From: Methylophaga sp.
Lineage (GTDB): Bacteria; Pseudomonadota; Gammaproteobacteria; Nitrosococcales; Methylophagaceae
Assembly: GCA_011053005.1 (NCBI GenBank)
Contig: DRHW01000004.1
Coordinates: 62,001 to 126,000, forward strand
Length of the DNA stretch: 64,000 nt
Reading direction: 5' to 3'
Part shown: in pieces, positions 1 to 64,000 of the stretch
How the letters are laid out: the number at the start of each line of letters is the position of its first letter
Position numbering within the stretch: the first letter of the stretch is position 1
Notes under the pieces: model-generated
What the model saw: the letters and a program-made list of their open reading frames with translations, nothing else
The model's database searches: none
What the model was told of the DNA's origin: nothing
Translations under genes and position numbers: made by a program

Positions 1-350
1 TTCAGCAGGGCAATCATAAAAAAGGTGATGTATTAGGCATTGCACGTATTGCAGGCATTATGGCGGCCAAGCGTACATCTGATTTAATACCGTTATGTCA
101 TCCATTAGCGTTAACTAAAGTCACTGTCGATTTTAAAATTTTAGAGAACGATGTAGCTGTGCAATGTCGAGTTCAAGTTGAAACTAGCGGTCAAACTGGC
201 GTAGAAATGGAAGCATTAACCGCAGTGCAAGTTGCATTGTTAACTATCTATGATATGTGCAAGGCGGTTGATCGAGGCATGGTTATGACTAGTGTACGTC
301 TACTTGAAAAAGCAGGCGGTCAATCTGGTCATTGGGTACGAGAGCTTTAA
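1..350 (+). CDS. moaC: Cyclic pyranopterin monophosphate synthase MoaC, C-terminal part
   Basis: MoaC acts with MoaA in the first step of molybdenum cofactor synthesis, turning the cyclised GTP product into cyclic pyranopterin monophosphate in the cytoplasm. The reading frame is open from base 3, so the start lies outside the window and about 115 residues are visible. These include the family hallmarks [17 protein letters not shown] and the [10 protein letters not shown] segment that contributes active-site residues, then the [17 protein letters not shown] and MCKAVD stretches. A ModE-like regulator lies convergently 12 bases downstream, which fits a molybdenum theme. The family call is very secure; only the N-terminus is missing. 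Confidence 0.96.
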
Positions 351-362
351 AACTGGTTTTTA

Positions 363-1430
363 TTAGGAAAAAATTTCCTTAAATGTCACGCTGTTGCCAG
401 AATGTGAAGCATCATAACCAGGATATCCGGATAGGTTATTTCTAAATGCGGCACTTCCTAATAATTCAGTTATTTGTTTCGTGGACTCACTCTCACCTAG
501 ATGATTAGGAATGGCTAAGCAATAATGTTCCCAAATTAACGGAACAAACTCTAAGTTAAATTTATTCGCCATGGGCGCTATCCCGAAACCAACATCCGCA
601 GCATCACTAGCGATCATCGCCGCGACAGCCATGTGAGTAAACTCCTCATGATTATAGCCTTTAATGTTATTCGGATTAATACTATCGGCATCTAATAATT
701 GATCAAATAATAAACGTGTTCCCGAGTCTTTTTGACGGTTTATAAAACGTAGATCAGCATTTGTTAAAGATGAGATAGCCGTTATTTTATCGGCATTTTT
801 AGGCTTAAACATTAATCCCTGATTTCTTTTCACAACATACAGCAGTGTGTATTTATGAGGATCGATCAGTTTAAGGTATTGGGTTCTTATGTTTTTTGCT
901 AATGGTCCAATAGGAACATGGAATCCTGCAATATCACAGCGGCCATTTTCAAGTGCTTTTAAGCTTTCTAAACTGCCATGAAAATGTAAATCCAACTTAA
1001 AATTAGATTGTTGGTTTATTAAGTCGCGTAAAGTGCTGATCGCCAGCCCGTGACTAGCGTAGATATTTAAATAAGCTGTTTTTCCTTTATCTAAAAGCGA
1101 TTCAAAATCTTGTTTGAATTGTGTGGCAAAGTTCTCTAATTCAGGCGTGAAATGTGCAAGTAGTTGAACATTGGCATTGAGTAATTTCTCACCTATTGGT
1201 GAGAGATAAGCACCTCGTCCTCTTTCAAGGATAACTAAAGGCTGGCCCAGAAATTGCTCCCATTTTAAGAGCAAACCCCAAGCGAAGCGATAGGAAATCT
1301 TGATATCGTCTGTTGCCCGTTTTAATGAACCTAAACGCTGAATTGTCGTGAGCAATACAAACAGAATAGGATCAACATTAAGAGGTTCTGATTGGCTGAC
1401 TTGCCAATTAAGCGATAATTTAATATTCAT
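363..1430 (-). CDS. ModE-like transcriptional regulator with C-terminal PBP-like ligand domain
   Basis: The protein has 355 residues. Residues about 18-90 form a ModE/LysR-type winged helix, with a GSLKRATDDIKISYRFAWGLLLKWE-type helix-turn-helix followed by GQPLVILERGRGAYLSPIGEKLL. Instead of the TOBE/molbindin domains of E. coli ModE, residues about 110-340 look like a periplasmic-binding-protein-like domain (the PBP_like family seen with molybdopterin proteins). It probably senses an oxyanion or cofactor-related ligand and controls nearby genes; the ligand is inferred only from domain type and the adjacent moaC. A perfect 14-bp palindrome lies 18 bases upstream of its start and a porin is divergently transcribed. 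Fold assignment is fairly sure; the target genes are unknown. Confidence 0.8.
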   Translation of the reverse strand: MNIKLSLNWQVSQSEPLNVDPILFVLLTTIQRLGSLKRATDDIKISYRFAWGLLLKWEQFLGQPLVILERGRGAYLSPIGEKLLNANVQLLAHFTPELENFATQFKQDFESLLDKGKTAYLNIYASHGLAISTLRDLINQQSNFKLDLHFHGSLESLKALENGRCDIAGFHVPIGPLAKNIRTQYLKLIDPHKYTLLYVVKRNQGLMFKPKNADKITAISSLTNADLRFINRQKDSGTRLLFDQLLDADSINPNNIKGYNHEEFTHMAVAAMIASDAADVGFGIAPMANKFNLEFVPLIWEHYCLAIPNHLGESESTKQITELLGSAAFRNNLSGYPGYDASHSGNSVTFKEIFS

Positions 1431-1448
1431 TCAGGCATAGTAGAACAT

Positions 1449-1462
1449 ATTCGATATCGAAT
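1449..1462. promoter_or_regulatory. Palindrome ATTCGATATCGAAT, candidate operator
   Basis: This is a perfect 14-bp palindrome with a CGATATCG core, placed in the divergent promoter region between the ModE-like regulator and the porin. E. coli ModE sites also carry CG-T/A-rich-CG half sites, so autoregulation by the neighbouring regulator is plausible. Binding is inferred from position and symmetry only. Confidence 0.45.
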
Positions 1463-1560
1463 GAATACTCTTTAAACGCTTATTTATTATCAATATTAGA
1501 TGCATTTAGTTGCCAGTAATTGATAGTGTAAATTTTTATTAAACAGGGAGTAATACCATT

Positions 1561-2907
1561 ATGTTACGCAAAACATTAATCGCTGGTGCGATTTTTTCAT
1601 CTTCTATCGGCTCGGCTTATGCCGGTTCAGAAATAGAAACCTTAATTAATATGTTACATGAAAATGGCATGGTCAATGATGCACAATTTGGTCGTCTACA
1701 AGCAGAATTAAAACAAAATCAATCAGCAGCTAATCAAGAAAAACAAGAGGTACAAAAGCAACTTGCTGAAGCAACGAAACCTTCTGATGTTGAAGTACAA
1801 GTTAAAGGCGGCGTTACAGTCAAAACACGTGATGGTAAGTTCTCGACAAAAATCGGTGGACGCGTACAAGCCGATGCTGCAAGTTACAGTGGTCAACCAG
1901 ATATAGGTAATGGCACAGAAATTCGTCGTGCACGTCTCTATTTAAGTGGCACGATGTACAATGATTGGGGCTATAAATTAGAATATGATTTTGCGAGCAC
2001 GGGTGCGAATGGTAAAGGTATCACGGATACATACATCGTCTACAACGGTTTTGATAATTTAGAAATTAAAGTCGGTAATATGAAAGCTCCATTCAGCTTA
2101 GAGCAGCAAGAGAGTGCTAGTACGACGATGTTTATGGAACGCTCGTTAGCCGGAGCATTTGGTGCAGGTCGTCATATGGGGGCAATGCTAAGCACCCAGC
2201 AAAAAAATTGGACATTAGCAGGTGGTGTATTTGGAGATTCTCTGACAGCGACTAATGGTACAAATCATGACCAAGAAGAAGGTTGGGGTTTAGGTACTCG
2301 AGCAACATTTGCACCGATCAATGAAAAAGATCAGGTTTTACATTTTGGTTTAGGCTTGAACTATCGTGATACCGGCGGTGCAGGTCAAGCATCATTTAGT
2401 CAGCAGCCTGAGACGCATATTGGTGGCGTTAATATTGCCAATACAAATACGTTGAATGATGTGACTGATTTTTATAAAGTCGGTGCCGAAGCCGCCACGG
2501 TAATGGGGCCTTTCTCGGTGCAAGCTGAATATATTACAACCTCGGTGAGTCGCAATAGTGCCAGTGATCTCACCTTTGATGGTTGGTATGCACAAACCAG
2601 TTATTTCTTAACGGGTGAATCGCGTAATTATGCTAAAGGTACCTTTGGCAATATCACACCTAAAGCAAGTGTAGGTGATGGCGGAATCGGTGCATGGGAG
2701 CTGGCATTACGATATAGCACGCTTGATTTGAACGATAAAGACATTAATGGTGGTGATGTTGATTCATACACACTTGGCGTGAACTGGTATGCAACGAACA
2801 CATTGCGTTTTTCAGCTAACTACGTTGATGTGTTAAATGTTAAAGGTGGCCTATACAGTAATCAAGAACCAAGTATTTTCCAACTACGCAGCCAGTGGGC
2901 GTTTTAA
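1561..2907 (+). CDS. Phosphate-selective porin O/P-type outer membrane channel
   Basis: This 448-residue protein starts with a clear signal peptide (cleavage near SAYA-GSE, about residue 21). A helical, probably trimer-forming coiled-coil segment follows (about residues 22-75, rich in Q, E and K). The rest is a long beta-barrel region with an early KIGGRVQADAA strand and RRARLYLSGTMYNDWGYKLEYDF, typical of the OprP/OprO porin family. The chain ends in a terminal phenylalanine (QWAF), the usual outer-membrane assembly signal. The likely substrate is an anion; pairing with a ModE-like regulator suggests molybdate or another oxyanion, but that is inference. A good GGGAG ribosome site precedes the ATG. 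Confidence 0.85.
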   Translation: MLRKTLIAGAIFSSSIGSAYAGSEIETLINMLHENGMVNDAQFGRLQAELKQNQSAANQEKQEVQKQLAEATKPSDVEVQVKGGVTVKTRDGKFSTKIGGRVQADAASYSGQPDIGNGTEIRRARLYLSGTMYNDWGYKLEYDFASTGANGKGITDTYIVYNGFDNLEIKVGNMKAPFSLEQQESASTTMFMERSLAGAFGAGRHMGAMLSTQQKNWTLAGGVFGDSLTATNGTNHDQEEGWGLGTRATFAPINEKDQVLHFGLGLNYRDTGGAGQASFSQQPETHIGGVNIANTNTLNDVTDFYKVGAEAATVMGPFSVQAEYITTSVSRNSASDLTFDGWYAQTSYFLTGESRNYAKGTFGNITPKASVGDGGIGAWELALRYSTLDLNDKDINGGDVDSYTLGVNWYATNTLRFSANYVDVLNVKGGLYSNQEPSIFQLRSQWAF

Positions 2908-2993
2908 AAAATTCAATGTTAACAAGACTTAAATTCAAGATGATTAGCGATGTTTAATCTTAATATTCTTTGACGTAGTCAATGAGTTCGATA

Positions 2994-3032
2994 AAAAAAG
3001 CCGGTAGTGAATTACTCATTACCGGCTTTTTT
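2994..3032. terminator. Bidirectional intrinsic terminator
   Basis: The arms AAAAAAGCCGGTA and TACCGGCTTTTTT form a perfect 13-bp stem around a 13-base loop, with A and T runs on both sides. It separates the porin from the convergent lipoprotein gene and should stop transcription in both directions. Confidence 0.9.
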
Positions 3033-3094
3033 ATTACACTGAATATTTCGTAAAAACTTCATGTCTAAAGAAATATAAAATTTAGTCTTAGATC

Positions 3095-3439
3095 TTATTT
3101 TTTATCGGTCATATCATCTTTCATTTCGATAGCTGAATCTGCAATATCATTGGCCATTGCGGCAGTGGCATCAGCAGCATCATCATAAGCTTCTGAGGTA
3201 TCTTCAGCGACATCTTTAGCCATTTTTTTAGTCGCATCTACCGCATTTGAAGTGCCTTCACTGACGGATTCAGCAACGTCTCCAGCTACTTCCTTCGTTT
3301 TATTTACAGCTTGTTCAGACATTTCTTTAGCATTCTCGATAGCTGATTTGTCAGCATCAGCAGTATTATCAGCATTTTGATCACAAGCAGAAATAAGTAA
3401 AAAAGAGGCCATTAAAGCTGACAATGTAAATTTGTTCAT
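3095..3439 (-). CDS. Small low-complexity lipoprotein
   Basis: From the ATG at 3439, which has a good AAGGAA ribosome site, the protein is 114 residues. It begins with a lipoprotein signal peptide ending LISAC, so the mature protein should be lipidated at a cysteine about residue 19. The rest has no hydrophobic core. It is rich in Ala, Asp, Glu and Lys with repeating patterns such as KEVAGDVAESVSE, TKKMAKDVAEDTSE and AAMANDIADS, which suggests long amphipathic helices like those of LEA-like or Lpp-like envelope proteins. An upstream in-frame start at 3484 would bury the signal peptide and is less likely. Function is unknown. DUF2333 lies just upstream on the same strand. Confidence 0.75.
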   Translation of the reverse strand: MNKFTLSALMASFLLISACDQNADNTADADKSAIENAKEMSEQAVNKTKEVAGDVAESVSEGTSNAVDATKKMAKDVAEDTSEAYDDAADATAAMANDIADSAIEMKDDMTDKK

Positions 3440-3489
3440 GGAGTATTTCCTTAAATTTATTTTTAGAATATTGTTGTAGCGCACACAGC

Positions 3490-4554
3490 TTATCCTTGAC
3501 TGAGTAAACTACGCAAATCAATTATTGCTGCGTTAGCACGCGAGATATAAGAAGCCATCACTAATGAATGATTAGCCATTAGACCAAATCCACTACCATT
3601 TAAAATCATAGGGCTCCAAATAGCTTCTTGGCTTGCTTCAAGTTCACGGATAATTTGACGTAAGCTGACTAAAGCATTCTTTTTAGCTAGGATATCGGAG
3701 AAATCATATTCCGCCGCTTTCAGCAAATGGATTAACGCCCAAGCTGTTCCACGAGTTTCATAAAACACGTCATCAATTTGTGTCCAGGGTGTTTTAGCTA
3801 TTAAAAGGTCTGGTGTCGAAGTTGATTGGGTTGCTTCAGGTTCACCTGCTAAGTTAGTGTTAACACGAATTTGTCCAACACTCGCGCTAAGGCGTTGCGA
3901 CAGACTTCCTAAACGTTTTTCTACGATGGCTAACCAAGCGGCTAAGTTATCAGCACGCGCATAAAATTGAGCATCATCTCTTTCTGTATTACTTAAACGA
4001 GTTTGATAAGACTCAAGCGCTTTAATGGCTTTTTTGTATTCATTTTCTGTCGGAGGAAACATCCAAGATTCTGAATTAAAATTAAATTGTGGTTCGGCAA
4101 TGGCTAAATCAGGATCTTCTAATGATTGAGATTGCGAACGGCTAATATCATTGCGCAGCGCGCGCGCATAATCACGGATCTGTACTAATACACCAAATTC
4201 AAAATTGGGCACATTATCCATCCAGATTGATGGGGGCATAACGTCATTACTTAAATAACCGCCTGGCTTATTAACCAAATAATTACCCAGTGAAATTAAG
4301 GTTGAAGTAGACACGTAACCAGTGACCATTTTCTGATGTTTTTCAGCGGCAGATTGTTTGGCATGTTGAACAGGATCAAAGTCACTGGGACTGCGATCCC
4401 ACCACAACATGATGACGAGTAAGATTACGGTAATAATCATCAAAAGAAGTAGGGAAAACTTTAAGGTTTTCTTACGAGAGCTTGCATCATCAAAATTGCC
4501 AATAATGCTGTAGCCGATATCTCGCCCAAGTTGGATAAATTGTTTGAATGCCAT
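3490..4554 (-). CDS. DUF2333 family inner-membrane protein
   Basis: The protein has 354 residues with one transmembrane helix near the N-terminus (about residues 29-51). A soluble, mostly helical domain follows, predicted to face the periplasm. Conserved-looking segments include YVSTSTLISLGNYLVNKPGGYLSNDVMPPS, an MDNVPNFEFGVLVQIRDYARALRNDISRSQSQS segment and the terminal SLVMASYISRANAAIIDLRSLL. These match the uncharacterised DUF2333 family of gammaproteobacteria. No catalytic motif is evident. It lies 50 bases upstream of the lipoprotein and is divergent from the Gld-like ABC operon. A cell-envelope role is only a guess. Confidence 0.8.
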   Translation of the reverse strand: MAFKQFIQLGRDIGYSIIGNFDDASSRKKTLKFSLLLLMIITVILLVIMLWWDRSPSDFDPVQHAKQSAAEKHQKMVTGYVSTSTLISLGNYLVNKPGGYLSNDVMPPSIWMDNVPNFEFGVLVQIRDYARALRNDISRSQSQSLEDPDLAIAEPQFNFNSESWMFPPTENEYKKAIKALESYQTRLSNTERDDAQFYARADNLAAWLAIVEKRLGSLSQRLSASVGQIRVNTNLAGEPEATQSTSTPDLLIAKTPWTQIDDVFYETRGTAWALIHLLKAAEYDFSDILAKKNALVSLRQIIRELEASQEAIWSPMILNGSGFGLMANHSLVMASYISRANAAIIDLRSLLSQG

Positions 4555-4624
4555 GTTGAAATTATTGTCCTAAATATAAAATCGTTTGATTAAGTAGGTT
4601 ATGCCCTTAAGTGAGCGATAGCAA

Positions 4625-4691
4625 TACCATTAAAAATGTTGAACATGACAATATCATCAAAATGGAGATGATGATGTCATCTTAAATGGTA
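4625..4691. repeat. Nested inverted repeat in a divergent promoter region
   Basis: Outer arms TACCATT (4625-4631) and AATGGTA (4685-4691) enclose inner arms ATGACAATATCATC (4645-4658) and GATGATGATGTCAT (4667-4680), a 14-bp stem with two adjacent mismatches and an 8-base loop. No T-run follows, so it is not a standard terminator. It lies between the DUF2333 gene and the ABC operon and may be an operator or a 5'-leader structure. Confidence 0.6.
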
Positions 4692-4774
4692 AATGAAACT
4701 TGACTTGTTCTGCCTAACCTCAGAATAATGTCGGGCTACGAAGAATATTGATAGGGCGGGGAGATGCTTTTATT

Positions 4775-5734
4775 ATGACGTTGAGAATTGAGATCGAAGA
4801 TCTGGCTAAGCATTTTGGTGAAATTAAAGCCGTGGATGGTGTGTCATTTTCAGTCAACAAAGGTGAAGTTTTAGGCTTTTTAGGCCCAAATGGTGCAGGA
4901 AAATCAACCACCATGAAAATGATTACCGGTTTTTTGGCACCGACACGAGGAACGGTTAGAGTCTGCGGTCATGATGTGTTAACTGATCCTATTGCTGTTA
5001 AAGCGAGTTTAGGTTATTTGCCTGAAGGTGCGCCAGCTTATGCTGATATGACGCCCGATGGGTTTTTACGTTTCATTGCTGATATTCGTGGTTTATCAGG
5101 TGCGGATAAAAAACGAGCGGTTGCTTCAGCTGCAGAGCGTGCTCAAATTAAAACGGTAATGTTTCAGCCTATTGAGACCTTATCTAAAGGTTACAAACGT
5201 CGAGTTGGCTTAGCCCAAGCTATACTACATAACCCACCGGTTTTAATTTTAGACGAACCTACAGATGGGTTAGATCCTAATCAAAAACACGAAGTGCGTA
5301 CTTTAATAAATGAAATGGCACTCGATAAAGCGATTATCATTTCAACGCATATTCTTGAAGAAGTGAATGCAATGTGTACACGTAACGTGGTGATTGCAAA
5401 TGGTCTAATTCAATTTGATGGCACGCCTAATCAACTGGAAGCGATGTCTGATTATCATAATGCGGTATGCGTATCGGTTGCCAATATTGATGGCGATACT
5501 TTGGCCAGCTTCCTCAATAATCTTAATTTTATTGTTAGAGTTGAACCACTATCATTAGAGCGTGGCTTTCGTGTTTATCCTGCTGATGGTCGACAAATTA
5601 CGGTTGAATTATCCCAAGCTATCCGTACGAATGGTTGGCAAATAGATTCACTTTATGCTGAAAATGGTCGGTTAGATGAGGTTTTCCGCACGATTACAAC
5701 AGGTACCACGGGTAGTTTACGGAGTAGCATTTAA
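4775..5734 (+). CDS. Gld-like ABC transporter, ATP-binding subunit
   Basis: From the ATG at 4775 (GGGGAG ribosome site 11 bases upstream) the protein is 319 residues. Visible motifs are Walker A GPNGAGKST (37-45), the signature LSKGY (136-140), Walker B VLILDE (156-161) and the switch histidine in STH (192). The C-terminal ~100 residues form the accessory domain seen in GldA/CcmA-type subunits. It energises the permease encoded immediately downstream, whose ATG overlaps this stop codon by one base. With the next two genes it makes a GldA-GldF-GldG-like set, which in non-gliding bacteria is an envelope ABC system of unknown substrate. A TTG start at 4748 is possible but less well supported. 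Confidence 0.9.
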   Translation: MTLRIEIEDLAKHFGEIKAVDGVSFSVNKGEVLGFLGPNGAGKSTTMKMITGFLAPTRGTVRVCGHDVLTDPIAVKASLGYLPEGAPAYADMTPDGFLRFIADIRGLSGADKKRAVASAAERAQIKTVMFQPIETLSKGYKRRVGLAQAILHNPPVLILDEPTDGLDPNQKHEVRTLINEMALDKAIIISTHILEEVNAMCTRNVVIANGLIQFDGTPNQLEAMSDYHNAVCVSVANIDGDTLASFLNNLNFIVRVEPLSLERGFRVYPADGRQITVELSQAIRTNGWQIDSLYAENGRLDEVFRTITTGTTGSLRSSI

Positions 5735-6474
5735 TGAATATGCGTAACATCTGGTTTATTATGAAACGCGAACTGAGTGGCTATTTTGCTACACCAGTTG
5801 CCTATGTTTTTATTATTATCTTTTTATTGCTGACTGGATTTTCAACTTTTTTTGTCGGTAATTTCTTTGAACGGGGTGAAGCAGATTTATATCCATTTTT
5901 CTCGGTTCATCCATGGATATATGTATTGTTGATTCCTGCTATTTCAATGCGTTTATGGTCTGAAGAACGTAAAAATGGCTCAATTGAATTGTTGATGACC
6001 TTACCTGTTTCAGTCTTTGAAGCTGTGTTAGGTAAGTTTCTTGCGGCATGGGCCTTTACAGGTATCGCTTTGTTATTGAATTTTCCATTATGGATTACGG
6101 TGAATTATTTAGGATCGCCGGATAATGGCGTTATTTTTACCGGATTTTTAGGTAGTTTTTTGATGGCGGGTGGCTTTTTAGCGATCGGTGCTTGTATCTC
6201 TGCAACAACTAAAAATCAGGTTATTGCCTTTGTATTAAGTTTGATTGTCAGCTTGATCTTTGTATTAAGTGGTTATGGCATTGTCTTAGACTTTTTCAGT
6301 AGTTGGGCGCCTACACCATTAATTCATGCGATTAGCTCTTTTAGCTTTTTAACGCATTTTGATGCTATTTCAAAAGGTGTTATCGATATGCGCGATATAC
6401 TGTATTTCGCATCAGTAATTATGGTTTGGCTCTTTGCTAACGCCATTGTTGTTAATGCCCGTAAGGCCGATTAG
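5734..6474 (+). CDS. Gld-like ABC-2 type permease
   Basis: This 246-residue protein has six predicted transmembrane segments. It opens with the NIWFIMKRELSGYFATPVAYVFIIIFLLLTGF stretch and contains RLWSEERKNGSIELLMTLPVS, the coupling motif of GldF-like ABC-2 permeases. Its start overlaps the stop of the ATPase gene (TAATG), indicating translational coupling. It is the membrane channel partner of the upstream ATPase and the downstream auxiliary protein. The family call is secure; the transported substrate is unknown. Confidence 0.9.
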   Translation: MNMRNIWFIMKRELSGYFATPVAYVFIIIFLLLTGFSTFFVGNFFERGEADLYPFFSVHPWIYVLLIPAISMRLWSEERKNGSIELLMTLPVSVFEAVLGKFLAAWAFTGIALLLNFPLWITVNYLGSPDNGVIFTGFLGSFLMAGGFLAIGACISATTKNQVIAFVLSLIVSLIFVLSGYGIVLDFFSSWAPTPLIHAISSFSFLTHFDAISKGVIDMRDILYFASVIMVWLFANAIVVNARKAD

Positions 6475-6488
6475 GAATTTAAGCCCAT

Positions 6489-8402
6489 ATGAATAAACAA
6501 CTATTATCGACCGTTGGCCTCGTACTGGCCATTATCTTGTTTTTGTCATTTAACATTGTGACCAACGGCAATTTAAAATCTGCACGTATCGATTTGACTC
6601 AAGACAATTTATATACCTTGTCAGAAGGTACATTAAACATTATCGAATCTTTAAAAGAGCCGTTGACGCTAAGATTTTATTATTCAGATAAAGCCGGACA
6701 AGAATTACCAAGCATTAAAGCTTATGCACAGCGCGTCCAAGAATTATTAGAAGAATATCAACGTGCATCAGACGGTATGATCAAATTGATTGTGGTGAAT
6801 CCTGCACCGTTTTCTGATAACGAGCAACGTGCAGAAGATTATGGCTTGCAAGCTGTGCCAATTGATGGCAAAAAAGATCAATTGTATTTTGGCTTAGTCG
6901 GTAGCAATTTATTAGATGGTGTTGAAAATATTTCTTTCTTCCAGCCCGAAAAAGAAGATGTACTTGAATATGATCTGACCAAATTGGTTTATAAGCTTTC
7001 TAGTGCGAATAAAAAAACGATTGCGATTTTGAGTCCTTTACCTGTTGATGGCGAAGGTTATGACCCATTAAAAGGTTATGCACCGTCTAATGATGGCCCT
7101 AAACCTTGGGCGGTGATGTCAGAGTTACGTCAGTTATTTAATGTGACGGTGTTGCCTATCGATACCAAACGTATTCCATCTAGTATTGATGTATTGATGG
7201 TGATACATCCTAAAGAATTAGCAGATGGTCTTTTATATGCGATTGACCAATATGTTTTGGCTGGCGGTAAATTGATCACGTTTGTTGATCCTTATGCTGA
7301 AATAGATATTCCAAAGAAAGATCCTGATAACCCAATGACGGCAATGATGGCGTCACGCAGTTCAAACATGCCCAATTTATTCAAAGCATGGGGTTTTGAG
7401 CGGTCACCTGCTGATGTTGTTGCCGATCGTAAAACAGCGATAAAAGTTGATTTTGGTGCGAGAACAAATAATCAGCCGATTGATTATGTGTTGTGGCAGT
7501 CTATTCCTGCCAGCCAAATGAACCAAGATGAAGCTATCACCAATCACTTGAAAAAAGTTGAAATGGCGACGGCAGGCCACTTTATGGCAGTTGATGGAGC
7601 AACGACGACATTTACACCGTTGATCTCTTCGAGTAATGAAGCGATGATGGTGGATAAACGCGTTGTTCAATTCCGTAATGATCCGATGGCATTATTAACT
7701 AAGTATCAAGCTGGTACTTTAAGCTATCCGATGGCGATTCGAGTTACTGGGCCCGTTAAGTCTGCTTTTCCTAATGGCTTAACTAATGAAGCGGGTGTTG
7801 CTGAAAAAGCATCAGGTTACTTGGGTGAATCTAAGCAAGATATTGACGTGATTGCGATTGCTGATGTCGATATGTTGCAAGATCGGTTCTGGGTACAATT
7901 ACAAGACTTCTACGGTAAAGAGATTGCTTATAGTACGTCTAATAATATTGATTTTTTAATCAATGCTGTTGATGAACTAACAGACAGTCATGGTTTGATT
8001 AGTGTTCGCTCTCGTGTTGGTTTTTCTCGTCCATTTGAACGTGTTTTAGCGTTACAACGTGAAGCTGAAAAAAACTACCGTACAAAAGAGCGTGAGTTGC
8101 AAAAAATCTTAACAGAAACAGAGCAACACATTGCCAGAATGCAAGTGGAACGTAGTGGTAGCGGTGAAGAGCTGATGAACGACGAACAAAAGCAAGAGAT
8201 TGCAGACCTTCGTATGAAGAAGAATAAAACGCAACAACAATTACGTGAAGTACAGGGTAAATTACGACAAGATATTGATAAGCTTGATACTCAACTTAAG
8301 TTTTTTAATATTGGTCTTGTACCGATACTGATCGCATTTTTGGCGGTAATCACAGGCTGGATGCGTGTTCGTAAACGTACTAAAGGTCGTCATCAACAGT
8401 AA
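6489..8402 (+). CDS. GldG-like ABC auxiliary protein (ABC_transp_aux)
   Basis: The protein has 637 residues. It has an N-terminal transmembrane helix (about residues 8-25), then the SARIDLTQDNLYTLSEGTLNIIESLKEPLTLRFYYSD motif that typifies GldG-like proteins. A large extracytoplasmic domain follows, then a helical coiled coil (about 515-600, REAEKNYRTKERELQKI and onward) and a C-terminal transmembrane helix ending in a basic tail. In the family this subunit sits beside a GldA/GldF pair and is thought to form a periplasmic module that may bind the cargo. It starts 14 bases after the permease, so it belongs to the same operon. Confidence 0.88.
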   Translation: MNKQLLSTVGLVLAIILFLSFNIVTNGNLKSARIDLTQDNLYTLSEGTLNIIESLKEPLTLRFYYSDKAGQELPSIKAYAQRVQELLEEYQRASDGMIKLIVVNPAPFSDNEQRAEDYGLQAVPIDGKKDQLYFGLVGSNLLDGVENISFFQPEKEDVLEYDLTKLVYKLSSANKKTIAILSPLPVDGEGYDPLKGYAPSNDGPKPWAVMSELRQLFNVTVLPIDTKRIPSSIDVLMVIHPKELADGLLYAIDQYVLAGGKLITFVDPYAEIDIPKKDPDNPMTAMMASRSSNMPNLFKAWGFERSPADVVADRKTAIKVDFGARTNNQPIDYVLWQSIPASQMNQDEAITNHLKKVEMATAGHFMAVDGATTTFTPLISSSNEAMMVDKRVVQFRNDPMALLTKYQAGTLSYPMAIRVTGPVKSAFPNGLTNEAGVAEKASGYLGESKQDIDVIAIADVDMLQDRFWVQLQDFYGKEIAYSTSNNIDFLINAVDELTDSHGLISVRSRVGFSRPFERVLALQREAEKNYRTKERELQKILTETEQHIARMQVERSGSGEELMNDEQKQEIADLRMKKNKTQQQLREVQGKLRQDIDKLDTQLKFFNIGLVPILIAFLAVITGWMRVRKRTKGRHQQ

Positions 8403-8434
8403 GTTAGACTCGATACTCTACTAGGTTTGTAAAC

Positions 8435-9550
8435 ATGATAAAAAAATTAAATAGTCTCACCATATTGTTTCTTATTACCGTGATAATGGTGGTGTTAATG
8501 TTAATCACCATCCAGCGTCCGAGTAATGATAATGATGATGAAGGTTTGTTGTTTCCAGATTTATATGGGCAATTGAATCAGGTTGATACCCTTAAGTTTA
8601 AAAGTTCACAAGATGAATTCACGTTATTCCGAAAAGGTGAAGATTGGTTTGTTAAAGAACGATTAAATTATCCTGCAGATTTTGACTTGGTCAAACGTGC
8701 ATTGATTGATATAAGTGACACTAAAGTGCTTGAACGTAAAACCGACGATCCTAAGTTATATCCACGGTTAGGTGTTGCAAGTGCTGATGACGGTGGCGAG
8801 GCATTAACGCTAACGATGCTAAGCGGCGATAAGACAATTGCTGGCTTGGTTTTAGGTAATGAACGCGAAACCACCGCTAAAATGGGTGCGAAACAATTCT
8901 ACGTACGTAGAGAAGGTGAACCCCGGGCGTGGTTAGCAGAAGGTTATCTCAATATTAATCCATTGATGCTGAATTGGATTAAAAGTGAAGTTATTAATAT
9001 CGCTCGTGAGCGTATTGCCACAGTAAATATTATCCAGCCATCTGGTCAAGTAGCGACGCTAATTAATTTAGGTGCAAAAGATAAATTTGGTACGCCAGAA
9101 TCGCTCGATCAAACTGTATTTAAATATGAGCAATTGGGCTATGACATTGCCGGTACCTTATCTCAGTTACGCATGGAAGATGTGCAAGCAGCAAAAGGCT
9201 TTTCAAGAGGTGGTGCAGAAGTTGTTAACGCTGAATTTATTACATTTGATGGTTTAAAAGTAATTGCAAAAACTTCTTTCAGTGATGGTTTTTATTTGAC
9301 GACTTTCCATGCTGAATTTGATCGCTCAGCAATTAAAGCTGCCCCGAGTGATATACAGCAGCTGAATGTGTTAAAAACACCGGAACAAGTGCAAGCTGAA
9401 GTTGCCGATATTAATAGCAAGCTCAGCGATTGGGTATATCGTTTTGGTGGTTTTGTGGGCACCAACATGATGCGTGCAAAAGCAGATATGGTGACGGAAT
9501 CTGAAAAAGTTATCCCAATGCCGCTTGATGTTATGGGGTATGGTTCTTAA
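8435..9550 (+). CDS. DUF4340 domain envelope protein
   Basis: The protein has 371 residues with a single N-terminal transmembrane anchor (about residues 8-26). A beta-rich extracytoplasmic domain follows, including TLKFKSSQDEFTLFRKGEDWFVKERLNYPADFDLVKRALIDISDTKVLERKTDDPKLYPRLGV. This matches the DUF4340 family, which regularly follows GldG-like genes. It closes the four-gene operon, 32 bases after the GldG-like gene and just before a strong terminator. Probably it is a further periplasmic part of the same complex; no catalytic residues are apparent. Confidence 0.85.
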   Translation: MIKKLNSLTILFLITVIMVVLMLITIQRPSNDNDDEGLLFPDLYGQLNQVDTLKFKSSQDEFTLFRKGEDWFVKERLNYPADFDLVKRALIDISDTKVLERKTDDPKLYPRLGVASADDGGEALTLTMLSGDKTIAGLVLGNERETTAKMGAKQFYVRREGEPRAWLAEGYLNINPLMLNWIKSEVINIARERIATVNIIQPSGQVATLINLGAKDKFGTPESLDQTVFKYEQLGYDIAGTLSQLRMEDVQAAKGFSRGGAEVVNAEFITFDGLKVIAKTSFSDGFYLTTFHAEFDRSAIKAAPSDIQQLNVLKTPEQVQAEVADINSKLSDWVYRFGGFVGTNMMRAKADMVTESEKVIPMPLDVMGYGS

Positions 9551-9576
9551 TATAAAGTCATCAATTTGATTGCATA

Positions 9577-9604
9577 AAAAAAGCGCTGTAAAAAGCGCTT
9601 TTTT
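9577..9604. terminator. Bidirectional intrinsic terminator
   Basis: Arms AAAAAAGCGCT and AGCGCTTTTTT form an 11-bp stem with a 6-base loop and poly-A/poly-T flanks. It lies between the convergent DUF4340 gene and cheV. Confidence 0.9.
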
Positions 9605-9622
9605 TATGGCTAATGAATAATA

Positions 9623-10561
9623 TTATTGTTCTTGTTTCCATTCATGGATCAGTTCCTGAACGGTGGTTGAGAGATCATCTGGCGAAAATTTAGGGATAAA
9701 TTTATCAGCGCCAACAATATCGACCATATTATTATTGAAATTACCACTCATCGACGAGTGCAATAAGATCTTTATATTTTGTAAGCGAGGATCCTTGCGA
9801 ATTTCACTGGTCAAGGTATAACCATCCATTTCAGGCATTTCTATGTCAGAGATCAGCATCGCAATATGTTGCTGAACGTTGATGCCTTGATCAGCCCAAG
9901 TCTGAAGCTGTTGTAGCGCTTCTTTACCGTCACGAGTTATCGTCGTATCAATGCCTATTTGTTCTAGTGTGCGTTTAATTTGATTACGTGCAACGCTGGA
10001 ATCATCTGCTACCAATACATGAGGACGATAGTCAGTATTTTGACTCATAAAATTGTCGACGAGATTATCAGAAACAAATTCATGATCACCAACAACTTCA
10101 GCCATAATTTTTTCTACATCAATTATTTCAATTATTTCATCATCCAGTTTTGTGAACGCAGTCATATAGCTGTTATTACCTAATGACGTTGGTGGCGGTA
10201 AAATATCTGCCCAACTCATATTAACAATGCGATCAATATTACTCACTAAAAATCCCTGTATTGAACGATTGTATTCAGTGATGATGACAAAGTTTTTACT
10301 CGGGTCATTAACCGCTTGGCCACCAATGCCAAGTGACAAGTCAAAAATGCTAATGGTTTTTCCACGAATACGAGCCGCACCAGATATAACTGGGTGTGAA
10401 AAAGGCAATTTAGTGAGTGGGGGACAAGGCATCGCCTCACGTACTTTAAATACATTGATACCGAATGTTTGTGTTGTAGCTAATCTAAAGAGAAGAAGTT
10501 CTAGGCGGTTATGACCCACGAGCTGTGTTCGCTGATCTACACCCTCAATCATACTAGCCAT
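9623..10561 (-). CDS. cheV: Chemotaxis coupling/response protein CheV
   Basis: This 312-residue protein joins a CheW-like coupling domain (about residues 15-160) to a receiver domain (about 180-312). The receiver keeps the acidic pair D186-D187, the phosphoryl-accepting aspartate D239 in LISDIEMPEMDGY, and the switch HSS followed by a lysine near residue 290. CheV links chemoreceptors to CheA and tunes adaptation through its phosphorylation. It is divergent from flgA, as in pseudomonads, where cheV, flgA, flgM and flgN cluster. The ATG is preceded by AAAGGAG. No sigma-28 or sigma-54 motif was found on its own upstream strand. Confidence 0.95.
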   Translation of the reverse strand: MASMIEGVDQRTQLVGHNRLELLLFRLATTQTFGINVFKVREAMPCPPLTKLPFSHPVISGAARIRGKTISIFDLSLGIGGQAVNDPSKNFVIITEYNRSIQGFLVSNIDRIVNMSWADILPPPTSLGNNSYMTAFTKLDDEIIEIIDVEKIMAEVVGDHEFVSDNLVDNFMSQNTDYRPHVLVADDSSVARNQIKRTLEQIGIDTTITRDGKEALQQLQTWADQGINVQQHIAMLISDIEMPEMDGYTLTSEIRKDPRLQNIKILLHSSMSGNFNNNMVDIVGADKFIPKFSPDDLSTTVQELIHEWKQEQ

Positions 10562-10642
10562 GATATTGCTGCTCCTTTATAAATGTATGGGTTTTGTTCG
10601 TAATAACGTGTTTATGATATGAATTAATAAAGAAATGACGAT

Positions 10643-10658
10643 AGGCATGTAAATTGCT
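10643..10658 (+). promoter_or_regulatory. Sigma-54 promoter of flgA
   Basis: The bases AGGCATGTAAATTGCT match the sigma-54 consensus TGGCACG-N4-TTGCT, with the invariant GG (10644-10645) and GC (10656-10657) exactly ten bases apart. It lies 70 bases before the flgA start. In related bacteria such promoters are driven by RpoN with the activator FleQ. Confidence 0.8.
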
Positions 10659-10728
10659 TTGCTAGATATTAATAATAAGTTGAATGCCAGAAAAATGGCA
10701 TTACAAATATAATAGGGGTTGCGTAATC

Positions 10729-11430
10729 ATGATTAATTGGAAGCATAAGCTAAGCCTAGTTTGTGGCATATTTGTGTCATTTCATCTTTCTGCAGATACT
10801 TTACATGGACTAGATAGAATTGAGCAAGTTGCTTATGAATATGCACTTAAGCAGGCACAAGCCAGTTACGATAATCCTCTCATTGTGATGGATTCATTAG
10901 ACAATCGTTTACGATTACAAGCTTGTGATGCTGCGCTCAATGTATTTTCTACCAATGGTGCTGTGAGTTTGGGTAATCAAACTATTGGCGTTAAATGTAA
11001 TACACCAGTGGCATGGACAGTGTATGTACCTGTAAAGGTAAAAGTATTGAAACCTGTTGTTGTAGCCAGTAAACCTTTGTCATCTAATCAATTAATTACT
11101 GAAAATGATCTTAAATTACAACAGATTGATATCGGTAGCCTGCAACAAGGTTATTTAAGTAATACTCAACTCGTGGTCGGCCAACAATTAAAATACCCTG
11201 TGTCGATGGGCTCTGTTATTAAACCAAATAGTCTTCAATCGCAAAAGATAGTCCATCGTGGTGAATTAATCACACTGGTGGCAATGGCGGGACAAATGGA
11301 AGTAAGAATGAGCGGAACCGCATTAGATGATGCAACCTTGGGTGAACGTATTAAAGTTAAAAATACGACATCAAAACGTATAGTGGAAGGCGTGGTTGAT
11401 GCGCCTGGTATTGTAAAAGTGTCGCTTTAA
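10729..11430 (+). CDS. flgA: Flagellar P-ring assembly chaperone FlgA
   Basis: From the ATG at 10729 (AGGGG ribosome site ten bases upstream) the protein is 233 residues with a Sec signal peptide (about residues 1-22). The N-terminal half carries two conserved-looking cysteines (LQACDA and VKCNTP). The C-terminal half is the SAF domain (VVASKPLSSNQLITENDLKLQQIDIGSL, ending GEVV-like GVVDAPGIVKV). FlgA helps FlgI assemble the periplasmic P-ring. It is followed by flgM and flgN, a standard flagellar order, and is preceded by a sigma-54 promoter. The longer frame from 10684 adds residues ahead of the signal peptide and is unlikely. Confidence 0.93.
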   Translation: MINWKHKLSLVCGIFVSFHLSADTLHGLDRIEQVAYEYALKQAQASYDNPLIVMDSLDNRLRLQACDAALNVFSTNGAVSLGNQTIGVKCNTPVAWTVYVPVKVKVLKPVVVASKPLSSNQLITENDLKLQQIDIGSLQQGYLSNTQLVVGQQLKYPVSMGSVIKPNSLQSQKIVHRGELITLVAMAGQMEVRMSGTALDDATLGERIKVKNTTSKRIVEGVVDAPGIVKVSL

Positions 11431-11459
11431 TAAATTGAAAAAAGCATGTACAAAAAAGC

Positions 11460-11486
11460 TCAAGTTTTTATAATTCTGGCCGATGT
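11460..11486 (+). promoter_or_regulatory. Sigma-28 (FliA) promoter of flgM
   Basis: TCAAGTTT (-35, 11460-11467), an 11-base spacer and GCCGATGT (-10, 11479-11486) closely match the FliA consensus TAAAGTTT-N11-GCCGATAA. It lies just ahead of flgM, which in other bacteria is also expressed late from a FliA promoter. Confidence 0.85.
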
Positions 11487-11514
11487 ATTAAGCAGACTCT
11501 GAAGGAGACAAAAC

Positions 11515-11826
11515 ATGTCAGAAATAAATACGATAAAAACGACAAGCCAAGTTGGGCTAAATACTAACCGGAATATCAACACTTCGGCTAACGCTAGTAA
11601 TAATAAAACACAAGAGGTATCAGTCAAGTCATCAGGCGTTGATACAGTAAGTTTAACGGATACTGCTACTCAGTTGCGGTCGTTACAAAAAACGTTAGCT
11701 GATGCACCTGCGGTCGATAATGATCGGGTATCAGCTATAAAAGCGGCTATTGCAGAAGGGACTTATAACGTTGAGCCTGCTGAACTAGCTAATAATATGG
11801 TTAATTTTGAGCAACAGCTCAGTTAG
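11515..11826 (+). CDS. flgM: Anti-sigma-28 factor FlgM
   Basis: This small 103-residue protein has a disordered, Ser/Thr/Asn-rich N-terminal half. The conserved C-terminal sigma-28-binding region reads VDTVSLTDTATQLRSLQKTLADAPAVDNDRVSAIKAAIAEGTYNVEPAELANNMVNFE in overlapping segments. FlgM holds FliA inactive until the hook-basal body is complete and is then exported. An AAGGAGA ribosome site precedes the ATG and a sigma-28 promoter lies upstream, so it should be feedback-controlled. flgN follows 10 bases later. Confidence 0.95.
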   Translation: MSEINTIKTTSQVGLNTNRNINTSANASNNKTQEVSVKSSGVDTVSLTDTATQLRSLQKTLADAPAVDNDRVSAIKAAIAEGTYNVEPAELANNMVNFEQQLS

Positions 11827-11836
11827 GTGAACTTCC

Positions 11837-12325
11837 ATGACAATGACTTCATTACAAAAACTACATAATATTTTACAAACAGAGCAGATAACAGCTTCTC
11901 AGTTACTTGAATTGCTTAAATATGAACGTAGTGCATTAACGAAGTCAGATGTTGATGCTATGACAGAGCTGACAGTTAAAAAACAGCCTTTAGTTGTCCA
12001 TCTAGAGCAATTAGGCCGTGAACGTGAAGCAGTGTTACAAATGGAAGGTTTTTCGGCAGGAAAAGATGGCTTATCAGCCTTTATTGCCAATCAAACGGAT
12101 CAGCATTCTCGTATCTTGACAGGCATGGTTGATGCGTTAAAAGTCACAGCCAAAGCGTGCCGTGAACATAATCAAGTGAATGGCGGCATAGTTAATGTGA
12201 ATCGCCAATATGTTCAGCAAGCGATGAATATACTACGAGGACGTGATATGACGCCGAGTGCTTATGGTCCTGGTGGCGAATACACGAGCCAAGTAGTACG
12301 TCAGCCTTTATTGGGTAGAGTTTAA
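11837..12325 (+). CDS. flgN: Flagellar export chaperone FlgN
   Basis: This 162-residue, almost wholly helical protein matches FlgN. It has a long N-terminal coiled coil (LQKLHNILQTEQITASQLLELLKYERSALTKSDVDAM) and a C-terminal segment with NGGIVNVNRQYVQQAMNILRG, which in the family binds the hook-associated proteins FlgK and FlgL. It escorts those proteins to the export gate. Position directly after flgM supports the call. No recognisable terminator follows. Confidence 0.92.
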   Translation: MTMTSLQKLHNILQTEQITASQLLELLKYERSALTKSDVDAMTELTVKKQPLVVHLEQLGREREAVLQMEGFSAGKDGLSAFIANQTDQHSRILTGMVDALKVTAKACREHNQVNGGIVNVNRQYVQQAMNILRGRDMTPSAYGPGGEYTSQVVRQPLLGRV

Positions 12326-12557
12326 GCTCTAAATATTCTTATTGTGTGTACTCTGTTTAGTTCAATTTCTTCACTATAAAATTTAATTAAATCGATTTCT
12401 AGTTGAACTGACTTATAGAAACACTATCGCTGTCTTTTCGCGGAACAGACTGATTGCTTCGATATATAAAAATTTGAAACGCGAGATTAATACTTTGAAT
12501 TATTAAGCTGATGACGGTTTTATGAGTTTGAATATACTCGATAAACTCAGTGTTAAG

Positions 12558-12896
12558 CTATAAAATACCCTCGTCATCAGACATTAAATTATCCAGACTT
12601 GTTAAATGTCCACGTATTTTTTCACGATTCGCTAGTTTATCTTGTGCAACCAAAGGCAAGTCAGTGAATTGAATAATATTTTTATCTATCAACGTATTAA
12701 TTAAATCTTCAAGAACACGAACTAATGCCACATCTGAGGAAGATAACACTGCTTTAACTTCTTGCGATGTCGCTGACTGTTGAATGAAGGTTGTTAATTC
12801 AACATTATCCATTGACATGTATTCCTGTGTATCGTGTTGCCGACTTTCAAAAAATTCGGTTATTTCACCATTCATATTACGATTTATATAGGCCAT
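12558..12896 (-). CDS. Small acidic protein of the 'TrpB-like' family
   Basis: The protein has 112 residues, is acidic and has no signal peptide or membrane segment. It opens MAYINRNMNGEITEFFE. The core DVALVRVLEDLINTLIDKNIIQFTDLPLVAQDKLANREKIR and the acidic tail MSDDEGIL resemble short pseudomonad proteins usually annotated as 'tryptophan synthase subunit beta like'. That label is historical: nothing here resembles a PLP fold-type II enzyme. It is isolated between flgN and lapB on the opposite strand. Family resemblance is moderately sure; its function is unknown. Confidence 0.65.
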   Translation of the reverse strand: MAYINRNMNGEITEFFESRQHDTQEYMSMDNVELTTFIQQSATSQEVKAVLSSSDVALVRVLEDLINTLIDKNIIQFTDLPLVAQDKLANREKIRGHLTSLDNLMSDDEGIL

Positions 12897-13106
12897 TTTG
12901 ATACCTGAAATGTTAGAAAAGGTGTTTTATCGACTGTATCAATCCTATAAAAAAGTAGATATAGCGATAACATAGTCACTTCGAGCTGTTATGAGACCTA
13001 TAGAAAGTTAATAATCTATCAAAATCTCCTATAATTGATGATATTCATTTTTGTATTCTGTGATAAAGTTCACGCTTAAAATTTAGCCAGATGTGAGTTT
13101 CGTTGC

Positions 13107-13127
13107 AAGGATACCAATGTAAATATG
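13107..13127 (+). promoter_or_regulatory. Start-stop codon pair (ATGTAA) upstream of lapB
   Basis: AAGGA (13107-13111) is followed five bases later by ATG TAA (13117-13122), and the real lapB ATG comes at 13125. The Shine-Dalgarno is well spaced for the ATGTAA pair but 13 bases from the lapB start. This arrangement could reduce or gate initiation at lapB; a regulatory role is inferred. Confidence 0.4.
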
Positions 13128-15305
13128 TCTGAACAAGCAATACCATTAGAAGAAATTAAGCCGCAATGGCAAGCTGATGACGGACAACAGACATTAGATG
13201 ATCCGCTACTTAATTGTCTAACTTTACTGAGCAAGTTGCTCAATAAACCACATAGCGCAGAATCGTTAATTCATGGCTTACCTTTAGTTGACAATAAGTT
13301 GACTCCCAAGCTATTTGAACGGGCGGCCGAGCGAGCAGGGTTAACATCAAAGATCGTTAAGCGTCCGCTTCGCAAGATATCGAATCTAGTCTTACCTGCG
13401 GTACTGTTACTTGAAAATAGTAATGCCTGCATCGTGCTCGAATTTAACAAAAACTCTGCAAGAGTCATTTTCCCTGAAACAGGTGAAAACGAGTCTGAAA
13501 TTTCTTTAGAAGACTTAAATGCTGCCTATGCAGGTTATGCCATCTTTATAAAATCAGTTCACTCATTTGATAAACGAACTGATTCTTCCGTTATTCCTAA
13601 AACTAAACATTGGTTTTGGGGAACCATATTAAAATTTTGGCCGATTTATAGTGAAGTATTTGTTGCTTCAATTCTGCTGAATTCATTTGCATTAGCCTCG
13701 CCCTTATTTGTTATGAATGTCTATGACCGTGTGGTACCGAACCGCGCGATTGAAACCTTATGGGTATTAGCGATAGGCATCGCAACTGTGTTTATCTTTG
13801 ATTTGTTATTACGATCATTGCGAGGCTATTTTATTGATATGGCGGGGAAAAAAGCCGATGTCATTTTATCGGCCACAATATTTGAAAAAGTAATGGGTAT
13901 TAAAATGGCCTCTCGATCAAACTCAGTCGGCTCATTCGCTAATAATATGCATGAGTTTGAGTCGTTTCGAGAATTTTTTACCTCAGCGACATTAACGACA
14001 CTCATTGATTTACCTTTCATGTTCTTGTTCATCTTTGTTATCTGGACGATATCAGGTGAACTCGCTTTTGTGCCATTAGTCGCTATCCCTTTAGGCATTA
14101 TTGTCAGCCTTATTATTCAGATTCCTCTGAGTAGAACCATTCAAAGTTTATTCCGTCATTCTGGCCAAAAAAGTGCCACACTCATTGAAGCGTTAACTGG
14201 ATTAGAAACGATTAAAAGCATTGGCGCAGAATCGCAAATTCAGCGGAAATGGGAACAAACAATAGGATTTATTGCAAGATATAGTCAACGCTCACGACTG
14301 TTATCATCGATGGCGGTCAACTTCACCGCTTTTTTACAGCAAATGGCCTCAGTGAGTATTGTCGTGTTTGGTGTTTATAAAATAGCAGAGGGTGACATTA
14401 CAATGGGCGCCTTGATTGCGAGTACGATTTTAACGGGTAGAGCTTTAGCTCCGCTGGGCCAGGTGGCAGGTATTTTAACGCGTTATCATCAATCAAAAGC
14501 AGCGTTAAGCTCATTAAATCATTTGATGAATCTACCTGTAGAGCGACCATCGGGCAGGGAGTTCTTACATCGTCCTGATTTTAAAGGCAATATTGAATTC
14601 AAGAAAGTATCCTTTCGTTATCCAGAACAACCGATGGATGCATTATCTGAAGTGTCATTTAGTATCAAGCAAGGCGAGAAAGTGGCCTTTATCGGTCGCA
14701 TCGGTTCAGGTAAAAGCTCTATTGAAAAATTGTTATTGGGCTTATATGAACCTATGGATGGTTCTATCTTATTAGATGGCACAGATATCAGACAAATTGA
14801 TCCGGTAGATTTGCGTAGAAATATAGGTTATGCACCACAAGATGTCGTGTTATTTTTTGGTAGCATACGTGACAATATTGTGATGGGCGCGCCATTTGCA
14901 GATGATGACGCAGTGATTAGAGCGGCTGACGTTGCAGGCGTCACTGAGTTTGTTAATCGGCATCCATCAGGTTTTGATCTGCCTGTTGGTGAGCGAGGAG
15001 AAGGTTTATCTGGTGGACAGCGCCAGAGTGTTGCTGTCGCTAGAGCGTTATTACAAGATTGCCCTGTATTGGTACTTGATGAGCCTACAAATGCGATGGA
15101 CAACAGCACTGAAGATCAATTTAAAGCAAAATTAGAATCTCATATAGCGGATAAAACAATGATTTTGGTTACGCACAAAGCATCGCTATTGAGCTTAGTA
15201 AGTAGAGTTATCGTGATGGATCAAGGTCGATTAGTGGCTGATGGTCCTCGTGAACAAATACTGGCTGCGCTTAAAAATGGTCATATTAAAGTGTCAAAAG
15301 GATAG
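13125..15305 (+). CDS. lapB: Type I secretion ABC permease/ATPase, LapB-like
   Basis: The 726-residue protein has an N-terminal C39-like domain (about 1-145; DPLLNCLTLLSKLLNKP and GLPLVDNKLTP, as in LapB). This domain lacks the usual peptidase triad context, so it probably binds cargo rather than cutting it. A six-helix ABC transmembrane domain follows (about 165-450), then an ATPase domain with Walker A IGRIGSGKSS, signature LSGGQRQ and Walker B VLVLDEPTNAMD. It forms a type I exporter with the downstream HlyD and TolC genes. In pseudomonads LapBCE exports the large adhesin LapA. No adhesin gene is in the window, so the cargo is inferred. The stop lies five bases before lapC. Confidence 0.9.
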   Translation: MSEQAIPLEEIKPQWQADDGQQTLDDPLLNCLTLLSKLLNKPHSAESLIHGLPLVDNKLTPKLFERAAERAGLTSKIVKRPLRKISNLVLPAVLLLENSNACIVLEFNKNSARVIFPETGENESEISLEDLNAAYAGYAIFIKSVHSFDKRTDSSVIPKTKHWFWGTILKFWPIYSEVFVASILLNSFALASPLFVMNVYDRVVPNRAIETLWVLAIGIATVFIFDLLLRSLRGYFIDMAGKKADVILSATIFEKVMGIKMASRSNSVGSFANNMHEFESFREFFTSATLTTLIDLPFMFLFIFVIWTISGELAFVPLVAIPLGIIVSLIIQIPLSRTIQSLFRHSGQKSATLIEALTGLETIKSIGAESQIQRKWEQTIGFIARYSQRSRLLSSMAVNFTAFLQQMASVSIVVFGVYKIAEGDITMGALIASTILTGRALAPLGQVAGILTRYHQSKAALSSLNHLMNLPVERPSGREFLHRPDFKGNIEFKKVSFRYPEQPMDALSEVSFSIKQGEKVAFIGRIGSGKSSIEKLLLGLYEPMDGSILLDGTDIRQIDPVDLRRNIGYAPQDVVLFFGSIRDNIVMGAPFADDDAVIRAADVAGVTEFVNRHPSGFDLPVGERGEGLSGGQRQSVAVARALLQDCPVLVLDEPTNAMDNSTEDQFKAKLESHIADKTMILVTHKASLLSLVSRVIVMDQGRLVADGPREQILAALKNGHIKVSKG

Positions 15306-15309
15306 CGTG

Positions 15310-16641
15310 ATGACATGGTTTAAACGTACTCATCCTGAAGATGCCGAATTTATGTCAGAAGTCAGTGCTGCAACACTGGAATCAGCACATCGTGTCGGGC
15401 ATTCATTGTTATTATTAAGCCTCGCTTTTTTCATTGTGGCTGCTTGGTGGGCCTATGTTACAAGTCTTGATGAAGTAACAAGAGGTGAAGGCAGAGTTAT
15501 CCCGTCAAGTAAAATTCAAGTAATACAGAATTTAGAAGGTGGAATATTGGCTGAAGTTTTGATCACAGAAGGTCAAATAGTTGAAAAAGGTCAGGTGCTA
15601 TTGAAAATCGATGACACGCGATTTTCATCGTCAGTGCGAGAGACAGAGCTTAAGTATTATGAGCTTTTAGCACGCAGCACACGGCTAAGAGCTGAAAGTG
15701 ATGGCGTCGATTTCGTCGTGCCAGAAGAAGTGGTGAAGGCTAGTCCTACATTAGCTAAAAATGAAAAAAACTTATATCTTTCACGACAACGTGAGCTCAA
15801 ATCTGGGATTCAGGTCTTAGAACAACAGCAAGCGCAGCGTAGACAAGAGTTGATAGAACGACGAGCTAAACAATCACAACTTGTACAGGGCTATGAACTG
15901 AGTAATAAAGAACTAAAAATGTCTGAACCTTTAGTGAGTATTGGCGTAATTTCAGAAGTGGAAATATTACGTTTGAAACGTACGGTCAACCAACTATATA
16001 GTGAAATGGATGCTAATCGTTTGGCTATTCCACGTGCACAGTCGGCATTAAATGAAGCACAGCAAAAAGTAGCAGAACAAACAATTCAGTTTAAAACGGA
16101 GGCTGCAGGTCAGTTTTCTGAAGTGAATGCAGAATTGAATAGAACGAAAGAAACCATTTTTTCTGCAAAAGATCGTGTTACACGCACTCAAGTGCGAGCG
16201 CCATTAAAAGGCACAATTAAACAGTTAAAAATTAATACAGTCGGTGGTATTATTCAACCAGGAATGGATTTGTTAGAGATCGTACCAATAGAAGATAACT
16301 TATTGATTGAAGCAAAAATACGACCTGCTGACATTGCTTTTTTAAGACCTGGCCAAGAGGCAATGGTTAAGTTGACCGCATATGATTTTTCAATATATGG
16401 TGGATTGCCTGCTAAATTAGAGCGGATAAGTGCTGATACTATTAAGGACGACAAAGATGAGAGTTTTTATCTGATTTATTTACGAACTGATAAAAATTAT
16501 ATTGTTCATAAAGATGTTAAGTTAAACATTATTCCAGGGATGACTACTACAGTTGATATATTAACCGGTAAAAAAACGGTATTTGATTATTTACTGAAGC
16601 CGATTCTTAAAGCCAAAAATGAGGCGTTAAGGGAACGATGA
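15310..16641 (+). CDS. lapC: Type I secretion membrane fusion protein, LapC/HlyD-like
   Basis: From the ATG at 15310 (AAAGGA seven bases upstream) the protein is 443 residues. It has a short cytoplasmic tail, one transmembrane helix (about residues 29-50) and the HlyD biotinyl-lipoyl motif EGRVIPSSKIQVIQNLEGG. A long periplasmic coiled coil follows (about 110-290), then RVRAPLKGTIKQL-like lipoyl closing segments and a C-terminal beta domain (IIPGMTTTVDILTGKKTVFDYLLKPI). It bridges LapB to the TolC-like outer-membrane channel. Spacing of four bases after lapB indicates an operon. The longer frame from 15241 overlaps lapB and is unlikely. Confidence 0.9.
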   Translation: MTWFKRTHPEDAEFMSEVSAATLESAHRVGHSLLLLSLAFFIVAAWWAYVTSLDEVTRGEGRVIPSSKIQVIQNLEGGILAEVLITEGQIVEKGQVLLKIDDTRFSSSVRETELKYYELLARSTRLRAESDGVDFVVPEEVVKASPTLAKNEKNLYLSRQRELKSGIQVLEQQQAQRRQELIERRAKQSQLVQGYELSNKELKMSEPLVSIGVISEVEILRLKRTVNQLYSEMDANRLAIPRAQSALNEAQQKVAEQTIQFKTEAAGQFSEVNAELNRTKETIFSAKDRVTRTQVRAPLKGTIKQLKINTVGGIIQPGMDLLEIVPIEDNLLIEAKIRPADIAFLRPGQEAMVKLTAYDFSIYGGLPAKLERISADTIKDDKDESFYLIYLRTDKNYIVHKDVKLNIIPGMTTTVDILTGKKTVFDYLLKPILKAKNEALRER

Positions 16642-16654
16642 TGTTGAGAGAGTG

Positions 16655-17329
16655 ATGATGTTTAAAGATGCCACGATAATTCCCGAATTATCACCGACCA
16701 GTGTATGTATTGCTATTCCTAATGAAGCGGCATGTAATGCTATTGCTATGCATTTGCCTGCGCATTATGTCTCGATATCTTGCTATTCACTGGCAGATTT
16801 GCTGGAAAATATCTCGACCTCCCAGCCTGCTATTATTTTATGCCATGATGATTTAATGACTGGTGAACAAAAGGCATCAGTATCATCAATTAAAGAAGCG
16901 AGTCAGAATGCACGTATTTTAGTTTTGGGTGTAGGTAGGACGATGGAAGGTCAAATAGCTTTGTTGAAACAAGGTGCCCGAGGTTATTTTGATAATAATT
17001 TGTCGCCGGAAAAACTACACTTTGCTATGCATGCAATATTGAATGGTGAAGTGTGGGTTGAACGTTATGTTATCTCAAGTTTGATTGATGAATTAACACA
17101 CGTTGCTATCCCTGAAATATCACCAGAACAAAAACAGTCGCTGGCTTCACTCTCACCTAAAGAAATTGAAGTGGCAATGTTAGTCAGCCATGGCTCAACC
17201 AATAAAATGATTGCTCATAAAATGGAGATAACAGAACGCACAGTAAAAGCACATTTAACCGCAATTTTTCAAAAGCTGGCTATTTTTGACCGATTGTCAT
17301 TGGCGATATTATTCAGGGATTTGCGTTAG
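16655..17329 (+). CDS. LuxR-type regulator with degenerate receiver domain
   Basis: This protein of about 224 residues has a receiver-like N-terminal domain (about 15-140) and a NarL/LuxR helix-turn-helix (about 160-222; LSPKEIEVAMLVSHGSTNKMIAHKMEITERTVKAHLTAIFQKL). The receiver looks inactive. The normal acidic pair after strand 1 is replaced (SVCIAIPNEA) and the phospho-site strand reads IILCHDD, with His near the usual Asp position. It may therefore act without phosphorylation. It lies inside the lap-like operon, between the fusion protein and the outer-membrane gene, and probably regulates adhesin export or biofilm genes. Two ATGs (16655, 16658) are equally plausible starts. Confidence 0.82.
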   Translation: MMFKDATIIPELSPTSVCIAIPNEAACNAIAMHLPAHYVSISCYSLADLLENISTSQPAIILCHDDLMTGEQKASVSSIKEASQNARILVLGVGRTMEGQIALLKQGARGYFDNNLSPEKLHFAMHAILNGEVWVERYVISSLIDELTHVAIPEISPEQKQSLASLSPKEIEVAMLVSHGSTNKMIAHKMEITERTVKAHLTAIFQKLAIFDRLSLAILFRDLR

Positions 17330-17367
17330 ATTCATATATAAAGATAGTATAAGGAGATAAGTAATCC

Positions 17368-17388
17368 CCGCACCAGGAATCGGAGCGG
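17368..17388 (+). other. GC-rich leader hairpin upstream of the TolC-like gene
   Basis: CCGCACC, a 7-base loop and GGAGCGG form a 7-bp stem with one A-A mismatch in an otherwise AT-rich 100-base gap. An AAGGAG sequence lies just before it (17351-17356) without a start codon at normal spacing. It has no T-run, so it is not a terminator. It may be a leader structure or processing site. Confidence 0.35.
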
Positions 17389-17431
17389 TAAACTTCGGCA
17401 TGAATTAGTATATTCAAGGTAAAACTAAAGT

Positions 17432-18772
17432 ATGAAAGTAATCAAAACAACACGACTTATCATTACCACCGCTTTGTGTATAAGCTCAATTTCATTGTCG
17501 GCGACGACTTTAGAAGAAGCGGTTGATGCCACGATAAAAACTAATCCTGATGTACTTGCAGCAAGCAATCAACGTAATGCGGTAGCACAGGAAGTGAAAC
17601 AAGCTTATGCGGGATATTTACCTACGATCGACCTTGCAATAGGAACTGGCTGGGAATCAAGTGACAACCCAACTACTCGCGCACGCCAAAATAGACATAA
17701 AGATGTCGATATGAATCGTGATGAAGCCAGCATTAATCTACGTCAAATGTTATTTGATGGAATGTCGACGAAAAATGAAGTGCGCCGACAAACTGCTCGA
17801 ACAGATTCTCGAGCCTACGGTGTTTTTGGCGCTGCCGAAAATACGGCATTAGAAGCCGTCGATGCTTATTTAAATGTATTACGCGAGCAACAGCTCGTTG
17901 ATTTAGCAACAACGAATCTTGAAGCGCATGAGCGTACCAACGATCAAATTAGATTACGTAGCGAGCGTGGCGTAGGTCGTGGTTCCGATGCCGATCAAAG
18001 CAGAGGTCGTGTTGCATTAGCTAAAGCAAACTTAATTGCAGAGCAAAGCAACTTGCATGACGCAGAAACAACGTACTTACGTGTGGTTGGCTTAACAAGC
18101 GAATCTTTAAATGAACCACAATCACCGGCTGAACTTATTCCTGACTCGCTAGATGAAGCCATTAGTCGCGGTCTTGATAATCACCCTACTTTAAAATCAG
18201 CTCAAGCTGATGTTGAATCAGCAAATGCGCAACATGATACGGCGCTTGCTCCTTTTTATCCGCGTGTTGACTTCGAATTAGGTGCAACAGCCAATAATGA
18301 TCTTGATGGTGTGGATGGTCACAATAATGATGTAACTGCGATGTTTCGTTTACGATATAACTTATTGAATGGTGGTAAAGATAATGCGCGTCTTAAAGAA
18401 ACAGGTTATTTAATTAACGAAGCATCAGAAATTCGTAACAATACCCACCGCGAAGTTGAGCAAAGTGTTCGATTATCATGGAATGCTCTACAAACCGTTA
18501 GCAATCAGATGGAATATTTCCAGCTTCATGTTGATTCAAGCATAAATTCACGTGATGCTTACCAACAACAATTTGGTTTAGGTCAGCGTACGTTATTGGA
18601 TCTATTAGACTCTGAAAATGAAGTGTTTACATCGCGTCAAGATCTAGTCAATGCACAGTATGATCAATTATTTGCAATGTATCGGATTCTTAATAGCATG
18701 GGCAGTTTGTTGCAAGCACTCAATGTAGTATTACCTGAAGCTGCGGTTACTTTGACCAGCGCGAACCAATAA
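17432..18772 (+). CDS. lapE: TolC-family outer membrane channel, LapE-like
   Basis: The 446-residue protein has a signal peptide (about residues 1-25, ending SLSA-TTLEEA). It also has the duplicated outer-membrane efflux repeats of the TolC family, starting TLEEAVDATIKTNPDVLAASNQRNAVAQEVKQAYAGYLPTIDL and, in the second repeat, SLDEAISRGLDNHPTLKSAQADVESANAQHDTALAPFYPRVDFEL. Long coiled-coil helices follow each. It completes the LapB-LapC exporter as the outer-membrane exit duct. A gap of 102 bases and a leader hairpin separate it from the LuxR gene; a terminator follows. Confidence 0.92.
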   Translation: MKVIKTTRLIITTALCISSISLSATTLEEAVDATIKTNPDVLAASNQRNAVAQEVKQAYAGYLPTIDLAIGTGWESSDNPTTRARQNRHKDVDMNRDEASINLRQMLFDGMSTKNEVRRQTARTDSRAYGVFGAAENTALEAVDAYLNVLREQQLVDLATTNLEAHERTNDQIRLRSERGVGRGSDADQSRGRVALAKANLIAEQSNLHDAETTYLRVVGLTSESLNEPQSPAELIPDSLDEAISRGLDNHPTLKSAQADVESANAQHDTALAPFYPRVDFELGATANNDLDGVDGHNNDVTAMFRLRYNLLNGGKDNARLKETGYLINEASEIRNNTHREVEQSVRLSWNALQTVSNQMEYFQLHVDSSINSRDAYQQQFGLGQRTLLDLLDSENEVFTSRQDLVNAQYDQLFAMYRILNSMGSLLQALNVVLPEAAVTLTSANQ

Positions 18773-18791
18773 TAAATTTCAAAATAGTTTG

Positions 18792-18819
18792 AAAAGCCAC
18801 TCTTTTAGTGGCTTTTTTT
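18792..18819 (+). terminator. Intrinsic terminator after the TolC-like gene
   Basis: Arms AAAAGCCACT and AGTGGCTTTT with a 5-base loop and seven Ts follow the stop codon by about 20 bases. It closes the lap-like operon ahead of fabA. Confidence 0.9.
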
Positions 18820-18919
18820 ATGTCAAATAGTCGAAATGTTTGATGTTACTTTTTAGTTTTACTAGGTCGTGATATCATAAAACGATTGCCCAATTATAGG
18901 CGTTTTTAAAGAAGAATCT

Positions 18920-19435
18920 ATGAGTAAACAGTCATCATTTACATACGAAGAGCTTTTGCAGTGCGGTCGCGGCGAAATGTTCGGCCCTGGCAATGCACAA
19001 TTACCTACCCCAAATATGTTGATGATGGATCGAATTATTCATATTTCTAATGAAGGTGGTAAATATGGTAAAGGTGAAGTTATTGCCGAATTAGATATTA
19101 CGCCTGACTTATGGTTCTTTGCATGTCATTTTCCCGGTGATCCTGTTATGCCAGGTTGTTTAGGGTTAGATGCCATGTGGCAATTAGTTGGGTTTTTCTT
19201 AGGCTGGGATGGTAATCCAGGTCGTGGTCGTGCATTAGGTTCTGGTGAAGTTAAATTCTCAGGACAAGTCGTGCCAACAGCGAAAAAAGTGACGTATAAA
19301 CTTGACTTAAAACGAGTCATTGCACGTAAATTAGTATTAGCTATTGCCGATGGTACTGTCTCTGTTGATGGCCGCGAAATATACTCAGCAAAAGACCTAA
19401 AAGTAGGTTTATTTACTTCCACTGAAGATTTTTAG
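18920..19435 (+). CDS. fabA: 3-hydroxydecanoyl-ACP dehydratase/isomerase FabA
   Basis: FabA dehydrates beta-hydroxyacyl-ACP and isomerises trans-2- to cis-3-decenoyl-ACP, the entry point of anaerobic unsaturated fatty acid synthesis. The 171-residue protein has full family length and keeps the catalytic pair H70 ([14 protein letters not shown]) and D84 (LGLDAMWQL). It is followed nine bases later by fabB, the standard gammaproteobacterial pair. No convincing FabR or FadR operator was recognised in the 97-base upstream gap. Confidence 0.97.
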
Positions 19436-19444
19436 GAAATAGCG

Positions 19445-20662
19445 ATGAAACGTGTAGTAATCACAGGTTTAGGTATTACATCTTGTCTAGGTTTAGATGC
19501 GGCAACCGTTACTGAATCATTACGTTTAGGTCGTTCAGGTATTCGATTTAAACAAGAATATGCCGATATGGGTTTTCGCAGTCACGTTGCTGGCAGTGTC
19601 GATATCGACTTTAAAGAATTTATTGATCGTAAAACATTGCGTTTTATGGGCGATGCAGCCGCTTATGCATATATCTCAATGCAACAAGCGATTACAGATG
19701 CTGGTTTAACGGAAGAGCAAGTCTCTAATCCGCGCACAGGACTTGTGATGGGATCGGGTGGCGCATCATCATCTAATCAAGTTGAAGCGGCAGATATATT
19801 GCGTGAAAAAGGCTTAAAACGTGTTGGTCCATATCGTGTAACACAAGTAATGGGCAGTACAACCTCAGCATGTTTGGCGACACCTTTTAAAATTAAAGGT
19901 GTGAATTATTCAATGTCATCAGCTTGTGCTACTAGCGCACACTGCATTGGTAATGCCATGGAGCAAATTCAACTGGGTAAACAAGACATCGTGTTTGCTG
20001 GTGGTGCTGAAGAAGAACATTGGACAATGAGTTCTTTGTTTGACGCGATGGGCGCACTATCAACTAAATATAACGATACGCCTGAAAAAGCATCACGTGC
20101 TTATGATGCTGATCGTGATGGTTTTGTTATTGCAGGCGGTGGTGGCGTACTTGTATTAGAAGAATATGAACACGCAAAAGCGCGCGGTGCAAAAATTTAC
20201 GCTGAATTAACTGGTTATGCTGCAACATCTGATGGCTATGATATGGTTGCTCCTTCAGGTGAAGGTGCTGTTCGTTGCATGCAACTAGCAATAGCAAACA
20301 TTAAAGCGCCTATTGATTACATTAATGCACATGGTACAAGTACGCCAGTCGGTGATTTGGCAGAACTTAGCGCTGTTAAGAAAACTTTTGGTGACAATAT
20401 TCCAGTAGTTGGTTCAACTAAGTCATTATCGGGTCACTCGTTAGGTGCTGCGGGCGTGCAAGAGGCCATTTATTGTTTATTGATGATGGAAAATGATTTT
20501 ATTGCAGCATCAGCCAATATTGATAACCTTGATCCGCAAGCGGAAGGTGTGCCTATTATCCGTGAGCGTAAAGACAATGCAGGTTTAAAAACGATTATGT
20601 CGAATAGCTTTGGTTTTGGTGGAACAAATGCCAGTTTAGTTTTTGAAAAATTAGTTGATTAA
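19445..20662 (+). CDS. fabB: 3-oxoacyl-ACP synthase I FabB
   Basis: FabB elongates the cis-3-decenoyl-ACP made by FabA and is needed for unsaturated fatty acids. The 405-residue protein shows the Cys-His-His triad of KAS I/II enzymes: C161 in [10 protein letters not shown]296 in [11 protein letters not shown] and H331 in [11 protein letters not shown]. The glycine-rich end [18 protein letters not shown] is intact. It is cotranscribed with fabA and ends before a strong terminator. Confidence 0.97.
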
Positions 20663-20688
20663 CGAGTTTATTTTTAGCTACGACCATT

Positions 20689-20718
20689 AAAAAGGCCACC
20701 CATCAAGGTGGCCTTTTT
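20689..20718. terminator. Bidirectional intrinsic terminator
   Basis: AAAAAGGCCACC and GGTGGCCTTTTT form a perfect 12-bp stem around CATCAA. It lies between fabB and the convergent small gene at 20741-20914. Confidence 0.93.
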
Positions 20719-20740
20719 ATTTCAAAAATGTGTACTTAAT

Positions 20741-20914
20741 TTAAGCAAGATCTTCATCGGTAACAGGGCCACGTTTACCAGAAAGTGATTCTTGGATTAA
20801 CGTAATCAGTTTCGCTTTTTTCTCTGGATCATCTAAATGTTTAGAACTAAACGTAATGCCATATTTACTCGCATACTGTTGTACTATCATCACTAAAACT
20901 GTTTCATCTTCCAC
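20741..20914 (-). CDS. Small 57-residue protein of unknown function
   Basis: This short gene starts at a GTG (20912-20914) with GGAG eleven bases upstream (GGAGATATTTAG spacing) and ends at a TAA. The product begins MEDETVLVMIVQQYASKYGI, contains LDDPEKKAKLITLIQESLSGKRGP and ends VTDEDLA. It is soluble, charged and predicted to be mostly helical, with codon use like its neighbours. It lies just beyond the fabB terminator and is divergent from the hydrolase gene, so it is the only thing that explains this gap. I do not recognise the family. Coding status rests on the open frame, ribosome site and protein-like composition. Confidence 0.65.
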   Translation of the reverse strand: MEDETVLVMIVQQYASKYGITFSSKHLDDPEKKAKLITLIQESLSGKRGPVTDEDLA

Positions 20915-20980
20915 CTAAATATCTCCGATTGTCATAAAATGACACCATTATAAACATCCGACACAATAAAGCATCATTCA

Positions 20981-21745
20981 ATGAAATTGTATTATCAAAC
21001 CATTGGCGAAGGTCGGCCATTAGTTATTCTTCATGGCTTGTTTGGCTCATCAGATAATTGGCGAGGCATTGCGAAAACATTGTCAGACTATGCTCAGGTT
21101 ATATCGGTCGATTTACGTAATCACGGACAGTCACCTCATAGCGTTAAACAGACTTATGCCTTAATGGCTGAAGATTTAGCAGAATTATGTGATCGATTAA
21201 AATTAGACAAGGTCAACATTATTGGTCATTCAATGGGCGGGAAAGTCGCGATGGCATTTAGTCAGCGTTACCCTCAATACATAGATAAACTCGTTGTAGT
21301 TGATATAGCGCCTAAACAATATCACGATGCACATAGTCATATATTTAAAGCGTTATTGGCTTTAGACTTATCTTTGTATACTAATCGTAGCGACGTGGAT
21401 AATGCTTTAAAAATGACATTGCCCAATAAAGCCGTACGACAATTTTTATTAATGAATTTAGAGTTAAGTGGCGAAGCACTGAGTTGGCGACTAAATCTTC
21501 AGGCTTTATACGATAATTATTCTGAACTACTTGATGCGGTATGTGAAGATGAAACGGTCATGATTCCTAGTAGTTTTATCCGAGGCGGCCAATCAGATTA
21601 TATTCTTGAAGACGATGAAGACTTAATCAGAACGCGTTTTCCCTATTCTGAGCTGGTGACGATTGAACAAGCAGGCCATTGGTTACATGCTGATGCGCCA
21701 CAGCAATTTTTGTCTAAAATAACTGAGTTTTTTGATTATGATTAA
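20981..21745 (+). CDS. Alpha/beta-hydrolase, YbfF-like acyl esterase
   Basis: The 254-residue protein is a compact alpha/beta-hydrolase without signal peptide. Visible features are the oxyanion-hole segment ILHGLFGSSDNWRG, the nucleophile elbow GHSMGG (S84) and the catalytic histidine in EQAGHWLHADAP (about residue 232). The opening KLYYQTIGEGRPLVILHGLFGSSDNW resembles E. coli YbfF, which hydrolyses acyl-CoA and short esters. The exact substrate is unknown. Its stop overlaps the start of the MazG-like gene by eight bases, so the two are probably cotranslated. Confidence 0.87.
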   Translation: MKLYYQTIGEGRPLVILHGLFGSSDNWRGIAKTLSDYAQVISVDLRNHGQSPHSVKQTYALMAEDLAELCDRLKLDKVNIIGHSMGGKVAMAFSQRYPQYIDKLVVVDIAPKQYHDAHSHIFKALLALDLSLYTNRSDVDNALKMTLPNKAVRQFLLMNLELSGEALSWRLNLQALYDNYSELLDAVCEDETVMIPSSFIRGGQSDYILEDDEDLIRTRFPYSELVTIEQAGHWLHADAPQQFLSKITEFFDYD

Positions 21746-22088
21746 ATCTGAACTATTAGAAAGGTTGATTACATTTCGTCGTGAGCGTGATTGGGAAAAG
21801 TTTCATAAGCCAAAAGATTTAGCGATTTCATTATCGATTGAAGCATCTGAGCTATTAGAATGGTTTCAGTGGAAAACGGACGATGAAATTGAACGCCAAC
21901 TTAAATCAGAGAAACGACAAGCTTTGGAAGACGAACTGGCTGATGTAACCGCCTATTTAGCTTATCTTTGCCATGATCTTGGCGTTGATATTAACGAAGC
22001 CTTGGCGGCTAAAATAGACAAAAATGCTGAAAAATATCCTGTCGATCAAGTCAAAGGCCGAGCAGATAAATATACAGAATATTCATGA
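21738..22088 (+). CDS. MazG-like nucleotide pyrophosphohydrolase
   Basis: The 116-residue protein starts at the ATG at 21738, inside the end of the hydrolase gene. It has the all-alpha NTP pyrophosphatase metal motif: E35 and E38 in SIEASELLEWFQW and E66-D69 in EDELADVTAYL. The size and the KFHKPKDLAISLSIEA segment fit the RS21-C6/dCTP-pyrophosphatase branch, which removes non-canonical or excess nucleoside triphosphates. A house-cleaning role is inferred from the family. Confidence 0.87.
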   Translation: MIKSELLERLITFRRERDWEKFHKPKDLAISLSIEASELLEWFQWKTDDEIERQLKSEKRQALEDELADVTAYLAYLCHDLGVDINEALAAKIDKNAEKYPVDQVKGRADKYTEYS

Positions 22089-22147
22089 GCGCTAGCAATG
22101 ATGCTACGATACGACAAATTAAATATGTTTGAAGGTATGATTAATCT

Positions 22148-23005
22148 ATGAACGCGATTGTTTTTCTTATTCAATGCCCAGATCAAAAAGGTTTGGTCGC
22201 TGGTATTACCAGTTTTTTTGCTGAACGAGATTTTAATATTCTGCATTGCCAACAATATACCGACGTACAAGATGGTCAGTATTTTATGCGAATTAAGTTG
22301 GAAGATGATAGCCAATCTGACCGAACAGTATTAGAACAAGCATTTACACAATTTGCTGATAACTTGGGTTTGACATGGTCAGTGCGTTATTCGGATCAAC
22401 CTTATCGTGTCGCTTTATTAGTTACAAAAGCATCACATTGCCCTTATGATTTGTTATTACGCGAGTTGGAAGGCGAATTAAAGTGCGAAATTCCACTGAT
22501 TATTGCTAATCATAATGATCTTGCTGGCATGGCAAAACAATTTGATAAACCCTTTTATCATCTACCGATTACCAAAGATACCAAAGCGCAACAAGAGTCC
22601 CAGGTTAATGCCTTACTAGAAGAATACAATATTGATTTGATTGTAATGGCGCGCTATATGCAAATTCTGTCCGAACAATTTGTCCGGCAGCATGCGGGCA
22701 GTGTTATTAATATTCATCATGGATTTTTGCCGGCATTCCAAGGTGCAAAGCCTTATCATCAAGCCTATGACCGCGGCGTAAAAATAATCGGTGCGACATC
22801 ACATTATGCGACAGCAGATTTAGATGAAGGACCTATCATTGATCAAGGCGTTGAACGCGTTATGCATGACAATAGCCCAGAAGACTTAGTGATGATAGGA
22901 AAAGATATTGAGCGATTGGTTTTAGCGCGCGCCGTTAAAGCACATATCGAACATCGTATTATCATCTCCGGCCGTCGAACTATCGTATTCTCTGAAGGCG
23001 CTTAA
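22148..23005 (+). CDS. purU: Formyltetrahydrofolate deformylase PurU
   Basis: PurU hydrolyses 10-formyl-tetrahydrofolate to formate and tetrahydrofolate, balancing one-carbon pools. The 285-residue protein has an N-terminal ACT domain (about 3-80; LIQCPDQKGLVAGITSFF) and a C-terminal formyltransferase-type domain. Catalytic residues visible are N188 and H190 in INIHHGFLPAFQGA and D226 in DLDEGPIIDQGV. Length matches the family. It stands alone on the plus strand with moderate gaps either side. In a one-carbon-using organism this enzyme could matter for formate supply, but that is inference. Confidence 0.95.
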   Translation: MNAIVFLIQCPDQKGLVAGITSFFAERDFNILHCQQYTDVQDGQYFMRIKLEDDSQSDRTVLEQAFTQFADNLGLTWSVRYSDQPYRVALLVTKASHCPYDLLLRELEGELKCEIPLIIANHNDLAGMAKQFDKPFYHLPITKDTKAQQESQVNALLEEYNIDLIVMARYMQILSEQFVRQHAGSVINIHHGFLPAFQGAKPYHQAYDRGVKIIGATSHYATADLDEGPIIDQGVERVMHDNSPEDLVMIGKDIERLVLARAVKAHIEHRIIISGRRTIVFSEGA

Positions 23006-23074
23006 TCTAGTCGTAAATTCGTCATCAATAAGCAGTAATGCCTTCTTTAAATTATCAAACCTCGGAATCATGTT

Positions 23075-23926
23075 ATGAGCACCTTATCTAGCCAAGCACT
23101 ATTAATAGCCGACCCCTTAGAACATTTGATCAATCGTGATGGTATAGAAGTGCCAATGTTGCCTGAAATAGCTAATAAAGCCCTCATCTTGGCGCAAAAT
23201 GCTGATTCAGATGCTGGCGAGATGGCACAATTGATTCAAAGTGATCAGTCGCTAGCGGGGCATGTAATGCGAATTGCCAATTCAGCAGCTTATACCCCGA
23301 TGTCTAATTTAGTTTCATTACAGCAAGCTATTGCGCGACTTGGCATGGGGGTTATTAGTGAAATTGCCTTAACGGCCGCTATTGGTGCCAAAATGTTCAA
23401 TACACCAGGTTATGAAAAGTATGTCGCGGGTGTTTGGCATCATGCTTTGGCGACATCGTTATGGACAAAAGAAGTCGCCCGACATGGACGTAGTAATGTA
23501 GAGGTCGCATTTTTAGCTGGGTTGCTTCACTCAATAGGTCGTCCAGCGGTATTGCAAACTATTATTGAGTTGGCTAAACAACAACAGGTCGATTTAACCG
23601 AACAAGATATCCACCAATTAGAAAATACTTATTGTCATCGTGTGAGCGAAGCCGTCGTCAATGTGTGGAAGATGCCGAGATTAGTGATTGAAGCAGTGAG
23701 CGCATACACGGACAGCAACAATGCCTTAACGACAAGCATCCAATCGGCGCAGGTTACAATTGGTGCTCGGCTGGCGACATTTATGTTGACGCCTGAATTG
23801 TTAGATAAAGAAACCTTATTCGTTCTGCCAGAGCTGACAACATTGAATCTTTATCAAGATGAAGTGGACCATTTATTAAATCAAACTGATGCCATTAAAG
23901 GGCGTTTGGAGGGCTTATTATCATGA
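23075..23926 (+). CDS. HDOD domain protein
   Basis: The 283-residue protein is a single HDOD domain (about residues 20-215), beginning VPMLPEIANKALILAQNADSDAGEMAQLIQSDQSLAGHVMRIANSAAY. It has ALHRIG-like AGLLHSIGR and YCHRVSEAVVNVWKMP segments. The metal-binding HD motifs of catalytic phosphohydrolases are incomplete, as usual for HDOD proteins, which act as signalling adaptors rather than proven enzymes. Its stop overlaps the sthA start (ATGA), implying translational coupling to transhydrogenase. A second HDOD protein is encoded at 51443-52288. Its role is unknown. Confidence 0.88.
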   Translation: MSTLSSQALLIADPLEHLINRDGIEVPMLPEIANKALILAQNADSDAGEMAQLIQSDQSLAGHVMRIANSAAYTPMSNLVSLQQAIARLGMGVISEIALTAAIGAKMFNTPGYEKYVAGVWHHALATSLWTKEVARHGRSNVEVAFLAGLLHSIGRPAVLQTIIELAKQQQVDLTEQDIHQLENTYCHRVSEAVVNVWKMPRLVIEAVSAYTDSNNALTTSIQSAQVTIGARLATFMLTPELLDKETLFVLPELTTLNLYQDEVDHLLNQTDAIKGRLEGLLS

Positions 23927-25320
23927 GCGATTCAACATTCAATTACGATATGATAGTGATTGGTAGTGGACCTGCCGGACAAAAGTCTGCAATTCAAGCT
24001 GCGAAAGCTGGTCAGCATGTGGCTATTGTTGAACTGGATAGTTTGTTTGGTGGTGCCTGTGTTCATCGCGGCACAATTCCATCTAAAACCTTACGTGAAA
24101 ATGCGCTTCGCGTGAAAAATATGCGACAAAATGCAGCATTAGCTGATTTTACCCTTGGTGAAGATACCGAGATGGTGACGTTGATTGATCGTCTGGATGA
24201 AGTGCTTAAATCGCACGATAAATATATGCGTAAACAAATGGATCGGAATAATGTTGAACGGATCCATGGCCGTGCCAGCTTTGTTGATAACGAAACCATT
24301 AAAATCACTAAAGTGGGCGGCGATACGCTAACTGTGCGAGCAAAAACAATCATTATTGCCGCCGGTTCTTATCCACGGACGCCTGATAATATTCCTATTG
24401 ATCACGAACATATCTTTGACAGTGATTCAATTTTGTCGATGTTGTATTTACCATCTAGCCTCACCGTATTAGGTGGCGGTGTTATTGCGAGTGAATATGC
24501 TTCTATCTTTCAGGCTTTAGGTGTGAAAGTCACGATGATCGATCGTTATCCAACGCCGTTAGGGTTTTTAGATAGTGATATGACCGATACCTTTGTCAAA
24601 GCCTTTAAGAATATGGGTGGAACATGGATGGGCAGCCAGCATGTTGAAAAAGTGTATTGGGATGGAATAAGCGAAGTCGTGACAGAATGTGCTGATGGTA
24701 CGGTCATTCGTAGTCAAAAATTATTATGTGCAGCAGGTCGTTTAGCCAATGTTAAAGGTCTACAGCTTGAAAATGCAGGATTAGCTCTCAATGATAAAGG
24801 TTTAATTAGTGTTGATGATAATCTTTGCACGACAGTCGCTAATATTTACGCCGCAGGTGATGTGATTGGTTCGCCTTCATTAGCATCAGCCTCGATGGAG
24901 CAGGGAAGACGAGCGGCGTGTAATTCATTGGGTATTAATATTGGCACGATGAGCCAACTTATTCCTGCCGGTATTTACTCAATTCCTGAGTTATCCTCAG
25001 TAGGTTTAACGGAGCAACAAGCACGCGAACAATATGGCAATGTGATTGTTGGTACTGCGTCCTTTGCAGAAGTCGCTCGTGGCCAGATTTCAGGTAATAC
25101 CGAAGGGATGTTAAAAATTGTGGCTGATCCACAAGGTAAAAAAATCCTTGGTGTGATGCTGGTGGGGGAAGGTTCAACTGAAGTAGTACACATTGGCCAT
25201 ATGGCAATGTTATGTGATGCCGATGTGGATATTTTTGTAGAAAGTACTTTCAACTTTCCTACTCTAGCAGAAGCTTATCGTATCGCAGCCCTCGTTATTT
25301 TAGCTAAACGATCGGAGTAA
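23923..25320 (+). CDS. sthA: Soluble pyridine nucleotide transhydrogenase
   Basis: This 465-residue flavoprotein disulfide reductase-fold enzyme transfers hydride between NADPH and NAD+. It has the FAD motif IGSGPAGQKSA (13-23), a second Rossmann motif LGGGVIASEYASIF, and the C-terminal AGDVIGSPSLASASMEQGR and TFNFPTLAEAYRIAAL segments. The redox-disulfide site reads GGACVHRGTIPSK: the first cysteine (C46) is kept but the second is glycine, exactly the pattern that separates SthA from lipoamide dehydrogenase and glutathione reductase. The start overlaps the HDOD gene. An SDR gene follows ten bases downstream. Confidence 0.93.
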   Translation: MSDSTFNYDMIVIGSGPAGQKSAIQAAKAGQHVAIVELDSLFGGACVHRGTIPSKTLRENALRVKNMRQNAALADFTLGEDTEMVTLIDRLDEVLKSHDKYMRKQMDRNNVERIHGRASFVDNETIKITKVGGDTLTVRAKTIIIAAGSYPRTPDNIPIDHEHIFDSDSILSMLYLPSSLTVLGGGVIASEYASIFQALGVKVTMIDRYPTPLGFLDSDMTDTFVKAFKNMGGTWMGSQHVEKVYWDGISEVVTECADGTVIRSQKLLCAAGRLANVKGLQLENAGLALNDKGLISVDDNLCTTVANIYAAGDVIGSPSLASASMEQGRRAACNSLGINIGTMSQLIPAGIYSIPELSSVGLTEQQAREQYGNVIVGTASFAEVARGQISGNTEGMLKIVADPQGKKILGVMLVGEGSTEVVHIGHMAMLCDADVDIFVESTFNFPTLAEAYRIAALVILAKRSE

Positions 25321-25330
25321 AAGACACATA

Positions 25331-26086
25331 ATGAAAACAATTATGATTACGGGTGCAACGTCAGGTTTTGGTGAAGCGACGGCGCGATTATTTGCCGCTA
25401 ATGGTTGGAAATTAATTCTTACAGGTCGCCGCCAAGAACGTTTGGCTAAGTTACAATCAGAATTAGGCGGACCAGAGCAAGTCCATATATGTAGTTTTGA
25501 CATTTCCGATCGACATGCGGTCGAACAAGCCTTTAATACTTTACCTGATGCGTTTTCGAATATTGACGTGTTGATGAATAATGCAGGACTTGCTTTAGGT
25601 TTAGAACCCGCCGATCAAACGGATCTTGATGATTGGGACAAAATGGTTGATACGAATATTAAAGGTTTAATGTATTGCACACGCATCGCATTACCTAAAA
25701 TGAAGCAGCAAGGCGCGGGCTATATTATTAATATTGGTTCTATTGCTGGTAATTGGCCATACCCTGGTGGTAATGTTTATTGTGCAAGTAAAGCATTTGT
25801 AAGACAGTTTTCATTGGCTATTCGTGCTGATTTATTAGGCACAGGCATTCGCGTTACCAATATTGAGCCGGGTAATGCTGAAACTGAATTTTCAATGGTG
25901 CGATTTAAAGATGATGAACAACGCGCTGAAGGTGTTTATCAGCAAACGGTGGCTCTAACGGCGCAAGATATTGCTGATACGGTACTTTGGTTGGCCAATA
26001 CACCGCCGCATGTCAATGTGACTACCATGGAGATCATGCCGACAGAACAAGCGAATGGACCTTTAGCTATTTATCGCCAGCAGTAA
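25331..26086 (+). CDS. Short-chain dehydrogenase/reductase, YdfG-like
   Basis: The 251-residue protein is a classical SDR with cofactor motif TGATSGFG (7-14), NNAG (83-86) and the catalytic S137, Y150, K154 (VYCASKAF). An arginine pair near residues 33-34 (TGRRQERL) at the end of strand 2 suggests NADP(H). Overall it resembles E. coli YdfG, an NADP-dependent 3-hydroxy acid dehydrogenase, including the NIEPGNAETEFSMVRFK segment. It is probably cotranscribed with sthA, another NADP(H) enzyme, and is followed by a perfect terminator. Confidence 0.9.
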   Translation: MKTIMITGATSGFGEATARLFAANGWKLILTGRRQERLAKLQSELGGPEQVHICSFDISDRHAVEQAFNTLPDAFSNIDVLMNNAGLALGLEPADQTDLDDWDKMVDTNIKGLMYCTRIALPKMKQQGAGYIINIGSIAGNWPYPGGNVYCASKAFVRQFSLAIRADLLGTGIRVTNIEPGNAETEFSMVRFKDDEQRAEGVYQQTVALTAQDIADTVLWLANTPPHVNVTTMEIMPTEQANGPLAIYRQQ

Positions 26087-26111
26087 TAACATTAAACGAT
26101 TAGATCTAAAT

Positions 26112-26144
26112 CATAAAAAACGCGCTTAAAGCGCGTTTTTTATG
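26112..26144. terminator. Bidirectional intrinsic terminator
   Basis: A near-continuous 33-base palindrome (16-bp arms around a single A; effectively a TTAAA loop) with GCGC core and A/T runs on both sides separates the SDR gene from the convergent DUF4870 gene. Confidence 0.94.
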
Positions 26145-26166
26145 ATAGTTGCAGAAGATAAACTAT

Positions 26167-26505
26167 CTAGAACATCCAGCTTGTTGGTTCGGGATAGGGT
26201 TGCCCAGCATCTAAATACTTCATTCCTTTAACACAACGAATTATGAGCCAAATTACTGCAAAAAGTAGTAGCAAGTAACCAACAATAATTGTGGTAAGTA
26301 CGCTGCCGATGAAAAAGTATAAAAACCCAATCCAGAAAGTGCGAATTTGAAACTGATAATGAGTTTGTAACCATTGCGGCGCATCATTTTTATTGATGTA
26401 CGCCATCACAATGCCCACTATACCCAGAATCGGAATAACAATATTGGCTAAAAACAAAATATAAATTAACTTTGGCGTTGACGTGTTGGCAGGTATGTCT
26501 GACAT
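26167..26505 (-). CDS. DUF4870-type small membrane protein
   Basis: The 112-residue protein has three hydrophobic helices (about 13-35, 55-72 and 73-90). The order IYILFLANIVIPILGIVGIVMAYI, a QTHYQFQIRTFWIGFLYF turn and a C-terminal IRCVKGMKYLDAGQPYPEP fit the DUF4870 family. The function is unknown. A signal peptide is absent and the tail is probably cytoplasmic. It ends the long minus-strand run that includes the zinc-type uptake genes but is separated by 58 bases from the permease gene, so membership of the same transcript is unsure. Confidence 0.82.
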   Translation of the reverse strand: MSDIPANTSTPKLIYILFLANIVIPILGIVGIVMAYINKNDAPQWLQTHYQFQIRTFWIGFLYFFIGSVLTTIIVGYLLLLFAVIWLIIRCVKGMKYLDAGQPYPEPTSWMF

Positions 26506-26563
26506 AGTTAATCCTTTCGCTTTAAATTGAAAACGCTACTTTATCAGAGTTTCAGATTTGACT

Positions 26564-27325
26564 CTATTTAGCCTGATTTAATAGCGGCTTGGTAAGCACT
26601 ACCACTAATAATAATGTCCAAACCGTAATCGCACCTGTTGGTAAATCAAATATCAATGAGCAGATTAAGCCTAGCAAGTAAGCCATTAAACCAATCATAT
26701 AGGCGATGAATAAACGCTTTTTCATATTAGCGATATGTCGACTGGCCAGTGCAGGTAAAATTAAGCTAGCAAAAACAAGATATATACCTACTAACTGTAC
26801 GGATGCGGTAACAGCCAACGAAAAAACTAAATAAAACAACATCGGCTTTTCTTTGCAATTAAAGGTAAACCAAACAAGTAACAATGGAACATAAAGTGCC
26901 ATCACCCATAGTAATTGCTCATAGCTAACCCATAAAATTTGCCCAACTAATAAGTCATGCAATAACTCATCACTATGCGGCGCATAACTAGCTAATAACA
27001 ATCCACCACTTGCTGCTAAGACAAACAGCAAGCCAATTAACGCTTCTAAACTACGGGCATGATGTCGTTCTAACCAATGAATAAGCGCAGCGCCTGACAG
27101 CGCACTTAAGCCAGCAAATAATTGTATTTGCCAACTTGCGAGCTCACCACCAAAGACAGTCGCTGCAATAACACCTAAAGCAGCAATTTGAGCAATGGCT
27201 ATATCAATAAATATAATGCCGCGTTTAAGTACCTCTTGTCCTAAGGGCACATGGGTAGACAGGACGAGAGCACCCGCCAAAAAGGCGGGCACAATCAACA
27301 TCACATCAAAATTTGATACGATCAC
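26564..27325 (-). CDS. Metal ABC transporter permease, ZnuB-like (ABC-3 family)
   Basis: The 253-residue protein has about seven to eight transmembrane segments. It carries the ABC-3 family signature VLSTHVPLGQEVLKRGIIFIDIAIAQIAALGV, followed by an HWLERHH stretch and SLEALIGLLFVLAASGGLLLAS. It is the inner-membrane channel for zinc- or manganese-type cations. Its start overlaps the stop of the substrate-binding protein gene by four bases. No ATPase gene occurs in this cluster, so a ZnuC-like ATPase must be encoded elsewhere. Metal specificity is inferred from the binding protein and neighbours. Confidence 0.85.
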   Translation of the reverse strand: MIVSNFDVMLIVPAFLAGALVLSTHVPLGQEVLKRGIIFIDIAIAQIAALGVIAATVFGGELASWQIQLFAGLSALSGAALIHWLERHHARSLEALIGLLFVLAASGGLLLASYAPHSDELLHDLLVGQILWVSYEQLLWVMALYVPLLLVWFTFNCKEKPMLFYLVFSLAVTASVQLVGIYLVFASLILPALASRHIANMKKRLFIAYMIGLMAYLLGLICSLIFDLPTGAITVWTLLLVVVLTKPLLNQAK

Positions 27326-28221
27326 TTATTCGCATCCAATAAACGTTGAATAGTGTCATCAAACAAACTAAATAAATCGGTACTTTGGTCATCACCACCA
27401 ACGGTAAACGGAAGCGTTGCTTTATTAATACCTGTTTTACTTACTAACCAATCTGTCGGGCGTGATGGTTGATAAGCGGCGTTAATCACCATTTTAGCTG
27501 GAGTGACTTTTAGTTTATTGAGTACATTATTCAAATCATCAACCGTCGGTGGAATACCTGGTTTAGCTTCAAGTGTTGTCACTTTATTTAAACCTAACCA
27601 ATCAAATAAATAGCCCCAACCATTATGTTGCACGACAACCGATACGCCTTTAAGCGGTGCTGCTTGTTGTTGCCATTTAGTGATCGCTAACTGCCAACGT
27701 TGATTAAAATCTTGCCAGCGTTGTTCATATAACTCTGCGTTAGCACTATCTACATCTTGTAAGCGTTTTGTCAGTGATTTAGCGACATTTAAAATGTTCA
27801 ATGGACTCGTTTGAATATGTGGATTACCAGCAGCATGAACATCACCTTGACTGCGATCAAGTACCGTTGGTACATCAGATAATTTGACGCTGTCAGATGC
27901 CATGAAATAACCCGCAGCGCCAGTTTGAATGGCACTGTTGCCTGACTTTTGTTGTAATAATGGTAACCAACCTATTTCTAATTCGGCACCGGTACATACT
28001 AATAAATCAGCACGTCTTGCTTTAGCAATTAAGCTAGGGCGAGCCTGAATGTAATGTGGATCTTGCAAGCCTGTTGTTGCAGAATAGACCGTTACATGAT
28101 CGCCACCTAGTTCTTTACTTAATGCCGCCCATTCGGGTTCACAGGCAAAAATATTGATGTCTGCTAAGGCGCTGTGAGCAAACAATAAAGGTATTAATAC
28201 AATTAATTTTCTCATTTTCAT
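27322..28221 (-). CDS. Metal ABC transporter substrate-binding protein, ZnuA-like
   Basis: The 299-residue protein has a signal peptide (about residues 1-20, HSALA-DINIFACEPEW). It has the cluster A-I metal-binding fold with candidate histidine ligands in LQDPHYIQARPS, GNPHIQTSP and VVQHNGWGYLFDWLGL. The acidic ligand common in ZnuA is not obvious, and the His-rich loop of many ZnuA proteins is missing, so it is a divergent member. It should capture zinc or a similar metal in the periplasm for the overlapping permease. An outer-membrane protein gene lies only five bases upstream. Confidence 0.85.
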   Translation of the reverse strand: MKMRKLIVLIPLLFAHSALADINIFACEPEWAALSKELGGDHVTVYSATTGLQDPHYIQARPSLIAKARRADLLVCTGAELEIGWLPLLQQKSGNSAIQTGAAGYFMASDSVKLSDVPTVLDRSQGDVHAAGNPHIQTSPLNILNVAKSLTKRLQDVDSANAELYEQRWQDFNQRWQLAITKWQQQAAPLKGVSVVVQHNGWGYLFDWLGLNKVTTLEAKPGIPPTVDDLNNVLNKLKVTPAKMVINAAYQPSRPTDWLVSKTGINKATLPFTVGGDDQSTDLFSLFDDTIQRLLDANK

Positions 28222-28226
28222 ATTCC

Positions 28227-29621
28227 TTAATAACTATGTGCGCCATGAGCGCCTAGGCTGACGGTGTATTGCAATAACAATTGCAGATCATCGTCACTAT
28301 AAGATTGGTCATAGTTAACTTGGGCGCGAATACGGCTAAATTCACTTGGTAAGTATTCAACCATTACACTGCTACGTTGTGGATTGTTATAGTTTCCATC
28401 AAGTCCTGCATCGGCTAATAATTCAGTATCTGATGCTTTGTGATCACTACCGACCCAGTCATACCTTAAACCTGAGCGCCATTGCGGATTGAATTGATAA
28501 ACACCTTCTACATAGCCGCCATATTGTTTGCCATCATAATTTGCGTACTCATCATCACCATGAGTGATATTGCCATTATCATTTAGCATGAAATATTCAC
28601 CAATAAGGCTGAAGTTTTGCTGGCGGAAGTTACCATTTTTAGCCCATTTGTAGACCAACGAGATATTGCTAATATCGGTGTCGCCATTGAATAGTGCAGA
28701 AGTTGCTTCTTCAGCACCGTGGCTGTGACCACCACTATACTCACGATTTTCTGGATTTGATTCCCAATGAGAGACGCTGGCTTCCCAACTACTTTCAATA
28801 CCAATATCACCACCTGTTTTGGCGTAGATCAACCAATCGCCAATGCCGTTATGGTCACCGCCACCAGGATAACTATCACCAGCGCCCACTGTTCCACCCA
28901 ATTCAATCAATTGATCAGTGGGAAGTACATACGATAGCTTCAAACCATCAGTTGATAATTGGTTACCAAATAAACCTCGGTAAATAAGCGGTGCATCAGC
29001 AAAATTCCATGCATGGGCATGACGTTGATTTAAATAACCAATTGGAGCAAAGAAGCGACCTGCACGTGCCGTCACGCCATTACCTAAACCTAGTGATTCT
29101 ATAAAGGCTTCTTCAATCTCGACTTCAGTTTCACCTTCATGCTCATGCAAAGCGACGGTTGCTTGACCATATAAAGATTGGTCGATGTTAGCACTCAAGG
29201 TTAATTCACTTTCACCTAGAGAAAAACCTTCTTTACCTAATTCGCCTTCGCCTTGAAGAGCAAACCCATCTAAAGCATAGTTTTCTGGATTATTTTGATA
29301 TTGGTTAAAACCGCCATTTAATACCATGCTAATCGCAGGATTAAAGCTATTTTTAGAACTAGCAGTATTGGCAATCGGAGCCGGTGCTGCTGGCGGCGTA
29401 TTCTTAATGGTGTCATTAAGTTGGGTTGTAGAAGATTCATTGTCGGCAAGACGTTGTTCTAATTGATTAATGCGCTGTTCGTATTCAGCGCGCATTTGAG
29501 ATATTTCGGCTTTTAAATCACTAATTGAATTAGGGGTTGAATTATCAGATTGAGCAGCAAAAAGAGGTGAGGCAGGTGCAAGCACCACCGCAATAAGCAG
29601 TGTTAATTTTAATCGTTTCAT
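28227..29621 (-). CDS. Porin-like outer membrane protein linked to metal uptake
   Basis: The 464-residue protein has a signal peptide (ending near LFAAQS, about residue 23). A coiled-coil segment follows (about 30-66, ISDLKAEISQMRAEYEQRINQLEQRLADNES), then a low-complexity linker and a long beta-barrel domain. The barrel contains RAGRFFAPIGYLNQRHAHAWNFADAPLIYRGLFG and a His-containing loop SGGHSHGAEEA. The coiled coil plus barrel layout is porin-like. Placement immediately ahead of ZnuA/ZnuB-like genes suggests it admits metal across the outer membrane, perhaps under Zur control; no clear Zur box was recognised. Confidence 0.75.
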   Translation of the reverse strand: MKRLKLTLLIAVVLAPASPLFAAQSDNSTPNSISDLKAEISQMRAEYEQRINQLEQRLADNESSTTQLNDTIKNTPPAAPAPIANTASSKNSFNPAISMVLNGGFNQYQNNPENYALDGFALQGEGELGKEGFSLGESELTLSANIDQSLYGQATVALHEHEGETEVEIEEAFIESLGLGNGVTARAGRFFAPIGYLNQRHAHAWNFADAPLIYRGLFGNQLSTDGLKLSYVLPTDQLIELGGTVGAGDSYPGGGDHNGIGDWLIYAKTGGDIGIESSWEASVSHWESNPENREYSGGHSHGAEEATSALFNGDTDISNISLVYKWAKNGNFRQQNFSLIGEYFMLNDNGNITHGDDEYANYDGKQYGGYVEGVYQFNPQWRSGLRYDWVGSDHKASDTELLADAGLDGNYNNPQRSSVMVEYLPSEFSRIRAQVNYDQSYSDDDLQLLLQYTVSLGAHGAHSY

Positions 29622-29711
29622 TGTGTTTTCTCATAGCATAAATTACAGGGATGAGTCGTCAAAAGACGGAACAATTCTGTAAAAATATAAAAATAAAATG
29701 TGTTTTATGGG

Positions 29712-30002
29712 CTATGAAAAGCTAGGTGGGCCGCGAATGGTATGATTTTCACGTATGCGATTGGCTACATAAGTGATGGTAAAAGAAGATTCAGCAAAAC
29801 TATATTCAATGGTTGGCTGAGGAAGAGTCGTCGCTACTAAGTCTAGCGTTGGAGTATGAGTGATACTCTCGAATCGCTGACATTGATCACTGGCAATGTG
29901 GAAGGGGTGTTCCGTATCATGCCAAATGGCAAACGACTGCATGAACAGCACAAGTGCTGTTAGCAGGTAAAGCCATTGGCGATGCTTAATGATAAGGTTC
30001 AC
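29712..30002 (-). CDS. Small exported His-containing protein (DUF2946-like)
   Basis: The 96-residue protein has one N-terminal hydrophobic helix or signal (about 10-27). A short periplasmic part has HDTEHPFHIASDQCQRFES and the ending RIRENHTIRGPPSFS. The terminal R-x-PP motif and the His/Cys-rich middle resemble small DUF2946-type proteins that often accompany zinc or copper uptake genes. The metal link is inferred from the neighbours, because the porin and ZnuA-like genes follow directly. It lies 12 bases after dapE on the same strand. Confidence 0.6.
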   Translation of the reverse strand: MNLIIKHRQWLYLLTALVLFMQSFAIWHDTEHPFHIASDQCQRFESITHTPTLDLVATTLPQPTIEYSFAESSFTITYVANRIRENHTIRGPPSFS

Positions 30003-30014
30003 GGGGGAGATTGC

Positions 30015-31160
<1,146 letters not shown>

Positions 31161-31174
31161 TTAATTCCACATAA

Positions 31175-31651
31175 TTATAAATCTAGTCCAACAGTCATTA
31201 GAAGACCTGCAAACCCTAACATTGAAACATCAGCGCCGTAACGGCCTGCTTTATAACCAACACTTGGGATGATCGCTGGCGCAGTGCCTAGGCCATTAAA
31301 TGGAATATTATCTTGATATTCACCACGGTAGCCATGAAGTAAACCTGCGGTTACTCTACTATGAAAACCTTCAAATGAGTCGTGGTAGTTCCAAATTTTA
31401 CCGGCATATACGTATTGAGAAAACTGTCCGAAAGAGTTATCAAATAACGCTAATCCATATAACCAATCATTTTTTTTAACGGCTTCTAAACTTACCAGAA
31501 TATCGGGCCCAGAATAATCAGAGCTAGATTTATAATGGGTATAAGTCCCGCCTTGCAGATAAAGATGGTCATAACTTAGCCAATTATCATCTGCTTCAGC
31601 AACTAAAGGGCTGAGTAATGCTAGGCATAACAAGGATCGAACTAGATTCAT
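31175..31651 (-). CDS. Small outer-membrane beta-barrel protein, PagP-like size
   Basis: The 158-residue protein has a signal peptide (about 1-20, LSPLVAEA-DDNW). A mature part of about 140 residues made of alternating strands includes SYDHLYLQGGTYTHYKSSSDY, LALFDNSFGQFSQYVYAGKIW and VTAGLLHGYRGEYQDNIPFNGLGTAPAIIPSVGYK. This matches a short barrel family in pseudomonads, often labelled 'sn-glycerol-3-phosphate transporter', that looks like a PagP-type eight-stranded barrel. Enzyme activity is not established. It is inserted between the ArsC-like gene and dapE in a tight minus-strand run. Confidence 0.68.
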   Translation of the reverse strand: MNLVRSLLCLALLSPLVAEADDNWLSYDHLYLQGGTYTHYKSSSDYSGPDILVSLEAVKKNDWLYGLALFDNSFGQFSQYVYAGKIWNYHDSFEGFHSRVTAGLLHGYRGEYQDNIPFNGLGTAPAIIPSVGYKAGRYGADVSMLGFAGLLMTVGLDL

Positions 31652-31662
31652 GTAAGGATTTC

Positions 31663-32004
31663 TCAGAGTGAGGTTGTGTAAATTTCGTCATCAAACCCGA
31701 CCAGAATAATGTCATTTTTCACTAAAACAGGCCGTTTAATAATTGAAGGGGAGGCTAACATCAAAGCTATCGCACTTTCCCTGTTAATGTTGTCGCGTTG
31801 TGCTTGGTCAACTTGTCGCCATGTTGTGCTGCGTTTATTGAGCAGCGTTTCCCAGCTGACAGATTGTAGCCAAACATCGATTGTTTTTTGATCAATGCCA
31901 TCATCGCGAAAATCATGAAATTGAAAAGCCACGCCGTTGGCTTCTAACCAACGGCGTGCTTTTTTAACGGTATCGCAGTTCTTAATGCCGTAAACAGTGA
32001 TCAT
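31663..32004 (-). CDS. ArsC/Spx-family thioredoxin-fold protein, YffB-like
   Basis: The 113-residue protein opens [20 protein letters not shown], the single-cysteine version of the ArsC/Spx active site. It continues with FHDFRDDGIDQKTIDVWL and LLNKRSTTWRQ. It resembles E. coli YffB, which lies next to dapE and binds glutathione but lacks proven arsenate reductase activity. Its start overlaps the dapD stop by one base and dapE is two genes downstream, so the association with diaminopimelate genes is conserved. The physiological role is unknown. Confidence 0.87.
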   Translation of the reverse strand: MITVYGIKNCDTVKKARRWLEANGVAFQFHDFRDDGIDQKTIDVWLQSVSWETLLNKRSTTWRQVDQAQRDNINRESAIALMLASPSIIKRPVLVKNDIILVGFDDEIYTTSL

Positions 32005-32825
32005 TAAATATCGCGTAATAATTCGTTAATGCCGACTTTGCCACGTGTTTTTGCATCAACTTGTTTAACGATAACCGCGCAATAAAGGCTGTAAGTACCA
32101 CATTTAGAAGGTAAGTTACCTGATACAACAACTGAACCTGCTGGGATACGGCCATAGGTAATTTCACCGGTCATACGGTTGAAGATTTTAGTGCTTTGAC
32201 CAATGTAAACGCCCATTGAGATAACAGCGCCTTCTTCGACAATCACACCTTCTACCACTTCAGAACGTGCGCCGATGAAGCAGTTGTCTTCGATGATTGT
32301 TGGACCAGCTTGTAAAGGTTCTAAAACACCACCGATACCTACACCACCTGAAAGGTGAACGTTTTTACCAATTTGTGCACATGAACCAACGGTTGCCCAT
32401 GTATCCACCATCGTGCCTGAATCAACATAAGCGCCAATATTAACGTAAGAAGGCATCAATACAACGCTTGGTGCGATATAAGAACCACGACGAACATTAG
32501 CTGGTGGTACAACACGGATACCGGCTTTATTAAAATCTTCTTCATTAAAGCTAGCAAATTTAGGTTCAACTTTATCGTAAAAGTTGGTTTCACCACCGTC
32601 CATGATTCTGTTGTCATTTAAACGGAAAGACAGTAAAACGGCTTTTTTAAGCCATTGATTTACAATCCAATCGCCATTTTGTTTTTCAGCAACACGAGCT
32701 GATCCGTTATCTAACATGGCTAATGCTTGATCTACTGCATTTTTAACCTTAGCTTCAGCATTAGCAGGTGTGATATCTGCACGGCGTTCAAAGGCTTCTT
32801 CAATAATCTGTTGAATATCGCTCAT
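32004..32825 (-). CDS. dapD: Tetrahydrodipicolinate N-succinyltransferase DapD
   Basis: DapD transfers succinate from succinyl-CoA to tetrahydrodipicolinate, the first step of the succinylase branch to lysine. The 273-residue protein has the family's N-terminal helical region ([33 protein letters not shown]) and a left-handed beta-helix of hexapeptide repeats from about residue 110 ([59 protein letters not shown], read in parts). Full length. It lies between dapC and the ArsC-like gene in one operon. Confidence 0.97.
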
Positions 32826-32856
32826 TTTCTTTCTCCATTAGGGACTTGATAGTCGG

Positions 32857-34053
32857 TCATAAGGTGTTTATTAATTTTACAATTCGGTGGGCCGCATCAA
32901 TACACTCAGCTATTGGCGCAACTAAGGCCATGCGAATGCGATGTGAACCTGGATTTTTATTATCATTATCCCGTGCTAAAAAACTACCGGGCAATACAGT
33001 CACGTTTTGTTCATCGAATAGACGACGAGCAAAATCAGTATCCGATACTGTCGTTTCAGCCCACAGATAAAAGCCTGCTTCAGGCAAGGTAACATTCATT
33101 ACTGGCGATAAAATCGCTAATACAGCATCAAATTTTTCGCGATAAAGTTGGCGATTGGTAATGACGTGTTGCTCATCTTGCCATGCGATAAGCGAGGCTG
33201 CTTGGGTAAAAGCAGACATCGCACAACCATGATATGTGCGGTAACGCAGGAAGTCTTTGATGATTTTGGCATCACCAGCAACAAATCCAGAACGTAAACC
33301 GGGTGCATTAGAACGCTTTGATAAACTATGAAATACCACGCAACGACTTAAATCGTTATAACCTGCTGCAGTCGCCGCTTCTAATAAGCCGACAGGCGGT
33401 TGATTTTCATCAAAATAAAGCTCGGAATAACATTCATCAGAGGCAATGATGAAATCATGTTGATGAGCCAATTCGATGAGTTTGATTAAGGTGGCTTGCT
33501 CAATAACCGCACCCGTTGGATTACCCGGACTGCATAAATACAATAACTGACAACGATCCCACACATCAGCTGATACGGCATCAAAGTCTGGATTAAAGTT
33601 ATTGTCAGCAGTGCAGTTAAGAAAATAGGGTGTTGCACCGGCTAAAATCGCAGCACCTTCATATATTTGATAAAAGGGATTCGGCATTACAACTAGTGGC
33701 GTGGGTTTGCTACGATCAATAACGGCTTGAGCAAAGGCAAATAGGGCTTCACGAGTACCATTTACAGGCAAGATTTGCGTCGCCGCGTCAATATTTCCAG
33801 CAAGATGAAAACGATTATCTAACCAAGCCGCGATAGTTTGGCGTAACGCGATTGAACCGGCCGTTGTAGGGTAAGTTGATAAGCCATCTAAATGCTTGAT
33901 CATTGCCTCGGTAATAAACGCAGGCGTTGGATGTTTGGGCTCACCAATCGATAATGCGATATGAGTGAGATCAGTCGGTGGTGTGCATCCTGCTTTTAGT
34001 TGCGCAAGTTTTTCGAACGGATAAGGATGCAAGTAGGCTAGATCTGGATTCAT
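32857..34053 (-). CDS. dapC: Succinyldiaminopimelate aminotransferase DapC
   Basis: The 398-residue fold-type I PLP aminotransferase makes N-succinyl-diaminopimelate from the keto acid, between DapD and DapE. Visible motifs are the PLP-binding SDECYSELYF, the Schiff-base lysine in FHSLSKRSNAPGLRSGFVAGD and the closing SHRIRMALV with its carboxylate-binding arginine. It begins MNPDLAYLHPYPFEKLAQLKAG, as in DapC of pseudomonads. It is the first gene of the minus-strand dap run and is divergent from the EamA transporter gene. Confidence 0.93.
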   Translation of the reverse strand: MNPDLAYLHPYPFEKLAQLKAGCTPPTDLTHIALSIGEPKHPTPAFITEAMIKHLDGLSTYPTTAGSIALRQTIAAWLDNRFHLAGNIDAATQILPVNGTREALFAFAQAVIDRSKPTPLVVMPNPFYQIYEGAAILAGATPYFLNCTADNNFNPDFDAVSADVWDRCQLLYLCSPGNPTGAVIEQATLIKLIELAHQHDFIIASDECYSELYFDENQPPVGLLEAATAAGYNDLSRCVVFHSLSKRSNAPGLRSGFVAGDAKIIKDFLRYRTYHGCAMSAFTQAASLIAWQDEQHVITNRQLYREKFDAVLAILSPVMNVTLPEAGFYLWAETTVSDTDFARRLFDEQNVTVLPGSFLARDNDNKNPGSHRIRMALVAPIAECIDAAHRIVKLINTL

Positions 34054-34122
34054 AAGAAGTAACGATTAAATAAAGCCGACTATTATAACGGGTTATAGCT
34101 TAGTCGTGGTATAAGGTTCGCC

Positions 34123-34998
34123 ATGAAGACATCACATACTGCACACAACCGTTTAGCCATCGCGGCCTTATTATTCTCATCAACGTTATGGGGAACAATT
34201 TGGTATCCATTGCGCTGGCTAGATGAAGCGGGTTTATCAGCAGTATGGAGTTCGCTCGTGATGTATCTTGCTGCGGGCATATTAGCGCTGCCTTTTTTAT
34301 TCAAAAAAAATATTTTTAAGTTAAGTGATCGTAAGGATTTAATCTTTTTAGCCATCGCTGCTGGCGTGACGAATATTGCTTTTCTAGTCGCATTGACCGA
34401 AGGTGAAGTGATGCGAGTGATGTTATTGTTTTACTTGTCACCGATATGGTCTGTTTTGCTAAGTCGCTGGTGGTTAAAGGAACAACTATCAGCCACTGCT
34501 ATCGCTATGTTAGTGGTGGCAATGATTGGTTCATTAGTCATGTTATGGGACACAAATATTGGTTTTCCTTGGCCGCAAGGTTTGGCTGATTGGCTTGCCA
34601 TAACTGCGAGTATTGCTTTTTCAATCAATAATGTTTTGGCTAGAAAATTAGCAAATGTATCTATGGCGGCTAAAACAGGCGTGATTTGGTGGGGCGTTGT
34701 GATTGCTTCCATTTTTGTTTTGGGTTGGCAACAAACGCCAATACCAGACGTATCGATGAATATTTGGGTTGTTGCAGGTATGGTCGGAGTCTTTGGTACT
34801 GTTTTTATGACAATGGCTGCTTTATACGGTATCGCTCGAATGCCGATTTATCATTCATCGGTCATTATGTTATTTGAGTTAGTTGCCGCGGCAATATCTG
34901 CTTGGGCATTAACGAGCGAGATTATGTCATTACAAGAATGGTTAGGTGGCGCTTTGATTCTGTTAGCTGCCTATGGCATCGCTAAATCAGAAACTTAA
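34123..34998 (+). CDS. EamA/DMT family transporter
   Basis: The 291-residue protein has ten predicted transmembrane helices arranged as two EamA repeats, the drug/metabolite transporter layout. The first repeat starts AALLFSSTLWGTIWYPLRWLDEAGLSAVWSSLVMYLAAGILALPFLF; the second begins near LADWLAITASIAFSINNVLARKLA. Such proteins are usually metabolite or amino-acid exporters, but substrate cannot be read from sequence. It is divergent from dapC, so export of an amino acid is a loose possibility only. Confidence 0.88.
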   Translation: MKTSHTAHNRLAIAALLFSSTLWGTIWYPLRWLDEAGLSAVWSSLVMYLAAGILALPFLFKKNIFKLSDRKDLIFLAIAAGVTNIAFLVALTEGEVMRVMLLFYLSPIWSVLLSRWWLKEQLSATAIAMLVVAMIGSLVMLWDTNIGFPWPQGLADWLAITASIAFSINNVLARKLANVSMAAKTGVIWWGVVIASIFVLGWQQTPIPDVSMNIWVVAGMVGVFGTVFMTMAALYGIARMPIYHSSVIMLFELVAAAISAWALTSEIMSLQEWLGGALILLAAYGIAKSET

Positions 34999-35176
34999 AT
35001 TTTTTTACATTAAGGCTATTTTAGATAGTTGGCACGTTATCTATGCGACTTTATATAGTGTTGCCAAACAAGTTTTATTGATAACATTATTGACGACTAG
35101 CTATAAAACACCGATAAATTAAGCAGAAAGCTACTGTTTAACAACACATTACATACCATTTAAAAAAGGGGTTTTT

Positions 35177-35563
35177 ATGATTAAATCAATTGCTCACGCC
35201 AGCTTTTTAGTTGCTGATGTTGCTAAATCGTTAGAGTTTTATTGTGGTGTATTAGACATTCACTTGAATGAACATCGGCCAAACTTCCCATATGACGGTG
35301 CTTGGTTAGATCTTAATGCACAAGGTCAGCAGTTGCATTTAATGAAGCTACCTAATCCTGATTCGATAGATGGCCGTCCTGAACATGGTGGCAGAGACAA
35401 GCACGTTGCATTAGTGGTGGATGATTTAGATGCTTTGGCCGACAAGTTCGAATCTGCTGGCGTTGCATTCTCAAGAAGTAAGTCAGGTCGAGCTGCTTTC
35501 TTTTGTCGTGATCCTGATGGAAATGCGTTGGAATTTTCTGAAGATTTTACTCCTGCAAAATAG
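35177..35563 (+). CDS. VOC (glyoxalase/bleomycin-resistance) superfamily protein
   Basis: The 128-residue protein is a single vicinal-oxygen-chelate domain with two beta-alpha-beta-beta-beta modules. It opens SIAHASFLVADVAKSLEFYCGVLDIHLNEHRPNFPYDGAWLDL (in parts). Candidate metal ligands are the N-terminal His (IAHASF), a HLM histidine, DKHVALVV and the terminal glutamate in NALEFSED. Substrate is unknown. It has its own AAAAGGGG ribosome site and stands alone, followed by the long repeat-bearing gap. Confidence 0.87.
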   Translation: MIKSIAHASFLVADVAKSLEFYCGVLDIHLNEHRPNFPYDGAWLDLNAQGQQLHLMKLPNPDSIDGRPEHGGRDKHVALVVDDLDALADKFESAGVAFSRSKSGRAAFFCRDPDGNALEFSEDFTPAK

Positions 35564-35590
35564 CTACATTTTAAACTGAATTTACAGAGA

Positions 35591-35732
35591 TCAATGACTT
35601 AGCGAGTTACTCACACTATCTGTGGATAACTCTGTGGTTAACTTACGAAGAAATCGCTAAGTCATTAATCTGTAACAATCTCTATTATTTGGTTAAAAAT
35701 TAACCACCAATGAAATTTTGATATAAAACAAT
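35591..35732 (+). repeat. DnaA-box repeat, copy 1
   Basis: Arms AATGACTTAGCGA (35593-35605) and TCGCTAAGTCATT (35654-35666) form a perfect 13-bp inverted repeat. Between them lie TGTGGATAA (35621-35629, the exact complement of the DnaA box TTATCCACA) and a near-match TGTGGTTAA twelve bases later (35633-35641). A shared tail follows with TGTAACAATCT and the hairpin GGTTAA-AAA-TTAACC (35691-35705). The element aligns with the copy at 36101. Confidence 0.85.
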
Positions 35733-36100
35733 GGTTTAATGTCTTTAGTGTGATGGGTTATTAATTAACTCAACGCGGATAATACAAACTTTTGTGATGA
35801 ATATCAGAGTGTATAACTTACTTGATCTCCGACAAATGAATATTGCTTTAAGCTTTTTTTATGTTGATAAATAATAAAGATGACCTTCCGGTATAGATCT
35901 TAATTCAAGGTTTAAGTCAGCAAAGAAACAATAGATACCCGATGATTAATCTTGATGGCTGGCAACGGTAAAAATTGAGCAATCGCTCACTATTCTGCGG
36001 TCAGGTTTATTTTAAAACTAATCTAGTGTTCTCTTTTCAGCACACTATTAGCTTGAGTTATGCAAGATAAATCGGTTAATTTCAATCGAAAATATCACTA

Positions 36101-36242
36101 TCAATGACTTACAGACTTACTCACAATATCTGTGGATAACTCTGTGGGTAACATGCTGACAAATCGCTAAGTCATTATTTTGTAACAATCTACCTCTATT
36201 TGGTTAAAAATCAACCACGATCTAAATTGCTATAAAAATCAT
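36101..36242 (+). repeat. DnaA-box repeat, copy 2
   Basis: This copy aligns without gaps to copy 1 over the first 90 bases at a shift of 510, with roughly a dozen mismatches, and continues through GGTTAAAAAT after a one-base indel. It keeps TGTGGATAA (36131-36139), a near-match TGTGGGTAA (36143-36151) and the right arm TCGCTAAGTCATT (36164-36176). The left arm is mutated (AATGACTTACAGA). Confidence 0.85.
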
Positions 36243-36269
36243 ATAGATAGATTGCTTTTTAATGCTATC

Positions 36270-36282
36270 AATGACTTAGCGA
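36270..36282 (+). repeat. Third isolated arm of the DnaA-box repeat
   Basis: An exact AATGACTTAGCGA arm, preceded by the same TC, occurs 94 bases after the right arm of copy 2 and can pair with it. The bases after it (TTATTGTGGACTT) only loosely resemble the DnaA-box core, so this may be a truncated third copy. Confidence 0.65.
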
Positions 36283-36358
36283 CGACTGTTATTGTGGACT
36301 TGCACTGACGTTCCTAAATGGTGCATAACTTTGTTAGCTTACTAACAGATTACTCAGT

Positions 36359-37231
36359 TTATTGTCTAGATAATGCTGGAAATTGTTTATCATCATGTGC
36401 CGCATCTTCTTCACCCGTTGGAGCGAGACGGTGTGATTCAAGATCTTTGAAATTAAATAATTCATTATCAGCCATTTGTGACGGTGCAATATTTTGAAAA
36501 CTACGGAAAATATTTTCTAAACGACCAGGTTGTTGTTTTTCCCAGCCTTGCAACATGTCTTTAATGACTTGTCGTTGTAAATTTTCTTGTGAGCCACATA
36601 AATTACAAGGAATGATTGGGAATTGTTCATGATTAGAGTAGCGAATAATGTCAGCTTCTTTGCAATAAGCGAGCGGACGAATCAAAATATTTGTTTTGTC
36701 ATCACTCAATAATTTTGGCGGCATGGCTTTAAGTTTGCTGCCGTAAAACATATTAAGAAAAGCCGTTTCAATAATATCATCGCGGTGATGACCTAAGGCG
36801 ATTTTAGTAATGCCGTTTTGACGAGCATAACCATAAAGTGAACCACGACGTAGGCGTGAGCAAATACCACAAGTCGTTTTACCTTCAGGCACGACTTCTT
36901 TAACAATGCTGTAGGTATCTTTTTCAATAATATGAAAGGGCACACCGATCGAAGCTAAATATTCTGGTAAAACATGTTCAGGATAGCCGGGCTGTTTTTG
37001 ATCAAGATTAACCGCGATGATATCGAACTTAATCGGCGCATGCTTTTGTAAGTTCATTAAAATATCGAGCATGGTGTAGCTATCTTTGCCGCCTGACAGG
37101 CAAACCATAACCTTGTCGCCATCTTCAATCATATTGTAATCAGCAATTGCTTGACCGACATTACGACGCAGACGTTTGCGTAATTTATTAATTTCGAGGG
37201 TTTGTTTGGCTGTTGAAGCTAGTTCTGACAT
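36359..37231 (-). CDS. ttcA: tRNA 2-thiocytidine-32 synthetase TtcA
   Basis: TtcA is an iron-sulfur ATPase that thiolates cytidine 32 in certain tRNAs. The 290-residue protein has the PP-loop SGGKDS after MVCL, the two cysteine motifs [10 protein letters not shown] and CNLCGSQ that hold the cluster and sulfur chemistry, and the [17 protein letters not shown] segment. Length is normal with a slightly extended acidic tail. moeA follows upstream in transcription; its stop is directly adjacent, so ttcA is the last gene of a mobAB-moeA-ttcA run. Confidence 0.95.
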
Positions 37232-38491
37232 TTATATAAGACCTGAGAAAGGTTGTACTGTAACAAGGCTGTTAGCGCATATTCCATCACATTGTTCATC
37301 TAATAAAATAAAACAGTTGGCAGCGCTCATTGATCTCAAGATCCCTGAACCTTGACCACCTGTTGTTTTGACTTTCGTTTGACCGTCATCATCTGTGAAT
37401 AAAATGCCACGTTGATATTCAAAACGACCAGCTCTTTTACGAATATCATTGGTACAAATCACTTGAAAGTTGGTGACTGCGGGTTGTGTTTCGCCCATTA
37501 ATTTTCGAAGCGCGGGTGCCACAAATTGATAAAATGTGACCATCACTGAAACGGGGTTGCCGGGTAAGCCAAAAAATAAAGCGTTTTCTATTTGGCCAAA
37601 AGCAAGAGGACGACCTGGTCGCATGGCGATTTTCCAGAAATCCACTTGGCCTAATTCAGCTAACATATCTTTGACATAATCAGCATCTCCGACCGAAACA
37701 CCGCCAGAGGTGATAATAACATCAGCTTGTTGCGCTGCTTGCAATAAGGTTTGGCGAAGTGGACCTTTTTGATCGGGTACTACACCCATATCCAGCACTT
37801 CTACATCAAGGCGTTTTAACATGCCGTAAAGCGTGTAACGGTTACTGTCATAGATTTGACCTGTAGCCAATGTTTCGCCAATGGATTTAAGCTCATCACC
37901 TGTTGAGAAAAATGCGACACGAAGTCGACGGCGAATATTAACTTCAGCAATACCCAATGATGCAAGTAAACCGAGATCGGCAGGAATAATACGGCGACCT
38001 TTACTCAGTGTTACATCACCTATTTTTACATCTTCACCAATATAACGAACATTGCTCGCTTTTTGCTGTGAGCCATGAATAGTAATCATGTCATCATTAA
38101 CGGCAACTTGTTCTTGCATAACAACCGTATCGCAGTCGTTTGGTAAAACAGCGCCCGTCATAATTCGAACACATTCACCCTGATTAACGGTGCCTTGAAA
38201 CGGTTGTCCCGCAAAAGCAATGCCAACCTGTTTCAGACTAAAGGAATCATCAACAATATCGCTGCTTTTAATTGCGTATCCATCCATCGCCGAATTATTA
38301 TGGGCAGGTACATTAATAGGCGAAATGATATCTTCATCTAAGACGCGATCTAACGCATCTCGTAAGGCACAACGTTGCCAAGCCGTTAATGGCGTGATGA
38401 GTGCAGCAATTCGCTGCCTCGCCGCATCAATGCTAAGTTGATTTTGCTCTATTGGATCAGCACAGCTAGGTTGAGAAATAAATTCTGACAT
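37232..38491 (-). CDS. moeA: Molybdopterin molybdotransferase MoeA
   Basis: MoeA inserts molybdate into adenylylated molybdopterin. From the ATG at 38491 the protein is 419 residues with full domain layout. MoeA N-terminal domains (about 30-180) include VPAHNNSAMDGYAI and MTGAVLPNDCDTVVMQE. The MoCF-binding domain (about 180-330) has YDSNRYTL, SGGVSVGDADYVKD and GLPGNPVSVMVTF. The C-terminal beta domain follows. It starts four bases after mobAB, so the two are surely cotranscribed. An alternative TTG at 38515 would overlap mobAB and is less likely. Confidence 0.95.
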   Translation of the reverse strand: MSEFISQPSCADPIEQNQLSIDAARQRIAALITPLTAWQRCALRDALDRVLDEDIISPINVPAHNNSAMDGYAIKSSDIVDDSFSLKQVGIAFAGQPFQGTVNQGECVRIMTGAVLPNDCDTVVMQEQVAVNDDMITIHGSQQKASNVRYIGEDVKIGDVTLSKGRRIIPADLGLLASLGIAEVNIRRRLRVAFFSTGDELKSIGETLATGQIYDSNRYTLYGMLKRLDVEVLDMGVVPDQKGPLRQTLLQAAQQADVIITSGGVSVGDADYVKDMLAELGQVDFWKIAMRPGRPLAFGQIENALFFGLPGNPVSVMVTFYQFVAPALRKLMGETQPAVTNFQVICTNDIRKRAGRFEYQRGILFTDDDGQTKVKTTGGQGSGILRSMSAANCFILLDEQCDGICANSLVTVQPFSGLI

Positions 38492-38495
38492 GATG

Positions 38496-39614
38496 TTAGT
38501 GAGTCCAACGTTCAATAAAATGTACTAAATAATCAGCCATCGCATCGATATTATTGATATCAAGTTGTTCGATATCACGTTCAAGATCGAGTGGCAGATC
38601 GCTTGCAATAGCAACAATGTTTTGATCTGAGGGATAGAGGAAAGGTTTTTCTAAATCAGCTCTATATAATTCAATTTTCGGCATTGCTTCATGCTTGAAG
38701 CCTTCGACAAGAATCAGATCAAGTTTATTGCAGTCGAGTCTTGAAATAAGCGTCGATAAAAGTGGATCGATTAACTCATTCGAGTGCACTTCCATCAAGG
38801 CCATTAATCGACTTGATGCAACTAATACTTGCTGTGCACCTGCTTTGCGAATTTCGTAACTGTCTTTACCGGGCACATCAATATCAAAATTATGATGAGC
38901 ATGTTTGATGACGCCAATCTTTAATCCTTTAGTGTTGAGCATAGGAATAAGTTGACGTAATAACGTTGTTTTACCTGTGCCGCTAAATGCGGCAAAGCCG
39001 ATTAAAGGTATCGGCGATGAAACCGGGGTTCGTTGGGAAATTAAATCAGCGGGATGGTTAATATTCATAAAGCTATTAGGTTGATCTGAGAAATCAACAA
39101 CAGCCATATTATGATTGGCTAACCAGGTATCAATTTTGCGACCACCTTGTTGTAAGTATTGTTCAAGATCGTCTTTTAATCGACAAGGAATCAGACAAAA
39201 CACAGGTTGTAATCGACCATTTGTGTGAGCAACCGCTAAATCAGCTCGCTGAATTAATAATGCTTCCATCATTCGTTGACGCAATTGTGACGATACATGG
39301 GGTGAATCACAAGGTACGGTTAAAATATAATCCGTATCTACAGTTTGCATGACGCTCAACATTCCCGCCAACGGCCCGCAGAAATCATCTAAAGTATCGC
39401 TGATAACGGGATATTTAAATGCCTGATATTGTTCAATACTACGATTAGCATTGATAACCAAGGTATCGACTTGTGTTTTTAATGTCGCGATAACATAGGA
39501 AATTAACGGTTTATCATTGAATAAAATTAGGCCTTTATCCTCGCCGCCCATCCGACGTGCTTGTCCACCTGCCAAAATGACACCAGTAATAGTAGGGGGA
39601 GATGATATATTCAT
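38496..39614 (-). CDS. Fused MobA-MobB molybdenum cofactor protein
   Basis: This 372-residue protein joins two enzymes. Residues about 1-195 are MobA, the molybdenum cofactor guanylyltransferase, with GVILAGGQARRMGGEDKGL and VPCDSPHVS. Residues about 200-372 are MobB, a GTP-binding accessory protein, with P-loop GFAAFSGTGKTT and GVIKHAHHNFDIDVPGKDSYEIRKAGA. Together they convert Mo-molybdopterin to the guanine dinucleotide form used by DMSO-reductase-family enzymes such as formate dehydrogenase and nitrate reductase. In E. coli mobA and mobB are separate adjacent genes; fusions are known in other bacteria. moeA follows. Confidence 0.93.
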   Translation of the reverse strand: MNISSPPTITGVILAGGQARRMGGEDKGLILFNDKPLISYVIATLKTQVDTLVINANRSIEQYQAFKYPVISDTLDDFCGPLAGMLSVMQTVDTDYILTVPCDSPHVSSQLRQRMMEALLIQRADLAVAHTNGRLQPVFCLIPCRLKDDLEQYLQQGGRKIDTWLANHNMAVVDFSDQPNSFMNINHPADLISQRTPVSSPIPLIGFAAFSGTGKTTLLRQLIPMLNTKGLKIGVIKHAHHNFDIDVPGKDSYEIRKAGAQQVLVASSRLMALMEVHSNELIDPLLSTLISRLDCNKLDLILVEGFKHEAMPKIELYRADLEKPFLYPSDQNIVAIASDLPLDLERDIEQLDINNIDAMADYLVHFIERWTH

Positions 39615-39667
39615 GACGATTCGCTGTTATTCTCTTTGGACTAACTATAAAAATGGAGATTAAATCC

Positions 39668-40321
39668 ATGCAAAAATCATGGATATCATGGACTTCGCTA
39701 CTTATTATACTGATAAACTCGCCAGTCGTATGGTCTGACACACTGAACATTGTCGTCGTCGGTTTATTTCACAATCAAGCAGTGCTGACAATCAATGAAC
39801 AACAGCGTTTATTGAAAGTAGGCAAGACGAGTCCAGAAGGCGTCAAACTTATTTCTGCGACAAGTCAGAGCGCAACTATTGAAGTTGCGGGTGTTCAAAA
39901 AAAATACCTATTGGGTTCACGTATTGGTGGTCAGATTATAGGTCCAGCAGAACAAGCTAAAGTTAGCGTATGGCCAAATAATGGCATGTATCTAACCGTT
40001 GGCAGTGTAAATGGTTACAGCGTTGATTTTTTGATTGATACTGGCGCATCGGCCATTGCGTTCAATGCCGCCACAGCGCAGCGTTTGGGTTTACAATATC
40101 TTGATGCACCAGCGGGCATGGTACAAACGGCATCAGGTATAGAAAAAGCTTATAAAATTAATTTAGATGAAGTTCAAATAGGTGATATTAAGCTTAATAA
40201 TGTGGGCGCAATGGTATTGGATGGTCCTCATCCAAAACGTGCATTATTAGGTATGACTTTTTTGGGACAAGTTGAAATATCGCGAACAGATCAACGAATG
40301 GATTTGAAGAAAAAATATTAA
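39668..40321 (+). CDS. Retropepsin-like aspartic protease (TIGR02281 family)
   Basis: From the ATG at 39668 (GGAG nine bases upstream) the protein is 217 residues. A signal peptide or anchor occupies about residues 1-23 (ISWTSLLIILINSPVVWS). The C-terminal half is a single clan-AA aspartic protease domain with the catalytic motif LIDTGASAIAFNAATAQRLGL and a flap-like TASGIEKAYKINLDEVQIG, ending LLGMTFLGQVEISR. A single domain must dimerise to be active. It is probably periplasmic. The natural substrate is unknown. It is divergent from mobAB and followed by a strong terminator. Confidence 0.86.
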   Translation: MQKSWISWTSLLIILINSPVVWSDTLNIVVVGLFHNQAVLTINEQQRLLKVGKTSPEGVKLISATSQSATIEVAGVQKKYLLGSRIGGQIIGPAEQAKVSVWPNNGMYLTVGSVNGYSVDFLIDTGASAIAFNAATAQRLGLQYLDAPAGMVQTASGIEKAYKINLDEVQIGDIKLNNVGAMVLDGPHPKRALLGMTFLGQVEISRTDQRMDLKKKY

Positions 40322-40380
40322 CATTTCAAATGTTTTGCCAAGTTGCATCAGTAAGTTGGATATACTTGAACACCTAAACA

Positions 40381-40420
40381 AAAAAGCCTCCTGCTAGCAT
40401 TCACTAACAGGAGGCTTTTT
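40381..40420. terminator. Bidirectional intrinsic terminator
   Basis: AAAAAGCCTCCTG and CAGGAGGCTTTTT form a perfect 13-bp stem around a 14-base loop, with A and T runs on both sides. It lies between the protease gene and convergent folE2. Confidence 0.93.
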
Positions 40421-40446
40421 AGATGGAACAGGTTTTAATTTACGTT

Positions 40447-41256
40447 CTAATCAAAACCTTTGCTGATCAAAGCATAAGCAGAATGGTTATGAATTGATTC
40501 AAAGTTTTCTGACTCAACGGTATACGCATTGATACGTGTTTCGTTGTTTAATCGTGCTGCGATATCACGCACGATATCTTCAACAAATTTTGGATTGTCA
40601 TAGGCTTTTTCAGTTACATATTTTTCATCTGGTCGTTTAAGTAGACCGTAAATTTCACAAGAAGCTTCTTGTTCAACGACATCGATAATGTCTTCTATCC
40701 ACATGAAATTATCAACACGAACCGTTACGGTAACGTGTGAACGTTGGTTGTGTGCGCCATAATCTGAGATGTTCTTTGAACATGGGCAAAGGCTTGTTAC
40801 TGGCACAACAACTTTAACCGTCATCGTTGTTTTGTCGCCAGTGATTTCACCGATAAAGCTTACTTGGTAGTCCATCAAGCTTTTGACTTTACTGATTGGG
40901 GCTTCTTTATTGACGAAATAAGGGAACGCCATTTCAATGTAGCCTGATTCAGCTTGTAAGCGTTCTGTCATTTCGCCTAACATTTCGCGGAATGATTTAA
41001 CGGTAATTTCACGTTCGTGTTGATTTAAAATCTCAACAAAACGTGACATATGTGTGCCTTTAAATTGATGTGGTAAATTCACATACATATTAAAGTTAGC
41101 AATCGTATTTTGTTCGCCAGTGGTACGGTCGCTTATTATGATCGGGTGTTGAATGTCTTTAATGCCGACTTTATCTATAGCAATATGGCGTTGATCCGCG
41201 ATATTTTGTACATCTTCGATTTCATCGCAGCAATCTGGTTTTTTATCAGTAGTCAT
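40447..41256 (-). CDS. folE2: GTP cyclohydrolase FolE2 (type IB)
   Basis: FolE2 converts GTP to 7,8-dihydroneopterin triphosphate without needing zinc, feeding folate and queuosine synthesis. From the ATG at 41256 the protein is 269 residues. Hallmarks are the [42 protein letters not shown] segment (in parts), the [23 protein letters not shown] motif with the key cysteine, and [20 protein letters not shown]. It starts seven bases after queD. The longer frame to 41286 overlaps queD and is unlikely. Folate enzymes in E. coli use the zinc-dependent FolE instead. Confidence 0.95.
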
Positions 41257-41263
41257 GTCTTTC

Positions 41264-41647
41264 TTAGTCCTCACTGTAACGTACACAGGCGCGATCAGTT
41301 TCCCAAAGGGTCACACCAGAGATTTTAGCTGAGTCGATATTAAGCGTTTGGCTCAGATTTTGATAAAAATATTGGGCAATATTTTCTGCAGTTGGATTAA
41401 TCGTATCAAAAGGTGGAATATCGTTGAGATAGCGATGGTCGAGTGTTTTAGCTAACTCACGAGCAGCATTTTTGATCGTTTTAAAATCCATGCCCATTTC
41501 ATGTTCATTCAGAGCAGTCGCAGTGACTTCAACTTCTAACTTCCAGTTATGGCCATGCATACGACTACAATCACCAGGGTAATTACGTAGAGTGTGCGCT
41601 GAGGCAAAATCTGCCAATATTTTTAGGGTATAGGTTGGGCTGCTCAT
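41264..41647 (-). CDS. queD: 6-carboxy-5,6,7,8-tetrahydropterin synthase QueD
   Basis: QueD takes dihydroneopterin triphosphate to 6-carboxytetrahydropterin for queuosine. The 127-residue protein has the zinc-binding histidine set in [10 protein letters not shown] and [10 protein letters not shown], a nearby cysteine in GDCSRMHGH that serves as the catalytic residue in the family, and the downstream [25 protein letters not shown] and VTLWET segments. FolE2 follows directly, so the operon makes the QueD substrate and the QueD enzyme together. Confidence 0.94.
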
Positions 41648-41690
41648 AGTTGACTATTATACTCGGGAATTAGGACGACTAACAGGCATA

Positions 41691-43529
41691 TTATGCCGGA
41701 AAATGATTTTTGACAGTATCAATAATGCCTTTTGCATCTAAACCACACTGACTTAACATTTGTTTATGTTCGCCATGATCGATGAATTTATCAGGCAATC
41801 CCATGATTTTAATGGGCGTAGAATTCGCGATGGCGATGAGGTGTTCGGCTACCGCGCTACCAGCACCACCAAGCGATGTATTTTCTTCAATCGTGATGAT
41901 CAAATCATGCGTATTGGCCATTTGTTCGATCATTGCATTATCTAAAGGTTTAACAAAACGCATATTGACTACGGTTGCATTGAGTTGTTCAGCTGCATCC
42001 ATAGCAGGTTGAACCATGCTGCCAAATGCTAGAATCGCCACTTTTACACCTTGGCGTTTTAGTTCCGCTTTGCCAATTTCGATAGTGTCTAAATGGGTCG
42101 AAACGGCCGTGCCATTTCCAGCACCTCGAGGATAACGTACCGCGCATGGCCCGTTATAGTTATAACCCGTGGTCAACATTTGACGACATTCATTTTCGTC
42201 AGCGGGCGCCATTACAACCATATTAGGAATGCAGCGTAGGTAACTTAAATCAAAGGTTCCAGCATGTGTTGCGCCATCAGCACCCACCAAACCGCCGCGA
42301 TCTATCGCGAATAAAACAGGTAAGTTTTGTATAGCGACATCGTGAATAAGCTGATCGTAAGCACGCTGTAAAAAAGTAGAATAAATCGCTACAACGGGTT
42401 TCTTGCCTTCACAAGCTATGCCCGCTGCAAGTGTCACGGCATGTTGTTCGGCAATGCCTACATCAAAATAGCGTTTAGGGTAACGTTTAGCAAATTCGTT
42501 CAAACCTGACCCATCACACATAGCTGGTGTAATGGCGATTAAATCTTTTGACTCTTTTGCCATATCGCATAACCATTGACCAAATACTTGCGTATAGGTT
42601 GGCCCCGTTGATGCGGCGCTACCTGCTGGGCTAACACCGTGATATTTACCAGGTTGTTGTTCGGCAGGCTCGTAACCTTTACCTTTTTTGGTGACGATGT
42701 GCAGAAATTGTGGGCCTTTGCGCTCACGCAAATTACCTAATGTTGTCATTAATATATCGAGATCGTGACCATCAATAGGCCCAATATAATTAAAGCCCAT
42801 TTCTTCAAATAAAGTGCCCGGAATCACCATGCCTTTAACATGTTCCTCAGCTCGACGAGCAAATTCCCATGCTGACGGGAGTTTTTCGAGTACTTTTTTG
42901 CTGCCTTCACGGGCTGATGCGTAAAACTTGCCTGATAATAAACGAGCAAGATAATTCGACATACCGCCGACATTTTTGGAAATAGACATTTCGTTATCAT
43001 TAAGAATAACGAGTAAGTTGGCACTTAAGTCACCGGCATGGGCTAAGGCTTCATAAGCTTGACCGGCAGTGAGTGCACCATCACCTATAATAGCGACAGC
43101 GCGACGAGAATCACCATTGGCTTGCGCGGCAATTGCCATGCCTAATGCGGCACTAATCGATGTACTAGAATGACCAACGCCAAAGTGGTCATAAGGACTT
43201 TCACTACGTTTAGGAAAACCTGATAAGCCACCTGCCTGACGCATGGTATGCATTTTGTCACGGCGACCTGTCAGAATTTTGTGAACGTAACTTTGATGAC
43301 CCACATCCCAGACAAAGCGGTCATCGGGTGTGTTGAAGATGTAATGTAAGGCAATGGTTAACTCAATGACACCTAAATTCGATGAAATATGACCGCCTGT
43401 TTGTTGCACACTATTAACGATTAACGCTCTAATTTCTTCAGCGACTTGTGGCAATTGTTTTTTATCTAGCTTACGTAAGTCTGCGGGACTATTAATGTGA
43501 GCGAGTAAGGTATCAGTAGGTTTAGCCAT
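41691..43529 (-). CDS. dxs: 1-deoxy-D-xylulose-5-phosphate synthase Dxs
   Basis: Dxs condenses pyruvate with glyceraldehyde 3-phosphate, the first step of the MEP isoprenoid pathway, using thiamine diphosphate. From the ATG at 43529 the protein is 612 residues. It contains the ThDP-binding [18 protein letters not shown] and [12 protein letters not shown], and the transketolase-type [17 protein letters not shown] with its catalytic glutamate. [23 protein letters not shown] is also intact. It is directly downstream of ispA, with the ATG two bases before the ispA stop codon on the map, the common xseB-ispA-dxs order. Confidence 0.97.
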
Positions 43530-43530
43530 A

Positions 43531-44436
43531 TTAGTGTGACCGTTGCACCACAAAGCTGGCTAAGGCAGCAAGGGCTTGAGTATTGAAAGGAAGCGCGTCA
43601 AGTTGGGCTAAAGCATCGTCCCTCAAGTCGATTGCTTTTTGTTGCGCTGCCGCTAAGCCCATCAGTGCTGGATAGGTCGGTTTATTCAACGCCAAATCAG
43701 CGCCTTGAGTTTTACCTAGAGTATCAGTATCTGCTGTCACATCAAGCACATCATCTTGTACCTGAAAAGCTAAGCCGATGCATTGCGCATATTTATCTAA
43801 TTTAGTTAATATTTCTGTATCAACTTTTGTTGAGGCTAACGCACCCAGCCGAACACTTGCGCGGATTAATGCGCCCGTTTTAAGTTCGTGCATGGCTTGC
43901 AATGTGTCGAGAGTAAGTGTTTTTCCAACCGATTCAAGATCAATCGCTTGGCCGCCGGCCATTCCCAAAACACCTGATTGTAGAGCGAGTGTTTTGACCA
44001 TCTGACATTGCTGATCTGGCGTTAAAGTATTGTCACACAGTGTTTCAAACGCGAGTGATTGCAAAGCATCACCGACTAATAACGCAGTCGCATCATCATA
44101 TTTTTTATGACAGGTTGGCAGGCCACGACGTAGATCATCATTGTCCATCATCGGCATATCATCATGCACTAGCGAATAAGCATGAATCATTTCTACGGCA
44201 CTTGCTGGTGAGTCGAGTTGTTCTAAAGCAACGCCTAACGCCTCACCCGTGGCATAAACTAATAAAGCGCGTAAACGTTTGCCACCATTTAATATGGAAT
44301 AACGCATGGCTTCAATTAGTCGAATTGAAGTGGTTTGATTCATCTGCTTAGTAGTGGGTAATCGAACGGCAAGTACTTGTTCGATGCGCAGTTGGCGTTG
44401 TTGTCGCCAATCAGAAAGAATAAAAATATCGTTCAC
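43531..44436 (-). CDS. ispA: Farnesyl diphosphate synthase IspA
   Basis: IspA condenses dimethylallyl and isopentenyl diphosphate to farnesyl diphosphate. The 301-residue all-helical protein has the first aspartate-rich motif [10 protein letters not shown] preceded by MIHAYSLVH, the [15 protein letters not shown] basic segment and the second aspartate-rich motif [11 protein letters not shown]. Length is normal for the short-chain prenyltransferase family. Its start overlaps the xseB stop by four bases and dxs follows directly. Confidence 0.96.
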
Positions 44437-44678
44437 GAGTCAGTCGAATTACTATCAAAGTCGACTAGGTTTGCTTGACCCGATTGTTGTACCAACATTT
44501 GTACTTTTTGTTCAGCCGCTTGTAGCGCATCTTGACAATCACGGGTAAGTAAAACGCCACTTTCATAAAGCTTCAGTGATTCTTCAAGACTAATATCACC
44601 TTGTTCAAGGCGATTAACCAGTGATTCTAGCTCCGTTACCGAGGCTTCATAATTCAGTTTTTTTCGTCTTACAGCCAT
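44433..44678 (-). CDS. xseB: Exodeoxyribonuclease VII small subunit XseB
   Basis: XseB is the small helical subunit that coats the long helix of XseA in exonuclease VII, a single-strand DNA nuclease. The 81-residue protein has the family core YEASVTELESLVNRLEQGDISLEESLKLYESGVLLTRDCQDALQAAEQKV (in parts). It is the first gene of the xseB-ispA-dxs operon. The XseA gene is not in the window, as is usual. Confidence 0.95.
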   Translation of the reverse strand: MAVRRKKLNYEASVTELESLVNRLEQGDISLEESLKLYESGVLLTRDCQDALQAAEQKVQMLVQQSGQANLVDFDSNSTDS

Positions 44679-44820
44679 GCGGGTCTCTACACAAAATTTA
44701 ATCAGCTAGTATTATATGTTAAACAAGGTTTTCTTGCCCACTGGATTGTTTTGTCGCTAGCCGTTAGGCTTAACGCTTTAATGGCACTTTTAGAACTAAA
44801 AGATTAGATATAACAGGACT

Positions 44821-45795
44821 ATGCAAAAAATAATTCGTGGGTTTTATAATTTACCTTCGCTAATTGATGATGTTGATAATGCACGCGATGGATGCGTGGC
44901 CACTATTGGTAATTTTGATGGTGTACATTTAGGCCATCAAGCAGTATTAAATCAACTCGCGATGAAAGGCGATGCGTTGGGTTTACCTGTTGTGGTAGTT
45001 ACTTTTGAGCCTCAACCCAATGAGTTTTTCTCTCCTAACAACGCGCCCGCTCGTCTAAGTCGTTTCCGTGAAAAAATTGAAGCCTTGCGCTGTTATGCCA
45101 TTCAGCAAATTTGTGTTTTAAGTTTTAACCATAAATTAGCGCAAATGACTGCAGAGGAGTTTATCCAGCAATTGCTTGTGACTGGACTCAATGTGCGCTA
45201 TTTAGTGGTGGGCGATGACTTTAAATTTGGTCGAAATCGCCAAGGTAATTTTGCATCACTGCAACAAGCTGGCAAAGAGCACGGCTTTCAAGTCGTCAAT
45301 ATGCATACCTTTTCTATTGAAAATAAACGCGTAAGTAGCACGCAAATTCGTCGTGCATTAGAAGCAGGCGATTTAATTCAGGCGGAGAAATTATTAGGTC
45401 GCCCTTATCGAATGAGTGGCCGCATAGCACATGGTGATAAACGTGGTCGAACAATGGGATTTCCTACGGCTAATATTCATCTTCATCGACGAAAAGTACC
45501 ATTGAGCGGTGTTTATGCCGTGCAATTATTTGGCGTCGAAGGAGAACCGATTGAAGGTGTTGCCAATGTTGGTATTCGACCGACAGTGGGGTCTGAACGA
45601 GCGTTACTAGAAGTTCATCTGTTTGATTTTAATCGTGAGATTTATGGTCAGCATGTACAAGTTTACTTTTTAAAAAAATTACGCGACGAACAAAAATTTG
45701 AGAATTTAGATGGGTTGATTGCTCAAATTGATTTAGATTGTCAACAAGCTAGACGCTATTTTGCTAAACCCGCGGTATCGTCAGGTGCTGATTAG
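44821..45795 (+). CDS. ribF: Bifunctional riboflavin kinase/FAD synthetase RibF
   Basis: RibF makes FMN from riboflavin and then FAD. The 324-residue protein has an N-terminal adenylyltransferase domain (about 18-190) with TIGNFDGVHLGHQAVL and a later RVSSTQIRRALEAGD. The C-terminal flavokinase domain (about 195-315) has GDKRGRTMGFPTANIHL, NVGIRPTVG and LEVHLFDFNREIYGQ. Length matches the family. It is divergent from xseB and has no FMN riboswitch in the 142-base upstream gap. Confidence 0.96.
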   Translation: MQKIIRGFYNLPSLIDDVDNARDGCVATIGNFDGVHLGHQAVLNQLAMKGDALGLPVVVVTFEPQPNEFFSPNNAPARLSRFREKIEALRCYAIQQICVLSFNHKLAQMTAEEFIQQLLVTGLNVRYLVVGDDFKFGRNRQGNFASLQQAGKEHGFQVVNMHTFSIENKRVSSTQIRRALEAGDLIQAEKLLGRPYRMSGRIAHGDKRGRTMGFPTANIHLHRRKVPLSGVYAVQLFGVEGEPIEGVANVGIRPTVGSERALLEVHLFDFNREIYGQHVQVYFLKKLRDEQKFENLDGLIAQIDLDCQQARRYFAKPAVSSGAD

Positions 45796-45869
45796 TATTC
45801 TTGTCGGTAATATTTATTGATAAGATGTTCAACATAAAAAAACAGTTAATTTAAGCAGGCACTAACACA

Positions 45870-46622
45870 ATGAGAATCCTAATTAGTAACGATGATGGTT
45901 ATATGGCCAAAGGCATTATCGCTTTAGCTGAAGCGATGTCTAGTCTTGGTGAGATCACTGTCGTTGCACCTGATCGCAACCGCAGCGGAGCAAGTAACTC
46001 CTTAACATTGGAAAATCCTCTACGCGTCAACAGATTAGATAGTGGGGTTTATCGCGTTGAAGGTACGCCAACAGATTGTGTTCATCTTGCAATTACTGGT
46101 TTATTAGATGATGAGCCGGATATGGTGGTTTCAGGTATTAATGCCGGTGCTAATTTGGGTGATGATGTGTTGTATTCAGGGACTGTAGCGGCGGCAATGG
46201 AAGGGCGGTTTTTAGGTTTGCCCGCTATTGCTATTTCATTAAATGGTCACACCGCAACGCATTATGAAACTGCAGCTTGGGCAGCGAAGAAAATTGTCAT
46301 GCATTTACAACAATCGTCGTTGCCAGCCGATACTATTTTGAATGTGAACGTGCCTGATTTACCGATTGATCAGATCACTGGTTTTGAGAGTACGCGACTA
46401 GGTCATCGTCATAAAGCGGCGCCGGTTATCAAAGAATATGATCCGCGAGGTCGTGAAATGTTTTGGATAGGGCCGGCCGGCGAAGAGCAAGATGCTGGGC
46501 CAGGCACTGATTTTGATGCCATTCGTCGTGGCGCAGTATCTGTGACACCTTTGCATATTGATTTAACCAGTTATAAGGCGATTGATGGCGTGGCAAAATG
46601 GTTGCAAGGCGTCGTTATATGA
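45870..46622 (+). CDS. surE: 5'/3'-nucleotidase SurE
   Basis: SurE is a metal-dependent survival phosphatase acting on nucleoside monophosphates. The 250-residue protein has the N-terminal metal site [14 protein letters not shown] (D8-D9), [15 protein letters not shown] with a further metal-ligand asparagine, and [26 protein letters not shown]. Its stop overlaps the pcm start (ATGA). The order surE-pcm-nlpD is typical of gammaproteobacteria and linked to stationary-phase survival. Confidence 0.96.
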
Positions 46623-47278
46623 GTGATGCTTTTCAAGGCATTGGCATGACATCACAGCGGACTCGAGACCGCTTAATCGGCCGCTTGAAAGAACAAGGTA
46701 TTAGCAATATCGATGTTTTGGCGGTTATCAAATCGTTGCCACGACATATGTTTGTCGAAGAAGCATTAGCGAGTCGCGCTTATGAAGATACCGCCTTACC
46801 GATTGGGTATAGTCAAACTATTTCACGGCCCTTTATTGTGGCTCGTATGACCGAGATATTATTAGAAGGCGTACCTAAGAAAAAAGTATTAGAAGTGGGC
46901 ACAGGTTCTGGTTATCAAACGGCTGTTTTGTCTCGGCTCGTTGACCGCGTCTTTAGTGTGGAACGGATTTCGCCGTTACAAAATCAAGCACGCGAACGTT
47001 TTTATAATTTGAAATTAAACAATATTCGATTAAAACATAGTGATGGCAGTTGGGGCTGGGAAGACAATGCGCCTTACGATGGCATTATCGTCACCTGTGC
47101 ACCTGAACGAGTGCCAGAAAACTTATTAAAACAATTAGCACCGGGTGGCCGTTTGGTGATTCCTGTTGGTGGAAGTGTCGGTCAATCATTAAGAGTCATC
47201 GATCGCAATGGCAGTATGTTTGATGAAACGATATTAGATGACGTGAGTTTTGTGCCGTTGTTGAATGGCCAATTTTAA
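46619..47278 (+). CDS. pcm: Protein-L-isoaspartate O-methyltransferase Pcm
   Basis: Pcm methylates isoaspartyl residues in aged proteins so that they can be repaired. From the ATG at 46619, which overlaps the surE stop, the protein is 219 residues. It shows the substrate segment [22 protein letters not shown], the SAM-binding [17 protein letters not shown] and [27 protein letters not shown]. The stop (TAATG) overlaps the start of the next gene. A start eight residues upstream is not needed. Confidence 0.95.
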
Positions 47279-47853
47279 TGAATCTGTTTTCTAAATTATA
47301 CGTTGCTGTTTTACAGTGGTCTCGGCATAAATATGCTGTTTATTGGCTGGCATTAGTAAGTTTCACTGAATCGTCTTGTTTTTTGATTCCGCCCGATGTC
47401 ATGTTGGCGCCGATGACATTAGCCAAACCCGAAAAAGCATGGTTTTATGCTAGTTTGACCACCATCACCTCGGTTTTAGGTGGTCTATTGGGTTATGTGA
47501 TTGGCATGACTGCTATCCAATATGTCGAACCTTGGTTAGTTTCCTTAGGTTATATTGATGCCTATCATCTTGCGGAACAATGGTTTGCACAATGGGGATT
47601 TTGGGCGATACTTTTAGCAGGTTTTACGCCGATTCCTTATAAAATATTTACCATTGCTTCGGGTGCAGCGGGTATGGCTTTAGTGCCTTTTATAATTGGT
47701 TCAGTTATTGGCCGTGGAATGCGGTTTTTTTTAGTTGCAGGTTTAATGCAATGGGGTGGAACACGTTTGGAATCGACGTTACACATTTGGATTGATCGTA
47801 TGGGCTGGGCAACGCTTATTTTGTTGATTACAGGTTATTTGATCTTCGCATAG
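47278..47853 (+). CDS. yqaA: YqaA-family (SNARE-associated/DedA-like) membrane protein
   Basis: The 191-residue protein has about four to five hydrophobic segments and the DedA/VTT-type re-entrant motifs: FTESSCFLIPPDVMLAPMTLAKPEKAWFYA and the downstream LLAGFTPIPYKIFTIASGAAGMALVPFIIGSVIGRGMRFFLVAG. These features mark the YqaA branch, thought to act in lipid or membrane homeostasis. In pseudomonads yqaA also lies between pcm and nlpD. Start overlaps the pcm stop by one base. Confidence 0.92.
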   Translation: MNLFSKLYVAVLQWSRHKYAVYWLALVSFTESSCFLIPPDVMLAPMTLAKPEKAWFYASLTTITSVLGGLLGYVIGMTAIQYVEPWLVSLGYIDAYHLAEQWFAQWGFWAILLAGFTPIPYKIFTIASGAAGMALVPFIIGSVIGRGMRFFLVAGLMQWGGTRLESTLHIWIDRMGWATLILLITGYLIFA

Positions 47854-47855
47854 TG

Positions 47856-48671
47856 ATGAGAATGATTTTAATACTGCTGATGTTAATGTTGACTGCATGT
47901 GGTGGCAGTCGATCAGTAGCGCCTGTTGGAAGCTATGGCGGTAATTCATCTGGCAGTTATGGCTCTGCTTCTACACCATCATCAGGATCATCTTATAAGG
48001 TTAAAAAGGGCGATACGCTCTATTCAATTAGCTTTCGTTATGGGATGGACTACAAAGAACTCGCGGCCATGAATAACATACGTTCGCCTTATAATATTTA
48101 TGTTAATCAAAAAATATATTTTTCCAAGACTAAATCGACAACATCAACAACGAGTCGAAATAAAGTTGTTACAAAACAAAAAAGCGAGTCAACAAGTAAG
48201 TGGCAGCCTGCTAGACAACCTAAACTGGCAACAAAAACAACAGCTGCAACATCAACGGTTAATAAATCTACGACACCTAGTAGTTCATCAGCTAATCAAA
48301 ACCTGGCATGGCGTTGGCCGACGGTCGGCAAAGTTATTTCAACCTATTCCTTATCATCGGCAGGCAGAAAGGGAATTGATATAGCGGGCAGAGCAGGTCA
48401 AGCGGTAATTGCTTCTGCATCTGGCAAGGTGGTCTATAGTGGTAATGGTTTGGCGAGATATGGTAACTTATTGATTATAAAGCATAATGATGTTTATCTT
48501 AGTGCCTATGCTCATAATCAAACCTTAATGGTTAAAGAGGGGCAATACGTGAAAGCGGGTCAAACTATTGCAACGCTTGGCCGCAGCGGCACTCAACAAG
48601 ATCAATTACATTTTGAAATTAGACGTAATGGCAAACCTGTTGATCCTTTACGTTTCTTACCTAAACAATAA
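47856..48671 (+). CDS. nlpD: NlpD-like lipoprotein, LysM plus degenerate LytM
   Basis: NlpD activates the amidase AmiC during cell division. The protein of about 271 residues has a lipoprotein signal ending LTAC (Cys about residue 15), a LysM peptidoglycan-binding domain (about 45-90, YKVKKGDTLYSISFRYGMDYKELAAMNNI), a Ser/Thr/Lys-rich linker and a C-terminal M23/LytM domain (about 165-262). The LytM metal site is degenerate (KGIDIAG in place of the His-x3-Asp, then LHFEIR), as in other NlpD activators. A GTG at 47853 is an alternative start. rpoS, often next to nlpD, is absent; prfB follows. Confidence 0.92.
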   Translation: MRMILILLMLMLTACGGSRSVAPVGSYGGNSSGSYGSASTPSSGSSYKVKKGDTLYSISFRYGMDYKELAAMNNIRSPYNIYVNQKIYFSKTKSTTSTTSRNKVVTKQKSESTSKWQPARQPKLATKTTAATSTVNKSTTPSSSSANQNLAWRWPTVGKVISTYSLSSAGRKGIDIAGRAGQAVIASASGKVVYSGNGLARYGNLLIIKHNDVYLSAYAHNQTLMVKEGQYVKAGQTIATLGRSGTQQDQLHFEIRRNGKPVDPLRFLPKQ

Positions 48672-48753
48672 TTAATACGCTGAATACGCTACAATAATCG
48701 GCTTTATGCTGCATATCGTGGCTGATAATAGTGATTTGCAAGAGGATTAACCG

Positions 48754-49849
48754 TTGGAACTAGGCGCAACAATGCAACGAATTAAAGAGCTCCGAGGTCG
48801 TAGTGATGATCTTAGGGGGTATCTTTGACTATGATGTAAAAGCTGAACAATTAATTGAAGTAACGCGTGAATTGGAATCGCCCACCGTCTGGGATAATCC
48901 TGAACGAGCGCAATCATTAGGTAAAGAACGTGCGAGTTTAGAGCGAATTGTCACGACATTATCAGGTCAGCTAACGACACTTGATGATGCAAAAGAATTA
49001 CTTGAAATGGCGGTTGAAGAGCAAGATCAAGATACCTTCGATGTGGTGCAGCACGATCTTGATATGCTGGAAAAAGCGTTGGAAAAACTTGAATTTCAAC
49101 GCATGTTTTCCGGAAAAATGGATATCAATAATGCCTATTTAGATATTCAATCGGGTTCAGGTGGCACCGAAGCGCAAGACTGGGCCAATATGATTTTGCG
49201 AATGTATCTTCGCTGGGGTGAAGCACAAGGTTTCAAAGTGGAACTGGTCGAAGCCTCATCGGGAGAGGTCGCCGGCATCAAAAGTGCGACAATTCATTTT
49301 GAAGGCGAATATGCTTTTGGTTTATTACGAACTGAAACCGGCGTACACCGTTTAGTGCGTAAATCACCCTTTGATTCAGGCGCCCGTCGCCATACCTCTT
49401 TTGCCTCGGTATTTGTTTATCCTGAAGTCGATGAAAATATTGAAATCGAAATTAATAAAGCGGATTTAAGAGTCGATACTTATCGTGCCAGTGGTGCTGG
49501 CGGACAACATGTTAACAAAACTGATTCTGCCATTCGAATTACGCATATTCCGACCAATACTGTCGTGCAATGTCAGAACCAACGTTCGCAGCATCAAAAT
49601 AGAGACACGGCGATGAATTTGTTACGTGCCAAACTCTACGAGTTGGAATTACACAAACAAAATGAAGAAAAACAATCAGCTGAAGATGCTAAATCAGATA
49701 TCGGTTGGGGCAGCCAAATTCGTTCTTACGTGCTTGATCAATCGCGGATTAAAGATCTGCGTACTAACGTAGAAACAGGAAATACCCAAGCCGTGTTAGA
49801 TGGCGATTTAGACTTATTTATTGAAGCATCCCTAAAATCGGGATTGTAA
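48754..49849 (+). CDS. prfB: Peptide chain release factor 2, programmed +1 frameshift
   Basis: RF2 reads UGA and UAA stop codons. The gene starts at a TTG (48754) with AGAGGA seven bases upstream. It reads 24 codons ([20 protein letters not shown]...) to an in-frame UGA at 48826-48828 and continues after a +1 shift from 48827 ([12 protein letters not shown]). The combined product is about 364 residues, the normal RF2 length. The catalytic GGQ motif is in [18 protein letters not shown]. The frameshift makes RF2 synthesis self-limiting. An ATG at 48772 is an alternative start but has no clear ribosome site. lysS follows 10 bases later. Confidence 0.95.
48811..48829 (+). promoter_or_regulatory. 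prfB programmed +1 frameshift site
   Basis: CTTAGGGGGTATCTTTGAC is the textbook site. AGGGGG acts as an internal Shine-Dalgarno three bases before the slippery CUU, and the UGA is followed by C, the weakest context. When RF2 is scarce the ribosome pauses at UGA and slips to read GAC. Confidence 0.97.
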
Positions 49850-49858
49850 AAGAGACCC

Positions 49859-51355
49859 ATGATGACAAACGAAATTGAACAAGACGAAAACCGATTAATT
49901 GCTCAACGTCGCGAAAAACTGGCAGAGTTGCGTGCACAAGGCAATGCTTTTCCGAATGATTTTCGTCGTAATGTAGTGAATGCCGAATTAACTGCTGAAT
50001 ATGAACATACTTCTGCTGAAGATTTAAGTGCAGCACCTAGACGAGTCAAAATCGCGGGACGCTTGATGACTAAACGGGTGATGGGCAAAGCGAGTTTTGC
50101 CAACATTCGTGATATGTCAGGTGATATGCAGTTATATGTAAAACGTGATGACTTAGCTGAAGGCGTTTATGGTGAATTCAAACGTTGGGATTTAGGCGAT
50201 ATTATTGCTGCTGAAGGTGTGATGTTTCGTACCCAAAAAGGCGAATTGTCGGTGTTGGTTGATGATATTCGTTTGTTAACAAAATCATTACGTCCGCTGC
50301 CTGAAAAATTCCACGGTTTGTCGGATCAAGAAACACGTTATCGTCAACGTTATGTTGATTTGATCATGAACGAAGCAAGTCGTAAAACCTTCATTATTCG
50401 TACTCGTATTATTGACGGTATTCGTCGCTTTTTGATGGCAAAAGATTATTTGGAAGTTGAAACGCCAATGATGCAGGCGATACCGGGCGGTGCAACTGCA
50501 AGACCGTTTACGACCTTTCATAACGCCTTAGATATGGATTTATTTTTGCGTATTGCGCCGGAATTATATTTAAAACGTTTGGTTGTTGGTGGTTTTGAAC
50601 GGGTATTTGAAATTAATCGTAATTTCCGCAACGAAGGTTTATCTACCCGCCATAATCCTGAATTTACGATGGTCGAATTTTATCAAGCCTATGCTGACTA
50701 TAATGATTTAATGGATTTGACCGAAGAAATGTTACGCACCGTGACACAGGATGTACTCGGTACATCACAAGTGCATTATCAAGGTACGGATTTAGATTTT
50801 GCCAAACCATTCCACCGCATGACGATCATTCAATCTATATTAGCGTTTAATATCGATATTTCAGCTGAGCAATTGGCAACGATAGAAGCCGCAACAGAAG
50901 TAGCCGAACGTTTAGGTATACCATTAAAAGCAAGTTATGGTCTGGGTAAAATTCAAATCGAAATATTTGAAAAAACCGTTGAACATCGTTTGATGGAACC
51001 AACGTTTATTACCGCTTATCCAACAGAAGTTTCACCACTAGCACGTCGTAGTGATGCTGATCCTTTTGTTACAGATCGTTTTGAATTCTTTGTCGGTGGT
51101 CGTGAAATCGCGAATGGTTTCTCAGAGTTAAATGATGCTGAAGACCAAGCTGAACGCTTCCAAGCGCAAGTCGCTGATAAAGAAGCGGGTGATGATGAAG
51201 CGATGCATTTTGATGCTGATTATATTCGTGCTTTAGAATATGGTATGCCGCCAACAGCAGGCGAGGGGATTGGTATTGATCGTTTGGTGATGTTGTTAAC
51301 CGATTCACCATCAATCCGTGATGTATTGTTATTCCCTCATATGCGACCTGAATAA
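49859..51355 (+). CDS. lysS: Lysyl-tRNA synthetase, class II
   Basis: LysS charges tRNA-Lys. The 498-residue protein has an N-terminal OB-fold anticodon domain (about 60-170, [25 protein letters not shown]) and a class II catalytic domain. Motif 2 is in [36 protein letters not shown] and motif 3 in [31 protein letters not shown]. Full length, ending exactly at the usual RPE. The prfB-lysS pair is conserved in E. coli and many relatives. Confidence 0.97.
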
Positions 51356-51372
51356 CATTTACAGCAGGTATA

Positions 51373-51408
51373 AAAAAAGGCTACTTTCGGAAGAAAGTGG
51401 CCTTTTTT
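51373..51408. terminator. Intrinsic terminator between lysS and the convergent HDOD gene
   Basis: AAAAAAGGCTACTTTC and GAAAGTGGCCTTTTTT form a 16-bp stem with one G-U type mismatch and a GGAA loop, with flanking A and T runs. It should act in both directions. Confidence 0.93.
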
Positions 51409-51442
51409 ATGTGAGCTCGTTTTTTTTGTTTGAATACTTTTT

Positions 51443-52288
51443 TTACATCGCATTAAATAACGCTAATGCTTCAGCGTATTCGGCACTATTCTCTTCGAGT
51501 TCAGTGACATTGATACTGGTATCAATATTCAATTTTTTAAATGCTTTAACCTGTTCTAACTGTTCTTCAGATAAGGCTTTTTCAGTATTGGTATAGCTTT
51601 GTATACTCGCCACTTGAATGACATCAACTAAGTCTGGTTCGTCGCTTCCTGTATCACGATCATAATTCGTATGCTCGGCAGCAACGGCAATTAAACTTTC
51701 TGGGAACTTCCAACTTTTTAAAATGGCGGCACCTATACGCGGGTATAGACTATCGATGAGGATATCTAATTGCGCTGAATCTTGAAGTATCGCGGGTGAA
51801 TCTTCTGCTTTCATTAATATCGGTAATACACCAATGCTATGGATTAGGCCTGCGAGCATGGCTTCATCGCTTTTAATTCCCACTTGTTGAGCGGCAATAA
51901 CCTGACTGATCGCAGCGACTTCTGTACTGTGTTCCCATAAATCATGCAGACGTTTTTCTAGGCGATTTGAAGTGGCTTGAAACATTTGCTCCATCACTAG
52001 ACTGGTCACTAAGTTTCTAACCATTTTAAGGCCCAATCTAGAAACCGCCATTTGAACGCTTTCAACTGGGACTCTGCCACGATATAAAGCGCTATTAGCG
52101 ACTTTAAGTAAACGAGTGGATAAGGCAGGATCAGTGATGATAATATCAGCTAATTTTGCTGATGTAGCTTCAGGATCATCTACAACATCTCGAACTTTTA
52201 AAGCGACTTCGGGTAAGGTTGGTAGGACTAAGGTACCATTCTCTAAATCGGCTAGAATTTCGTTATAAAAAGTTTCTTGTTCAGTCAT
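51443..52288 (-). CDS. HDOD domain protein
   Basis: The 281-residue protein is an HDOD adaptor: VLPTLPEVALKVRDVVDDPEATSAKLADIIITDPALSTRLLKVANSALYRG is the typical opening, followed by MAVSRLGLKMVRNLVTSLVMEQMF and AGLIHSIGVLPILMKAED. Complete catalytic HD residues are not seen. It is divergent from alaC and is a second, distant relative of the HDOD protein at 23075-23926. HDOD proteins in gammaproteobacteria influence motility, biofilm or stress signalling, but nothing more specific can be read here. Confidence 0.9.
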   Translation of the reverse strand: MTEQETFYNEILADLENGTLVLPTLPEVALKVRDVVDDPEATSAKLADIIITDPALSTRLLKVANSALYRGRVPVESVQMAVSRLGLKMVRNLVTSLVMEQMFQATSNRLEKRLHDLWEHSTEVAAISQVIAAQQVGIKSDEAMLAGLIHSIGVLPILMKAEDSPAILQDSAQLDILIDSLYPRIGAAILKSWKFPESLIAVAAEHTNYDRDTGSDEPDLVDVIQVASIQSYTNTEKALSEEQLEQVKAFKKLNIDTSINVTELEENSAEYAEALALFNAM

Positions 52289-52386
52289 AAGGATAAGTTC
52301 TGTAGAATGTTAAGATTGTAGTGCTGACCATTTTCAGTTATTTTGCTTGGTTTGCCAACCGTTATTGTTATTTTCAGGTGCTGTAA

Positions 52387-53565
52387 GTGAACGACGACTT
52401 TCCTAGAATTAAACGCCTCCCGCCATATGTATTCAACATCGTTAATGATTTGAAGGCACAAGCCCGCGCGCGTGGTGAAGATATTATCGATTTTGGTATG
52501 GGTAATCCAGACCAACCTGCGCCGCCGCATGTTGTCGAAAAATTAATTGAAGCAGCCAAGCGACCCGATACCCATCGTTACTCTGTATCGCGCGGAATTC
52601 CACGTTTACGCAAAGCAATTTGTGATTGGTATCAACGTCGATTTGATGTCACGCTTGATCCAGAAACTGAAACTATCGTCACGATTGGGTCGAAAGAAGG
52701 TTTAGCGCATTTGGCAATGGCGACCGTTGGACCAGGAGATGCCATTTTAGTGCCGAATCCTGCTTACCCAATCCATCCCTATGGTTTTGTTATTTCTGGG
52801 GCCGATATTCGTCATGTGCCATTAGTGCCGGGCGGTGATTTTTTCGCAGAACTAGAAAAATCAGTGAAAGATTCATGGCCTAAACCAAAAATGTTGGTAT
52901 TGAACTTTCCAGGTAATCCAACAACACAATGTGTTGATTTAGCTTTTTTTGAAAAAATCGTCGCATTTGCAAAAGAACACCAAATTTGGGTCGTTCATGA
53001 TTTAGCGTACGGCGAAATTACGTTTGATGGCTACAAAGCACCGTCAATTTTACAAGTGCCAGGCGCGATTGATGTCGCCGTCGAGTTTTACACGTTATCT
53101 AAAACTTACAATATGCCAGGCTGGCGGATTGGTTTTATGTCGGGTAATCCGACATTAGTTGCCGCATTAGCCAGAATGAAATCGTATCTTGATTACGGCA
53201 TGTTTACGCCGATTCAAGTCGCTGCTATAGCTGCGTTAGATGGCCCACAAGAATGTGTGGCTGAAATCGTTGAAACCTATAGAAAACGCCGTGATGTACT
53301 GTGTGATGGTTTAAATTCTATCGGTTGGAAAGTTGAAAAACCTAAAGCAACCATGTTTGTTTGGGCTCAGATTCCTGAAAAATATCGTGAAATGGGCTCA
53401 TTAGAATTTACTAAAAAATTGTTAAAAGAAGCAAAAGTTGCGGTATCACCGGGTATTGGCTTTGGTGAATATGGTGATGATCATGTTCGTTTTGGTTTAA
53501 TTGAAAATGAACATCGTACACGTCAAGCGATCCGTGGGATCCGTGATATGTTTAAAAATAGTTAG
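52387..53565 (+). CDS. alaC: Alanine aminotransferase AlaC-type
   Basis: This 392-residue class I aminotransferase starts at a GTG. It has the PLP-binding sequence [19 protein letters not shown], the Schiff-base lysine in [21 protein letters not shown] and the carboxylate-binding arginine in [20 protein letters not shown]. The opening [40 protein letters not shown] is that of AlaC, which makes alanine from pyruvate and glutamate. It precedes hom by nine bases, so it is cotranscribed with the threonine genes. Its link to that pathway could also be as an aspartate/methionine-branch aminotransferase; AlaC is the best fit. Confidence 0.9.
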
Positions 53566-53574
53566 GGGATTGTT

Positions 53575-54885
53575 TTGCACTCAGTAAAAATCGGAATTTT
53601 AGGCTTAGGTACAGTCGGCGGCGGTACGGTGAACGTATTGACTCGCAATGCAAAAGACATTAGTCGCCGTGCAGGTCGTGATATTGAAATTGCGCGGGCG
53701 GCTGTTCGTAGTCTAGATGCACCGAAAATTTGTAAAACTGATGGTATTGCGTTGACAGAAAATGCAATGGATATCATTAACGATCCCGAAATTGAAATTG
53801 TTGTTGAATTGATTGGTGGTACTGGGATAGCGCGTGAACTTGTTATGAAAGCGATTGAAAATGGCAAACATGTGGTGACTGCTAATAAAGCATTAATTGC
53901 ATTACACGGTAATGAGCTGTTCGCTAAAGCACAGGAAAAGGGCGTTACTATAAGCTTCGAAGCGGCGGTTGCTGGCGGTATACCGATTATTAAAGCAATG
54001 CGTGAAGGTTTAGCGGGTAATCGAATTGAGTGGTTGGCAGGCATTATCAACGGAACAGGCAATTTTATTCTGACTGAAATGCGTGATAAAGGTCGTGATT
54101 TTGCTGAAGTGTTAACGGAAGCTCAGGCTTTAGGTTATGCCGAAGCGGATCCAACATTTGATGTTGAAGGTATTGATGCGGCGCATAAATTGACCATAAT
54201 GGCGTCGATTGCTTTTGGTATACCGTTACAGTTTGAGAAGTGCTACACCGAAGGCATTAGCAAAATATTACAAGATGATGTTAAAAATGCGGGCGAATTA
54301 GGTTACCGAATTAAGCATTTAGGTATGGCTAAGAAAACGCCTGAAGGTATTGAGCTACGCGTTCATCCGACATTGATTCCTCATCGCCGTTTAATTGCTA
54401 ATGTAGATGGTGTGATGAACGCAATTGTTGTTAATGGCGATGCCGTGGGTTCGACACTTTATTATGGTGCTGGTGCAGGATCTGATGCAACCGCTTCAGC
54501 GGTAGTTGCTGATATTATCGATGTTGTTCGTGCATTGACTTCTGATCCTGAAAACCGGGTACCGCATTTAGCATTTAAACCAGATTCACTGGACAATACG
54601 CCGATATTGCCAATGTCTCAGGTCACGACTTCGTATTATTTGCGAATCGCAACAGAAGATAAATTAGGTGTATTGGCTGATATTACACGTATTTTGAGTG
54701 TTAATGGCGTGAGCATCGAAGCTATCGTGCAAAAAGAACCTGAACAGCAAGGCGGCATGGTACCGTTAATTATGTTGACGCATGAGGTTTCAGAACAAAA
54801 TATGGATGCAGCGATTGCACAAATCGAAGCATTAAGCACCGTTAAGGATTCAGTGATGCGCATTCGCATGGAATCATTAGGATAG
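53575..54885 (+). CDS. hom: Homoserine dehydrogenase
   Basis: Hom reduces aspartate semialdehyde to homoserine for threonine and methionine. The 436-residue protein starts at a TTG with AGGGG at good spacing. It has the NAD(P) motif GILGLGTVGGGTV, VVTANKALIALHG and the catalytic region GIINGTGNFILTEM plus EADPTFDVEGIDAAHKL. A C-terminal ACT domain (about 350-430, YYLRIATEDKLGVLADITRILSVNGVSIEAIVQK) fits threonine feedback control. It lies between alaC and thrC; a strong hairpin begins at its stop codon. Confidence 0.97.
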   Translation: MHSVKIGILGLGTVGGGTVNVLTRNAKDISRRAGRDIEIARAAVRSLDAPKICKTDGIALTENAMDIINDPEIEIVVELIGGTGIARELVMKAIENGKHVVTANKALIALHGNELFAKAQEKGVTISFEAAVAGGIPIIKAMREGLAGNRIEWLAGIINGTGNFILTEMRDKGRDFAEVLTEAQALGYAEADPTFDVEGIDAAHKLTIMASIAFGIPLQFEKCYTEGISKILQDDVKNAGELGYRIKHLGMAKKTPEGIELRVHPTLIPHRRLIANVDGVMNAIVVNGDAVGSTLYYGAGAGSDATASAVVADIIDVVRALTSDPENRVPHLAFKPDSLDNTPILPMSQVTTSYYLRIATEDKLGVLADITRILSVNGVSIEAIVQKEPEQQGGMVPLIMLTHEVSEQNMDAAIAQIEALSTVKDSVMRIRMESLG

Positions 54886-54916
54886 AGCTGACTTAAATTG
54901 AATTTAAGTTAAGCTC
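54885..54916 (+). other. Strong inverted repeat between hom and thrC
   Basis: ACTTAAATT-G-AATTTAAGT (54891-54909) is a perfect 9+9 palindrome, extended by outer arms GAGCT (54885-54889) and AGCTC (54912-54916). It starts at the last base of the hom stop codon. No T-run follows, so a simple terminator is unlikely. An RNA processing site, attenuator or protein operator is possible. Confidence 0.65.
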
Positions 54917-54953
54917 TCCAATCGAATAAAAGATATTTTAAGAGGAAGTTTTT

Positions 54954-56099
54954 ATGACATTTCGTCCACGTTACACAGGTTTAATTGAACGTTACCGTGA
55001 CCGTTTACCGGTTAGTGCTGATACTAAATTAATCAGCTTGGGTGAAGGTAATACACCCTTATTAAAGCTTAATAATATTCCTGGTGTATTGGGTAAAAAT
55101 GTTGAGATTTATGTCAAATATGAAGGCCTAAATCCGACGGGCTCTTTTAAAGACCGTGGTATGACCATGGCAGTAACTAAAGCGGTAGAAGCGGGTAGTA
55201 AAGCCATTATTTGTGCTTCAACGGGTAATACATCAGCAGCTGCTGCTGCCTATGCTGCACGTGCTGGTATTACAGCCTTTGTATTGATTCCTGATGGCAA
55301 GATTGCTTTAGGTAAATTAGCACAAGCGATGATGCACAACGCGGTTGTTATTCAAATCAAAGGTAACTTTGATGAAGGCATGAAGTTAGTAAAAGACGTT
55401 GCTGAACACGCACCTGTGACAATTGTTAACTCAATTAACCCTTATCGTCTACAAGGCCAAAAAACAGCAGCATTTGAAATTGTTGAAGAATTAGGCCGCG
55501 CGCCTGATTATCACTGTTTGCCAGTAGGTAATGCCGGTAACATCACCGCACATTGGATTGGTTATAGTGAATACGCATCTAAATGTGGTGAGCACGTTAC
55601 TGATTCATGTGCACTTTGCCACGGTGATTGTAAATTTACTAAAGATGCAATTATTAGTAAACGACCTAAAATGATCGGTTATCAAGCTGCGGGCAGTGCG
55701 CCATTTATCCGTGGTGAAATGGTTGACTCACCTGAAACTGTGGCAACGGCAATACGAATTGGCCACCCACAAAGCTGGGATATGGCATGGAAAGTTAAAG
55801 AAGAATCAGAAGGCTGGTTTGATGAGTGTGATGATGACACAATCTTAGCGGCACAAAAATTATTAGCAGAGAAAGAAGGTATCTTTTGTGAGCCGGCTTC
55901 AGCTACTTCCTTAGCGGGTGCTATTAGAGATATCAAATCAGGTAAAATTCCTGAAGGGAGTGTTGTTGTGTGTACGTTGACTGGGCATGGTTTGAAAGAT
56001 CCTGATATCGCGATTAAACAAAGCACATCTCCACTTATTACCGTGGATGCAAACCTTGATTCTGTTCGTGATGCTATTTTAAATAACATGCCAGGCTAA
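54954..56099 (+). CDS. thrC: Threonine synthase with inserted cysteine cluster
   Basis: ThrC converts O-phosphohomoserine to threonine with PLP. The 381-residue protein has the PLP lysine K66 in GSFKDRGM, the phosphate-binding VGNAGNITAHW loop and SINPYRLQGQKTAAFE. It is about 30 residues longer than the usual short-form bacterial ThrC. Extra sequence after WIGYSEYASK contains four cysteines, C211, C219, C222 and C226 (spacing Cx7Cx2Cx3C), before the conserved RPKMIGYQAAGSAPF. This looks like a metal or iron-sulfur site, or a structural insertion. Strong AAGAGGA ribosome site. hom lies upstream, a membrane protein gene 5 bases downstream. Confidence 0.95.
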   Translation: MTFRPRYTGLIERYRDRLPVSADTKLISLGEGNTPLLKLNNIPGVLGKNVEIYVKYEGLNPTGSFKDRGMTMAVTKAVEAGSKAIICASTGNTSAAAAAYAARAGITAFVLIPDGKIALGKLAQAMMHNAVVIQIKGNFDEGMKLVKDVAEHAPVTIVNSINPYRLQGQKTAAFEIVEELGRAPDYHCLPVGNAGNITAHWIGYSEYASKCGEHVTDSCALCHGDCKFTKDAIISKRPKMIGYQAAGSAPFIRGEMVDSPETVATAIRIGHPQSWDMAWKVKEESEGWFDECDDDTILAAQKLLAEKEGIFCEPASATSLAGAIRDIKSGKIPEGSVVVCTLTGHGLKDPDIAIKQSTSPLITVDANLDSVRDAILNNMPG

Positions 56100-56104
56100 A
56101 TATT

Positions 56105-56617
56105 ATGACGATCCAAAGCGAGATCCCTACACCAACAGAGCAAGAAATGGCGGCGGCAAAAAGACCGCATGATATCTTTCTCAGCAATTTGATCATGAAT
56201 CATATTTTGTTGTTTACCGGGATCTCGACTTTTGGGCCTCAATATATCTATTTTATGGCACTCGTACCGTTCTTTTCGATTTGTGCTATTGCATATACCT
56301 ACTATCGTTCGACTCATATTAAACGAGAAGATAGCGAGTTTGTTTATGTTCATTGGCAAGTTGCGCGGCGCTGGAGTCGTTTATTTGCAGGTGTTTTGTT
56401 ATTACTCGCTTCGGTTTCGTTGATTGCTTTTTCAGCAAATCATTACTTAGGTCTTATGAAAGAAGCAGTATATGGCTTGATTGGCGGCTTTGGTCTATTA
56501 CCGACATTGATAACAGTTTTAGTATTAATCGTTATTGAATCAGATTCATTGCAACATGCACGGACAGGCACTATTCCTAAATGGGCGTTAAAGAAATTTT
56601 ATGGCATTGAAAGCTAA
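56105..56617 (+). CDS. Four-helix membrane protein of unknown function
   Basis: The 170-residue protein has four predicted transmembrane helices (about 28-43, 48-66, 92-108 and 118-142) with short loops. It begins with a soluble TEQEMAAAKRPHDIFLSN segment. A YYRSTHIKREDSEFVYVHWQVARRWSR cytoplasmic loop joins helices two and three. I do not recognise the family and see no catalytic motif. It follows thrC by five bases, so it is probably in the same transcript. A link to threonine metabolism is only positional. Confidence 0.75.
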   Translation: MTIQSEIPTPTEQEMAAAKRPHDIFLSNLIMNHILLFTGISTFGPQYIYFMALVPFFSICAIAYTYYRSTHIKREDSEFVYVHWQVARRWSRLFAGVLLLLASVSLIAFSANHYLGLMKEAVYGLIGGFGLLPTLITVLVLIVIESDSLQHARTGTIPKWALKKFYGIES

Positions 56618-56696
56618 ATTCTAGCTATCTTACAGTGCGTTTTGCATCATTTAATCATTTCGGTACCCCATTAACCATCATCAAATGTTTTAATCT

Positions 56697-56993
56697 TTAT
56701 TGATGATGTGGCACCACTGAATCTATCACAATATTACTTTCAAAAAACACCACAAAATCTTGGTAAATCCAACGCGATATTGGTGGTTGTCCTACCGCTG
56801 AAGTTTTTTGTTCCGGCTGACCAAATTTCTGTGTGACAAGATCCATCGACATCCCTCGTACTGGTCGTAATACACCTTCTGAACTATTCGCTACTTGATG
56901 TGTGGGATCAGCAATAGAAATGACTTCTGCTTGGCTGATAGATGTAACCAATAACAGTACGCAAGCCAATAGAGTAAAAGAATAGTATTTCAT
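56697..56993 (-). CDS. Small exported protein with SmpA/OmlA-like core
   Basis: From the ATG at 56993 (AAAGGAG upstream) the protein is 98 residues with a signal peptide (about 1-21, TSISQA-EVISIAD). The mature part has RGMSMDLVTQKFGQPEQKTSAVGQPPISRWIYQDFVVFFESNIVIDSVV (in parts), the pattern of SmpA/OmlA (BamE-like) domains: G-M-x-V-x-x-x-F-G-x-P followed by W-x-Y. It is probably a periplasmic protein of unknown role. Comparable short proteins follow hemW in other gammaproteobacteria. A longer frame to 57050 would run into hemW and lose the signal peptide. Confidence 0.75.
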   Translation of the reverse strand: MKYYSFTLLACVLLLVTSISQAEVISIADPTHQVANSSEGVLRPVRGMSMDLVTQKFGQPEQKTSAVGQPPISRWIYQDFVVFFESNIVIDSVVPHHQ

Positions 56994-57027
56994 GGTCAGA
57001 ACTCCTTTCAATAATCGACGTAGCATA

Positions 57028-58188
57028 CTATTGGGGCAAGAATAGCTCAATCAGTACATTAAGATAACGCTGACCTTTTTCAGTAGGACGAATAAGGTGA
57101 ATATCTCGGGTTAATAATCCTTCTTGTTCTGCATATTGCAGAGCTTTATCGATATGAGAAATAGGTAAGCCTGCATGTTGATAAAATAATGGAGTAGGGA
57201 AGCCATCGGTCAGCCGTAAAGCATTCAACATAAACTCAAACCCAATATCTGCTTTGCTAATCACTTCTTCAGTTAACATCACCGAGGGTAAGCCCGCCTT
57301 ATCCATGAAGGCTTGAGGTTGTTTTTGTTTTGAACGACGAGTAATCGTTTGTTTTGCAGCATCGGTTATTTTGCCATGTGCACCCGCGCCGATACCTAAA
57401 TAATCACCAAATTGCCAATAATTAAGATTATGTTGGCAGCGATGTTTATCTTTAGCATAAGCAGATACTTCATATTGTTGATAACCTGCTTCTGCGAGTA
57501 ATTGTTGATTTGATATCTGCCAATCGATGATTGGATCTTCATCAGGCAACGTGGGTGGATTTTTATAAAACAAAGTGTTGGGTTCAAGCGTCAGCTGATA
57601 ATAAGATATATGACTCGGTTCCAGTGCAATCGCCATCTCAACATCTTGTCGAGCTGTTTTTTCTGTTTGATGGGGTAAGCCAAACATTAAATCTAAGTTA
57701 AAGTTATCAAAGCCCACTTTATGGGCCGTTTCAACCGCTTTAATTGCTTGTTTACTATCATGAATTCGGCCTAATGCAGTTAATGATTGATCGTTAAAAC
57801 TTTGAATACCAATAGATAAGCGGTTAATACCTAAATCACGATAGTCGGCAAAACGCTGTGCTTCAAATGTTCCTGGATTAGCTTCCAAGGTAATTTCAGC
57901 ATGAGGGCTTAATGGGATTAATGCTCTGATTGATGAAAATAAACGCTCATAAGCTTCAGCCGAAAACAAACTCGGCGTACCGCCACCGATAAAGATACTT
58001 TGCACAGTTCGACCCCAGACCGACGGCATATCTTGTTCTAAATCACGAATTAACGCATCAACATAAGCCTTTTCCGGCAAAGTATCTGGCGACTTATGTG
58101 AGTTAAAGTCGCAATACGGACATTTACGCACACACCAAGGCACATGAATATAAAGGCTAAGTGGTGGTAGGGCAGTGAAATTAAACAT
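57028..58188 (-). CDS. hemW: Radical SAM heme chaperone HemW
   Basis: HemW is a radical SAM protein that binds heme and inserts it into respiratory enzymes. It was formerly mistaken for coproporphyrinogen oxidase. The 386-residue protein has the cluster motif CVRKCPYC (CX3CX2C), GGGTPSLFSAEAYERLF and the SIGIQSFNDQSLTALGRIHDSKQAI segment. The HNLNYWQFGDYLGIGAGAHGK stretch is present and a HemW C-terminal domain follows. It lies two bases downstream of the lipoprotein gene, in a run that starts at rph or rdgB. Confidence 0.95.
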   Translation of the reverse strand: MFNFTALPPLSLYIHVPWCVRKCPYCDFNSHKSPDTLPEKAYVDALIRDLEQDMPSVWGRTVQSIFIGGGTPSLFSAEAYERLFSSIRALIPLSPHAEITLEANPGTFEAQRFADYRDLGINRLSIGIQSFNDQSLTALGRIHDSKQAIKAVETAHKVGFDNFNLDLMFGLPHQTEKTARQDVEMAIALEPSHISYYQLTLEPNTLFYKNPPTLPDEDPIIDWQISNQQLLAEAGYQQYEVSAYAKDKHRCQHNLNYWQFGDYLGIGAGAHGKITDAAKQTITRRSKQKQPQAFMDKAGLPSVMLTEEVISKADIGFEFMLNALRLTDGFPTPLFYQHAGLPISHIDKALQYAEQEGLLTRDIHLIRPTEKGQRYLNVLIELFLPQ

Positions 58189-58189
58189 T

Positions 58190-58870
58190 TTAATTTGCGG
58201 TCTCAGGTTTCCAGCCAGATCTCCATTGTGCTAATGGAATAATAGCGGGCGGCTCGCCATTATGACCAAACCACGAATCAACGGCATAACGCGTATGTGA
58301 TTGGGTGTCACTGATGGTTGCTGTGTTGTGCGGTGATAAAAAGCCACCGCGTGATGTGCGTGATGCTTGTTGATGAAATTGCAACAGCTTCGCCTCAGAT
58401 AGCATCCGTAAATAAACCGTCGTATTAGTTGCTTCATCAATACAATCTAGCTGGCCATTTAAACCATGAGCCACATAATTTTCTGCACGATCTTTATCGG
58501 TGCCTGTTTGTTCACCAGTCATCATTTCGAGTAAAGCAATGGCTCGTTTAATGCGCTGCCGTTCTTGTTCTGCACTTTCCGGTAACGGCGAAAACAAGGC
58601 CTTTACCGTCGACCATTGTGAATTGGACAAATGAACATAGGCAATTCTAGAGCAAGTATGATGATGACAAATCGAATAATTATTAGGCGTTGGAAAGCCA
58701 ATAAAAGGCCGGTTAATACTGGCTGATAGTTCTTGCATATTATCAATAATAAAAATAGGTTTGATAGGTTTGAGTGCCATATTGCTAGAACTACAGCCGA
58801 TGATTAGGAAACAGGCTATAGCACTAGCAAGAAATAATCTGACAGGATTAATGAGGCAAGGCCTTATCAA
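58190..58870 (-). CDS. Putative lipoprotein of unknown function
   Basis: The 226-residue protein has a lipoprotein signal ending LIIGC (Cys about residue 26) followed by SSS. A soluble domain has a YSICHHHTCSRIAYVHLSNSQW segment with Cys/His that could bind metal, and LNGQLDCIDEATNTTVYLRML. I do not recognise the family. The start appears to be a TTG within the end of the upstream gene (23-base overlap); no ATG fits. It is tightly packed between the DUF2380 gene and hemW, implying one operon. Confidence 0.7.
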   Translation of the reverse strand: MIRPCLINPVRLFLASAIACFLIIGCSSSNMALKPIKPIFIIDNMQELSASINRPFIGFPTPNNYSICHHHTCSRIAYVHLSNSQWSTVKALFSPLPESAEQERQRIKRAIALLEMMTGEQTGTDKDRAENYVAHGLNGQLDCIDEATNTTVYLRMLSEAKLLQFHQQASRTSRGGFLSPHNTATISDTQSHTRYAVDSWFGHNGEPPAIIPLAQWRSGWKPETAN

Positions 58871-59369
58871 GTTTATTGACCAAGTTACCTACTGCACCAG
58901 GAATAGCGACTTTTGGATCACCTTTTACTTCACTACGAAACTCTTTAACAAGCTTATTTTGATGAGTATCAAACACCCTAACGATAAGATAAGAAAATAG
59001 GTAAGTCGGTTTATGTAGACGACCAATTAAAATGTAATCGGCATTATGGCTAAGTCCTAATTCGGCCGCACACTTTGCACAATCAAATAAATAGCCTGTG
59101 CTTTTGTCAGCGGCATTTCTATCTTCCGTTGAAATATCAACAAGGCTAAACCCATCTTTATTGCTCAGACCCTTACGAAGAAATTGTTCAATATCGCGTA
59201 GCTTTTGTTGTTCTTGGGCATCGAGTTCAGCGACTTTTTGTGGATCAGTCAATTTGAGCGACAGATCTAATAACTCAAAATCAGGTACCGCAATTTTAGT
59301 ATCAGCCCAAACAGGATTGATGATCAGTAACGACAATGCGAATAAAAATAATTTAAGATGGATTTGCAT
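58848..59369 (-). CDS. DUF2380/DUF3280-type periplasmic protein
   Basis: From the ATG at 59369 (GAGGAG seven bases upstream) the protein is 173 residues. It has a signal peptide (about 1-23, INPVWA-DTKIAVPDFELLDLS) and a compact domain including FSLVDISTEDRNAADK, an FDCAKCAAELGLSHNADYILIGRLHK segment with a CxxC, and KEFRSEVKGDPKVAIPGAVGNLV. This matches the DUF2380/DUF3280 family of secreted proteins, often found near cofactor or PQQ-type oxidation genes. Its role here is unknown. It overlaps the ends of rdgB and the lipoprotein gene. Confidence 0.78.
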   Translation of the reverse strand: MQIHLKLFLFALSLLIINPVWADTKIAVPDFELLDLSLKLTDPQKVAELDAQEQQKLRDIEQFLRKGLSNKDGFSLVDISTEDRNAADKSTGYLFDCAKCAAELGLSHNADYILIGRLHKPTYLFSYLIVRVFDTHQNKLVKEFRSEVKGDPKVAIPGAVGNLVNKLDKALPH

Positions 59370-59955
59370 GTTGGATCTCCTCAATGAATTTTCGTATGGC
59401 TTTACCGCGATGACTGATCGCGTGTTTTTGTTCTGACGTTAATTGCGCAGCACTGCATTGTGTTTGTGGCACCCAAAAAATAGGATCATAACCAAAACCA
59501 CCATCGCCCATTGGTGCCTGTAAAATCCGTCCTTGCCAATCACCATGGCAAATAAGTGGCGTGGGATCTTTAGAATGACGCATCATCACCAACAAACATT
59601 GATAACGAGCGGCACGCTCACGATCAGGCACGCCTGTGAGCGCAGTCAAAAGTGCATTAAGATTGTCATCATCACGGGCATTTTCGCCAGCAAACCGAGC
59701 AGAATAAATCCCCGGCGCGCCTAATAAATAATCGACTTCAATACCTGAATCATCTGCAATCGCAGGTAATCCAGTATATTCACAGGCATTACGTGCTTTA
59801 ATAATGGCATTTTCAACAAAGCTTAATCCTGTTTCCTCTGCCTCTGGAACGTCAAAATCAGATTGTGGCACTACTTCAATATCTAATGGTGCAAACAGCT
59901 CAGCAAACTCACGTAGTTTGCCCTTATTACCACTGGCTAATACAATTTTATTCAT
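59353..59955 (-). CDS. rdgB: XTP/dITP pyrophosphatase RdgB
   Basis: RdgB removes deaminated purine triphosphates (dITP, XTP) from the nucleotide pool. The 200-residue protein has the family motif VLASGNKGKLREFAELF at its start, the metal and base site GLPAIADDSGIEVDYLLGAPGIYSARFAG, GDGGFGYDPIFWVP and the closing SEQKHAISHRGKAIRKF. Full length. It follows rph by 13 bases, the usual rph-rdgB pairing, and its end overlaps the start of the DUF2380 gene. Confidence 0.97.
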   Translation of the reverse strand: MNKIVLASGNKGKLREFAELFAPLDIEVVPQSDFDVPEAEETGLSFVENAIIKARNACEYTGLPAIADDSGIEVDYLLGAPGIYSARFAGENARDDDNLNALLTALTGVPDRERAARYQCLLVMMRHSKDPTPLICHGDWQGRILQAPMGDGGFGYDPIFWVPQTQCSAAQLTSEQKHAISHRGKAIRKFIEEIQHANPS

Positions 59956-59968
59956 AATTTAAGCAGCT

Positions 59969-60685
59969 TTATAGTGCAAGCGCATCACGCTGATGCTGCA
60001 TTAAGTTGCCAATACCTTCACCCGCTAACGCTAACATCGCGGTTAATTCATCAGGGCGGAACGCGTGGCCTTCAGCGGTGCCTTGTACTTCAATATAAGC
60101 ACCTGCTTCATTCATCACTACATTCATATCTGTTTCTGCATTTGAATCTTCAGCATAATCAAGGTCAAGCACCGGAACACCATTATAAATGCCCACTGAC
60201 ACAGAAGCGACTTGGCCATGTAATGGGGTTTTTTTGATTTTTTTCTTATTCAAAAGATAAGTGATTGCATCTTGCAACGCCACAAAAGCACCGGTGATAG
60301 AAGCGGTGCGTGTTCCACCATCAGCTTGAATCACATCGCAATCAATCGTAATACTACGTTCGCCTAGACCTTTTAAATCAATTGCTGCACGTAAAGAACG
60401 TCCGATTAAACGCTGGATCTCCATTGTACGGCCACCTTGTTGACCACGGGCCGCTTCACGTTGCATGCGATTACCCGTTGAACGAGGCAACATGCCATAT
60501 TCCGCAGTGACCCAACCTTCACCTTTGCCACGTAAAAAATGTGGGATGCGTTCTTCAACGGAAGCGGTACACAAGACTTTAGTATCGCCAAATTCGACTA
60601 AAACCGATCCTTCAGCGTGTTTTGTATAGTGACGAGTAATAGTGATTTCGCGAAGTTGATTGGCTTGACGACCGCTTGGACGCAT
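59969..60685 (-). CDS. rph: Ribonuclease PH
   Basis: RNase PH is a phosphorolytic 3' exonuclease that trims tRNA precursors. From the ATG at 60685 (AAGGAA upstream) the protein is 238 residues, exactly the family length. It shows [54 protein letters not shown] and the catalytic [20 protein letters not shown]. The upstream frame to 60808 is not coding. It is divergent from yicC. Confidence 0.97.
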
Positions 60686-60794
60686 GGAATTTTCCTTAAA
60701 TAACAAAAATAATAGCGTTATTATACGTGGCTGAATGTTATTACTGACGCTTTTCGTTAAGATGTGCTGTTTACAGACTAATTCAGGAATAATC

Positions 60795-61661
60795 GTGACT
60801 CGAAGCATGACCGCATTTGCGCGCCAAGAAGCGCCAACACAACAAGGCGATTTAACATGGGAAATTCGTAGTGTTAATCATCGCTATCTGGAAGTATCAC
60901 TCCGTTTAGATGAGCGATTCCGGCCATTAGAAATGAAAATAAGAAAATTATTTTCGGATAAATTAACCCGCGGTAAAGTCGATGCGGTGTTACGTTATAA
61001 AGCGCCTGAACAACAACAGTCTGCATTAGAAGTTAATCAAGACTTAGCAAAATCATTGATTGCCAGCTGTGATGAATTAGCAATGCTCTCCACCCGACCT
61101 GCGCCGATTAATATGCTTGATATTTTGCAATGGCCTGGTGTATTAAAATCCGATACACCGGATCAGAAAACGCTCGATAAAGCGGTGATGATCTCTATCA
61201 ATGCAGCGATTGAAGAATTGATAGATACTCGTGAAACAGAAGGAGCGGCTTTACAACAAATGATCGAACAACGCTGTATTGAAATTAATAATATTGCGAT
61301 CGAAACACGTAAAAAGATGCCGATTATTCTTGAACAACATCGTCAACGTTTAGTTGAACGGGTGGCTGATTTACAAGTGAATCTTGAACCTGAGCGACTT
61401 GAACAAGAAATTGTTGTACTAGCTCAAAAAAGCGATGTTGCTGAAGAGTTAGATCGCCTGCAAAGTCATGTTGTCGAAGTACAAAATGTCTTAAAACGAG
61501 ATGAACCCGTGGGTCGCCGTTTAGATTTTTTAATGCAAGAGTTAAATCGTGAAGCGAATACCTTGGCATCGAAATCAATTGACACTGGCACTACGCGTAA
61601 TTCTGTTGATTTGAAAGTACTGATAGAACAGATGCGTGAGCAGATCCAAAATATAGAGTAA
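60795..61661 (+). CDS. yicC: YicC-family endoribonuclease
   Basis: The 288-residue protein starts at a GTG (60795) with AGGA six bases upstream. The family opening [46 protein letters not shown] is intact. The C-terminal DUF1732 region has [45 protein letters not shown] (in parts). YicC proteins are endoribonucleases implicated in small-RNA decay. It is divergent from rph, and gmk, which often follows it, is not here. Confidence 0.95.
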
Positions 61662-61699
61662 GACAAGAGTTAGTTATTCAAGCAGTCTTAATTCTTGGG

Positions 61700-62053
61700 T
61701 TAGATATTTATCGGGCCAGTCAGTGCTAACCAGATTTCATCATCACGGTGTTCTATTGGTAGTGTGATGAGATTTTGTCCTACACACGGTCCGACTATGC
61801 AATGTCCATCATCTACATTAAACAATGCGCCATGAGTGGAACATTGAATATGCAAGCCTTCAAGCGATAAAAACTGGTCGGGTTGCCAATTTAATGGAAT
61901 GCCGAGATGAGGACAGTGATTCTGGTAAGCCTGTACTTTATCGTCTTGGCGGACTAAAAACAGTTCGAGTAAACCTTGCTCGGTTTCAACGGTGAAGCCG
62001 AGAGATTGTAGTTCGGCAAGATCTTTATTGTGGCACAGGAAATGGCTAGACAT
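61700..62053 (-). CDS. Rieske [2Fe-2S] protein
   Basis: This small 117-residue protein is a complete Rieske domain with cluster ligands C47-x-H49 in NHCPHLGIPL and C71-x2-H74 in QCSTHGALFNVDDGHC. It has no signal peptide and no catalytic partner domain, so it is probably a soluble ferredoxin-like electron carrier or an oxygenase accessory protein. It lies three bases downstream of the PfkB kinase gene, implying cotranscription, although a functional tie is not evident. Confidence 0.9.
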   Translation of the reverse strand: MSSHFLCHNKDLAELQSLGFTVETEQGLLELFLVRQDDKVQAYQNHCPHLGIPLNWQPDQFLSLEGLHIQCSTHGALFNVDDGHCIVGPCVGQNLITLPIEHRDDEIWLALTGPINI

Positions 62054-62056
62054 AGT

Positions 62057-62929
62057 TTAAGCTTCAAAAGTGTGAGAAAGATTTGCAAAACCAACTTGAC
62101 CACATTTATGACCAGCAAGTTGGCAAGCGTAAGTTAGGGCTTGTTCTAATTCTGTGTTATTAACTAATTTATCGATTAAACCCGCATTAAATGTATCGCC
62201 TGCCCCCAAAGTATCAATCACTTGTTTAGGCGCAAATGCTGGGCTGTGAAATAGCTTTGTGTGTTGATCTATTGCCCACGCGCCAGCATTTCCCCATGCA
62301 CACGTGGCGATGATATTTGTACTTAATGACGACAAGAGGCTGCTGGCATCTGTAAAACCTTGGCTAATGGCATAGTGTTGCGAAAACAGTAATAGCGTTG
62401 GCAAATCAAATAATGATTCAATATCAGGTCGTGGCTTTTCTATTTCTAGTGAGCAGGGTAGAGCGGGATGATGTTGTTTGAGATGAAGCAACATTAGTTT
62501 GGTTTCAACTACATTACGTCCTTCAAAATGTACCCAATCGAATTGGCTGAGATCAATTTGAGTGAAGTCTTCAAAGCTAAATTCTGGGCAATCTCGGTGA
62601 TGAACAATGGTCCGACTACCTGTTTGTTGATTCAAGGTAATGTATGACGTGGGCATTTTGCCATCAGCAAGTCGTTTACACGCCGCAAAGTCAATATGAT
62701 TGTTTTCTAAGTCGCGTTGAATAATTTGGCTGTCAGGTTCATCAATTAAAACGCCGCCCCAACTACATTGATGACCTAGCTGACTGAGTACGGTGAGTGT
62801 ATTAGTGGCATTACCACCGCGTGTTTGTTGTTGGCTTATTGCGCGTTGTTCGCTATCTTCATCAGGGTAAAACTCAACCGTATTAATGATGTCGAGTGTT
62901 GCGATACCGATTGCAAGAATATTAGCCAT
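62057..62929 (-). CDS. PfkB-family sugar kinase
   Basis: The 290-residue protein is a ribokinase-like kinase. The first signature is QTRGGNATNTLTVLSQLGHQCSWGGVL and the second, with the catalytic aspartate, is DTLGAGDTFNAGLIDKLV. The N-terminal NILAIGIATLDIINTVEFYPDEDSEQRAISQ resembles ketohexokinase-type members. Substrate is uncertain; fructose, ribose or another sugar is possible. It ends before the Rieske gene and is separated from adk by the adk terminator. Confidence 0.87.
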   Translation of the reverse strand: MANILAIGIATLDIINTVEFYPDEDSEQRAISQQQTRGGNATNTLTVLSQLGHQCSWGGVLIDEPDSQIIQRDLENNHIDFAACKRLADGKMPTSYITLNQQTGSRTIVHHRDCPEFSFEDFTQIDLSQFDWVHFEGRNVVETKLMLLHLKQHHPALPCSLEIEKPRPDIESLFDLPTLLLFSQHYAISQGFTDASSLLSSLSTNIIATCAWGNAGAWAIDQHTKLFHSPAFAPKQVIDTLGAGDTFNAGLIDKLVNNTELEQALTYACQLAGHKCGQVGFANLSHTFEA

Positions 62930-62934
62930 AAATT

Positions 62935-62968
62935 AAAAAATCCCCTTTAGAAGAAACAAAAGGGGATT
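62935..62968 (-). terminator. Intrinsic terminator downstream of adk
   Basis: On the minus strand AATCCCCTTT and AAAGGGGATT form a 10-bp stem followed by a run of six Ts and more AT. It lies 12 bases after the adk stop. Confidence 0.88.
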
Positions 62969-62980
62969 GAAGCTTATCGA

Positions 62981-63628
62981 TTAAATAGTATCGAAAATGT
63001 TAGTGATAGCGTCGGTAATGTCATTAACATCACCAATACCAGCGATGCTGTGTAATTTACCCTGTGACTCATAATAACCAATCAATGGTGATGTTTGTTC
63101 GATGTAAACGTTTAAACGATTGCCGATAGTATCTTCATTATCATCAGCGCGTTGTAGTAAATCGCCATTACAGGCATCACAATGTCCCGCGACCTTAGAA
63201 GGTGATAAATGGATATTGTAAATTGCTCCACAATCTTTACAGGTACGACGACCTGTTAAACGTTGTAGCAATTCTTCAAAAGCAACATCGAGTAATACTA
63301 CGCCTTGTAATGGTTGGTTGAGCGCGGTCAACATCGTATCTAAGGCTTCTGCTTGGGCGATATTACGTGGGAAACCATCCAAAATATAACCTTGTTTCGC
63401 ATCATCTTGCGAAATACGTTCTCTGATCAAGCCAATCACAATCTCATCAGACACTAAAGCACCTGCGTCCATTGCAGATTTTGCTTTTTTACCTAATTCA
63501 GATCCAGCAGCAACCGCTGCTCTTAATAAGTCACCTGTTGAAACTTGGGGAATGTTATATTTTTCTGATAACACTGCGCCTTGTGTGCCTTTGCCTGAAC
63601 CGGGTGCGCCTAATAAAACTGTTCTCAT
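62981..63628 (-). CDS. adk: Adenylate kinase with zinc-type LID
   Basis: Adk interconverts ATP + AMP and 2 ADP. The 215-residue long-form enzyme has P-loop GAPGSGKGT (7-15), the AMP-site STGDLLRAAV and DGFPRN. The LID domain has four cysteines, CKDCGAIYNIHLSPSK...CDAC, spaced as in zinc-binding adenylate kinases; E. coli Adk has none. Length and all catalytic arginines in LTGRRTC and RADDNEDT context are normal. A possible SppA-type peptidase gene lies upstream. Confidence 0.97.
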   Translation of the reverse strand: MRTVLLGAPGSGKGTQGAVLSEKYNIPQVSTGDLLRAAVAAGSELGKKAKSAMDAGALVSDEIVIGLIRERISQDDAKQGYILDGFPRNIAQAEALDTMLTALNQPLQGVVLLDVAFEELLQRLTGRRTCKDCGAIYNIHLSPSKVAGHCDACNGDLLQRADDNEDTIGNRLNVYIEQTSPLIGYYESQGKLHSIAGIGDVNDITDAITNIFDTI

Positions 63629-63678
63629 GGATTGCCTCTTTCAATATAGTGTTGGATTAACGTAAGTCGATATAGCGA

Positions 63679-64000
63679 TTAACGGACGCTGACGTATGAT
63701 GCTTCCTGCATCATTTGGCTAATAGATGTGCCCAGCTTGCCAGCAAACTGATCAAAATAACTAGGTCTAAGTGTGTAGTCAACGATCTCTTCTGCACCGA
63801 TCATATCGCGTGCAACAGTGCTACTGTTCGCAAGACCATCAATCAGGCCTAAAGGTAGCGCTTGTTCACCAGACCAAAATAGGCCGGTAAATAAACGTGG
63901 ATCATTACTCAAACGATCACCACGACCTGCTTTAACGACATCAATAAATTGTTGGTGAATATTGTTGAGCATTTCATGAGCAAATTCTAAGTCTGCTTCT
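63679..64000 (-). CDS. Signal peptide peptidase SppA-type (S49), C-terminal part
   Basis: The frame is open to the window edge, so the start lies outside; 106 residues are visible. The segment HQQFIDVVKAGRGDRLSNDPRLFTGLFWSGEQALPLGLIDGLANSSTVARDMIG (in parts) is the conserved end of the S49 peptidase domain: V-x-x-G-R, F-x-G-x-x-W-S-G and A-x-x-x-G-L-I-D-G-L. Such enzymes cleave signal peptides in the inner membrane. The catalytic serine and lysine would be in the missing part. Codon use matches the neighbours. Confidence 0.9.
   Translation of the reverse strand, partial: EADLEFAHEMLNNIHQQFIDVVKAGRGDRLSNDPRLFTGLFWSGEQALPLGLIDGLANSSTVARDMIGAEEIVDYTLRPSYFDQFAGKLGTSISQMMQEASYVSVR

Follow-up and report, generated by a model that had tools for sequence, protein, structure and literature searches.

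What is the function of two directly repeated copies of a sequence with DnaA boxes, located in an intergenic region of Methylophaga sp.? The window, i.e. the whole 64-kb stretch of DNA that was analysed, contains a 795-bp intergenic region (35564..36358; from the open reading frames and its length) between two convergent genes, a VOC gene (35177-35563, + strand; glyoxalase-like) and ttcA (36359-37231, - strand), gene names being assigned by recognising the translations and not from a family search. The initial annotation had reported a same-orientation repeat at a distance of 510 bases, and this repeat is real: two direct copies of 129 nt each, at 35590..35718 and 36100..36228 (both + strand), are 510 nt apart from start to start and 77% identical. 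The 19-mer TCTGTGGATAACTCTGTGG has two exact occurrences in the 64-kb window, with 0.02 expected (up to three mismatches allowed).

Each copy contains a core of three DnaA boxes, which comprises box I (TTACTCACA, + strand), 5 bp, box II (TGTGGATAA, - strand), 3 bp, and box III (TGTGG(T/G)TAA, - strand); in both copies, box I is oriented against boxes II and III. Box II is a perfect DnaA box (TTATCCACA; 35621-35629 and 36131-36139), and box III, starting 12 bases further on, has one mismatch (TTAACCACA, 35633..35641, with TGTGGTTAA at 35633; TTACCCACA, 36143..36151, with TGTGGGTAA at 36143). Both of these boxes had been annotated correctly, and the actual number per copy is three; the overlooked box I (35607..35615 and 36117..36125, + strand) was found by scanning 9-mers with up to two mismatches on both strands.

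Also overlooked were inverted arms that surround the core (AATGACTTAGCGA and TCGCTAAGTCATT, the right arm of copy 1 at 35651..35671, - strand), and consensus sites for Fis and IHF. A perfect Fis consensus (GGTTAAAAATTAACC, 35691..35705) is found 49 bp after core 1, at a conserved position, and perfect IHF consensus sites (TATCAATGACTTA, + strand) are found upstream of core 2 (36099..36111), where the site is the left arm, and at +114 from core 2 (36266..36278) as a lone third arm; the end of the interval given in the initial annotation (36267-36282) is this downstream IHF site. Sites with one mismatch comprise an IHF-like site upstream of core 1 (GATCAATGACTTA, compared to WATCAANNNNTTR; 35589..35601, + strand; the left inverted-repeat arm), an IHF-like site at +84 from core 1 (AAACAATGGTTTA, 35726..35738, + strand), and a Fis-like site at +50 from core 2 (GGTTAAAAATCAACC, 36202..36216). 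The consensus strings were taken from PMC4245941 and PMC4585315; that for Fis is loose (1.8 perfect matches per kb of window, both strands), whereas the fixed position of the site is not.

No match was obtained when E. coli chromosomes were searched with the window element, and the cores of the E. coli DARS sites were therefore compared directly. A core scan of strain MG1655 gave TTATCCACT-attcc-TGTGGATAA-cca-TGTGTATTA for DARS1 (bioD/uvrB) and TTATTCACC-ttttc-TGTGGATAG-agt-TGTGAAGAA for DARS2 (ygdT/mutH), the latter lying within the segment bounded by the deletion primers given in PMC4585315. DARS1 and DARS2 share a box I opposite to boxes II and III at equal spacing, and a head-to-head contact of DnaA on boxes I and II is a prominent DARS feature (PMC5742627). 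The window copies have this three-box core with an opposing box I, and the 5- and 3-bp spacing of DARS1 and DARS2. The likeness to DARS1 thus consists of an identical core grammar and spacing; in contrast, the neighbours in Methylophagaceae are not bioD and uvrB, and no Fis or IHF consensus was found behind DARS1 at +50 or +85 by consensus scan. In several other loci, Rheinheimera among them, such a core is found ~1.5-1.9 kb upstream of uvrB. The likeness to DARS2 also includes sites for IHF and Fis that follow box III, in the window copies at the consensus level only, and an intergenic, chromosomal position between oriC and the terminus (with distances from complete relatives, the Methylophaga sp. 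genome being a draft). The order is core-IHF-Fis in E. coli DARS2, with mutH as neighbour (in the same scan, IHF ~60-75 bp and Fis ~110 bp after the core), and core-Fis-IHF in Methylophaga, with VOC and ttcA as neighbours and Fis at +50; further differences to DARS2 are the tandem duplication, a box I of the form TTACYCACA, and the extra upstream IHF-like site at the ttcA locus.

We consider each copy to be a DARS-type DnaA-reactivating site, at a probability of about 0.8, because the order, orientation and 5/3 spacing of the boxes equal those of the DARS1 and DARS2 cores, and because of the synteny, the fixed Fis and IHF positions, the spacer specificity, the genes for DnaA, Fis and IHF, and the location on opposite replichores described below. 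Points against this assignment are the deviation in box I, the swapped order of Fis and IHF, loci that are not orthologous to those of DARS1 and DARS2, and the loose Fis consensus. The element is filed as a DARS variant of the order core-Fis-IHF with recurrent tandem duplication, rather than as orthologous to either of the two E. coli sites.

For nucleotide exchange on DnaA, the initiator protein of chromosome replication, and for protein binding and timing at the element we infer the following mechanism. ADP-DnaA would bind head to head on boxes I and II, with box III occupied behind box II, and contact between the AAA+ domains of the bound DnaA would loosen the ADP; Fis (at ~+50) and IHF (at ~+85 and ~+114, and, at the ttcA locus only, just upstream) would bend the DNA and might make the site respond to growth phase and cell cycle, as they do at E. 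coli DARS2. Competition between ATP-DnaA and Fis for low-affinity DnaA boxes is known from E. coli (PMC8682772). The halves of the Fis-site palindrome resemble such boxes (TTAACCA), and a feedback through competition of ATP-DnaA with Fis at the Methylophaga site may be speculated upon by analogy.

The function of DARS sites has been established in E. coli, and the literature consulted here describes the sites as conserved in gammaproteobacteria similar to E. coli. DARS-like sites outside the enterobacteria are already known for V. cholerae (PMC6090056) and Shewanella (PMC8682772, Fig. 8); the published descriptions treat these as homologues of the E. coli sites. No report of DARS in Methylophaga, Legionella or Pseudomonas and no report of the core-Fis-IHF order was found in the literature searched; the founding paper of 2009 may hold an earlier mention of either.

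The draft genome of Methylophaga sp. (2.89 Mb, 44 contigs) was searched for further copies. Strong matches to the element were the two window copies and one other only (C3:17888-17949); by their cores, the copies comprise the VOC/ttcA pair, one copy at cobO/clpA, and a weaker one elsewhere. A looser core search added C8:21648 (one mismatch) and a weak core on contig C10 that overlaps an open frame, and among the low-score matches inspected on contigs C3, C10, C5 and C26, C5:151530 is part of the putative oriC region (see below) and that on C26 is a lone arm. An element match was obtained in 39 of 59 genomes searched (including that of Methylophaga sp.), nearly all of them in the Methylophagaceae; the named relatives with the element are Methylophaga species. 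All 60 core loci retrieved from Methylophagaceae relatives are syntenic, next to VOC/DMT/TtcA (type A, to which the window pair belongs) or ClpA/CobO (type B). The copies are thus few and at fixed orthologous loci, and not many at non-orthologous places as in a dispersed repeat. A third locus (type C) has the same layout and is triplicated at ~184-bp spacing in two relatives (G034:C3:1519609-1520010 and G411:C1:237430-237831; loci L375 and L370), near a methylated-DNA methyltransferase-like gene. In Methylophaga sp. 41_12_T18 (L380, G032:C16:10000-29900), six DARS-like cores in one orientation, several with a Fis-like site, are found within 18 kb (at 1158, 3599, 4897, 5427, 7284 and 18342).

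The two type A copies in one genome are 0.69-0.85 identical; in some clades each copy is nearer to its counterpart in a sister genome than to its tandem partner, and at locus L070 both copies are closest to each other. Because of this range of identity, the clade-wise pairing and the exception at L070, the type A tandem duplication probably happened more than once. The right arm TCGCTAAGTCATT (35651-35671 and 36161-36176 in the window) is strongly conserved after type A cores and matches neither the Fis nor the IHF consensus.

The specificity of the spacers was examined in 369 genomes of the class. The pattern TTAYNCACA-5-TGTGGATAA-3-TGTGNNTAA was present in 35 of these, four of which are family members (Methylophaga sp. 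included); a version with the first spacer widened to 8 bp, and the core pattern reversed, were each found in none of the 369, and 38.4 Mb of sequence generated from a Markov model of the window did not contain the strict three-box core. Within the family, 47 nonredundant type A and 33 type B elements were compared. Box II is invariant in all of them and box I is nearly always TTACNCACA; with few exceptions in the family, it departs from the R-box at position 4, where C replaces T. A perfect Fis consensus within 100 bp downstream is found in 34 of 47 type A and 29 of 33 type B elements (~2 in shuffled sequences), positioned at +49 to +51 and almost always at +50, and a perfect downstream IHF consensus in 31 of 47 and 23 of 33 (0.4 in shuffles), mostly at +84/85 and +113/114. 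The upstream IHF-like site at -18 (at most one mismatch) is present in 42 of 47 type A elements; the arm is absent from type B (cobO/clpA).

Outside the family, 44 nonredundant loci were collected by their core from Alcanivorax, Rheinheimera, Halopseudomonas, Methylococcales, Legionellales, Nitrosomonadales and others. Because these loci were found by the core, the core itself is no independent evidence there; the flanking Fis and IHF sites are. IHF sites at +83 to +87 with at most one mismatch were found in 38 of 44 loci (shuffles, 0.25), and Fis sites at +49 to +52 in 29 of 44 with at most one mismatch (shuffles, 2.2) and in 11 of 44 as perfect matches (shuffles, 0.15); all shuffle controls are single-base shuffles, and kinship among the sequences is ignored in these counts. 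DARS-type sites with this order of helper sites most likely occur at fixed loci in the methanol-consuming Methylophagaceae, and in many bacteria outside the family, as judged from these sequence patterns.

For the location of the origin, GC skew was computed from sampled stretches. In relative G034, the sampled skew minimum (342-380 kb) coincides with priA (C3:361307). In the Methylophaga sp. genome, the skew changes sign on contig C5 near 148-151 kb, where clusters of DnaA boxes flank priA; each of the two clusters (argS-priA and priA-folA; G000:C5:148803-151556, L005 and L308) contains three perfect boxes in the order -, +, +. Similar DnaA-box clusters adjoin priA in three complete relatives, and dnaA is ~140 kb away from the priA-flanking clusters. 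The region C5:148803-151556 beside priA is thus likely to be the oriC of this lineage, on a contig other than that of the window. With priA taken as the origin, sites A and B occupy opposite replichores in the three complete relatives, 474-1250 kb from priA; DARS1 and DARS2 of E. coli are likewise on opposite replichores with respect to the established position of E. coli oriC. In three Methylococcales loci (L132, L183 and L188; Methylobacter, Methylomonas and Methylomicrobium), a core is located directly beside priA, with few further boxes nearby.

The genome also encodes the candidate partner proteins. The DnaA of Methylophaga sp. is 60% identical to that of E. coli, and R227, D269, R285 and L290 as well as the tested DNA-contact residues are kept; published work describes R227, D269 and L290 as important for DARS activity. 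Furthermore, Fis (51% identical), IhfA (above the curated cut-off) and a Hda-like protein are encoded.

The initial annotation had proposed a role in DnaA-related replication control for conserved boxes away from a standard oriC, which is retained here; its specific candidates, a datA-type titration site, an origin or a mobile repeat that spreads boxes, are not. A datA-like site, whose boxes would titrate DnaA or, together with IHF, stimulate the hydrolysis of DnaA-bound ATP, is unlikely. It would agree with the intergenic position, the high-affinity box II, the IHF sites, and the larger number of boxes provided by tandem copies; however, datA is defined as a box cluster in which an IHF site separates boxes 2 and 3 and has the opposite effect on the nucleotide state of DnaA (PMC4585315), no DARS core is described for it, and the window copies have a three-box core whose boxes are not interrupted by an IHF consensus. 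The DARS grammar with its conserved head-to-head pair, strict spacing and Fis site, and the lack of a datA-like cluster, argue against this alternative, and plain titration would need neither fixed spacing nor fixed orientation. DnaA, Fis and IHF act on promoters in other bacteria, and the element might accordingly serve transcription, as a promoter region under DnaA control or as a signal of another kind; this is quite improbable, as convergent genes flank each of the three loci in this genome (A, B and C) and promoter-like sites are fewer than in shuffled sequences. A structured RNA was rejected with no Rfam match.

A mobile or dispersed repeat (MITE- or REP-like) in which the DnaA boxes are incidental would explain the inverted arms around the core, the recurrent local duplication, and the six cores within 18 kb in one relative. 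It was rejected on the whole-genome search and synteny, and is very improbable: the copies are few per genome and orthologous across the family, and the left arm is an IHF-like site that is missing from the cobO/clpA type. Replication origins such as oriC also carry DnaA boxes with IHF and Fis sites, yet a second or main origin at the VOC/ttcA site is extremely improbable. No skew sign change was found on the stretches of the window contig that were read, and a dense box cluster with a skew switch is located at priA instead (C5:148803-151556), as is the minimum in G034; the sites in complete relatives are 0.47-1.25 Mb from priA. GC skew and DnaA-box clusters thus led to the rejection of an origin.

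With the copies read as DARS-type sites, the odds are about even that the core-Fis-IHF layout (Fis at ~+50, IHF at ~+85) is widespread in Gamma- and part of the Betaproteobacteria, with the DARS2 order being derived or an alternative, and that tandem duplication tunes the supply of ATP-DnaA. If a layout with swapped helper sites is conserved across lineages, the recharging of DnaA by DNA sites would be old and general; a sequence rule for finding DARS sites in other lineages would be available, and it could be asked which features of the geometry of the DARS2 complex matter. The DARS box grammar (5/3) was also observed on 55-kb IncP-like plasmids of E. coli (L091 and L092, position 4001), where the boxes are located beside and downstream of trfA, presumably in oriV.
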